From positions 1 to 34,570 of the forward strand of contig JAHFRP010000018.1 of NCBI GenBank assembly GCA_023266195.1: a DNA stretch of 34,570 nucleotides. Direction: 5' to 3'. This stretch comes from Sulfuricella sp. (GTDB lineage Bacteria; Pseudomonadota; Gammaproteobacteria; Burkholderiales; Sulfuricellaceae). This document shows positions 1 through 34,570 of this stretch, piece after piece. A program made the translations under genes and the position numbers. The notes beneath the pieces were generated by a model. The model was not told the DNA's origin, ran no database searches, and worked only from the letters and a program-made list of their open reading frames with translations. Numbering within the stretch: position 1 is the first letter of the stretch; each line of letters opens with the position of its first letter.

Positions 1-49
1 TAGGCGCGTCGTTCCCGCTTTCCCATGTCTGGTCACCTTGGTGGCTTCG

Positions 50-117
50 GTAACCTTTAACTTGAGGCAACGATCCCTTTTTCAGACCACCTTGAGTAAC
101 TTTTATCTTGAGGCAAC
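50..117. repeat. Imperfect tandem repeat, two 22-bp units, period 46 bp
   Basis: The units at 50-71 and 96-117 match at 20 of 22 positions and both end in CTTGAGGCAAC. A partly similar CACCTTG stretch precedes each unit, so this looks like a degenerate 46-bp tandem duplication upstream of rph. It could be a regulatory array or the edge of a larger repeat to the left of the window; the sequence does not decide. Confidence 0.5.
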
Positions 118-130
118 TCGCAGGGATTTG

Positions 131-164
131 TCGGGCACGGGGTGCCCGACCGACCTGCTATAAT
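131..164 (+). promoter_or_regulatory. Palindrome followed by a TATAAT -10 box upstream of rph
   Basis: A perfect 8-bp inverted repeat (TCGGGCAC / GTGCCCGA, 131-149, loop GGG) is followed ten bases later by a consensus -10 hexamer TATAAT at 159-164. That hexamer is 31 bases before the rph start. No good -35 lies 16-18 bases upstream. The promoter may need an activator, or the palindrome may be a repeat that replaced the -35. Confidence 0.5.
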
Positions 165-194
165 GGCGAACTTTCTTTGAATCGAAGGACTCCC

Positions 195-911
195 ATGCGG
201 CCCAGCCAGCGCAATCCAGACCAGCTTCGCACCATCGCCATCAGCCGCAACTACACCCGGCACGCCGAAGGCTCGGTATTGATCGAGTGCGGCGACACCA
301 AAGTGATCTGCACCGCCAGCATCGACGAAAAGGTGCCGCCGTTCCTGCGCGGCAAGGGCCAGGGCTGGACCACCGCCGAATACGGCATGCTGCCCCGCTC
401 CACCAACACCCGCATCGACCGCGAAGCCGCGCGGGGCAAGCAGACCGGACGCACCCAGGAAATCCAGCGCCTGATCGGCCGCTCCCTGCGCGCGGTGATC
501 GATCTCACGGCGCTGGGCGAGCGCACCATCCAGATCGACTGCGACGTGATCCAGGCCGACGGCGGCACCCGCACCGCCAGCATCACCGGCGCCTACGTCG
601 CGCTGCACGACGCCGTTTCGTTCCTGCTCAGGGAAGGCAAGCTCCAGGCCTCGCCGCTGCGCGACTTCGTCGCCGCGGTCTCGGTCGGCGTCTACCAGGG
701 CGTGCCGGTGCTGGACCTGGACTACGTCGAGGATTCCGACTGCGACACCGACATGAACGTCGTCATGACCGGCAGCGGCGGCTTCGTCGAAATCCAGGGC
801 ACCGCGGAAGGCGCGCCGTTCTCGCGCACCGAGATGGACGCCATGCTGGGCCTGGCGCAAAGCGGTATCGCGCAGTTGGTCACGAAACAGAAGGCGGCTC
901 TTGGCTTGTAG
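195..911 (+). CDS. rph: Ribonuclease PH
   Basis: This is RNase PH, a phosphate-dependent 3'-5' exoribonuclease that trims the 3' ends of tRNA precursors, releasing nucleoside diphosphates. The 238-residue length is normal for the family. Visible family signatures are [12 protein letters not shown] (62-73), the basic stretch [12 protein letters not shown] (81-92) and [17 protein letters not shown] (116-132), with the phosphate-binding GTR at 124-126. The reading frame stays open upstream, but the ATG at 195 follows GAAGGAC and gives the canonical N-terminus [12 protein letters not shown]. It is the first gene of the rph-rdgB-hemW series, separated from rdgB by a palindromic repeat. Identification is secure. 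Confidence 0.97.
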
Positions 912-1010
912 TTTTTAGCTTGTAGTCCGTAGCTGGTAGCTTGTAGCAAAACCCCGCCCGCTTCGCGGGCGGCAAACCGGCTACCCGCTACAAGCCACCA
1001 GCTACCCGCT
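912..1010. repeat. Nested palindromic repeat, AGCTGGTAGCTTGTAGC family
   Basis: Outer arms at 931-947 and 987-1003 match as inverted repeats at 16 of 17 positions. A strong hairpin (CCGCCCGC / GCGGGCGG, loop TTC, 954-972) lies between them. No T-run follows, so it is not a classic terminator. The same AGCTTGTAGC units reappear at 30663-30756, so this is a dispersed family that can form a large cruciform or RNA hairpin between rph and rdgB. Confidence 0.7.
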
Positions 1011-1026
1011 TAAAAAAGGATTTCAA

Positions 1027-1617
1027 ATGAAAAAACTCGTCATCGCCTCCAACAATGCCGGCAAGCTGCGCGAAATCGGCGCCATTCTCGAACCGCTGGA
1101 TTTCGAAGTCCTGCCGCAGTCGGCGTTCAACATCCCCGAGGCGGAAGAGCCCTACTGCACCTTCATCGAGAACTGCCTGACCAAGGCGCGCCACGCCTCG
1201 GCGCATTCCGGCCTGCCCGCGCTGGCCGACGACTCCGGGATCTGCGTCGATGCCCTGAACGGCGCGCCCGGCGTATATTCCGCCCGCTTCGCCGGCGAGC
1301 CGAAATCGGACGAGCGCAACAACCAGAAGCTGATCGAGCTGCTGCAAGGCCACGCCAACCGCAAGGCGCATTACTACTGCGTGATGGTGCTGGTGCGCTG
1401 GCCGGAAGACCCGCAGCCGATCATCGCCGAAGGCGCGATGTACGGCGAGATCATCGACACCCCGCGCGGCGATGGCGGCTTCGGCTACGACCCGTATTTC
1501 CTCATCCCCGAACTGGGCCTGACCGGCGCGGAAATCCCGATGGACCAGAAGAACAGGATCAGCCATCGCGGCAAGGCGCTGGCCGAACTGGTGGAGAAAC
1601 TCAAAGGTGCAAGGTAG
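1027..1617 (+). CDS. rdgB: Non-canonical purine NTP pyrophosphatase RdgB/HAM1
   Basis: The enzyme hydrolyses dITP, ITP and XTP to monophosphates and pyrophosphate, keeping deaminated purines out of DNA and RNA. At 196 residues it is full length. Family motifs are clear: SNNAGK near the N-terminus (8-13), TFIENCLTKARHA, LADDSGICVDALNGAPG with the metal-binding acidic residues around 68-69, GGFGYDPYF, and the C-terminal ISHRGKAL that contacts the base. The ATG at 1027 follows AAAAAAGGA. The last codons overlap the proposed hemW start, so the two genes are probably translationally coupled. The stop codon lies inside the left arm of a palindromic element. Confidence 0.97.
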   Translation: MKKLVIASNNAGKLREIGAILEPLDFEVLPQSAFNIPEAEEPYCTFIENCLTKARHASAHSGLPALADDSGICVDALNGAPGVYSARFAGEPKSDERNNQKLIELLQGHANRKAHYYCVMVLVRWPEDPQPIIAEGAMYGEIIDTPRGDGGFGYDPYFLIPELGLTGAEIPMDQKNRISHRGKALAELVEKLKGAR

Positions 1618-2806
1618 GAGCGGCCTCCCGGCCGCGAACCAGGTTATCGCGGCCGGGAGGCCGCTCCTACAATCCCCGCCGCCGCTTTCTCTCTATATCC
1701 ACCTGCCTTGGTGCGTGCGCAAGTGCCCCTACTGCGACTTCAGCTCGTTCGAGCCACGCGACGGCCTGCCCGAACAGGAATACATCGCTGCGCTGACCAG
1801 GGATCTGGAGGCCGCGCTGCCCCAGATATGGGGCCGCAAGGTGGTGAGCATCTTCATCGGCGGCGGCACGCCCAGCCTGTTCTCGGCGCAGGCAATCGAT
1901 GCGCTGCTGACCCGGGCGCGCACCCTGCTGCCGGTCGAGGCGCACGCCGAAATCACGCTGGAAGCCAATCCCGGCACGGCGGAAGCGCACAAGTTCGCCG
2001 GTTTCCGCGCCGCCGGGGTGAACCGGCTGTCGCTCGGCATCCAGAGCTTCAACCCGCGCCACTTGCAGGCGCTGGGACGCATCCACGACGACCATGAAGC
2101 GCGCCGCGCCATCGACCTGGCCCAACGCCATTTCGACAACATCAACCTCGACCTGATGTACGCCCTGCCGGGGCAGTGCATGGACGAGGCCTTGGCCGAC
2201 ATCCGCGAAGCCATCCGGTTCGCGCCGCAGCACCTTTCCGCCTACCATCTCACGCTGGAACCGAACACGGTTTTCCACAGCAAGCCGCCGGAGCTGCCAG
2301 ACGACGACGCCTCGGCCGCCATGCAGGAAGCGATCGAGGCCGAGCTGGCCGGCGCCGGCTACGAGCACTACGAAACTTCGGCCTTCGCGCAAAAACATCA
2401 TCGCTGCAAGCACAACCTCAACTACTGGCTGTTCGGCGATTACCTGGGGATCGGCGCGGCGGCGCACGGCAAGCTCACGCTCCATGACCGCCTCCTGCGC
2501 CAGGTGCGCCACCGCCACCCGCAAACCTACATGGAGCGGGCGCTCGCCGGCGGCGCGCTGGAACAGGAACACGAAGTCGCCGCCGCCGAACTGCCGTTCG
2601 AATTCATGATGAACGCCCTGCGCCTCACCGAAGGCTTCCCCGCCGCCCTGTTTTCCGCCCGCACCGGCCTGCCGCTGACCGCCGTACTGCCCGCGCTGGA
2701 CGAGGCCGAGCGGCGCGGACTGATCGAGCGCGACGCGCTCTACATCCGCCCGACCCTGCTGGGGCGGCGTTTTCTCAATGACCTGTTGCAGCTCTTCCTG
2801 CCCTGA
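1607..2806 (+). CDS. hemW: HemW-like radical SAM protein (coproporphyrinogen dehydrogenase-like)
   Basis: HemW is a radical SAM protein related to oxygen-independent coproporphyrinogen III oxidase (HemN); its established role is heme trafficking rather than the oxidase reaction. The 4Fe-4S motif CVRKCPYC is at 36-43, followed by GGGTPS (about 85-90), EANPGT, GIQSF and the HemN C-terminal region. HemN's additional N-terminal segment is absent, which favours HemW. The only usable in-frame start I see is the GTG at 1607, ten bases before the rdgB stop, with GGAG upstream. Residues 3-21 would then be encoded by a palindromic repeat (see findings); family homology begins at about PPPLSLYIHLPWC. 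Confidence 0.93.
   Translation: MQGRSGLPAANQVIAAGRPLLQSPPPLSLYIHLPWCVRKCPYCDFSSFEPRDGLPEQEYIAALTRDLEAALPQIWGRKVVSIFIGGGTPSLFSAQAIDALLTRARTLLPVEAHAEITLEANPGTAEAHKFAGFRAAGVNRLSLGIQSFNPRHLQALGRIHDDHEARRAIDLAQRHFDNINLDLMYALPGQCMDEALADIREAIRFAPQHLSAYHLTLEPNTVFHSKPPELPDDDASAAMQEAIEAELAGAGYEHYETSAFAQKHHRCKHNLNYWLFGDYLGIGAAAHGKLTLHDRLLRQVRHRHPQTYMERALAGGALEQEHEVAAAELPFEFMMNALRLTEGFPAALFSARTGLPLTAVLPALDEAERRGLIERDALYIRPTLLGRRFLNDLLQLFLP
1614..1670. repeat. GTAG-headed REP doublet (BIME) inside the hemW 5' end
   Basis: Perfect 24-bp arms (1614-1637 and 1647-1670) surround a 9-base centre. Each arm begins with GTAGGA at its outer end and contains its own small hairpin (GCGGCC / GGCCGC). That is the architecture of two inverted REP units. 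The GTAG head is the known hallmark of REPs mobilised by RAYT transposases. No RAYT gene lies in this window. The element overlaps the rdgB stop codon and the start of hemW. Confidence 0.85.
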
Positions 2807-2816
2807 GGACAACCTC

Positions 2817-3662
2817 ATGAACTACCGCCACGGCTACCATGCCGGCAACTTCTGCGATGTCTTCAAGCACCTCGTGCTGATGCTGCTGATCGAGCATTTC
2901 AAGCAGAAGGAAAAAGGCTTCACCGTGCTCGACGCGCATGCCGGCGACGGCACCTACAGCCTGCGCGGCGAACTCGCCGCCAAGACCGGCGAAGCGGAAC
3001 AAGGCATCTTGAAAGCGCTGGAGGAACCCGATCCTTCTCCCGCCCTGGCCGGATTTCTCAACCTGGTGCGCCGCCTCGGCCTGCCGGACGCCGAAGGCCG
3101 ACTGACCAGCTACCCCGGCTCGCCGCGCCTGGCGCGCGCGCTGCTGCGGCCGCAGGACAGGCTGCTCTTGTCCGACATCCACCCGGACGCCGTGAACTCG
3201 CTGAAACGGCTGTTCCGCGACGACCGCCAGGTGCGCATCCAGGCGCTCGACGCCGCGTTGGCGCTGAAATCGCAATTGCCGCCGGAAAGCCGCCGCGCGC
3301 TGGTACTGCTCGACCCGCCCTACGAAGAACAAGACGAATTCCGCCGCCTGCTGGATGGCCTGAAAGAAGCCTACAAGCGCTTCCCCACCGGCACCTACGC
3401 CATCTGGTACCCGATCAAAAGCCCGGAACCGGTGCGCCACTTCCACCGCCAGCTCGCCGCCAGCGGCATCCGGCGCGTCCTCACCGCGGAAATCCACCTC
3501 GCCCCGCTCAACAACTTCCAGCTCAACGGCAACGGCATGACCATCGTCAATCCGCCGTGGAAACTCGAACAAGAACTGCGCGGGCTGCTGCCGGAACTGC
3601 TCGCTGCGCTGGGTGCTGAGAAGCAGGGCGCAACGCGGGTGGAATGGACGGTGCCGGAGTAG
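2817..3662 (+). CDS. rlmJ: 23S rRNA (adenine2030-N6)-methyltransferase
   Basis: RlmJ methylates N6 of A2030 in 23S rRNA using S-adenosylmethionine. The 281-residue protein starts with the diagnostic MNYRHGYHAGNFCDVFKH. It has a SAM-binding LDAHAGDGTY segment near residue 40 and the N6-adenine methyltransferase catalytic motif DPPY at about 166-169. The ATG at 2817 lies ten bases after the hemW stop, with GAGGA upstream, so it probably sits at the end of the rph-rdgB-hemW transcript. A longer in-frame extension into hemW is possible but lacks the family N-terminus. Confidence 0.95.
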   Translation: MNYRHGYHAGNFCDVFKHLVLMLLIEHFKQKEKGFTVLDAHAGDGTYSLRGELAAKTGEAEQGILKALEEPDPSPALAGFLNLVRRLGLPDAEGRLTSYPGSPRLARALLRPQDRLLLSDIHPDAVNSLKRLFRDDRQVRIQALDAALALKSQLPPESRRALVLLDPPYEEQDEFRRLLDGLKEAYKRFPTGTYAIWYPIKSPEPVRHFHRQLAASGIRRVLTAEIHLAPLNNFQLNGNGMTIVNPPWKLEQELRGLLPELLAALGAEKQGATRVEWTVPE

Positions 3663-3687
3663 GAGTAAACGTACCGCTCAACCGGCT

Positions 3688-3761
3688 GTAGGTCGGGTCA
3701 AGCGCAGCGGACCCGACGCACGGATGTCGGCTCCGGCGCTATGCGCCTTGAGCCGACCTAC
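3688..3761. repeat. GTAGGTCGG-type REP doublet
   Basis: Two hairpins face each other: GTCGGGTC / GACCCGAC (3692-3717) and GTCGGCTC / GAGCCGAC (3726-3757). Each is preceded at its outer edge by GTAG (3688-3691, and CTAC at 3758-3761). This is a BIME-like pair of a second GTAG family. It separates rlmJ from the convergent UspA gene. Confidence 0.8.
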
Positions 3762-3821
3762 GCATGAATTTGCGGCGTCGATTGATGAGCGTCTCGCCAC
3801 CGGAACTGAACCGCGGAGTGC

Positions 3822-4271
3822 TCAACCCAGCAGCAACAGCGGCCGGGTGGCTTTTTGCGCCAGGGTCTTGGCGAGGGATTTGAGGCTGGGCCGGCCGCTG
3901 ACCTGGAACACTTGCCGGCTGACGACGAGCAAGTCGGTGGAAGGCTGGCTGGCGAGCTTGACGAGTTCTTCGGTCGGGTCGCCGGCGAGCAGCGAAAATT
4001 GCGTGCTTTCGAGCCCGGCGACGGCGGCTTCGAACTGGCCGCGCGCGGCTTCGGCCTGTTCTTCCTGCTCCTGGCGGATATAGTCGAGGAAGCCCTGACG
4101 CGCGCCTTTGGAGGATTGCCAGTCGTTGCCGATGAAATCCGCCCAGTTGCCGTCCAGAACGAAAACGCCCGTCAGGGCGGCACCGCTCCGACGGGCAAGG
4201 TGGGCGGCGTGCTCCAGCGCTTCCGCCGTGGCGGCGGAGCCGTCCACGGCGACGACGATCTGCCGGTACAC
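3822..4271 (-). CDS. Universal stress protein, UspA family
   Basis: This is a single-domain Usp protein of 149 residues. It opens with the family signature YRQIVVAVDGSAATAEALEHA and ends with TRPLLLLG. The nucleotide-binding Usp motif (G-x2-G-x9-G-S/T) is missing near the end, where VVSRQVFQVSGRPSLKSLAK stands instead, so ATP binding is doubtful. A charged helix (about 68-80, RQEQEEQAEAAR) could mediate dimerisation. The start is a GTG at 4271, two bases after the stop of the small upstream membrane-protein gene, so the two are probably co-translated. The set of transporter, small membrane protein and Usp suggests Usp modulates the transporter; that is inference. Confidence 0.88.
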   Translation of the reverse strand: MYRQIVVAVDGSAATAEALEHAAHLARRSGAALTGVFVLDGNWADFIGNDWQSSKGARQGFLDYIRQEQEEQAEAARGQFEAAVAGLESTQFSLLAGDPTEELVKLASQPSTDLLVVSRQVFQVSGRPSLKSLAKTLAQKATRPLLLLG

Positions 4272-4273
4272 GC

Positions 4274-4426
4274 TTATTTCATCGTCATGATGACGATAAC
4301 GGCGATCACCAGCACGCTAAGGACAATGGCGCCGATGTCTTCCGCACGGTCGTCCTTGAACAGGGTCATCTTGCTTTTATCCCCGGCGCTGCCGAGGGTT
4401 TCGCTGCCGGCTTGTTCGTTTGCCAT
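4274..4426 (-). CDS. Small single-pass membrane protein (50 aa), unrecognised
   Basis: This short gene lies between the YeiH-like transporter and the UspA gene. The ATG at 4426 has an excellent ribosome-binding site (AAGGGAG, seven bases upstream), and the TAA at 4274-4276 is two bases before the UspA start. The product has a polar N-terminus (MANEQAGSETLGSAGDKSK), a charged middle (LFKDDRAEDIG) and one hydrophobic helix (about 33-48, rich in I, V and L), ending MTMK. I do not recognise the family. The RBS and tight packing strongly support a real gene. It could be an accessory subunit of the transporter. Confidence 0.75.
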   Translation of the reverse strand: MANEQAGSETLGSAGDKSKMTLFKDDRAEDIGAIVLSVLVIAVIVIMTMK

Positions 4427-4438
4427 AATCGTTCTCCC

Positions 4439-5587
4439 TTAAATTGCAACCAGGTAGTCTTTGATCAGGATGACCAGGAGCAGCGCCAGGACGTACTTGG
4501 TCGTGCCCACGATCAGGCCGACTTTGAGCGGCGTGCCGCCCGCCTTGGCCAGTTCCTTGAAGTCGATGTAACCGCCCAGGCCGACCAGGCCGAAGCCGAA
4601 AATCCACGTCATCCACAGGCGCAGCATCTTGATGGTGTCGGAGGCGGGTGCGCCGCCTTTGACGCCCACCTCGCCGAACGCGCCCATGCTGGTGAGCGCC
4701 ACCATCACCATGAAGCCGATCACGAACACCGGGAATTTCTCCACCAGCAGAGTGCCCAGGGTTTTCTTCTGTCCGCCCTCGGCCGATTCTTCCTTTCCGG
4801 CCCAATACCACACGGTGACGGCGAACACGGCGAAGGGAATGGAGATCACCCGCATGATGTTCCAGATTTCCGCCACCGACACCGACGTTCCCGGCGCCAC
4901 GTTGGGATTGAACGCCAGCGCCGCCGCCAGCACCTGGCCCGAGTTGAGGATGCCGGTGCCGATCCAGGCGCCGTACTGGAGGTCGGTGAAGCCCAGCGCA
5001 TGGCCGATGAACGGGCTGATGAACATGGTGAGGATGCCGAAGCCGAGGATGGTGGCGATGGCATAGGCGACCTGGCTGGCCTTGGCCTCCACCGCGGGCG
5101 AAGTGGCGACCGCCGCCGACACGCCGCAGACGGAAAGGGCATTGGCCAGCACCCCGGTCATGGAGCGGTCGAGCTTGAGCAGCTTGCCGAGCCAGAGCAC
5201 CATGACGATGGTCATGATGACGAAGCCGCCGATCAGGAACACCGCCATCGAGCCCAGTTTGACGATGCCCTGCACGGTATAGAGCGAACCGAGCAGGATG
5301 ATGCCGGTCTTGATCATCAGGCGCGACAGCTTGAAGCCGTCGCTAAAAATGGCCGGCATCCTGCCGCCGAAAATCACGTTGCGGTAAAGCATGCCGCAAA
5401 TGATGCCGAGCAGGATGTAGTTCAAGTGCAGCACCTTCACCATCCAGCCTTTCTGGCCGAAGATCGCCGCGTTGGTCATCCATGGTTCCAGCCATTGCCG
5501 AATCACCACCATGGTCAAAACGATCAAGACAAGACCCGGCAGGGCGCTGGGCAGTTTCTGAAAAAAACCCGGTGAATTATCGCTCAT
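4439..5587 (-). CDS. YeiH-family putative sulfate exporter / membrane transporter
   Basis: A 382-residue polytopic membrane protein of the YeiH family (UPF0324, annotated as putative sulfate exporter). About ten hydrophobic segments are visible, beginning with LPGLVLIVLTMVVI. A conserved-looking core includes LSVCGVSAAVATSPAVEAK and GTGILNSGQVLAAALAFNP, as expected for the family. A charged loop near residue 285 (GKEESAEGGQKK) interrupts the hydrophobic pattern. The ATG at 5587 has a strong AAGGAGGAGG site. It is first in a minus-strand unit with the small membrane protein and UspA, behind an AT-rich promoter region. The substrate cannot be read from sequence; sulfite/sulfate export fits a sulfur oxidiser but is inference. 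Confidence 0.85.
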   Translation of the reverse strand: MSDNSPGFFQKLPSALPGLVLIVLTMVVIRQWLEPWMTNAAIFGQKGWMVKVLHLNYILLGIICGMLYRNVIFGGRMPAIFSDGFKLSRLMIKTGIILLGSLYTVQGIVKLGSMAVFLIGGFVIMTIVMVLWLGKLLKLDRSMTGVLANALSVCGVSAAVATSPAVEAKASQVAYAIATILGFGILTMFISPFIGHALGFTDLQYGAWIGTGILNSGQVLAAALAFNPNVAPGTSVSVAEIWNIMRVISIPFAVFAVTVWYWAGKEESAEGGQKKTLGTLLVEKFPVFVIGFMVMVALTSMGAFGEVGVKGGAPASDTIKMLRLWMTWIFGFGLVGLGGYIDFKELAKAGGTPLKVGLIVGTTKYVLALLLVILIKDYLVAI

Positions 5588-5599
5588 CTTTACCTCCTC

Positions 5600-5735
5600 C
5601 TTTATTGATTTTGGTTGTTGATGGAACGTTATTTTTATTATTTCACTGAGTTTATATCATCTTTGCGTATTTTGTATCGTTTTGTTTACATTAACAATTT
5701 ATTATATTTTAATGGTTTGCCTGAAGGTGGGACTC
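5600..5735 (-). promoter_or_regulatory. AT-rich upstream region of the YeiH operon
   Basis: This stretch, about 75% A+T in its core (5615-5715), contrasts sharply with the GC-rich surroundings. On the minus strand it holds several -10-like boxes such as TATAAT within AAAATATAATAAATTG, and poly-A tracts. I expect the YeiH operon promoter here, perhaps with UP-element or nucleoid-protein binding. The exact start cannot be fixed. Confidence 0.5.
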
Positions 5736-5743
5736 GGTTCCCC

Positions 5744-6781
5744 TCAACAAAACAGCGCCGCGATCTTCCCTTTGTCGGGCGCCATGACCACGCCCTTTTC
5801 CGTGATCAGCCCGGTCACCAGTTCCGCCGGCGTGACGTCGAACGCCGGATTGCGCACGGCCACGCCTTGCGCCGCCCAGCGGCAATCGCGGAAGCCGGTG
5901 ACCTCCTCCGCCGCCCGCTCCTCGATCGGAATGTCCGCGCCGCCGGCGATGTTGCGGTCGATGGTGGAAAGCGGGCAGGCGACGTAGAACGGAATGCCGT
6001 GGCGCCGCGCCAGCACCGCCACCATGTAGGTGCCGATCTTGTTGGCGACATCGCCGTTGGCCGCCACCCGGTCGGTGCCGACTACCACCGCGTCCACCTC
6101 GCCGTGCGCCATCAGGTGTCCGGCCATGTTGTCGGCGATCAGGGTGAGCGGAATGCCCTCCTGCACCATTTCCCAGGCGGTCAGGCGCGCCCCTTGCAGG
6201 AAGGGACGGGTTTCGTCGGCGATGACGGAGATTTTCTTGCCCGCTTCCACGGCCGAACGGATCACGCCCAGCGCCGTGCCCCAGCCGGCGGTGGCGAGCG
6301 CGCCTGCATTGCAGTGGGTGAGCACGCGCGCGCCGTCCGGCAGCAGCGCCGCGCCGTGCGCCCCCATGGCGCGGTTGATGCGGATGTCTTCGGCGAGAAT
6401 TTCGTGGGCTTCGCGCAGCAGCGTTTCGGCCACGGCGGACGGGGCGGCATCGCCCGCATCGCGCCACACCCGGCGCATCCGCTCCAGCGCCCAGAACAGG
6501 TTGACCGCGGTGGGGCGGCTCGCCGCCAGCACCGCAAAGCCTTGTTCCATGCCGGTGGGAAAGTCCGCCGGTGCGCTTTCCTTCAGCCGTAAAGCCTCCA
6601 GCGCCACGCCGTAGGCCGCGGCGCAGCCGATGGCCGGGGCGCCGCGCACCACCATGCTGCGGATGCCCTCGGCGACCGCGGCGGCGGACCCGTAGACGAG
6701 GTATTCGAAGCGCGCCGGCAGCACGCGCTGGTCGATCATTTCGAGCGCGCCGTTATGCCAGCGCAGGGTTTCGATGTTCAT
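5744..6781 (-). CDS. mtnA: S-methyl-5-thioribose-1-phosphate isomerase
   Basis: MtnA converts methylthioribose-1-phosphate to methylthioribulose-1-phosphate in methionine salvage. The protein is 345 residues long, normal for the family. It shows MVVRGAPAIGCAAAYG (43-58), the catalytic Cys157 in THCNAGALATAGWGTALG, and the catalytic Asp237 in VVGTDRVAANGDVANKIGTY. The start at 6781 gives the typical N-terminus MNIETLRW. It lies 138 bases downstream of a class II aldolase on the same strand. That pairing matches a salvage route in which an aldolase cleaves the MtnA product. Confidence 0.96.
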   Translation of the reverse strand: MNIETLRWHNGALEMIDQRVLPARFEYLVYGSAAAVAEGIRSMVVRGAPAIGCAAAYGVALEALRLKESAPADFPTGMEQGFAVLAASRPTAVNLFWALERMRRVWRDAGDAAPSAVAETLLREAHEILAEDIRINRAMGAHGAALLPDGARVLTHCNAGALATAGWGTALGVIRSAVEAGKKISVIADETRPFLQGARLTAWEMVQEGIPLTLIADNMAGHLMAHGEVDAVVVGTDRVAANGDVANKIGTYMVAVLARRHGIPFYVACPLSTIDRNIAGGADIPIEERAAEEVTGFRDCRWAAQGVAVRNPAFDVTPAELVTGLITEKGVVMAPDKGKIAALFC

Positions 6782-6878
6782 GGGGTTATCCTTAAGGTTG
6801 TGGCGAATTGCCGTCCAGGCTTATGACACGCCATCGCCGTTTCCGTGCTTACTTTTCCCGCGAAGGAAAGAAGCCCGG

Positions 6879-6909
6879 CAGGATGCGGTTCGTGCCCCAC
6901 CGCATCCTG
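6879..6909. repeat. Single GATGCGGT-type palindrome
   Basis: An 11-bp perfect inverted repeat (CAGGATGCGGT / ACCGCATCCTG) with a 9-base loop lies between the aldolase and mtnA. It is a solo copy of the element present as an inverted pair at 28981-29050. Confidence 0.8.
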
Positions 6910-6919
6910 CATTCGAGTT

Positions 6920-8401
6920 TCAATTGCTTACGGGCGAAAGCGCGAGCAGAGGCCGACAAGCCTCGGCAAGCTCATCACTTTCCGAAAACAGCAAATCGAT
7001 CCCGCCGAAGCGGCGTACCGCCTGTTCCAGCGCGCCATCGATGCCGTCGCTGCCGCAAACCACGCCCAGGTAATCGCCGCGCCGATACAGCGCCCGCACC
7101 GCCGGAACGGTATCCAGCCCGACCACGGCGGCGCCCTTGGCAAGCAGCTCGTCGATCCTTTCCCGGCTCGCCAGCGCCTGGTCCACCAGCGCCACCTGGC
7201 CGGCCAGCGCATATCGGCTCCGCACCGCCTGTTCGAAGCCGCCGTATTCGATCTCGGCGGCGAGCACTTCGCGCGGCGACAGGGAAACGTATTGCTCCAA
7301 CGCTTCGGCGCGGCAGAAGATTTTCATCGCATGGCGGAAAATTTCCGCCGTGGCGTCGGCATGGAAGGCGTTGACCCCCGCCGCGGCGAAACCCCATGCC
7401 GGGTCGATAACCACGCGCGGCGCCGGGTCTGGCAGACGCTTCGCATCCGCCGGCGCGTTTTCCGCCAGATAGCGACGGTATTCGGCGCCATAGCCCGCGA
7501 TGTCTCGCCCCAACAGCGGCAGGCGTTTGGTGAACACCGCGTGCTGCGGCGTCGCCGGGCCGCGCTGGGAGAGCGAGGCGAGATCGGGACGGCGGGCGAA
7601 GGCGAGGCTCATCAGGTCGCCGCACACGTTCATCACCATAGGGAAGCCGGCGGCGCGGGAGATGTCGCGGCGCAGCGCGGCGATGGCCTCGATGCCATCG
7701 TCTCCTTCAAGCGCGGCAGGAAAGTGCAGAGGAATATCCCAGGCCTGGCGGCGTTTCAGGTAATCCTCCGCGCGACTCACCAATGCGATCATGCGCTCGT
7801 AGGACTCCCTCGCCGTGGCGCCGAACGCAAAAATGCCGTGGTGCAACAGCACCATGCCGATGGTGTCCGGCGTGGCCTGGCGGGTGAAAACTTCGTGGCA
7901 GACCTTGGCCAGCTCGAAGCCGGAATGCCGGTAGGGCACGACCAGCACGGTATTGCCGAAGGCGGCGCGGATGTGCGCTTCGCCGCTGCGGGTATCGGCC
8001 AGCGCCAGCACGGCGTCGGCGTGGGTGTGCTCGACCCACTTGAACGGGAGATTGGCGTGGAGCACGGTTTCGATCGACGGCCGGGGCGCCTGCGGGTCCT
8101 TCTGGGCAGCGCGGAACGCGGCGATCATCTCGTCGTTGCCGAGCGCCTCGCGCTCGATCAGCCGCTTGACCGGATCGAGCCGTACCGGGGAAAAATCCTT
8201 CTCCGCCACCAGCGCCAGGTCCGAGCCAGAACCCTTGATATACAGGATATCCTCACCGTCCTGCCGCAGCTTGACCGAGGTATTGCCGCCGCCATACATC
8301 ACCAGCGCCTTTTCGCCGCCGAGCAGGCGCGAGGTATAGGCGCGCAAGGCAAGCTCGCTGCCGCACGCGGCGGCGGCGCCATCGTTCCAGAGACTGTTCA
8401 T
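6920..8401 (-). CDS. Large class II aldolase/adducin-family protein with vestigial SDR tail
   Basis: Residues 1-240 form a class II aldolase domain: GGGNTSVKL (37-45), YIKGSGSDLAL (54-64), the metal-binding pair His125/His127 in EHTHAD, and the HHGIF site at 187-191. The middle resembles bifunctional rhamnulose-1-phosphate aldolase/short-chain dehydrogenases (for example RPDLASLSQRGPATP). From residue 397 the sequence still reads like an SDR start (LAGQVALV ... KGAAVVGLD ... VRRFGGIDLLF), but the GxxxGxG nucleotide loop, the NNAG end and the YxxxK catalytic pair are gone. The 493 residues compare with roughly 680-700 for the full bifunctional enzymes. Next to mtnA, it may cleave methylthioribulose-1-phosphate to DHAP and methylthioacetaldehyde (the DHAP shunt); that is inference. 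Confidence 0.85.
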   Translation of the reverse strand: MNSLWNDGAAAACGSELALRAYTSRLLGGEKALVMYGGGNTSVKLRQDGEDILYIKGSGSDLALVAEKDFSPVRLDPVKRLIEREALGNDEMIAAFRAAQKDPQAPRPSIETVLHANLPFKWVEHTHADAVLALADTRSGEAHIRAAFGNTVLVVPYRHSGFELAKVCHEVFTRQATPDTIGMVLLHHGIFAFGATARESYERMIALVSRAEDYLKRRQAWDIPLHFPAALEGDDGIEAIAALRRDISRAAGFPMVMNVCGDLMSLAFARRPDLASLSQRGPATPQHAVFTKRLPLLGRDIAGYGAEYRRYLAENAPADAKRLPDPAPRVVIDPAWGFAAAGVNAFHADATAEIFRHAMKIFCRAEALEQYVSLSPREVLAAEIEYGGFEQAVRSRYALAGQVALVDQALASRERIDELLAKGAAVVGLDTVPAVRALYRRGDYLGVVCGSDGIDGALEQAVRRFGGIDLLFSESDELAEACRPLLALSPVSN

Positions 8402-8446
8402 AATCGCGTATTATAAAGGCAATATCGTTTTTTCGAGGCCATCGAC

Positions 8447-9082
8447 ATGTCCGACTGCTGCGACCACGACCAATCCACGCCCCCGCCCGACAGCCTGGGC
8501 ATTCCCTGCGTCGGCGCTTTCGACGGGGAGGCGTTCGAACAGGCCATCACCGACCTGCTGCGCGCCTGCGGCGTTGCGCCGGACTGCACCCACACCGGCA
8601 AAACGGCGCGGCGCGTGCGCGACTTGTGGGAAAAGCGCCTGCTCGGCGGCTACGACATGGATCCCGCCGAAGTGCTGGGCGAAGGGTTCGCCGACCCGCG
8701 CGAGGACATGGTGGTGATACGCGGCATCGCGGTGCACGGCGTCTGCCCGCACCATCTCGTGCCGTTTCGCGGCATCGCCCACGTCGCCTACATCCCCGGC
8801 GGACGGCTGCACGGCTTCGGCCGCATCGCCCGGCTGGTGGACGCCATCGGCCACCGTTTCACCTACCAGGAATGGATGACGCGCGACATCGCCGAGGCGC
8901 TGGTCGCGCACGGCAAAGCCAAGGGCGCCGCCTGCGTGATCGAAGCCGAGCAGCTCTGCCTCTTGCTGGGCGAAGACCGGCGCGGCGACGAGCGGGTCTA
9001 TACCCAGGCTTTCACCGGCTGCTTCAAGGACAGCGATCAGTTCCGCAACGAATTCCTACGCGCCATCCACGGTCCAAAGTAG
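8447..9082 (+). CDS. Divergent GTP cyclohydrolase I (FolE-like) protein
   Basis: The fold family is GTP cyclohydrolase I, which turns GTP into dihydroneopterin triphosphate. The 211-residue protein keeps the zinc ligands Cys100, His103 and Cys171 and adjacent His102 (HGVCPHH), AYIPGG, the R129-type arginine in RIARLVD, and QE at 141-142. Other hallmarks differ. The usual CEHH is CPHH, GLSK is GFGR, the catalytic His two residues before the last Cys ligand is Gln169, and the arginine four residues after it is Gly175. The N-terminus (SDCCDHDQS) is also atypical. It may be a functional variant or a paralogue with another substrate. It diverges from the aldolase gene (45-base gap). Confidence 0.8.
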   Translation: MSDCCDHDQSTPPPDSLGIPCVGAFDGEAFEQAITDLLRACGVAPDCTHTGKTARRVRDLWEKRLLGGYDMDPAEVLGEGFADPREDMVVIRGIAVHGVCPHHLVPFRGIAHVAYIPGGRLHGFGRIARLVDAIGHRFTYQEWMTRDIAEALVAHGKAKGAACVIEAEQLCLLLGEDRRGDERVYTQAFTGCFKDSDQFRNEFLRAIHGPK

Positions 9083-9092
9083 GGTTGGAATT

Positions 9093-9141
9093 TGTGGGTC
9101 AGGCTTTAGCCGTGACATGTACGGCTCAAGCCGTACCCACA
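9093..9141. repeat. TGTGGGTCAGGCT-type palindromic repeat, copy 1
   Basis: Outer TGTGGGT / ACCCACA arms enclose a hairpin TACGGCT / AGCCGTA (9120-9135). A longer copy of the same family is at 16213-16279. The remaining bases up to the next gene at 9372 hold no gene I can support. Confidence 0.7.
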
Positions 9142-9371
9142 CAGGCGGGATTTCAGCCACACCTCGGCACCAAACCTTCCCCCCATAGTCTATACATAGA
9201 AATGGACCCCCATCCGGGTCCTTCCCAGCACACCGCCCGCTGATACCGGGGCGCGTGGCGACGAAGAAAAATCCACATTGAAGGAGGATATGGCGCCGGG
9301 CGATGCGGGGTTGCCTCGGGTCGGCGCGGCCACAGAAGCGCGACCCCGAATCGGCAAATTGGAGGTGCAGC

Positions 9372-9779
9372 ATGTTAGGAGAAATGATCAGTCAGGCGCA
9401 AGGCCAGATCACGTCAACGAGGGTATTGCCCTCGGAAGGATCGAGCCTTTGCATCGAAACCAGTTTCCAGGCGACCGGCAACCTGCTCGGCAAGGACGTC
9501 GCCGAGATGGGAACGTATGTGTCAACCCTCACGCCAGCCGGCGTCTTTCACGGCAAAGGCCAGGGCTTGTTCACGACACGGGACGGGGAAATCCTCACCT
9601 GGACCGGAGAAGGCGTCGGCAAACCAAAGGGAAGCGGCCAGGCCGCGAGCTGGCGGGGAGCAATCTACCTGCAGACCCAGGCGCAACGGCTGGCGCAGCT
9701 GAACAGCATGGCGCTGGTCTTCGAATATGAAGTGGAAGAAAGCGGAAAAATCCAGGCCAAACTCTGGGAATGGAAGTAG
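9372..9779 (+). CDS. Conserved-looking hypothetical protein, 135 aa
   Basis: I do not recognise this family with confidence. The ATG at 9372 is preceded by GGAGG at 9361-9365, which favours it over the longer upstream reading frame. The product is soluble, without a signal peptide or membrane segment. It is rich in Gly/Thr with alternating polar and hydrophobic residues (STLTPAGVFHGKGQGLFTTRDGEILTWTGEG), suggesting a beta-barrel-like fold, and ends in KLWEWK. It looks similar to small proteins of the DUF3224 / allene-oxide-cyclase-like barrel type, but this is a weak impression. A hairpin terminator follows. Confidence 0.75.
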   Translation: MLGEMISQAQGQITSTRVLPSEGSSLCIETSFQATGNLLGKDVAEMGTYVSTLTPAGVFHGKGQGLFTTRDGEILTWTGEGVGKPKGSGQAASWRGAIYLQTQAQRLAQLNSMALVFEYEVEESGKIQAKLWEWK

Positions 9780-9786
9780 GCGTAGC

Positions 9787-9820
9787 CGGCGGGCTGGGTA
9801 AACGCCAACCCGCCGATTTT
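9787..9820 (+). terminator. Rho-independent terminator between convergent genes
   Basis: CGGCGGG (9787-9793) pairs with CCCGCCG (9809-9815) and is followed by ATTTT. It lies just after the 9372-9779 gene and before the end of the convergent PsiF gene. Confidence 0.6.
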
Positions 9821-9829
9821 CCTGAAAAC

Positions 9830-10168
9830 TTACTTCATGTTTTCCGGCCCTTTGGCCTTCAGGCAATCGCTCATGAATTTCTTGCGATCCGGGCCTTTCA
9901 GGGTCTTCTCGCCGGCCGCCTTGTTGCAGGTAGCCATGGGGGTCAGTTTCGGCGCCGGTTCCGCAGGCGCAGCAGCCTCGGGAGCCTTGGCCCTCAGGCA
10001 TTCGCTCATGAATTTCTTGCGCTCGTCGCCCTTCAGTGCCTTCTCCCCCGCATCCTTATTGCAGGCGCCCATCTTGTTCTGCTGCGCGGTCGGCGCTTTT
10101 CCATCGGCGGCATAAGCGCCGGAAGCGAAGCCCACAGCCAGACACAACGCAATCAACGTGTTTTTCAT
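9830..10168 (-). CDS. Exported PsiF-repeat protein
   Basis: The 112-residue product begins with a clear Sec signal peptide (MKNTLIALCLAVGFASGAYA, cleavage after residue 20). It carries two PsiF repeats: CNKDAGEKALKGDERKKFMS and CNKAAGEKTLKGPDRKKFMS, each with a second Cys six or seven residues on (ECLRAK, DCLKAK). An Ala/Pro-rich linker joins them. E. coli PsiF is a phosphate-starvation-inducible periplasmic protein of unknown mechanism. The ATG at 10168 has GGAGAGAAC upstream; the longer reading frame would precede the signal peptide and is not used. The two repeats are about 70% identical, an internal duplication typical of the family. Confidence 0.93.
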   Translation of the reverse strand: MKNTLIALCLAVGFASGAYAADGKAPTAQQNKMGACNKDAGEKALKGDERKKFMSECLRAKAPEAAAPAEPAPKLTPMATCNKAAGEKTLKGPDRKKFMSDCLKAKGPENMK

Positions 10169-10229
10169 GTTCTCTCCTTTGTTGGTGGGATGACGGATAA
10201 TGTCAATCGTATATGACAAATCCGCTGAA

Positions 10230-10258
10230 AGTATAACGCGCCCACTTGTTTTCAGTAA
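10230..10258 (-). promoter_or_regulatory. Candidate sigma70 promoter of the PsiF gene
   Basis: On the minus strand TTACTG (10258-10253) and TATACT (10235-10230) are separated by exactly 17 bases, about 60 bases before the start codon. The -35 is weak and no clear Pho box is visible. Confidence 0.4.
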
Positions 10259-10333
10259 GTTGCAGCCGGACAATTCATCAAGTTTCCCGGATTCGGGTTC
10301 CGCGCCACAATTTACCAGAATGGAGGCCACCGC

Positions 10334-10939
10334 ATGAACGTTTCAACCGCAATCGAACAACGCCGCGCCGTAAAAGGCTTCGACCCGGACCACCGCATGA
10401 CCGAAGCCGAAATCGACCGCCTGATGGCGCTCGCCGCGCTCTCGCCCACCGCCTTCAACATCCAGAACTGGCGCTTCGTCCTGGTGCGCGACCCGGAACT
10501 GCGCAAACAGCTGCGGGCGGCGGCCTGGGACCAGGCACAGGTCACCGACGCCTCGCTATTGATCGTGATGACCGCCGATCTCAAGTCCTGGGACAAAGAC
10601 CCGGCGCGTTACTGGAAAAACACGCTGCAGCCGGTGCAGGACTACCTCGTCCCGGCCATCGGCCAGTATTACCGGGATCGGGAACAAGTGCAGCGCGACG
10701 AAGCCATGCGCTCCTGCGGTATCGCCGCGATGACCCTGATGCTGGCGGCGAAGGAGCTGGGCTACGACTCCTGCCCGATGGACGGTTTCGACTTTGATGC
10801 CGTGGGCAAGCTGATCAACCTGCCGCCAGACCACGTGATTTCAATGTTCGTGGCCATCGGCAAGGGCGCCCGCGAGCCGTTCCCGAGGGGCGGACAATTG
10901 GCGGCAAACGAGGTGGTGATTCGGGATCGGTTTGCATAG
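10334..10939 (+). CDS. Nitroreductase-family protein
   Basis: A 201-residue FMN-dependent nitroreductase-fold protein, expected to reduce nitro compounds or quinones with NAD(P)H. The N-terminal RRAVKGFDPDHRMTEAEID is the FMN-phosphate-binding region. SPTAFNIQNWRFVLVRD (about 36-52) is the family signature, and the glycine-rich end IGKGAREPFPRGGQL is also typical. Between the two the sequence resembles NfnB-type enzymes with a long insertion (YWKNTLQPVQDYLVPAIGQYY) near the active site. The ATG at 10334 follows GGAGG. It stands alone, divergent from the PsiF gene. Confidence 0.92.
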   Translation: MNVSTAIEQRRAVKGFDPDHRMTEAEIDRLMALAALSPTAFNIQNWRFVLVRDPELRKQLRAAAWDQAQVTDASLLIVMTADLKSWDKDPARYWKNTLQPVQDYLVPAIGQYYRDREQVQRDEAMRSCGIAAMTLMLAAKELGYDSCPMDGFDFDAVGKLINLPPDHVISMFVAIGKGAREPFPRGGQLAANEVVIRDRFA

Positions 10940-10946
10940 AAATCAT

Positions 10947-11028
10947 AGCCCGGATGGAGCGTAGCGGAATGCGGCGCCATTGCCGCATTGGGGCACAATC
11001 CCGGATTCCGCGAAGCTCCATCCGGGCT
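10947..11028. repeat. AGCCCGGATGGAGC palindromic repeat
   Basis: Perfect 14-bp arms (10947-10960 and 11015-11028) flank a 54-base centre that itself contains GCGGAAT-type sub-repeats. A GTAG head, read from the minus strand, overlaps the stop codon of the downstream methyltransferase gene. This matches the widespread CCCGGATGGAGC REP type. Confidence 0.75.
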
Positions 11029-11032
11029 GCGC

Positions 11033-11839
11033 CTACCCGCCCCTCTTGCGCGCCAGCAGGTAGACGCGATTGAACGCCAGGGAAACCAGACCGTCCGTTC
11101 CCGCTTGGCGGCGCAAGGCGGCGGCAACGATGGCGGCGGCGCGCGCCGGATAATCGGGCGGCACGCCGCCCGCGTAGCATTGCGGATTCAGGTAGGCCAA
11201 CGCCGAGCCGGAATGGAAAATCTCCATGGCCTGTTCCGGGGGACACCGGCTGACGGCGGTTTCCATATGGCTTTCCAACACCTCGAAACCCGCTCCGGCA
11301 AACAGGCGGTCATAGTTCTCGGCGGTTTCCAGAAACAGCCAGGGCGATTGGTAGCGGGCGAAGGTGTCCCGCGTTTCGGCGTGTTGCCGCAATTCCTCGA
11401 CGGCGCGGACGAAACCGGGGCAGAACTCGGCTTTGGCGGGGCACTGCATCGCCATCCGTCCTTCCGGGCGCAAAGCCCTGAGGCAGGCGGCCAGCACGGC
11501 GGTGGGATCGGCGAACCACTGGAACGACGAGTTGCAATAAACCGCGTCGAACTCGCCCGCGAACGGCAACGCGGCCGCGTCGCATTCGACGAACTCGATA
11601 CCCCCATCGCCGTATTGCCGCCGCGCCTCGGCGATCATGCCGGAAGCGGCGTCGCAGCCCGTCACCCTCCCGGTCGTCAGGTTGCGCAGACGCGCGGTCA
11701 AGGCGCCGGGGCCGCAGGCCAGGTCGAGGACATCCTCTGCCGACGCGACGGCCAGCATGTCCAGCAGCGCTTCGCCCGCCGCCTGCTGGACGCTGGCGCG
11801 GCGCTGGTACTCGGTTGCGATGGGGGAAAAATCGGCCAT
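11033..11839 (-). CDS. Class I SAM-dependent methyltransferase, BioC-like
   Basis: The 268-residue protein has the Rossmann methyltransferase core: motif I VLDLACGPGALTARL (about 37-51), an acidic residue at CDAASGMI, DAAALPF and the post-I strand FDAVYCNSSFQWF. The first residues (SPIATEYQRRASVQQAAGEALL) resemble BioC, which methylates malonyl-ACP to start biotin synthesis, but trans-aconitate-type methyltransferases also look like this. No other biotin gene is nearby, so I leave the substrate open. The stop codon lies in the end of a palindromic repeat. It is monocistronic. Confidence 0.82.
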   Translation of the reverse strand: MADFSPIATEYQRRASVQQAAGEALLDMLAVASAEDVLDLACGPGALTARLRNLTTGRVTGCDAASGMIAEARRQYGDGGIEFVECDAAALPFAGEFDAVYCNSSFQWFADPTAVLAACLRALRPEGRMAMQCPAKAEFCPGFVRAVEELRQHAETRDTFARYQSPWLFLETAENYDRLFAGAGFEVLESHMETAVSRCPPEQAMEIFHSGSALAYLNPQCYAGGVPPDYPARAAAIVAAALRRQAGTDGLVSLAFNRVYLLARKRGG

Positions 11840-11956
11840 ATCGATCTCCAGGAAAAGTGGACGGGCGATTTTGGCATCGGGGATAGCGGCAGAGCCAATC
11901 GTTTTTTGTGATTCAGTTCATCGGGCGACGTGATGAATCAAAAGACCTCAGTTCAA

Positions 11957-12085
11957 GCCACAGAGATCACAGAGAACACAGAGATGAGGCGAATTTTTGG
12001 GCATTTCCGTATTCGCCTGATGGGTAAAAACAGTTATACCGGCAACCTATCGTTTTTCCTCTGTGAACTCTGTGTTCTCTGTGGC
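11957..12085. repeat. CACAGAG-type long inverted repeat
   Basis: Arms at 11957-11983 and 12059-12085 match at about 24 of 27 positions and consist of CACAGAG units. A nested hairpin AGGCGAAT / ATTCGCCT lies at 11986-12018. It separates the methyltransferase and LysR genes. Similar purine-rich arms made of other units occur at 17062-17175 and 34188-34267. Confidence 0.75.
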
Positions 12086-12113
12086 CAAATGCTTTTTCCA
12101 GAATGATGGAGCA

Positions 12114-12998
12114 TCAAACCTCCCATACCTCGCGCAGCACTTCGCATAACGCCGCGACGGGCGGGTCTTCCCGGCGCTGCGCCAGGCAGATGAAGTCGAG
12201 CCGCGTTTCCTCGCGCAGGCCGGGGATCAGGATCACGTCTCCGGCCTGTTCCGCCTTCAGCGCCTGCTCCTCGTGCAGCAGGCCGATGCCCGCGCCGGCG
12301 GCGATCAGGTTCTGCACGGTGGCGTTGCGGTCGGCCTCGACGATCTTGTGCGGCGCGCCGCCGCGCCGCTGGAAAACCGCCTCCGCCAGCCGTCCGCAGA
12401 AAGTCGATGGCGGCATGCCGATCCACGGCAGCGCGGCCAGTTCGTCCCATCCCGCCCGCTCCACCCGCACGCGCCAGCCCGCCGGGGCGGCGAGGCGCAA
12501 GGCGAACTTCATCAACCCGATGCGGGCCAGCGCGCCAGCCCTGGGCTCGTCGGAAAAAACGGTGAAGCCGGCATCGAGGCGGCCATGAAGCACGTCCTCG
12601 ATCACCGTGCCGGAAAAACCGCTGCGCAGCTGGATGGTGACGTGGGGATGACGTTCCGCCATGCGGGCGAGAATGGGGCCGAGCCGCAGCATCTGCGCAT
12701 CGCCAACGGTACCGATGCGCAAATTCCCGCTCACCGCGCCCTTGATGCGCCCGGCCTCGTGGATCAATTCCTGGCGCGCGGCCAGCACCTTTTCGGCGTA
12801 ATCCATCAAACGCATCCCGGCGGGGGTGAGGGTCATGCCCTTGGCGCCGCGTTCGAACAACGGCAGGCCGAGCTCGTCCTCCAGCGCCTTGACATGGGCG
12901 CTGACCGCCGGCTGGCTCAGGCACAGCAATTCGGCGGCACGGGTCAGGTGAGCTTCGCGCCCGACGGCAACGAAGGTGCGCAGATGATGGAGTTCCAC
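12114..12998 (-). CDS. LysR-family transcriptional regulator
   Basis: A 294-residue LysR regulator. The N-terminal winged helix-turn-helix is clear: LHHLRTFVAVGREAHLTRAA, then LSQPAVSAHVKALEDELG and LFERGAKGMTLTPAG. A substrate-binding domain follows (GNLRIGTVGD..., SGFSGTVIEDVLHGRLDAGF). The reading frame runs further upstream, but the GTG at 12998 gives the normal start MELHHLRTF. It diverges from an exported isochorismatase-fold hydrolase gene with a 159-base gap, the usual arrangement for a LysR protein and its target, so regulation of that gene is likely. The effector is unknown. Confidence 0.93.
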   Translation of the reverse strand: MELHHLRTFVAVGREAHLTRAAELLCLSQPAVSAHVKALEDELGLPLFERGAKGMTLTPAGMRLMDYAEKVLAARQELIHEAGRIKGAVSGNLRIGTVGDAQMLRLGPILARMAERHPHVTIQLRSGFSGTVIEDVLHGRLDAGFTVFSDEPRAGALARIGLMKFALRLAAPAGWRVRVERAGWDELAALPWIGMPPSTFCGRLAEAVFQRRGGAPHKIVEADRNATVQNLIAAGAGIGLLHEEQALKAEQAGDVILIPGLREETRLDFICLAQRREDPPVAALCEVLREVWEV

Positions 12999-13157
12999 GG
13001 CATGGCGTCTTCTGGAGTTTTTTCCATCATCGCCGAAATGCCGGCGCGGAGCAATCGGCCGCGCTGATGGGAAGCATCCGCAAATACGATTGGATGGCGG
13101 CGAATCCAGGCTGCAGAATGAATGCGGCATTTCAACCCGCTAATTTAGGAATAAAAC

Positions 13158-13862
13158 ATGACAACCCCTGAAACTCATGTCAGCAAATTGCTCGCGGCCT
13201 CGCTGCTCTTCGTGCTGACCCTCGCCGGCCCCTGCGCCGCACGAGCCGCCGCAACCGGCAACGGCCCCGCCACCCTGCTGCAGATCGCCGGCGTAAATAC
13301 CCGTCCGGCAAGCCTGTCGGACAGCGTCGTCGTCATCATCGACGCCCAGCGCGAATACACCGACGGGCGCCTCCCCCTGGCGGGCATCGACAATGCCGTG
13401 CGCGAAACCGCCGCGCTGCTGGAACGGGCGCGGCAGAACGGCACCCCGGTTGTCCACGTGATCCATCGGTCCAAACCGGGGTCGGCGCTGTTCGATCCCA
13501 ACGGGCCGTTCGTGGAAATCGTTCCCGAGCTCGCCCCTCAAACGGGAGAAACCGTCATCGCCAAGTCGCTGCCGAACGCCTTTGCCGGCACCGGGCTGGA
13601 ACAACGGCTCGCCCAATCGGGCAGGAAAAACCTGATCGTCGCCGGCTTCATGACCCATATGTGCGTGAGCGCGACGGTGCGCGCGGCGCTCGACCTGGGC
13701 TACCGGACGACGGTGGTGGAAGGCGCGACCGCCACCCGCGACCTGCCCGACGGCACCGGCGGCACCGTGCCCGCCGCCATGGTGCAACGGGCCGAAATCG
13801 CCGCGCTGCGCGACCGTTTCGCCGCGATCGTCGGCCACGCCGGCGATGTGCCGGCGCATTGA
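13158..13862 (+). CDS. Exported cysteine hydrolase, isochorismatase family
   Basis: The 234-residue protein has a hydrophobic N-terminal stretch (LLAASLLFVLTLAGPCAARA, about 11-30) that reads as a signal peptide, unusual because most family members are cytoplasmic. The catalytic triad of isochorismatase-like hydrolases is intact: Asp62 (VIIDAQREY), Lys136 (VIAKSLPNAF) and Cys169 (GFMTHMCVSATVRAA). Family members hydrolyse amides such as nicotinamide, ureidoacrylate or N-carbamoyl compounds; the substrate here is unknown. The ATG at 13158 follows AGGAATAAAAC. It pairs with a small SnoaL-like gene 29 bases downstream and is divergent from the LysR gene. Confidence 0.9.
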   Translation: MTTPETHVSKLLAASLLFVLTLAGPCAARAAATGNGPATLLQIAGVNTRPASLSDSVVVIIDAQREYTDGRLPLAGIDNAVRETAALLERARQNGTPVVHVIHRSKPGSALFDPNGPFVEIVPELAPQTGETVIAKSLPNAFAGTGLEQRLAQSGRKNLIVAGFMTHMCVSATVRAALDLGYRTTVVEGATATRDLPDGTGGTVPAAMVQRAEIAALRDRFAAIVGHAGDVPAH

Positions 13863-13891
13863 GGTATCATGAACCAGAGGAAGGAGACCCC

Positions 13892-14293
13892 ATGACCCAA
13901 CCATTCGACGATCCGGTGAAACAGGAAATCTGGGCCACCCTGCGCGCCCTCAACGACGCCTGGACGCAAGGCCTCCCGGACGACCTCGCCCGCTATTTTC
14001 ACCGCGACATGATCGCCATCACCGCCACCGACCGGCATCGCCTCGACGGCAGTGCCGCCTGCATCGCGGCCTGGAAAAAATTCGCCGACGCGGCCCGCAT
14101 CCATCACTGGCGGGAAATCGACCCGGTCGTCCACGTCTACGGCAACTCGGCCGTGGTGGCCTACGACTTCGACATGGCCTTCGACTTGGGCGGGCAGGCT
14201 GTCCACCTGGGTGGGCGGGACATGTTCTTTTTCGTGAAGGAAGAAGGCCGGTGGCTGGCGGTGGCGGACCAGTTCTCGCCTTATCCGGCGTAG
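13892..14293 (+). CDS. SnoaL-like / DUF4440 nuclear-transport-factor-2-fold protein
   Basis: A 133-residue protein of the NTF2-like superfamily. The pattern is typical: an N-terminal helix (IWATLRALNDAWTQGLPDDLARYF), HRDMIAITATDR, a central cone strand (VYGNSAVVAYDFDMAF) and a C-terminal strand (RDMFFFVKEEGRWLAVADQFSPYP). Such proteins bind or isomerise small molecules, but many are catalytically unassigned. The ATG at 13892 has AGGAAGGAG upstream. Spacing suggests an operon with the exported hydrolase, although this protein has no signal peptide. Confidence 0.85.
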   Translation: MTQPFDDPVKQEIWATLRALNDAWTQGLPDDLARYFHRDMIAITATDRHRLDGSAACIAAWKKFADAARIHHWREIDPVVHVYGNSAVVAYDFDMAFDLGGQAVHLGGRDMFFFVKEEGRWLAVADQFSPYPA

Positions 14294-14380
14294 TAGTCAG
14301 TCGCGGAGATGGAACCATTGAACCGCCCCCCTCTTTCCTCTAGTATTTTTCAAGATGAAATACATTTGGAGATACAGACC

Positions 14381-14617
14381 ATGAACATGGTATCCGTCCG
14401 ACTGCCGGACAAGTTGCTCGACCAAGTGGATACCTTTGCCCGCCAAATGCACATTCCGCGAGCCGAATATGTCCGCCTTGCGCTGGAAACCCTGAACCGG
14501 GAAATGGCCGCCCGAAAACGCGGGGAGCGGCTCAAGGCATTGAGCCTGCGCTTGCGGGAAGAGAGCATGCGAGTCAATGCGGAACTGGATGGGGCCGATG
14601 ACTTCGGCGCCCCTTGA
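14381..14617 (+). CDS. Ribbon-helix-helix antitoxin
   Basis: A 78-residue protein with a ribbon-helix-helix N-terminus: MVSVRLPDKLLDQVDTFARQ (the beta strand MVSVRLP reads DNA), PRAEYVRLALETLNREM, then a charged tail that would wrap the toxin. The ATG at 14381 is preceded by GGAG nine bases away; upstream in-frame codons lack an RBS. Its stop overlaps the MazF-like gene by 20 bases, the standard antitoxin-first layout, so it should repress its own operon with the toxin. Confidence 0.88.
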   Translation: MNMVSVRLPDKLLDQVDTFARQMHIPRAEYVRLALETLNREMAARKRGERLKALSLRLREESMRVNAELDGADDFGAP

Positions 14618-14954
14618 GCACGGCGCGGTCTATCTCGCCAACCTCAATCCGGGCCGGGGCACCGAACCCGGCAAAATACGCCCCGTCCTGGTGGTGCAGC
14701 ACCCCGCCCTGCTCGAAGCCGGCCATCCGTCCACCCTGGTCATCCCCCTCACCACGGCCCTGGCCGACAACGCGGAACCGTTGCGCCTCCGGTTGTCCGC
14801 CCGCGACAAGCTGGAACAGGATTCAGACCTGCTGGTGGATCAGTTGTGGGCCATCGACAACCAGCGGCTGGTGGGTGAGGCGCTGACGCTTTGCGACGAT
14901 GGCTTCATGGCGAAAGTCTTTGCGGCGGTGGCGGAGGTGACGGGTTTTTGCTGA
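14598..14954 (+). CDS. MazF/PemK-family mRNA interferase toxin
   Basis: A 118-residue CcdB/MazF-fold toxin expected to cleave mRNA at short sequence sites. Signature elements are GAVYLANLNPGRGTEPGKIRP with the catalytic Arg in KIRPVLVV, a TLVIPLTT strand containing the conserved Thr, and DLLVDQLWAIDNQRL. Three in-frame ATGs exist (14577, 14589, 14598). I choose the last because GGATGGGG precedes it and it begins MTSAPLEHGAVYLA, close to family N-termini. The antitoxin partner lies just upstream and overlaps. Confidence 0.92.
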   Translation: MTSAPLEHGAVYLANLNPGRGTEPGKIRPVLVVQHPALLEAGHPSTLVIPLTTALADNAEPLRLRLSARDKLEQDSDLLVDQLWAIDNQRLVGEALTLCDDGFMAKVFAAVAEVTGFC

Positions 14955-14988
14955 TTTGGGAACCGCAAATGCGATTCCGCCCCTCGCG

Positions 14989-15018
14989 TTGACAACCCAT
15001 TGCGCGCCCCGCTATAGT
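14989..15018 (+). promoter_or_regulatory. Strong sigma70-type promoter of the EamA transcript
   Basis: A perfect -35 TTGACA (14989-14994) and a -10 TATAGT (15013-15018) are separated by 18 bases. Transcription would start near 15025, giving a leader of about 165 bases before the EamA start at 15193. Confidence 0.75.
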
Positions 15019-15024
15019 CCAGCC

Positions 15025-15117
15025 ATGGCTACCACCAACACCACCCATTCCACTCTCCGACTGTGGCTGCGGAATTCCTTCCCCTGCCGCGGCGCTGCAT
15101 TCTCGATTCAACTGTAA
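15025..15117 (+). CDS. Possible Thr-rich leader peptide (30 aa)
   Basis: An ATG coincides with the predicted transcription start, so translation would be leaderless. It opens a 30-codon frame ending TAA at 15115-15117. The first ten residues are MATTNTTHST, five of them threonine, all but one ACC codons; later residues include one Trp and one Cys. Alternative hairpins follow immediately (next entry). The pattern recalls attenuator peptides such as thrL. With no SD and only 30 codons, the evidence is positional. Confidence 0.4.
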   Translation: MATTNTTHSTLRLWLRNSFPCRGAAFSIQL

Positions 15118-15125
15118 CAAGGCAA

Positions 15126-15189
15126 CCGCGGGTCTGACCGCGACTGCTTTTTCCTCCGCCCAACGACCCGCGCTTTTGGCGAAAGGGTC
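15126..15189 (+). promoter_or_regulatory. Competing hairpins that could mask the EamA ribosome-binding site
   Basis: Three helices compete. CGCGGGTC (15127-15134) pairs perfectly with GACCCGCG (15165-15172). CGCGG (15127-15131) pairs with CCGCG (15138-15142). GACCC (15165-15169) plus CGC (15171-15173) pairs with GCG (15179-15181) and GGGTC (15185-15189). The last helix covers the AAAGGG ribosome-binding site of the transporter gene; the first would free it. A T-run (15148-15152) follows the second. Confidence 0.5.
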
Positions 15190-15192
15190 TTC

Positions 15193-16113
15193 ATGGCAAG
15201 CACTACACACAGCATTTCAATCGACCGCGACGCGGTGCTCGGCATCGGCTTTGCCCTGCTGGCGGCGGTCGGTTTCTCGGCCAAGGCGATCCTGGTCAAG
15301 CTGGCTTATGTCGATGCGGTGGACGCCGTCACCCTGCTGGCTTTGCGCATGGCTTTTTCGGTGCCGTTTTTCGTGCTGGCCGCGCTGTGGGCGAATGGAA
15401 GCAAACAGGCGCGGCTGGAGAAGCGGGACTGGCTGGCGGTTCTGGGGCTGGGGCTGATCGGCTATTACCTGTCCAGCTTCCTCGATTTTCTCGGGCTCCA
15501 GCTCATCTCGGCCGGGCTGGAACGGCTGATCCTGTTCCTTTATCCCACCATGGTGGTGATCCTGTCGGCGGCAATCTCCCGACGTGCCGTCGGGCGCCGG
15601 GAAATCGCGGCGCTGGCGTTGAGCTACGCCGGGATCGCGCTGGTGTTCATGCACGACGTGAGCGTGAACCGGAGCGGCATCGCGCTCGGGGCGGCGCTGG
15701 TATTTACCAGCACCTTGTCCTATTCGGTCTACTTGGTCGGCGCCGGCCATGCCATCGCGAGGATCGGCGCGGCCCGCTTTACCGCCTATGCCATGATCGT
15801 GGCCAGCGCCGCCAGCCTGATCCAGTTCGGCGTCACGCATCCGCTCGCGGCGTTGAATCTGCCACCGCGAGTCTACGGGCTGGGCATGGCAATGGCGGCG
15901 TTTTCCACGGTGCTGCCGGTGTTCCTGCTTTCCGCCGGAATACGCCGCATCGGATCCGGGCATACCTCGCTGATCGGCTCGATCGGGCCGGTCGCGACGA
16001 TTTACCTGGCGCACGTTTTCCTGGGCGAGGCCGTGTCGATGCTGCAAATCGCCGGCTCGGCGCTGGTGCTGGCAGGGGTATTGACGATCAGCATTGGCCG
16101 GGGAAAAGGATGA
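15193..16113 (+). CDS. EamA-family (DMT superfamily) transporter
   Basis: A 306-residue inner-membrane protein with ten predicted helices arranged as two EamA repeats (about 15-145 and 160-300), beginning LGIGFALLAAVGFSAKAILVKLAY. Conserved features include the Arg-containing second helix (LLALRMAFSVP), SSFLDFLGLQLISAGLERLILFLYPT in the first half, and IGPVATIYLAHVFLGEAVSMLQ in the second. The family exports or imports amino acids, nucleosides or metabolites; RhtA (threonine/homoserine) belongs here. The substrate cannot be read directly. The ATG at 15193 follows AAAGGG. It has its own promoter and a long structured leader. Confidence 0.92.
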   Translation: MASTTHSISIDRDAVLGIGFALLAAVGFSAKAILVKLAYVDAVDAVTLLALRMAFSVPFFVLAALWANGSKQARLEKRDWLAVLGLGLIGYYLSSFLDFLGLQLISAGLERLILFLYPTMVVILSAAISRRAVGRREIAALALSYAGIALVFMHDVSVNRSGIALGAALVFTSTLSYSVYLVGAGHAIARIGAARFTAYAMIVASAASLIQFGVTHPLAALNLPPRVYGLGMAMAAFSTVLPVFLLSAGIRRIGSGHTSLIGSIGPVATIYLAHVFLGEAVSMLQIAGSALVLAGVLTISIGRGKG

Positions 16114-16148
16114 TTCTCCAACACCAACATTTTGAAGGAAGATCGGGT

Positions 16149-16316
16149 TTTGTTGGGTTGGCGATGAAACCACCGACCCAACCTACTAGTCAGTCAACTT
16201 GATTCAGGGGTGTTGTGGGTCAGGCTCTTGTGCCCTTTAGGGCGCAGCCTGACATGTACGGCTGAAGCCGTACCCACAATAGCTCGCACTTCCGTTTGTT
16301 TTACCTTGACTGACTA
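16149..16316. repeat. Compound repeat with TAGTCAGTCAA terminal inverted repeats
   Basis: TAGTCAGTCAA (16187-16197) is repeated inverted at 16306-16316. It encloses a second copy of the TGTGGGTCAGGCT palindrome (16213-16279, with hairpins CAGGCT/AGCCTG and TACGGCT/AGCCGTA). Just outside is another GTAG-type hairpin (GTTGGGTTGG with CCGACCCAAC, 16151-16182). TAGTAGTCAGTC ends also occur alone at 14291-14302 and 25439-25450. It fills the gap between convergent EamA and trmB genes. Confidence 0.65.
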
Positions 16317-16338
16317 CTACATGACACCGGTACGAAAA

Positions 16339-17043
16339 TCAATCGGCCGTTTCTTGGCGATTTGCCGGATTTTTCCTGAACACGATGTCCCACACCCCGT
16401 GCCCGAGCCGGATCCCGCGCTGCTCGAACTTGGTGAGCGGGCGGTAGTCCGGGCGCGGGGCGTAATCGGCGGCGGTGTTGGAAAGTTGGGGTTCGGCCGT
16501 GAGCACGGCGAGGATGTGCTCGGCGTATTCCTGCCAGTCGGTGGCGGCGTGAAGATAGCCGCCGGGCTTGAGTCTGTCGCACAACAGGGTGACCAGCGCG
16601 GGCTGGATCAGGCGGCGCTTGTTGTGTTTTTTCTTGTGCCAGGGATCGGGGAAGAAGATGTGCACGCCGTCCAGGCTGGCCGGGGCGAGCATGTGTTTCA
16701 ACACCTCCACCGCGTCGTGCTGCATCACGCGCAGGTTGGTCAGGTTCGCGGCCTCGATCTGGTTGAGCAGGCTGCCGACACCGGGGCCGTGCACTTCAAT
16801 GCCCAGGTAGTCGTTCTCGGGATGCTCGGCGGCGATCTTGGCGGTGCTGTCGCCCATGCCGAAGCCGATTTCGAGGATTTTCGGCGCGGCTCGGCCGAAC
16901 GTTTGGTCGAGGTCGAGCGGCGCTTCCCGGTAGGGAATGCCCCAGCGCGGCAGCAGGGTTTCCAGGGCTCGGGTCTGAGCGACGGACATGCGGCCCTGGC
17001 GGAGGACGAAGCTGCGGATGGGGCGGTGGGTTGATGTGTTCAT
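16339..17043 (-). CDS. trmB: tRNA (guanine46-N7)-methyltransferase
   Basis: TrmB adds a methyl group to N7 of G46 in the tRNA variable loop. The 234-residue protein has the SAM motif [10 protein letters not shown] (about 56-65), IEVHGPGVG, and the diagnostic [16 protein letters not shown] segment (about 129-145), with the C-terminal [17 protein letters not shown]. The length is normal. It lies downstream of thiS-thiG on the same strand, a common betaproteobacterial order, with a 136-base gap filled by an inverted repeat. Confidence 0.96.
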
Positions 17044-17061
17044 AATATAAAAAGCTATTGA

Positions 17062-17175
17062 ACCGCGGAGGACGCGGAGGAGTTTGACTGCAAGAGGTGA
17101 AATGAGCCCACCTGGTCGGTTAGTATTGTTACCAAGTTTGTGCTTTTCCTCAGCGACCTCCGCATCCTCTGCGGT
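17062..17175. repeat. Inverted repeat of CCGCGGAGGACGCGGAGG type, copy 1
   Basis: The 19-base arms at 17062-17080 and 17157-17175 are inverted copies with a few mismatches. The same family recurs at 34188-34267. It sits inside the thiG-trmB spacer. Confidence 0.75.
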
Positions 17176-17179
17176 GAGG

Positions 17180-17962
17180 CTATTTGCCGATCATCCCCGT
17201 GGTCGGCGAACTCGGGCTGGCGGAATAGAGCTTCTTCGGCATCCGGCCGGCCAAAAACGCCTCGCGCCCCGCTTCCACCGCTTTCTTCATCGCCGAGGCC
17301 ATCAACACGGGATTCTGCGCGCCGGCGATAGCGGTATTCATCAGCACGCCGTCGCAGCCCAATTCCATGGCGATGGCGGCATCCGACGCGGTGCCCACGC
17401 CGGCATCGACGATCACCGGCACCTTGGCGTTGTCGATGATAATTTGCAGGTTCCACGGATTGAGGATGCCCATGCCGGAGCCGATCAGGCTGGCGAGCGG
17501 CATCACCGCGACGCAGCCGATTTCTTCCAGCTGTTTGGCGATGATCGGGTCGTCGGAGGTGTAGACCATCACCTTGAAGCCGTCCTTGACCAGCACCTCG
17601 GCGGCTTTCAGGGTTTCCACCATGTTCGGGTAAAGCGTTTTCGGGTCGCCCAGCACTTCCAGCTTGACCAGATCGTGCCCGTCCAGCAGTTCGCGCGCCA
17701 GGCGCAGGGTGCGAATCGCGTCGTCGGCGCTGTAGCAGCCGGCGGTGTTGGGCAGGTAGGTGTATTGCGACGGCGGCAGCGCATCGAGCAGGCTCGGTTC
17801 GCCCGCGGTCTGGCCGATGTTGGTGCGGCGGATCGCCACCGTCACGATTTGCGCGCCGCTGGCTTCCACCGCGCGGCGGGTCTCGTCGAAATCCTTGTAC
17901 TTGCCGGTGCCGACCAGAAGGCGCGAGGAATAAGGCTTGCCTGCGATGATTAGATTGTCCAT
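17180..17962 (-). CDS. thiG: Thiazole synthase
   Basis: ThiG condenses 1-deoxy-xylulose-5-phosphate, dehydroglycine and the sulfur carried by ThiS to form the thiazole phosphate of thiamine. The 260-residue TIM barrel shows [14 protein letters not shown], the lysine for the Schiff base at Lys100 ([10 protein letters not shown]), [30 protein letters not shown] and the phosphate-binding [17 protein letters not shown]. It follows thiS on the minus strand with a 73-base gap holding a small inverted repeat. The last residues ([14 protein letters not shown]) are family-like. Confidence 0.97.
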
Positions 17963-17970
17963 TGTTTTCC

Positions 17971-18018
17971 AGTAAGGAGTGAAGAGTTGGGAGTGAGGAG
18001 TCCGGGGTACTCCTTACT
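17971..18018. repeat. Small inverted repeat between thiS and thiG
   Basis: AGTAAGGAGT (17971-17980) and ACTCCTTACT (18009-18018) are perfect inverted copies with GGAGT-type repeats between them. Similar CTAACTCCT units appear near 29052. The hairpin would sit just before the thiG start on the transcript. Confidence 0.6.
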
Positions 18019-18035
18019 TCTCACAACGTTGAAAA

Positions 18036-18236
18036 TCAGCCGCCGCCGACGGCGACGACGATTTCCAGCTGGTCCCCGTCGGCCAGCAGCGTTTCGGCGA
18101 ACCGGCTGCGCGGCACGATCTCGCCGTTTCTCTCCACCGCCACGCGTTTTCCGGTCAGGCTGAGGGTTTCCAGTAGTTGCGCGAGGGAGGGGGAATGCTC
18201 GAAGCTGTGGGAAGTGCCGTTGACGGTGAGCTGCAT
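18036..18236 (-). CDS. thiS: Sulfur carrier protein ThiS
   Basis: ThiS is the ubiquitin-like sulfur carrier for thiazole formation: its C-terminal glycine is adenylated and thiocarboxylated. The 66-residue product runs [12 protein letters not shown]... to ...[12 protein letters not shown], ending in the required glycines. The reading frame extends 11 codons upstream, but the ATG at 18236 gives the standard start. It heads a thiS-thiG-trmB unit and diverges from tRNA-Gly. Confidence 0.95.
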
Positions 18237-18315
18237 TGCCTTCAATAAAGCCGCGAAATAAAGTATCATCGCATTTTACCATGTGGCTGTTGCCCAATGG
18301 TAGGATCAAGTCAAA

Positions 18316-18389
18316 GCGGGCGTCGTATAATGGTAATACCCTAGCTTCCCAAGCTAGAGCCGTGGGTTCGATTCCCATCGCCCGCTCCA
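18316..18389 (+). tRNA. tRNA-Gly (anticodon CCC)
   Basis: A full cloverleaf is visible: acceptor stem GCGGGCG (18316-18322) with CGCCCGC (18379-18385), a D arm with TAATGGTAATA, and an anticodon stem CTAGC/GCTAG around loop TTCCCAA with anticodon CCC at 18348-18350. The T arm is GTGGGTTCGATTCCCAT, followed by an encoded CCA (18387-18389). It decodes GGG codons. A weak promoter (TTCAAT, 17 bases, TATCAT at 18265-18270) may drive it from inside the thiS upstream region. Confidence 0.97.
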
Positions 18390-18603
18390 ATCACCCTCCC
18401 ATCCCGGCCGAACCCTGTAGCAGATGTGAATAGTGACGCCGCAATCGCGCGCGCCGTTTGACTATGCTTAAAAGAGCCGTGAGCTACCGTTTCGCGACCC
18501 CGGCGTCAGATTTGGTCAGGATTTTGTCGTTCCCGCGAAAGCCGGAATCCGGTATCTTGGTGACATATGCAACGGCGCCGCGCCTAACTGAAGAGAGCCT
18601 TCC

Positions 18604-20622
18604 ATGAACAAATACGTCAAATATGGCCTGATTTCCCTGGGAGCCGTGCTGGCCGCGCTGGCGGCACTGGCCGCCTACATCGCCGCCACCTTCGACCCCA
18701 ACGCCTACAAACCGCTGATCGTCAAGCTGGTGCAGGAGAAAAAACAGCGCACGCTGAAAATCGACGGCGACATCAAGCTCACCTTCTACCCCAAGCTGGG
18801 CGCCGATCTCGGCAAGGTCTCCCTGAGCGAACACAATAGCCCGGAACAGTTTGCCGCCGTGGACAGCGCGCGGGTGTCGCTGGCCTTGCTGCCGCTATTG
18901 CACCATGACCTGGTGGTGGACCAGGTGCGCATCCAGGGCCTGCACGCCAAGCTGGTGCGCTTCAAGGACGGAACCACCAGCATCGACGATCTGCTGTCCA
19001 AGGACGAAAAAGAGCAGAAGCAATTCAAGTTCGACATTGAAAGCGTCGATGTGGGCGACACCGCCCTGACGGTGGACGACCAGAAGGCGGGGCGGACCAT
19101 CGTGGTCAGCGGCCTCTCCCTCAAGACCGGCCGGCTTGCCGACGGCAAGCCCAGCGATATCGACCTCGGGCTCAAGCTGCAAGCCGACAAACCCAAGGTG
19201 AACGCCGAAGTGAAGCTGTCCGCCAGCCTGTTGTTCGAGACACAAGCCAAGCATTTCCGGCTGGACAAGCTGGACGCCGGGATCAAAGGCGAAGCGGACG
19301 GCATCTCCAACCTGGCGGCCGCGCTCAAGGGCAGCATCGACTACAACGGCACGGCCCAATCCCTCAGCGCCGACAAACTGGCGCTGGAAGCCAGCGGCAA
19401 ACAGGGCGAAACCGAATTCAAGGCAGCGCTCGGCACCGCGCTGACCGGTAGCCCCGACGTGATGGACTTGAGCGGGATAAAAGCCAGTCTGGCGGCGACG
19501 AGCCCCGCGACGGCGGGGAAGAAAATGAGTGTGGACCTGAGCGGCACGGCGCATATCGACCTCAAGGCGCAGAACATCACCGCGAACATCGCCACCAAGC
19601 TCGACCAGAGCGACATCAAGGCCCGCCTCGGAATCAGCCGGTTCGACCAACCGCATTACACCTTCGACATCGCCATCGACCAGCTCGACGCCGACCGTTA
19701 CATGAGCCACGAAGCCGGCGCAAAAACCGGCAAGGCCGCCGCGCCGGAGAAACCGCTGGATCTCGCCGCGCTGAAAACGCTCAATGCCGACGGCAGCCTG
19801 CGCATCGGCGCGTTCAAGGTCGCCAACATCAAGACCAGTGACGTGCGCATGGACGTCAAAGCCGGCGCGGGCAAACTGGATATCAACCCGCTCGCGGCAA
19901 ATCTTTACCAGGGCAGCGCCCGCGGGTCGGTCCATGTGGATGCCGACGGCGCCGCCCCGCAGTTCGGGCTGAAACAGGCGCTGTCGGGCATCAGCATCGG
20001 CCCGCTGCTGAAAGACGCGCTCGACAAGAACGTTCTCGACGGCAAGGGCAACGTGGTGCTCGACGTCAACACCCGCGGCGCGACCACCGCCGCCCTGAAG
20101 AAAGCCCTGCAGGGACAGGCCCGGCTGGAACTGCGGGACGGCGCGATCAAGGGCATCGACATCGCCGCCACCCTGCGCAACGCCAAGGCCAAGCTGGGCG
20201 CGCTCAAGGGTGAACAGGCACAGGCCGCCAACGCAGCCGAAAAAACCGATTTTTCGGAGTTCAAGGCCAGCTTCAACATCCGCAACGGCGTCGCCCACAA
20301 CGACGATCTCGACGCGAAATCGCCTCTGCTTCGCCTGGCGGGGAACGGCGACATCGACCTGGGCGAAAGCCGCATGAACTACCTCGCCAAGGCGACCGTG
20401 GTCGCCTCACTGGAAGGCCAGGGCGGCAAGGAACTGGCCGCGCTGAAAGGCATCGCCGTGCCGGTGCGCATTACCGGGCCTTTCGCCAATCTCAGCTATT
20501 CCCTGGACTTCAACGCGCTGGCGGGCGGCGCGGTCAAGCAGAAGCTGGAAGAGAAAAAAGAGGAAGCCAAGGGCCGGGTGGAAGAAAAGTTGAAAGAGGG
20601 ATTGAAAGGCTTGTTCAAGTAA
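18604..20622 (+). CDS. AsmA-family protein
   Basis: A 672-residue AsmA-like protein of the bridge-like lipid-transfer superfamily, anchored in the inner membrane and extending into the periplasm. An N-terminal membrane anchor (about 8-28, GLISLGAVLAALAALAAYIA) precedes the AsmA N-terminal domain (FDPNAYKPLIVKLVQEK, IDGDIKLTFYPKLGADLGKVSL). A long stretch of beta-rich repeats follows, then the C-terminal AsmA domain (MNYLAKATVVASLEGQGGKELAALKGIAVPVRITGP split across about 588-623). It ends in a Lys/Glu-rich coiled-coil-like helix (KQKLEEKKEEAKGRVEEK). AsmA proteins influence outer-membrane composition. The ATG at 18604 follows GAAGAGAG. The 214-base gap upstream has no other gene, only a degenerate TTCCCGCGAAAGCCGGAATCC repeat near 18530. 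Confidence 0.93.
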   Translation: MNKYVKYGLISLGAVLAALAALAAYIAATFDPNAYKPLIVKLVQEKKQRTLKIDGDIKLTFYPKLGADLGKVSLSEHNSPEQFAAVDSARVSLALLPLLHHDLVVDQVRIQGLHAKLVRFKDGTTSIDDLLSKDEKEQKQFKFDIESVDVGDTALTVDDQKAGRTIVVSGLSLKTGRLADGKPSDIDLGLKLQADKPKVNAEVKLSASLLFETQAKHFRLDKLDAGIKGEADGISNLAAALKGSIDYNGTAQSLSADKLALEASGKQGETEFKAALGTALTGSPDVMDLSGIKASLAATSPATAGKKMSVDLSGTAHIDLKAQNITANIATKLDQSDIKARLGISRFDQPHYTFDIAIDQLDADRYMSHEAGAKTGKAAAPEKPLDLAALKTLNADGSLRIGAFKVANIKTSDVRMDVKAGAGKLDINPLAANLYQGSARGSVHVDADGAAPQFGLKQALSGISIGPLLKDALDKNVLDGKGNVVLDVNTRGATTAALKKALQGQARLELRDGAIKGIDIAATLRNAKAKLGALKGEQAQAANAAEKTDFSEFKASFNIRNGVAHNDDLDAKSPLLRLAGNGDIDLGESRMNYLAKATVVASLEGQGGKELAALKGIAVPVRITGPFANLSYSLDFNALAGGAVKQKLEEKKEEAKGRVEEKLKEGLKGLFK

Positions 20623-20790
20623 CTAGGAGCCTGTCGAGCTTAAAGGAAATCGGCTGCAAATCCGCCTGGCCGGTCCATATTTCGCCGCTTTCTTGGTCAA
20701 TAGAACAACTATTGACCTGCAAAACCGGCAAAATCTGTCCTCGCCCCGCCGAATTTTCGCTTCGATTCTTCAAGCCCGACAGGCTCCTAG
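20623..20790. mobile_element. MITE-like element, copy A (168 bp)
   Basis: The ends are 19-base terminal inverted repeats matching at 18 of 19 positions (CTAGGAGCCTGTCGAGCTT at 20623-20641, inverted at 20772-20790). There is no transposase. The internal sequence is nearly identical to copy B at 31507-31668 (about four differences), in the same orientation. It lies between the AsmA gene and the ATP-grasp gene. The minus-strand frame inside is shared by both copies but is probably a fossil or chance frame. Confidence 0.85.
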
Positions 20791-20822
20791 GCGACAAGAT
20801 TTTCGCAAACCGAGGGAGTAAA

Positions 20823-20861
20823 ATGGGCTCCTGTTCCATTTGCGAAAAGACCCCACCTTGA
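20823..20861 (+). CDS. Possible 12-codon leader frame upstream of the ATP-grasp gene
   Basis: An ATG at 20823 has the best ribosome-binding site in the area (GAGGGAG, five bases away). It encodes MGSCSICEKTPP, then a TGA (20859-20861) that overlaps the proposed TTG start of the next gene (TTGA). This may be a coupling leader peptide or the true N-terminus separated by a frameshift. Confidence 0.4.
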   Translation: MGSCSICEKTPP

Positions 20862-22066
20862 CCGATTCTGAAGTTCTGCCGGAATACCTCGGCCTCGCCG
20901 CGCTGCTGCGCCTGAGCTTATCGGGTGCGAACCTGACGCCGCTGTGCCAATCCCTGCTCGACCGGGCAAAGCAAGACCCGGACGACGCCTGCTCCCTGAT
21001 GGATGCCGGGATAATTTTCCAGTTTCACGGCAATCCGGAGATCGCATCGCAGCTGCAGCGGGAGGCACTCCGGCTACAGCGGCTTTACCGCATCCCCGCG
21101 CAACGCCCCGCCAGGCTGCGCCTGCTGGCGCTGATGGCGCCCGGCGAGGTGATGGCGAACGTTCCCATCGAGTGCCTGCTGGAAAATTCCGACATCGAGC
21201 TCGATATCTTTTACGCCACGGGCATCGACGACGATCCGTCGGAAATCCCGGATCACGACGTGCTTTTCGTCGCCATCGGCGAATCGGAAGCCAATCGCCC
21301 GATCCTTGAATCGTGGCTGCCGGTGCTGGACGTATGGCCGAGACCGGTGATCGACAACCCGCACCATATGGAGCGGGTAGCTCGCGACACCGCCTCGCGG
21401 TTGCTGCATTCCCGGCCCGGCATCGCGATGCCGCCCACGCTGCGCATCGGCCGGGACGAACTTCAGCGGATCGCGGCGGGAAACGGCTTCCCGGACGGCA
21501 TCGCCTTCCCCGTCATCGTCCGCCCCCTCGATTCCCATGCGGGCCACGACCTCTACAAAATCGACACCCCCGCCGAATTGTCGGACAAACTCGCCGCGAT
21601 GCCCGGCGATGAATTCTTCGTTTCCCCCTTCATCGATTATCGCAGCGGCGACGGCCTGTTCCGCAAATACCGCGTGATCCTGATCGACGGCCGGCCATAC
21701 GCCTGCCACATGGCGATTTCCAGCCACTGGATGATCCACTACCTCAACGCGGGCATGGCGGACAGCGCCGAAAAACGGGCCGAGGAAGCGCGCTTCATGG
21801 CCGATTTCGACCAGGTTTTCGCCGCCAGGCAGGGCGCGGCGCTGGCCGAAATCCATCGCCGCATCGGGCTCGATTATCTGGGCATCGACTGCGCCGAAAC
21901 CGCGGACGGCCGTCTGCTGATCTTCGAAGTCGATCCCGCGATGGTCGTCCATGCGATGGACCCGGTCGATGTCTATCCCTACAAACAGGCCGCCATGCAA
22001 AAAATCTTCGCCGCATTCCGGGCCATGCTGATCAAGGCGGCGGAGGGGCCGACAGGCGAGCGATGA
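20858..22066 (+). CDS. ATP-grasp-fold ligase-like protein
   Basis: The 402-residue product has an N-terminal helical region with a TPR-like look (LCQSLLDRAKQDPDDACSLMDAG). A middle domain follows (LRLLALMAPGEVMANVPIECL, DVLFVAIGESEANRPIL). From about residue 185 an ATP-grasp-like part includes FPVIVRPLDSHAGHDLYKID, DEFFVSPFIDYRSGDGLFRK and a metal-binding-style end GIDCAETADGRLLIFEVDPA. ATP-grasp enzymes form amide or thioester bonds through acyl phosphates. No ATG opens the frame; TTG at 20840 or 20858 are candidates, and I use the one coupled to the short leader frame. Its stop overlaps the next ATG (ATGA), so it is co-translated with the SerC-like gene. Confidence 0.78.
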   Translation: MTDSEVLPEYLGLAALLRLSLSGANLTPLCQSLLDRAKQDPDDACSLMDAGIIFQFHGNPEIASQLQREALRLQRLYRIPAQRPARLRLLALMAPGEVMANVPIECLLENSDIELDIFYATGIDDDPSEIPDHDVLFVAIGESEANRPILESWLPVLDVWPRPVIDNPHHMERVARDTASRLLHSRPGIAMPPTLRIGRDELQRIAAGNGFPDGIAFPVIVRPLDSHAGHDLYKIDTPAELSDKLAAMPGDEFFVSPFIDYRSGDGLFRKYRVILIDGRPYACHMAISSHWMIHYLNAGMADSAEKRAEEARFMADFDQVFAARQGAALAEIHRRIGLDYLGIDCAETADGRLLIFEVDPAMVVHAMDPVDVYPYKQAAMQKIFAAFRAMLIKAAEGPTGER

Positions 22067-23157
22067 ACTGTCTCAACTTCTCCGGCGGACCGGGTATTTT
22101 GCCCGAGGCCGTTCTCGCCGAAACCCAGCGAGCGATTTCCATGGTGCCGGAGGCCGGCCTTTCGATTCTGGGCATCAGCCACCGCTCGGACTGGTTCGCC
22201 GCCGTCGTGGCCGAAGCCGAACAGAACATCCGCGCGCTACTCAAGCTTCCCGAAAGCCACGCCGTGCTGTTCCTGCAAGGCGGCGCATCGCTCCAGTTCT
22301 CGATGATTCCGATGCTGCTCCTGCGCGGCAGCGGCAAAACCGCGGAATACCTGCGCACCGGCTACTGGAGCGCCAAGGCGATCCCCGAAGCGGCCCTCGA
22401 AGGCAAGGTGCGCGTCGTCTGGGACGGCGAGGCGGGCGGATTCCGGCGCCTGCCCGAGCCGGGCGAATTATCCTGTTCCGCGGATGCGGCCTACCTCCAT
22501 TACGTTTCCAACGAAACCGTCGAAGGCACCCAATTCCACGCCATTCCAGGCATCGACGGCGTGCCGCGGGTGTGCGACATGTCGTCGGATTTTCTCTCGC
22601 GCCCGTTCGACCCCGACCGCTTCGACCTGATCTACGCCCACGCCCAGAAAAACCTCGGCCCAGCAGGCGTCACCGTCGTCGTCGTCCGGCGCGACCTGCT
22701 GGACCGGGCGCCGGCGGAGCTCCCCGCTCTGCTCGACTACCGCCGGCATGTGGAAGCCCATTCCGTCTACAACACGCCGCCGGTATTCGCCATCTACGTC
22801 ACGATGCTGGTCACGCGCTGGCTGTTGAACGAGATCGGCGGGCTGGAAAACATGGCTTCGATCAACCGCCAGAAAGCCGAGAATCTGTACCAGGCGATCG
22901 ACGCCAGCGACGGGTTCTACCAGGGTTGGGCGGCGCCCGGAAACCGGTCGCTGATGAACGTGGTTTTCAGGCTGAAATCGGCCGAACAGGAAGCGGCCTT
23001 CCTGCAGCGGGCCACGGCCGCGGGGTTCAGCGGCCTGGCCGGGCACCGTTCGCTCGGCGGCATCCGCGCCTCGATCTACAACGCCATGACGCCCCAGGCC
23101 GTCACGCTGCTCTGCTCGTTCATGGAAGATTTCGCGCGTAGCGGGCGCGGCGTTTGA
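22063..23157 (+). CDS. SerC-like class V aminotransferase (phosphoserine aminotransferase family)
   Basis: The 364-residue protein is a clear SerC homologue: NFSGGPGILPEAVL (5-18), GISHRSDWF (37-45, substrate His/Arg), LQGGASLQF (71-79), SNETVEGTQFH (149-159), Asp172 and the PLP lysine Lys196 in AHAQKNLGPAGVTVVVVRRD. SerC normally makes phosphoserine from 3-phosphohydroxypyruvate and glutamate. Housekeeping serC usually sits with pheA-aroA in this group, so this copy, overlapping an ATP-grasp gene by four bases, could be a specialised paralogue, or the only SerC. Both readings are inference. Confidence 0.9.
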   Translation: MNCLNFSGGPGILPEAVLAETQRAISMVPEAGLSILGISHRSDWFAAVVAEAEQNIRALLKLPESHAVLFLQGGASLQFSMIPMLLLRGSGKTAEYLRTGYWSAKAIPEAALEGKVRVVWDGEAGGFRRLPEPGELSCSADAAYLHYVSNETVEGTQFHAIPGIDGVPRVCDMSSDFLSRPFDPDRFDLIYAHAQKNLGPAGVTVVVVRRDLLDRAPAELPALLDYRRHVEAHSVYNTPPVFAIYVTMLVTRWLLNEIGGLENMASINRQKAENLYQAIDASDGFYQGWAAPGNRSLMNVVFRLKSAEQEAAFLQRATAAGFSGLAGHRSLGGIRASIYNAMTPQAVTLLCSFMEDFARSGRGV

Positions 23158-23189
23158 ACAAGGCCGGATTTTCCTGAAAAAAGCAGTTG

Positions 23190-23219
23190 AACCGCAAAGG
23201 TTAACGAATTGCGGTTTTT
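23190..23219 (+). terminator. Rho-independent terminator after the SerC-like gene
   Basis: AACCGCAA (23190-23197) pairs with TTGCGGTT (23209-23216), continuing into a run of T. It lies 32 bases after the SerC-like stop and directly before the convergent nucleotidyltransferase gene. Confidence 0.7.
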
Positions 23220-23223
23220 AGGA

Positions 23224-23697
23224 TTATTTCAAGCGGGAAAGCCTGATCCTGTCGGGAATATCCTCGGGACGGCCGGTTTCTTTCGACATCAGCATCCCTT
23301 CGATATCGAGGACATTCACCGTAATCCCGTCGATCTCGCATCTTTCGATGTGATTCTTGTAATCTGCAAACTCCCTGGACGCCGCGACATACAAAATGTC
23401 GATCCCGATTTCTCCTTCGGCTGCGGTGGAAAAACCCTGATCGAGCCATTCCTTCTGTGGCAGGTAATCGAGCCTCAGCTTGCCGGAAATGGCCGCAATC
23501 GCGGCCATCAGCCGCGCGTTGTTGTCCGGATCGCGCGGGAAGATGCAATCGATGTCCTTGGTCATGCGCGGAAATCCATGTATGGCCATGGCCACGCCGC
23601 CAAGCAGCGCATACGTCACATTGTGCTTTTCCAGCTCGGACAGCACCAGCAGGATGTCATCGAGCGAAGGCGCGCGTCTGGCTTGCTCTTCGGGCAT
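23224..23697 (-). CDS. Nucleotidyltransferase, AbiEii/MNT-like (putative toxin)
   Basis: A 157-residue nucleotidyltransferase-fold protein. Key elements are LLGGVAMAIHG (31-41), the catalytic D-x-D at Asp48/Asp50 (TKDIDCIF) and a third acidic residue at Asp100 (EIGIDILYVA). Such proteins act as toxins of type IV-like systems (AbiEii, MNT/HEPN) or as small adenylyl- or CTP-transferases. I choose the ATG at 23697 (MPEEQARRAPSLDDIL); a longer frame to 23772 lies entirely inside the upstream gene. It overlaps the helix-turn-helix gene by 41 bases, so the pair is surely co-expressed. A+T content looks higher than in neighbours. Confidence 0.82.
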   Translation of the reverse strand: MPEEQARRAPSLDDILLVLSELEKHNVTYALLGGVAMAIHGFPRMTKDIDCIFPRDPDNNARLMAAIAAISGKLRLDYLPQKEWLDQGFSTAAEGEIGIDILYVAASREFADYKNHIERCEIDGITVNVLDIEGMLMSKETGRPEDIPDRIRLSRLK

Positions 23698-24106
23698 GGC
23701 GAATTTCCTCCTCTTCGCTCCAGGCGTTCTTTTCCGCCAAAGTCCTGAAATATCGCGGCTTGTCGCCGGCAACGGTCATCTGGACAAAAACATTGGCGGA
23801 CCGTTGCAACTGGTCGAATGTGCGCAAGGCATCCTGGCGTTTTTCCTTGCTGACGTGAGAAAGGATTGCGTCGATCGCTTCGGCGGTCTTGCGATCTCCG
23901 GCAAGAACTCGTGCGCGTTTTTTTTCCTCGAGCAATTTCGAAATGAATTTCTCGGCGATCAAGGGCATTTTGCGGTGATCGCCGGAGCGGACGTCGAGAG
24001 ACCATTTCTCGATGGTTCTGGCGCTAACGCCGATTTCCGACGCCAACTTCGGATAGGCCACCCCCAGCTCGCGCTTGGCCAGACGCAAAAATGTTTGTTG
24101 ATCCAT
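23657..24106 (-). CDS. Helix-turn-helix protein, putative antitoxin/regulator
   Basis: A 149-residue protein with an N-terminal helix-turn-helix (YPKLASEIGVSARTIEKWS, about 18-36) followed by charged helices (KFISKLLEEKKRARVLAGDRK, EAIDAILSHVSKEKRQD) and an Arg-rich tail. It is the first gene of a two-gene unit with a nucleotidyltransferase, which suggests an antitoxin or autorepressor. The promoter reads TTGATG, a 17-base perfect palindrome, TATATT, with the ATG only six bases further, so the mRNA is probably leaderless and autoregulated. The family is not one I can name precisely. Confidence 0.8.
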   Translation of the reverse strand: MDQQTFLRLAKRELGVAYPKLASEIGVSARTIEKWSLDVRSGDHRKMPLIAEKFISKLLEEKKRARVLAGDRKTAEAIDAILSHVSKEKRQDALRTFDQLQRSANVFVQMTVAGDKPRYFRTLAEKNAWSEEEEIRHARRASQTRAFAR

Positions 24107-24112
24107 TTTTCA

Positions 24113-24141
24113 AATATACCACCCCAATGGGGTGGCATCAA
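24113..24141 (-). promoter_or_regulatory. Promoter whose 17-bp spacer is a perfect palindrome
   Basis: On the minus strand: -35 TTGATG (24141-24136), spacer CCACCCCATTGGGGTGG (24135-24119), -10 TATATT (24118-24113), start codon at 24106. The palindrome occupies the spacer exactly, an ideal place for a dimeric repressor. The -35 overlaps the stop of the upstream CapK-like gene. Confidence 0.75.
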
Positions 24142-25433
24142 CCGGCTAACTGGCTGATCACGAACCGGTGCTTGCCCGACGCGGTGCGCTTGATCTCGTC
24201 CACGTACACCACTTCCAGCGCCATCCCGGCATCGACTTCGCGGCGGATTCTTTCGCCGAGCGCGTTCGCCGTTTCCGAACGCAGCCTGCCAGATGCGACC
24301 AGATTCAAGGTGATCTTGTCCGGTTCGCGCTGGACGAACTGGTACTGGGCGATGCCTTCCAGCCCATCCAGCAGGTGGATGAAATATGAGGGATAAAAGC
24401 ACTTTCCGCCGCGGGTGCGGATCAGGTCGTTGCTGCGGCACAGACCGATTTCCATCAGCGGGAACGGCGAGCCGCAGGCGCACTCGCCCTCCTTCAGCCG
24501 GCCCGAATCGCCGATCTCGTAGCGGATGAAAGGCATCGCCCGGTTGGTCAGCGAGGTGACGATCAGCCGGTGTTCATGCTCGATTTTGACCGACTCCAGG
24601 TAAACCATGTCGGTGAAGACATGCAGGTTGCCATGCCGGCATTCGCAGGCGATGTTGGGAACCTCCCGGCTGCCGTACTGGTTGAACACCTTGCAGCCGA
24701 ACGCCCGCTCCATCAACTCCCGCTGCCAGCCGTAGAGCACTTCGGCGGTCGAGAACACACCCCGCAGGGTGGCGGGCATCGGCATGTTGCGGTCGATGAC
24801 GTAGCGCGCGAGCTCGGCCAGGATCGAGGCGTAGCCCTGCAACAGGACGGGCCTGTACGAGGCGATGGTGGCGGCCCAGCCGCGCAGGTCGGCTTCGGTG
24901 TATTCATAGGCGCCGATGGTCTTCTCGGCGGCGATGTAGGCGTTCACTCTTTGGCCAAAGCCGTGGCCGCCTTTGATGTCCTGGCGGGCGCCCCAGAAAT
25001 TCAGGATCTTCTCGCCGGGCTTCCAGCCGGCCCACATGTAGCTCCTGGCCATGCCCGCGCGCATCAATTCGCCCTTGAACGCGTCATAGTAGAAAGACAC
25101 CGGTTTGCCGGTGGAGCCGCCGGTGTTGCCGATCTTCAAGGCACTCCGGTCGAAGTCCGCCGCCACCAGCCGGTCGCGATGCCGGATCACTTCGTCCTTG
25201 TGCAGGATGGGCAGGCCGCGGGCCGCATGTACATCGGCCTCGGCGTATTTTTCCCGGTAGAACGGCGTTTGCTCGTAGGCGTGGCGGACGATCGCGGACA
25301 AGTCGTGCCGCTGCTTGGCGAGAAGCTGCTCCCTGGTCAGCGCCTGGTTGCGCAGCAGTTCTTCGAGCAGGGCATATCTTTCCCGGCGCCGGCTTCTATG
25401 CAGCAGATGTTTGAGGCGGTAGATCACGCGCAC
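24138..25433 (-). CDS. CapK/PaaK-like adenylate-forming enzyme
   Basis: A 431-residue member of the phenylacetate-CoA ligase/CapK branch of adenylate-forming enzymes. These activate a carboxylate with ATP; CapK-type members sit in capsule and surface-polysaccharide loci and are mostly uncharacterised. Visible are RHAYEQTPFYREKY (50-63), the phosphate loop NTGGSTGKPVSF (103-114), FNQYGSREVPNIACEC with the YG(S/T)xE-like motif, a Cys-rich segment (CECRHG ... ECACGSPFP) that could bind metal, and a C-terminal lysine motif (TASGKHRFV). The start is GTG at 25433 or 25427, with no ATG. It is third in a minus-strand set after the TPP enzyme and glycosyltransferase-like genes, separated from the latter by a repeat. 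Confidence 0.86.
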   Translation of the reverse strand: MRVIYRLKHLLHRSRRRERYALLEELLRNQALTREQLLAKQRHDLSAIVRHAYEQTPFYREKYAEADVHAARGLPILHKDEVIRHRDRLVAADFDRSALKIGNTGGSTGKPVSFYYDAFKGELMRAGMARSYMWAGWKPGEKILNFWGARQDIKGGHGFGQRVNAYIAAEKTIGAYEYTEADLRGWAATIASYRPVLLQGYASILAELARYVIDRNMPMPATLRGVFSTAEVLYGWQRELMERAFGCKVFNQYGSREVPNIACECRHGNLHVFTDMVYLESVKIEHEHRLIVTSLTNRAMPFIRYEIGDSGRLKEGECACGSPFPLMEIGLCRSNDLIRTRGGKCFYPSYFIHLLDGLEGIAQYQFVQREPDKITLNLVASGRLRSETANALGERIRREVDAGMALEVVYVDEIKRTASGKHRFVISQLAG

Positions 25434-25468
25434 CCCGCTAGTAGTCAGTCAATATAAAACAAGAGCAT

Positions 25469-25565
25469 TCCCCCCTTTGAAAAAGGGGGGCTAGGGGGGA
25501 TTTGACAGCGTCGCCACTAGCCACGACCGTTAAATCCCCCTCAATCCCCCTTTTTCAAAGGGGGA
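25469..25565. repeat. CCCCCTTTGAAAAAGGGGG long inverted repeat
   Basis: Arms of about 34 bases (25469-25503 and 25532-25565) each contain TTTGAAAAAGGGGG units and their own small hairpin. This family is widespread in proteobacterial intergenic DNA. Next to it a lone TAGTAGTCAGTCAA end lies at 25439-25452. Together they separate the CapK-like and glycosyltransferase-like genes inside an otherwise collinear set. Confidence 0.8.
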
Positions 25566-25585
25566 GGCGGTCAGCCTCGCCGCAT

Positions 25586-27313
25586 CTATGTGTTAACGTG
25601 GCTGGCGGCCAGCCTCACCAGCGCTTCGACCCAGGCCGCCTCGTCTTCGGCATGGCGAGCGATCGCTTCGACGATCTCGGCGTGGCGCCGGGCCTTGCCG
25701 GCGGCGATGTTGGCGTAGGTGCGGTCGGCGAAATTATGCGCGATGTTGTCGATGAACAGCCTGAAGTTGCCGACCGCGTCGGAGTGGGTCGCGGACTGGT
25801 TCCACCACTTGTTCTGGTGGTGCGCGATGGCGCGCAAATTCTCCAGTTTTTCCAGGATCAGCCGGCGCTTCTCGCCGTATTGCAGCTCGATGTCGGCATG
25901 CGTCGCCGCCAGCGCCTCGGCGATGGCCTCGGCAGCCAGTTCAACTTCCGGATAGCCCATGGCGGTTAATTTTTCCATGGTGAACAGCATCACGTCGCCG
26001 TAAAACTGCCGCTCGAACTCCCCGGAAAGGTCGATGGAGGCGGCGCCGGCGGCGATGCCGGGGCGGAATTCCGCCTGGCCGGTGGTGCGCACGGTGCGCT
26101 TGTGCAGCATGGGCAGGTTGGCCGAGACGAAGCGCCCGCCCAATGCGGACTTGATCAGCCGCCCCAGCACCGGCCCCGCCATGCGGAGCTTGAGGGGCGC
26201 GAAGGGAATGAAGTACTTCAATCCCTCCGGCTTGAAAACATAGTTCCCGGTGTAGATGGTTCGGGCGGGCCGGATGCCGGCGATCAGGTCTTCGTGACGA
26301 TAATAGGTCTTGCGGGTGGGATGCTCGCCGTAGAAAAACCGGCCGAGCTTGCGCGAAAAATGGCTGAAACAGGCCGCGTTGTCGTGCTCGCCGCTCAGGG
26401 TACAGCGATAGCGGTAGGGCGCCTGCGCCGATTCGAAGCCGAACAGCGCGGCCATGTCGTGATAGGACGCGTCGTTCCCGTCGGGCTCGCTCGCGCCGTG
26501 GAATCCGCACGGCCGGGACGGGCCTTCGGCGCCGATCCGATCCAGGAAACCGACCACGTCTTCCAGGAAGTTGCCCGCCATCACCGCAGGCGACACGGGC
26601 GGATCGCCCACCACCTTGCCGGTGAGGATGGAGGCTCCGGTTTCGGAAAAAATCCGGTCCAGCTCGGACAGATAGTTGATCGCGTAAATATTCCTGTCGC
26701 CCGCCGGGGTGCCGACCTTGACCCGGAATTCCTGGTCGCTGTCGATGAAGTAGAACAGGATTTTTTCCGCGCCGCGCGCCATTTCGTTCAGCTTCAGGTA
26801 GGCGATGTTGCGCATCAGCGACGGGCCTTTGTGGTAAAAGGCGTTGCGGTCGGCACGGCCGAGTATTCGGGCCAGGGATTGCTGCTCCGCCGCGCTCAGC
26901 GCATCGATCTCGGCAAGCTGTTGTTCCAGGCCGAAATAGACGGTTTCGATGCCCTGCCCGCTGAAATAGCGCGCGATTTCCCGGTTGCGGGCGATGTTGT
27001 CGCCGTCCTTGGTGTCGTCGGCGATGACGACGGAAACCTTGCTGTAGCGGCCGTCGGAAAACCCGCCGTAGCCGAACGAGCGGCACAGGTGCAGCAGGCT
27101 GTCGAGGCAGCTTTGCAGGTGCTGCGGCCGGTCCGCCACCGGGATGACGATGACGAATTGGTGGCGGCGGTCGTCGCCTTGTTCGGCGATGAGCTGTTCC
27201 AGTTGGCGGAACGCGGCTTGATACGCCTCAAGCTGCGCCGTAGTCGGGCCTTGCCCCCACAGCGCCTGCTCAATGGCCGAAATGCGGGCCTTGCACACCT
27301 CGATTTCCGTCAT
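25586..27313 (-). CDS. Glycosyltransferase-like protein, GT-A fold (unassigned)
   Basis: The roughly 575-residue product starts with a helical lead-in, then a GT2-like Rossmann half: FVIVIPVADRPQHLQSCLDSLL (split at about 53-74) and KVSVVIADDTKDGDN. A DxD-type motif FIDSDQEF lies at about 189-196, and further conserved-looking segments are RPCGFHGASEPDGNDASYHD and YYRHEDLIAG. The last 170 residues are mostly helical. No membrane segments are seen. I infer a nucleotide-sugar-dependent transferase but do not recognise the subfamily. The ATG at 27313 follows CAGGGTGG; a GTG six bases earlier is possible. It begins 12 bases after the TPP-enzyme stop, so they form an operon. Confidence 0.72.
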   Translation of the reverse strand: MTEIEVCKARISAIEQALWGQGPTTAQLEAYQAAFRQLEQLIAEQGDDRRHQFVIVIPVADRPQHLQSCLDSLLHLCRSFGYGGFSDGRYSKVSVVIADDTKDGDNIARNREIARYFSGQGIETVYFGLEQQLAEIDALSAAEQQSLARILGRADRNAFYHKGPSLMRNIAYLKLNEMARGAEKILFYFIDSDQEFRVKVGTPAGDRNIYAINYLSELDRIFSETGASILTGKVVGDPPVSPAVMAGNFLEDVVGFLDRIGAEGPSRPCGFHGASEPDGNDASYHDMAALFGFESAQAPYRYRCTLSGEHDNAACFSHFSRKLGRFFYGEHPTRKTYYRHEDLIAGIRPARTIYTGNYVFKPEGLKYFIPFAPLKLRMAGPVLGRLIKSALGGRFVSANLPMLHKRTVRTTGQAEFRPGIAAGAASIDLSGEFERQFYGDVMLFTMEKLTAMGYPEVELAAEAIAEALAATHADIELQYGEKRRLILEKLENLRAIAHHQNKWWNQSATHSDAVGNFRLFIDNIAHNFADRTYANIAAGKARRHAEIVEAIARHAEDEAAWVEALVRLAASHVNT

Positions 27314-27325
27314 CGCCACCCTGCA

Positions 27326-28975
27326 CTATCGGGTCGAGACGTAATCGGGGAAGGCATCTTTGTCGATCATGATTTCGATCAGATTGATGGCGCCGGTCAG
27401 GTCGCTGTGGGCGAACAGGTCGTCGATATCGGCCTCGGACTCGATTTTCCGGTGGTTGATGCCGAACGACAGGGCCAGCCAGCGAAAGTCCGGATTGACG
27501 AAATCGCAGCCGATATAGCGTTCGCCGTAAAGCTGGAACTGGTTTTTGCGGATCAGGCCCATGGTCGAGTTGTTGAACACCACGACGTTGAGCGGGATGG
27601 CGTAATTCACCGCTGTCATGATTTCCATGCAGCACATCTGAAAACCGCCGTCGCCCAGAATGGCGAAAGTCGGCTTGGCGTCGGAAAAGCGGGCGCCGAT
27701 CGCGGCGGGAATGGCGTGGCCAAGCGAGGAAATGCCGGAATTCGGGAAATAGCGGTTGCCGCTCGACACGTGGAAGAAGTTTTGTGCGAACACAATGTTG
27801 TCGTCGAAGATCATCGCGTCGGCCGGGAAGCGCTCGGCCAGTTTGGCGTAGAACTTCTCCACCAGCGCGAAGCGGGACGGCGGCTTGGCCAGCCCGTCCA
27901 TGTGGCTCTGGAACTGGCGCAGGCTCTTTCTCTCCGCCCCGCTTTCCTCGATTCTTTCCAGCACTTCGGTCAGCACGTCCTTGATGTCGCCGTGAATGGC
28001 GACATCCGCCCGGAACACCTTTTCCAGCTGTTCCGGATCGTTGTCGATCTGGGCGATTTTCTTGTTTTCCAGCAGCTTCTCGTCCCACAGGTAGCTGGTG
28101 CGCTCGTTGAAGCCGGCGCCCAGAAACAGGACCAGATCGGCATGCTCGATCATGTATTTGTAGGCTGCGCCGTTCGAGGTGACGCCCAGACTGCCCAGCG
28201 ACAACTCGGAACCGTCGCCGATCACCCCCTTGCCCTTCAGGCTGGTGGTCACCGGGATCGCCAGCGCTTCGCTCAACTGCGCCACGGCTTCCTGCGCGCC
28301 GGATTTGATGCAGCCGTAACCCGCCACCATCACCGGATGTTTCGCCGCCACGATCAGCTCCGCCAGCGCATCCACCGGCAGCGGGCGCGGATGCGGCGGA
28401 TGGGCGCTGCGGCGGGTATTGACGCGCTCCAGCAGGTCTTCCTCGACCAGCTCTTTCTGGACGTTGTAGGGAAAACTGAGCAGCACCGGCCCAGCGTTGG
28501 AAGACAGCAGGATTTTCGACGCCTGGTTCAGCACGTGGGCCAGGTAGTCGGTCCGTTCCACGATCTTGTTGTAGCGGGTGATGCCCTTGAACAGCGCGGC
28601 CTGATCGATGCTGCCGCCCTCGCCGGAACTCTCCTGCAATCCGCCCTTGCCGAAGATGTAAGTCGAGGTCTCGCCGGTGATGACCAGGATCGGCTGCTTG
28701 TCCGCGTAAGCGTTGGCAATGCCCGTCACCAGGTTGGTCGCGCCGGGACCGGCGGTGGCGATGCAGGCGGAAATCCGCCCCGAAGCCCGTGCGTAGCCGC
28801 CGGCCATGAACGCGGCGCCCTGCTCGTGCTTGACCAGGACGCTTTGGATGCCGGAGTCGCGCAGGCTGTCGTAGACCGGCAGGATATGGGCGCCCGGCAT
28901 GCCGAAAATGATTTCGATGCCGAGGCGTTCCAGATACCTTACCAGTAATTCACTGACTGCTATTTTCATCGGCAT
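27326..28975 (-). CDS. Thiamine-diphosphate enzyme, acetolactate-synthase-like
   Basis: A 549-residue three-domain TPP enzyme of the acetolactate synthase (IlvB) group. The cofactor glutamate is Glu51 (VKHEQGAAFMAGGYARASG), and the TPP/Mg motif runs from GDGGFQ to FNNSTMG (about 440-468). The phosphate-binding TAGPGATNL and an intact middle domain are present. No ilvH/ilvN small subunit or ilvC follows, so it is probably not the housekeeping synthase. Relatives add acetyl units to sugars (YerE-type) or decarboxylate 2-oxo acids. The start is ATG at 28975 or 28969; no good SD is visible and a nine-codon frame from 28979 overlaps it. A 70-bp palindrome abuts the start. Confidence 0.88.
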   Translation of the reverse strand: MPMKIAVSELLVRYLERLGIEIIFGMPGAHILPVYDSLRDSGIQSVLVKHEQGAAFMAGGYARASGRISACIATAGPGATNLVTGIANAYADKQPILVITGETSTYIFGKGGLQESSGEGGSIDQAALFKGITRYNKIVERTDYLAHVLNQASKILLSSNAGPVLLSFPYNVQKELVEEDLLERVNTRRSAHPPHPRPLPVDALAELIVAAKHPVMVAGYGCIKSGAQEAVAQLSEALAIPVTTSLKGKGVIGDGSELSLGSLGVTSNGAAYKYMIEHADLVLFLGAGFNERTSYLWDEKLLENKKIAQIDNDPEQLEKVFRADVAIHGDIKDVLTEVLERIEESGAERKSLRQFQSHMDGLAKPPSRFALVEKFYAKLAERFPADAMIFDDNIVFAQNFFHVSSGNRYFPNSGISSLGHAIPAAIGARFSDAKPTFAILGDGGFQMCCMEIMTAVNYAIPLNVVVFNNSTMGLIRKNQFQLYGERYIGCDFVNPDFRWLALSFGINHRKIESEADIDDLFAHSDLTGAINLIEIMIDKDAFPDYVSTR

Positions 28976-28980
28976 TCATT

Positions 28981-29050
28981 CGTAGGATGCGGTGAGGCAC
29001 GAACCGCATCAGTCGCGAACGATGCGGTTCGTGCCTCACCGCATCCTACG
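28981..29050. repeat. Perfect 30-bp inverted repeat, GTAGGATGCGGTGAGG family
   Basis: The arms (28981-29010 and 29021-29050) are exactly complementary, with a 10-base centre. Each arm has a GTAG head and an internal GATGCGGT/ACCGCATC hairpin. It begins five bases upstream of the TPP-enzyme start codon. The rest of the gap to 29253 has CTCTCCC-type low-complexity repeats and no supportable gene. Confidence 0.88.
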
Positions 29051-29253
29051 CACTAACTCCTAACTCCTCACGGGACATGAATTCTAACCGAACCCGGCCT
29101 TCCCGAATAACCGTTTTTTTCGGCGGCCAACCCTCTCCCCTAGCCCTCTCCCGCAAGCACCCGCGAAGAGTGTCCCCGCCGGGTTCCCGCTGCTGCGCAG
29201 CGACCACGGCGAGACGGGCGAGGGGGAAAGTGGCTCGCTTCGCGAGTTTCACA

Positions 29254-30648
29254 CTAAACCGTGCCGTGATGAGGAAAGCGCACCGCAATCAGCGTGCCGT
29301 GGCCGTTCGCGCCAGCCGAGAGGCTGATCTCGGCGCCGTGCAGATTGATCACTTCGCGCACGATGGCCAGCCCCAACCCGCTGCCGGGCTGGCCGCTGCC
29401 GAGGATGCGGTAGAAGCGCTCGAACACGCGCTCGCGATGCTCTTCGGGAATCCCCGTGCCGTTGTCCTCGACGTGCAGCACCGCGCCGCCCTCTTCGTAG
29501 CCGGTGCGCAGCGTCACCGTGCCGCCGGATGGGGTGTAGCGGATGGCGTTGTCGAGCAGGTTGCCGATCATCTCCTGCAAACCGGGGGGATTGCCGCGCA
29601 CCGGCACAACCTGGCTCGAGCCTTCAAAGCCGAGGTCGATATTTTTCCTCAGCGCTTCGGGTACCCACAGCATGGTGGCTTCCTGCGCCAGCCGGTTCAG
29701 GTCGAGCATCTCGAACGAACTGTAGGCCTGTCCGCCCGGCTCGTTGCGCGCCAGCGACAGCAACTGGTTGACCAGGTGGCTGCAACGCTCCGCGCTGGTC
29801 AAAATCTGTTGCAGCGCATGCTGCACCCGCGCCGGGTCGTCCTCGCGAAGGGCCAGCTGGGCCTGCGTTTTCAGCCCGGCGAACGGGGTGCGCAACTGGT
29901 GGGCGGCATCGGCGCTGAAGCGCTTCTGCGCTTCCATCACCAGCTTCAACCGCTGCAATAGGTCGTTGACCGCTTCGATCAGGGGCCGCACTTCCACCGG
30001 CGCCTTGTTCTCGTCGAGCAGGCTGACGTCGTCGCGCGAACGCTGCGCCACCTCCTGGCGCAAATGTTCGAGCGGCATCAGGCCGCGCCCCAGCGCGTAC
30101 CAGACCGCGCCGCCCGCCAGGATGATCAGCAGCAGCTGCGGGATCACGATATTGCCGAGGATGCCGCGCGTCAGCGCCTGGCGCTTGCCCACGGTCTCCG
30201 CCATCTGCAGCAGGACGAAACCGCTGGGGTCGGCCGGCGCATGGAAGTAGCGCAGGCTGACCATGCGGATTTTCTCGCCCTTGAGCTCGCCGTCGCTGAA
30301 TACCGGTTCGTTCTTGCTGACCAGGAAGGCCGGCGGCCGTGGCAGCCTGACATTGCCGGCGATGACCCGACCGCCGGAGGTGGACACGGTATAGAAGGTT
30401 TTATCGCCGGTTTCGGCAACCTGGAGTTTGCTTGCCGCCGGGATGTTTTCGACGCCCGCCTGGCTGCCCAGCTTCAATTCCCCCGCCAATGCCCGCGCCC
30501 GTTCGATCAGCGCCAGGTCGTAGGGCTGGTTGGCGTAATTCAGCGTCGCCATGTAGCCCGCCGCGGTGCTGAATATCCACAGCACGAACAGCGGCGTGAA
30601 CAGCCAGTTCATGAGGTGATTGCGCAGCGAGAGGATGTCTTCGTTCAT
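29254..30648 (-). CDS. Sensor histidine kinase, two-component system
   Basis: A 464-residue inner-membrane kinase of the QseC/TctE type. TM1 is at about 13-33, a periplasmic sensor of the 2CSK_N kind spans 35-165, and TM2 is at about 168-186 (IVIPQLLLIILAGGAVWYA). A HAMP-like linker follows, then the HisKA domain with the phosphorylated His250 (FSADAAHQLRTPFAGLK). The ATPase domain has the N box (NLLDNAIRYTPSGG), G1 (VEDNGTGIP), F box and G2 (GSGLGLAIVREV). It lies downstream of its response regulator, separated by 107 bases filled with a palindromic repeat. Divergent placement from the DUF485/ActP genes suggests control of acetate or carboxylate uptake. Confidence 0.93.
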   Translation of the reverse strand: MNEDILSLRNHLMNWLFTPLFVLWIFSTAAGYMATLNYANQPYDLALIERARALAGELKLGSQAGVENIPAASKLQVAETGDKTFYTVSTSGGRVIAGNVRLPRPPAFLVSKNEPVFSDGELKGEKIRMVSLRYFHAPADPSGFVLLQMAETVGKRQALTRGILGNIVIPQLLLIILAGGAVWYALGRGLMPLEHLRQEVAQRSRDDVSLLDENKAPVEVRPLIEAVNDLLQRLKLVMEAQKRFSADAAHQLRTPFAGLKTQAQLALREDDPARVQHALQQILTSAERCSHLVNQLLSLARNEPGGQAYSSFEMLDLNRLAQEATMLWVPEALRKNIDLGFEGSSQVVPVRGNPPGLQEMIGNLLDNAIRYTPSGGTVTLRTGYEEGGAVLHVEDNGTGIPEEHRERVFERFYRILGSGQPGSGLGLAIVREVINLHGAEISLSAGANGHGTLIAVRFPHHGTV

Positions 30649-30662
30649 GGTTTTACTTTTGG

Positions 30663-30756
30663 GCTGGTAGCTTGTAGCTGGTGGCTTGTAGCGAAATCGT
30701 TGGCATCTGGAAGCTACTAGCTACGCGCTACCGGCTACAAGCTACAAGCTACCAGC
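30663..30756. repeat. AGCTGGTAGCTTGTAGC family repeat, copy 2
   Basis: Units of GCTTGTAGC and AGCTGGT repeat directly in the left half (30663-30692) and inverted in the right half (30734-30756). It is the same family as 912-1010. The right end reaches the stop codon of the response regulator, so the repeat lies within the two-component operon. Confidence 0.75.
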
Positions 30757-31421
30757 TAAATCTTATCCAGCAAATACCCCAGCCCGCGGATGGTGCGGAT
30801 GGTCACCCCGGCCGCCTCGATCTTCTTGCGCAGGCGGTGGACGTAGACTTCGATGGCGTTGCTGCTGGCTTCCTCGTCGTGGCCGTAGAGATGTTCGATC
30901 AGGTGATCCTTGCTCACCACCTTGCCCACCTTGGCGAGCAGGGTTTCCAGAACGCCCAGTTCACGGTGGGACAGTTCCACCGTTTCGCCGTGGATGGTGA
31001 CCCGCCGGCCGACGCTGTCGAATGCCAGTGCGCCGTACACCATCAGCGGGCTGGCGCCGCATTGCCCGCGCCGCAGCAGGGCGCGCACGCGGGCTTCGAG
31101 CTCGGGCAGGTTGAACGGCTTGGTCAGGTAGTCGTCGGCGCCCAGGTCGAGCCCCTTAACGCGGTCTTCCACGCCCTCGCGCGCGGTCAGGATGATCACC
31201 GGCACGTGCTGGTTGTGGGTGCGCAATTTTTTCAGGACGGAAAAGCCGTCGAGCTTGGGCAGGCCGAGATCGAGGATCACCAGGTCGTATTGCTCGACCA
31301 GAAGGATCTGCACTGCCTCCTTGCCGTTGCCGGCGCAGTCCACAGCATAGCCGGATTGCTTCATCGAGCGGCACAGGCCATCGAGCAGGACTTCATCATC
31401 TTCGACGATCAGGATGCGCAT
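30756..31421 (-). CDS. OmpR-family response regulator
   Basis: A 221-residue regulator: receiver domain with acidic pocket (VEDDE, 6-10), phosphoacceptor Asp51 (LVILDLGLP), a conserved Thr/Lys (LTAREG, DYLTKPF) and a C-terminal winged helix (ELSHRELGVLETLLAK, NAIEVYVHRLRKKIEAAG, IRTIRGLGYLLDKI). It resembles QseB/TctD. It precedes the histidine kinase gene on the minus strand and is divergent from the DUF485/ActP genes, with 283 bases between that hold MITE copy B. Confidence 0.95.
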   Translation of the reverse strand: MRILIVEDDEVLLDGLCRSMKQSGYAVDCAGNGKEAVQILLVEQYDLVILDLGLPKLDGFSVLKKLRTHNQHVPVIILTAREGVEDRVKGLDLGADDYLTKPFNLPELEARVRALLRRGQCGASPLMVYGALAFDSVGRRVTIHGETVELSHRELGVLETLLAKVGKVVSKDHLIEHLYGHDEEASSNAIEVYVHRLRKKIEAAGVTIRTIRGLGYLLDKI

Positions 31422-31506
31422 TTCAGTCTCAATCCGGTCGTAAGGTTTGTGTAAGCATGCAGGTATAGCATGAAAACATGGCCTATTTGAATAGGCTATG
31501 GAGCTA

Positions 31507-31668
31507 GCAGCCTGTCGGACTTAAAGGAAATCGGCTGCAAATCCGCCTGGCCGGTCCATATTTCGCCGCTTTCTTGGTCAATAGAACAACTATTGACCGG
31601 CAAAACCGGCAAAATCTGTCCTCGCCCAGCCGAATTTTCGCTTCGATTCTTCAAGTCCGACAGGCTGC
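31507..31668. mobile_element. MITE-like element, copy B (162 bp)
   Basis: Perfect 16-bp terminal inverted repeats (GCAGCCTGTCGGACTT at 31507-31522, inverted at 31653-31668) bound an element nearly identical to copy A at 20623-20790, in the same orientation. It lies between the response regulator and the DUF485 gene, 36 bases before the latter, so the transporter promoter must be inside it, downstream of it, or displaced. No obvious target duplication is seen. Confidence 0.85.
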
Positions 31669-31704
31669 AAACCACGGACATCAATTTAAGTTGGAGGAGT
31701 TGAA

Positions 31705-32025
31705 ATGTCAAAACCAAGCATGAACTGGGCGGCGATCGATGCCGACCCTCGGTTCCAGGCACTGCACAAAAAGAAAACGACGTTCCTGTGGGGGCTGATG
31801 ATTTTCTCGACGGTTTATTATTTCCTGCTGCCGATCGGCGCGGCCTATTACCAGGATCTGTTCAAGATCAAAGTATGGGGCGTGGTCAACGTCGGCATCC
31901 TGTTCGCGCTGTCGGAATTCATCGTCGCCTGGACCATCGCCTTTGCCTATTCGAAGAAGGCCAACGCCGAATTCGACGCCATGGCGCAGGAAATCATCAA
32001 CGACGCGCACAAGATGGGGGCCTGA
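31705..32025 (+). CDS. DUF485 (YjcH-like) membrane protein
   Basis: A 106-residue protein with two membrane helices (about 30-52, LWGLMIFSTVYYFLLPIGA; and 65-88, VNVGILFALSEFIVAWTIAF). DUF485 proteins are encoded next to ActP symporters (yjcH-actP in E. coli) and probably assist them. The ATG at 31705 follows GGAGGAG, and the stop is two bases before the symporter ATG, so the genes are translationally coupled. Confidence 0.93.
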   Translation: MSKPSMNWAAIDADPRFQALHKKKTTFLWGLMIFSTVYYFLLPIGAAYYQDLFKIKVWGVVNVGILFALSEFIVAWTIAFAYSKKANAEFDAMAQEIINDAHKMGA

Positions 32026-32027
32026 AC

Positions 32028-34061
<2,034 letters not shown>

Positions 34062-34086
34062 AACAACCGACCGCAGTTCCCCCCTT

Positions 34087-34115
34087 AGCCCCGGCAGCGA
34101 TGCCGGGGCTTTTTT
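34087..34115 (+). terminator. Strong Rho-independent terminator after actP
   Basis: AGCCCCGGCA (34087-34096) pairs perfectly with TGCCGGGGCT (34101-34110) around the loop GCGA, followed directly by a run of six T. It lies 25 bases after the actP stop. Confidence 0.93.
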
Positions 34116-34187
34116 CTTTGCGGATTCGGTGGGTGTTGGCTATGATCGATTCCTTGTGGATGGCCATGAACCTTGAAAATGGCATTC

Positions 34188-34267
34188 ACCGCGGAGGACG
34201 CAGAGGGCGCGGAGGAAAAACTTGGGAAATCGACAAATTATCTGGATTCCTTTGCGTCCTCTGCGGT
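34188..34267. repeat. Inverted repeat of CCGCGGAGGACGCAGAGG type, copy 2
   Basis: Arms at 34188-34206 and 34249-34267 are inverted with few mismatches; same family as 17062-17175. It ends 15 bases before the next start codon. Confidence 0.75.
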
Positions 34268-34282
34268 TCAATATTTTTTAAG

Positions 34283-34570
34283 ATGAAACCAGCACAAAAC
34301 AATTCCCTGCTCGCCGCCACCCTCGACCACCTGCGCCGCTTCGCCCCGTTCGACCGGATGGAGCGCGAGCACCTGGCGTGGATGGCGCAGCGCCTTTCGC
34401 TTGCCTATTACGCCAAGGGCGAAGTCATCCTGTCGCCGGAAATGGGCGTGGCGACCCGCTTTTTCGTCATCAAGCAGGGCGTGGTGCAGGGCGAGCAGAA
34501 TGTCGCCCGCGCCGCCGACGCCGATGCCTGGCTCGAACTGGCCGAGGGCGAGTGCTTCCCCCTCGGCGCG
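34283..34570 (+). CDS. Cyclic-nucleotide-binding-domain regulator (DUF294-type), partial
   Basis: The frame is open from the ATG at 34283 to the window end (96 codons visible). The product begins MKPAQNNSLLAATLDHLRRF and continues RRFAPFDRMEREHLAWMAQRL, YYAKGEVILSPEMGVATRFF and VIKQGVVQGEQ, matching the start of a CAP-family cyclic-nucleotide-binding domain. Downstream of actP such proteins usually continue with CBS and DUF294 nucleotidyltransferase domains, which would be outside this window. No clear SD precedes it, because the repeat ends there. Confidence 0.75.
   Translation, partial: MKPAQNNSLLAATLDHLRRFAPFDRMEREHLAWMAQRLSLAYYAKGEVILSPEMGVATRFFVIKQGVVQGEQNVARAADADAWLELAEGECFPLGA

Follow-up and report, generated by a model that had tools for sequence, protein, structure and literature searches.

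We favour, as slightly the more probable account, a reading in which the two repeats that flank an 11-kb segment of a Sulfuricella genome inserted late and independently as copies of an abundant palindromic IS630-like MITE and mark no unit boundary. On this account the segment holds an operon of a TPP enzyme, a GT-A glycosyltransferase (GT) and a CapK-like ligase, in that order, and belongs to an operon family of Dsr/Sox sulfur-oxidising Beta- and Gammaproteobacteria in which the third place is taken by a CapK-like ligase or by a small protein resembling PAPS sulfotransferases, or both are missing. The window (the whole stretch of DNA analysed, 34,570 nucleotides) is the whole of contig C19 in an assembly of 36 contigs and 3.12 Mb. 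In the original prediction the segment was exchangeable cargo between two MITEs, carrying five enzymes of one unassigned set. The gene types named there were recovered (Table 1), namely a SerC-type aminotransferase, a TPP enzyme, a histidine kinase, a response regulator, a RimK-like ATP-grasp protein (weak), a distant PaaK/CapK-like ligase, a GT-A core (by structure) and a DUF6036/AbiEii-type nucleotidyltransferase. Judged by their neighbourhoods, the five enzymes are separate units: ATP-grasp with SerC, and TPP with GT, often followed by CapK.

Table 1. Positions of the MITE copies and of the features lying between them
Feature	Position	Strand	Basis or remark
MITE copy A	20626..20787	+	context C-TA-[element]-TA-G; sister without element at same junction
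RimK-like ATP-grasp protein	20840..22066	+	NCBIfam E 2.7e-5, weak; outside TPP-GT operon
SerC-type aminotransferase	22063..23157	+	over NF009112 cut-off; adjoins ATP-grasp gene
Nucleotidyltransferase of TA-like pair	23224-23772	-	Pfam DUF6036 26.6 bits, AbiEii 22.6 bits, just over cut-offs
Weakly HTH-like partner of TA-like pair	23657-24106	-	HTH_23 E 0.03 only; pair absent from sister
CapK/PaaK-like adenylate-forming ligase, 431 aa, often third in the operon	24138..25433	-	NCBIfam PaaK-type matches, all under cut-off
GC-rich palindrome inserted between GT and CapK	25434..25585		comparison with sister
GT-A-like glycosyltransferase, 577 aa, second gene	25586..27319	-	AlphaFold2 model and DxD
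TPP enzyme, 549 aa, leading the conserved pair	27326..28975	-	Pfam TPP_enzyme_N/M/C
Histidine kinase	29254-30648	-	goes with actP, not with the enzymes
Response regulator	30756-31421	-	goes with actP, not with the enzymes
MITE copy B	31507..31668	+	right-hand TA = AA; sister without element at same junction

The flanking repeats and the sister genome

The flanking repeats were confirmed as near-identical direct copies of 163 nt (20623-20785 and 31504-31666; 96% identical, starts 10,881 nt apart), but their same orientation, to which the original prediction gave weight, means little because each copy, ends included, is a near-complete palindrome (RNA folding z-score of -7.1 for copy B with its flanks). 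IS630 elements target CTAG, with duplication of TA. Of 30 aligned copies, 26 were bounded by CTAG on both sides and the other 4 on one side; the short length, terminal inverted repeats and TA duplication of these copies (AA on the right side of copy B) place the element among IS630-type MITEs. At least 40 copies were found in the strain's own genome (40 candidates scored), where the end motif had 107 matches with at most one mismatch, suggesting a true copy number of about 50; a search of 21 genomes, this one among them, recovered related copies in 14. Ten neighbouring pairs (3 of them direct) lay within 10.9 kb of each other among the 40 listed copies, against a chance expectation of 5.5 computed with 41 copies, or 8 for 50, and the flanking pair is unremarkable within this genome. 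No full-length partner transposase with the MITE ends was found in the 36 contigs. The sole PF13358 (DDE_3) match was partial, its 2.4-kb locus lacked the end motif, and an autonomous IS partner within this assembly was rejected since nothing but a fragment was present there, although one outside the assembly may exist.

Gene order in the sister, another Sulfuricella genome (G001, contig G001:C5, 68,982 bases), was the same as in the window: AsmA, ATP-grasp, SerC, CapK, GT, TPP, histidine kinase, response regulator, ActP. Neither the AsmA/ATP-grasp nor the response regulator/ActP junction carried the MITE there. GT and CapK overlapped by 4 nt in the sister and were separated by the GC-rich palindrome in the window, while the SerC/CapK gap of the sister measured about 140 nt and was free of the TA-like pair. 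Because the sister has the block without them, both MITEs and the palindrome were most likely gained in the window strain; the TA-like pair was either gained in the window strain or lost in the sister. A defence role of the pair was rejected, PADLOC having returned no match. The two-component genes go with actP, as the original prediction proposed, though this applies just to the window and the sister; further matches to the kinase and regulator were 23-42% identical.

A composite mobile or exchangeable island delimited by the MITEs would have the direct copies that are indeed present, and recombination between them is possible in principle. Such a segment should, however, occur only with the MITEs, or be absent or exchanged in relatives, and the sister shows the opposite. 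The original prediction itself held that relatives sharing the segment without either MITE would make the linkage accidental; the sister keeps the full block with neither, and its synteny with the window extends to the flanking AsmA and ActP genes. In addition, the element is present at least 40 times in the own genome, with 10 pairs close together, and no GT homologue was found in the plasmid or viral collections, for which reason plasmid or viral carriage of GT was rejected. The empty junctions of the sister and the copy statistics of the element led us to reject the MITE-bounded island; as the origin of the segment it is refuted by the sequence comparison, and we give it hardly any credence. 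The case illustrates how a repeat pair may suggest a false cargo boundary.

The TPP-GT operon and its third gene

A 20-row GT alignment retrieved 290 related stretches from genome_contigs, of which the best 80, sister included, were kept. In 79 of these 80 loci a TPP gene was located upstream of GT on the same strand (tblastn), at a distance of at most 300 nt in 78; the exceptions were one locus with TPP 3.4 kb away (L114) and one with GT but no TPP in reach (L122). Both genes were also present in all 20 stretches fetched around GT matches of relatives (3.4 kb apart in L060), a set not independent of the 80, as at least 5 of its contigs recur among them. From the TPP stop to the start of the GT frame there were at most 200 nt in 76 of 78 loci. 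The third ORF lay no more than 100 nt from the GT stop in 47 of 61, and in 20 of those 47 the two frames overlapped by exactly 4 nt. These short distances and 4-nt overlaps suggest coupling. ATP-grasp was near GT in only 1 of the best 80 loci (the sister) and SerC in 2 (the sister, and L082, at whose edge 40% of the gene is present as a fragment), on which grounds a single five-enzyme pathway was rejected. The enzyme co-occurrence envisaged for distant genomes thus applies to TPP, GT and CapK, and not to ATP-grasp and SerC. Strong relatives of the ATP-grasp protein (E <1e-90) occurred in 14 of 60 other genomes searched, and SerC lay beside it at the loci of 3 of 13 non-sister genomes (L158, L168 and L170; 1.5-kb flanks).

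The neighbourhood of the operon included a Methyltransf_24-type gene (Pfam on one member) on the opposite strand, 0.5 to 8 kb behind GT, in 12 loci. The sole sulfur-oxidation gene identified near the operon was of aprA type; it lay within 10 kb in 5 loci, namely 4 of the 80 and L075, and for L097 and L075 it was checked against TIGR02061.

The TPP enzyme belongs to the ThDP superfamily by its three domains, catalytic Glu and GDG..NN motif; all 20 of 20 rows kept Glu51, NN and those residues of the GDG motif that were checked. Its scores were under the cut-offs of all 25 NCBIfam models among the matches listed, including acetolactate synthase (371.7 against 538.35 bits), which places it outside the acetohydroxyacid synthase equivalog. 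The closest PDB chain was BbmA, followed by acetolactate synthases.

GT is, by sequence, a member of a family without a name or a usable Pfam, NCBIfam or PDB sequence match: the window protein had no Pfam match at E≤1, two relatives had Pfam matches only at E 0.05 to 0.15, the NCBIfam search gave one negligible match (E 0.018), and a 47-row profile found no PDB sequence at E≤1. Its AlphaFold2 model (pLDDT 89.8, pTM 0.91) had hyaluronan synthase, GlfT2 and the chondroitin polymerase K4CP as Foldseek matches. The E-values were weak, 2e-4 to 8e-4, and the TM-scores low, none of the 50 matches listed exceeding 0.34 when scaled by query length. D193-x-D195 was invariant in 47 of 47 rows, as were D63, D101, D102, D239, D288, E332, H333 and R379. 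With this fold and DxD motif, the protein is a predicted glycosyltransferase, modelled as a GT-A core plus added N- and C-terminal helical parts.

The gene after GT was variable. CapK, whose best NCBIfam model scored 109.1 against 700 bits and which is thus outside the curated phenylacetate-CoA ligase/CapK definition, was found in 37 of the best 80 loci, in 36 within 300 nt after GT and in L140 9.5 kb away. ORF clustering identified an alternative third gene in 26 of the 80 loci, encoding a protein of about 178 aa with the P-loop GRCGST; tblastn with three members returned the same 26 loci, and in none of the 80 did the two third genes occur together. Neither was present in 17 loci, 5 of which had less than 200 nt of room. 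The model of the ~178-aa protein (pLDDT 89.5) matched PAPS sulfotransferases best (E 2e-5), followed by kinases, and neither Pfam nor NCBIfam gave a sulfotransferase match; fold and P-loop make it a predicted small PAPS-sulfotransferase-like protein. Because an acyl-activating ligase and a putative sulfotransferase alternate at one position, two ways of finishing the same core are suggested.

Distribution and association with dsrA and soxB

The titles of records with GT included the sulfur oxidisers Sulfuricella, Thiobacillus, Sulfuriferula, Hydrogenophilales, Thiodiazotropha, Sedimenticola, Thiohalomonas and the endosymbionts of Escarpia and Lamellibrachia, besides Tepidiphilus and other Gammaproteobacteria. 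For 304 genomes of the class, GT was found in 21 (own included, and counting G184, with broken remnants only, E 9e-14), dsrA in 98, soxB in 127 and RuBisCO in 166. Only matches over cut-off were counted for dsrA and soxB because matches at E≤0.001 occurred in 6 and 10 of 14 control genomes, respectively, and none there was over cut-off; the RuBisCO marker (PF00016) is coarse, being over cut-off in 5 of 14 controls, Bacillus subtilis included. The 21 GT genomes had dsrA over cut-off in 20, soxB in 21 and RuBisCO in 20; G294 had GT, a contig-edge fragment of dsrA (338 bits) and no RuBisCO match. Hypergeometric P values were 5e-10 (GT-dsrA) and 4e-9 (GT-soxB), both too small since kinship was ignored, and without the remnant genome dsrA was present in 19 of 20 (P 2e-9, kinship likewise ignored).

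With kinship again ignored, GT was found in 20 of 90 dsrA-positive versus 0 of 76 dsrA-negative genomes among those with RuBisCO (P 2e-6), in 20 of 88 versus 1 of 39 among those with soxB (P 0.003), and in 20 of 83 versus 0 of 28 among those with both (P 0.002). Within the dsrA-positive genomes, neither soxB (20 of 88 with, 0 of 10 without) nor RuBisCO (20 of 90 with, 0 of 8 without) made a significant difference. Autotrophy was rejected as a confounder, given that RuBisCO alone, coarse as the marker is, fails to account for the GT pattern. At the family level all 15 GT families were among the 54 dsrA families (f176 via another genome), in a test that assumed 150 or 160 sampled families rather than a counted number.

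Other families of the same order had dsrA in 3 of 3 GT genomes and in 7 of 39 overall; G530 also has both. In the own family, dsrA was over cut-off in 15 of the 18 other GT genomes, the remaining three being G002 and G009 (79% and 74% complete), with no dsrA over cut-off, and G010 (100% complete), with dsrA in pieces under cut-off; G007, G018 and G020 had dsrA without GT. Among 299 genomes of the phylum there were three strong GT matches, all in the own order; another 4 of the 299 gave weak matches over short stretches (E 2e-4 to 8e-4), which were left out of the count. The TPP-GT pair was thus found almost only in bacteria with sulfur-oxidation genes, and we infer from soxB that dsrA is here of the oxidative type. 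A conserved operon of Dsr/Sox sulfur oxidisers is the best reading of TPP and GT from these genome data. Dsr oxidation in itself does not require such an operon, because 68 of the 88 genomes with dsrA and soxB were without GT.

Possible products and comparison with known systems

As the original prediction had noted of its enzyme mix, no known pathway was found for TPP, GT and CapK together. The operon resembles a short pathway that ends in a capped glycoconjugate: the TPP enzyme would supply an acyloin or a decarboxylated keto precursor, GT, given its GT-A core, might add a sugar to that product or build the sugar part, and the third enzyme would cap the product by acylation or sulfation, yielding a glycoconjugate at the surface or the sulfur globule. 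Of the earlier suggestion of a surface decoration or small metabolite, a glycoconjugate remains plausible for TPP, GT and CapK, and its attribution to the five-enzyme set as one unit does not stand. The product would most likely sit at the surface or on the sulfur globule, a carrier role being the boldest proposal. More specifically, the operon (with CapK or the sulfotransferase) could make a dedicated glycoconjugate for zero-valent sulfur in Dsr/Sox bacteria, either a globule coat or anchor or a low-molecular carrier from stored sulfur to Dsr, a speculative idea to which we assign a rather low probability. There is no settled account of how stored sulfur is coated and delivered to the Dsr enzymes in the cytoplasm; PMC3397948 invokes glutathione amide persulfide as an assumed carrier, together with an 'as yet unknown sulfur donor'. 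A GT family that tracks dsrA and soxB over 15 families, and whose record titles include symbionts of tubeworms and clams, offers a concrete gene target.

CapK-like, glycosyltransferase and sulfotransferase genes are common in surface-glycan loci, and the operon may simply make an ordinary, lineage-specific surface polysaccharide or glycolipid, its tie to Dsr/Sox reflecting common ancestry, gene exchange and habitat rather than any part in sulfur oxidation. The small number of loci with an identified sulfur gene nearby is in keeping with this, as are the many genomes that have dsrA and soxB without the operon. Against it, the recurrent neighbour clusters scanned besides Methyltransf_24 (5 + 9, a minority) held no flippase, polymerase or sugar-nucleotide gene, GT was absent from 76 of 76 genomes with RuBisCO and without dsrA, and it is spread across 15 families; we regard an ordinary glycan as possible, though doubtful. 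It is improbable that the operon makes something small and soluble with no surface tie, for example a signal or a compatible solute bearing a sugar. At ranks 21 and 43, respectively, Foldseek weakly matched GT to mannosylglycerate synthase and mannosyl-3-phosphoglycerate synthase, which points in that direction, as does an operon without a transport gene, but the polymerases (hyaluronan synthase, GlfT2, K4CP) rank better, a sulfotransferase or ligase cap would suit an exported conjugate better, and the Dsr association would be left unexplained.

Among known systems, the flanking elements are like the IS630-type MITEs of bacteria in being short palindromes with CTAG ends and high copy number, and differ in that no full-length transposase sharing their ends was found in the own genome. 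The ~178-aa protein shares its fold and the P-loop GRCGST with PAPS sulfotransferases (TPST, 3-OST, Cpz8, SgdX2), from which it is set apart by its small size and its lack of a Pfam or NCBIfam match; it is present in related loci and absent from the window. GT resembles the GT-A glycosyltransferases hyaluronan synthase, GlfT2 and K4CP in its predicted core and invariant DxD, whereas its extra N- and C-terminal helical parts, lack of a PDB sequence match and lack of a usable Pfam or NCBIfam match distinguish it. The TPP enzyme, finally, has the three TPP domains, catalytic Glu and NN motif of acetohydroxyacid synthase and BbmA-type enzymes, and a FGKG-LQES stretch in common with BbmA, but differs in scoring under the acetolactate-synthase cut-off and in adjoining GT in 78 of the best 80 of 290 loci.

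Palindromic and repeated elements

Between the two MITE copies, palindromic IS630-type elements, the outermost bases of both arms change jointly, as if the arms corrected one another. Comparison with the sister Sulfuricella genome showed that a GC-rich insertion, a second palindrome type beside the MITE, separates the GT-A-like glycosyltransferase (GT) from the CapK/PaaK-like ligase (CapK) and alters the final GT residues. Towards the window's left end, a direct repeat consists of two 116-nt copies, 73% alike, with starts 135 nt apart.

Repeats and TA-like pair in the window
Feature	Position	Arms
MITE copy A	20626-20787	outermost bases GG..CC
MITE copy B	31507-31668	outermost bases GC..GC
GC-rich palindromic insertion	25434-25585	CCCCCTTTGAAAAAGGGGG-type
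Direct repeat	9843-10093	
TA-like pair: nucleotidyltransferase (DUF6036/AbiEii) and overlapping, weakly HTH-like partner	23224-24106	

TA-like pair

The TA-like pair was absent from the sister in the locus comparison, and PADLOC returned no match for it.

Gene copies in related genomes

Two over-cut-off genes for the sulfur-oxidation marker dsrA were found in the window's own genome (G000:C17:150216-151463 and G000:C10:62375-63625), and likewise in relatives G003, G004, G005, G008, G014 and G015. Another relative, G019, carries two pairs of TPP enzyme and GT, on contigs G019:C33 and G019:C44 (loci L061 and L063); CapK was found next to only one of the two pairs.
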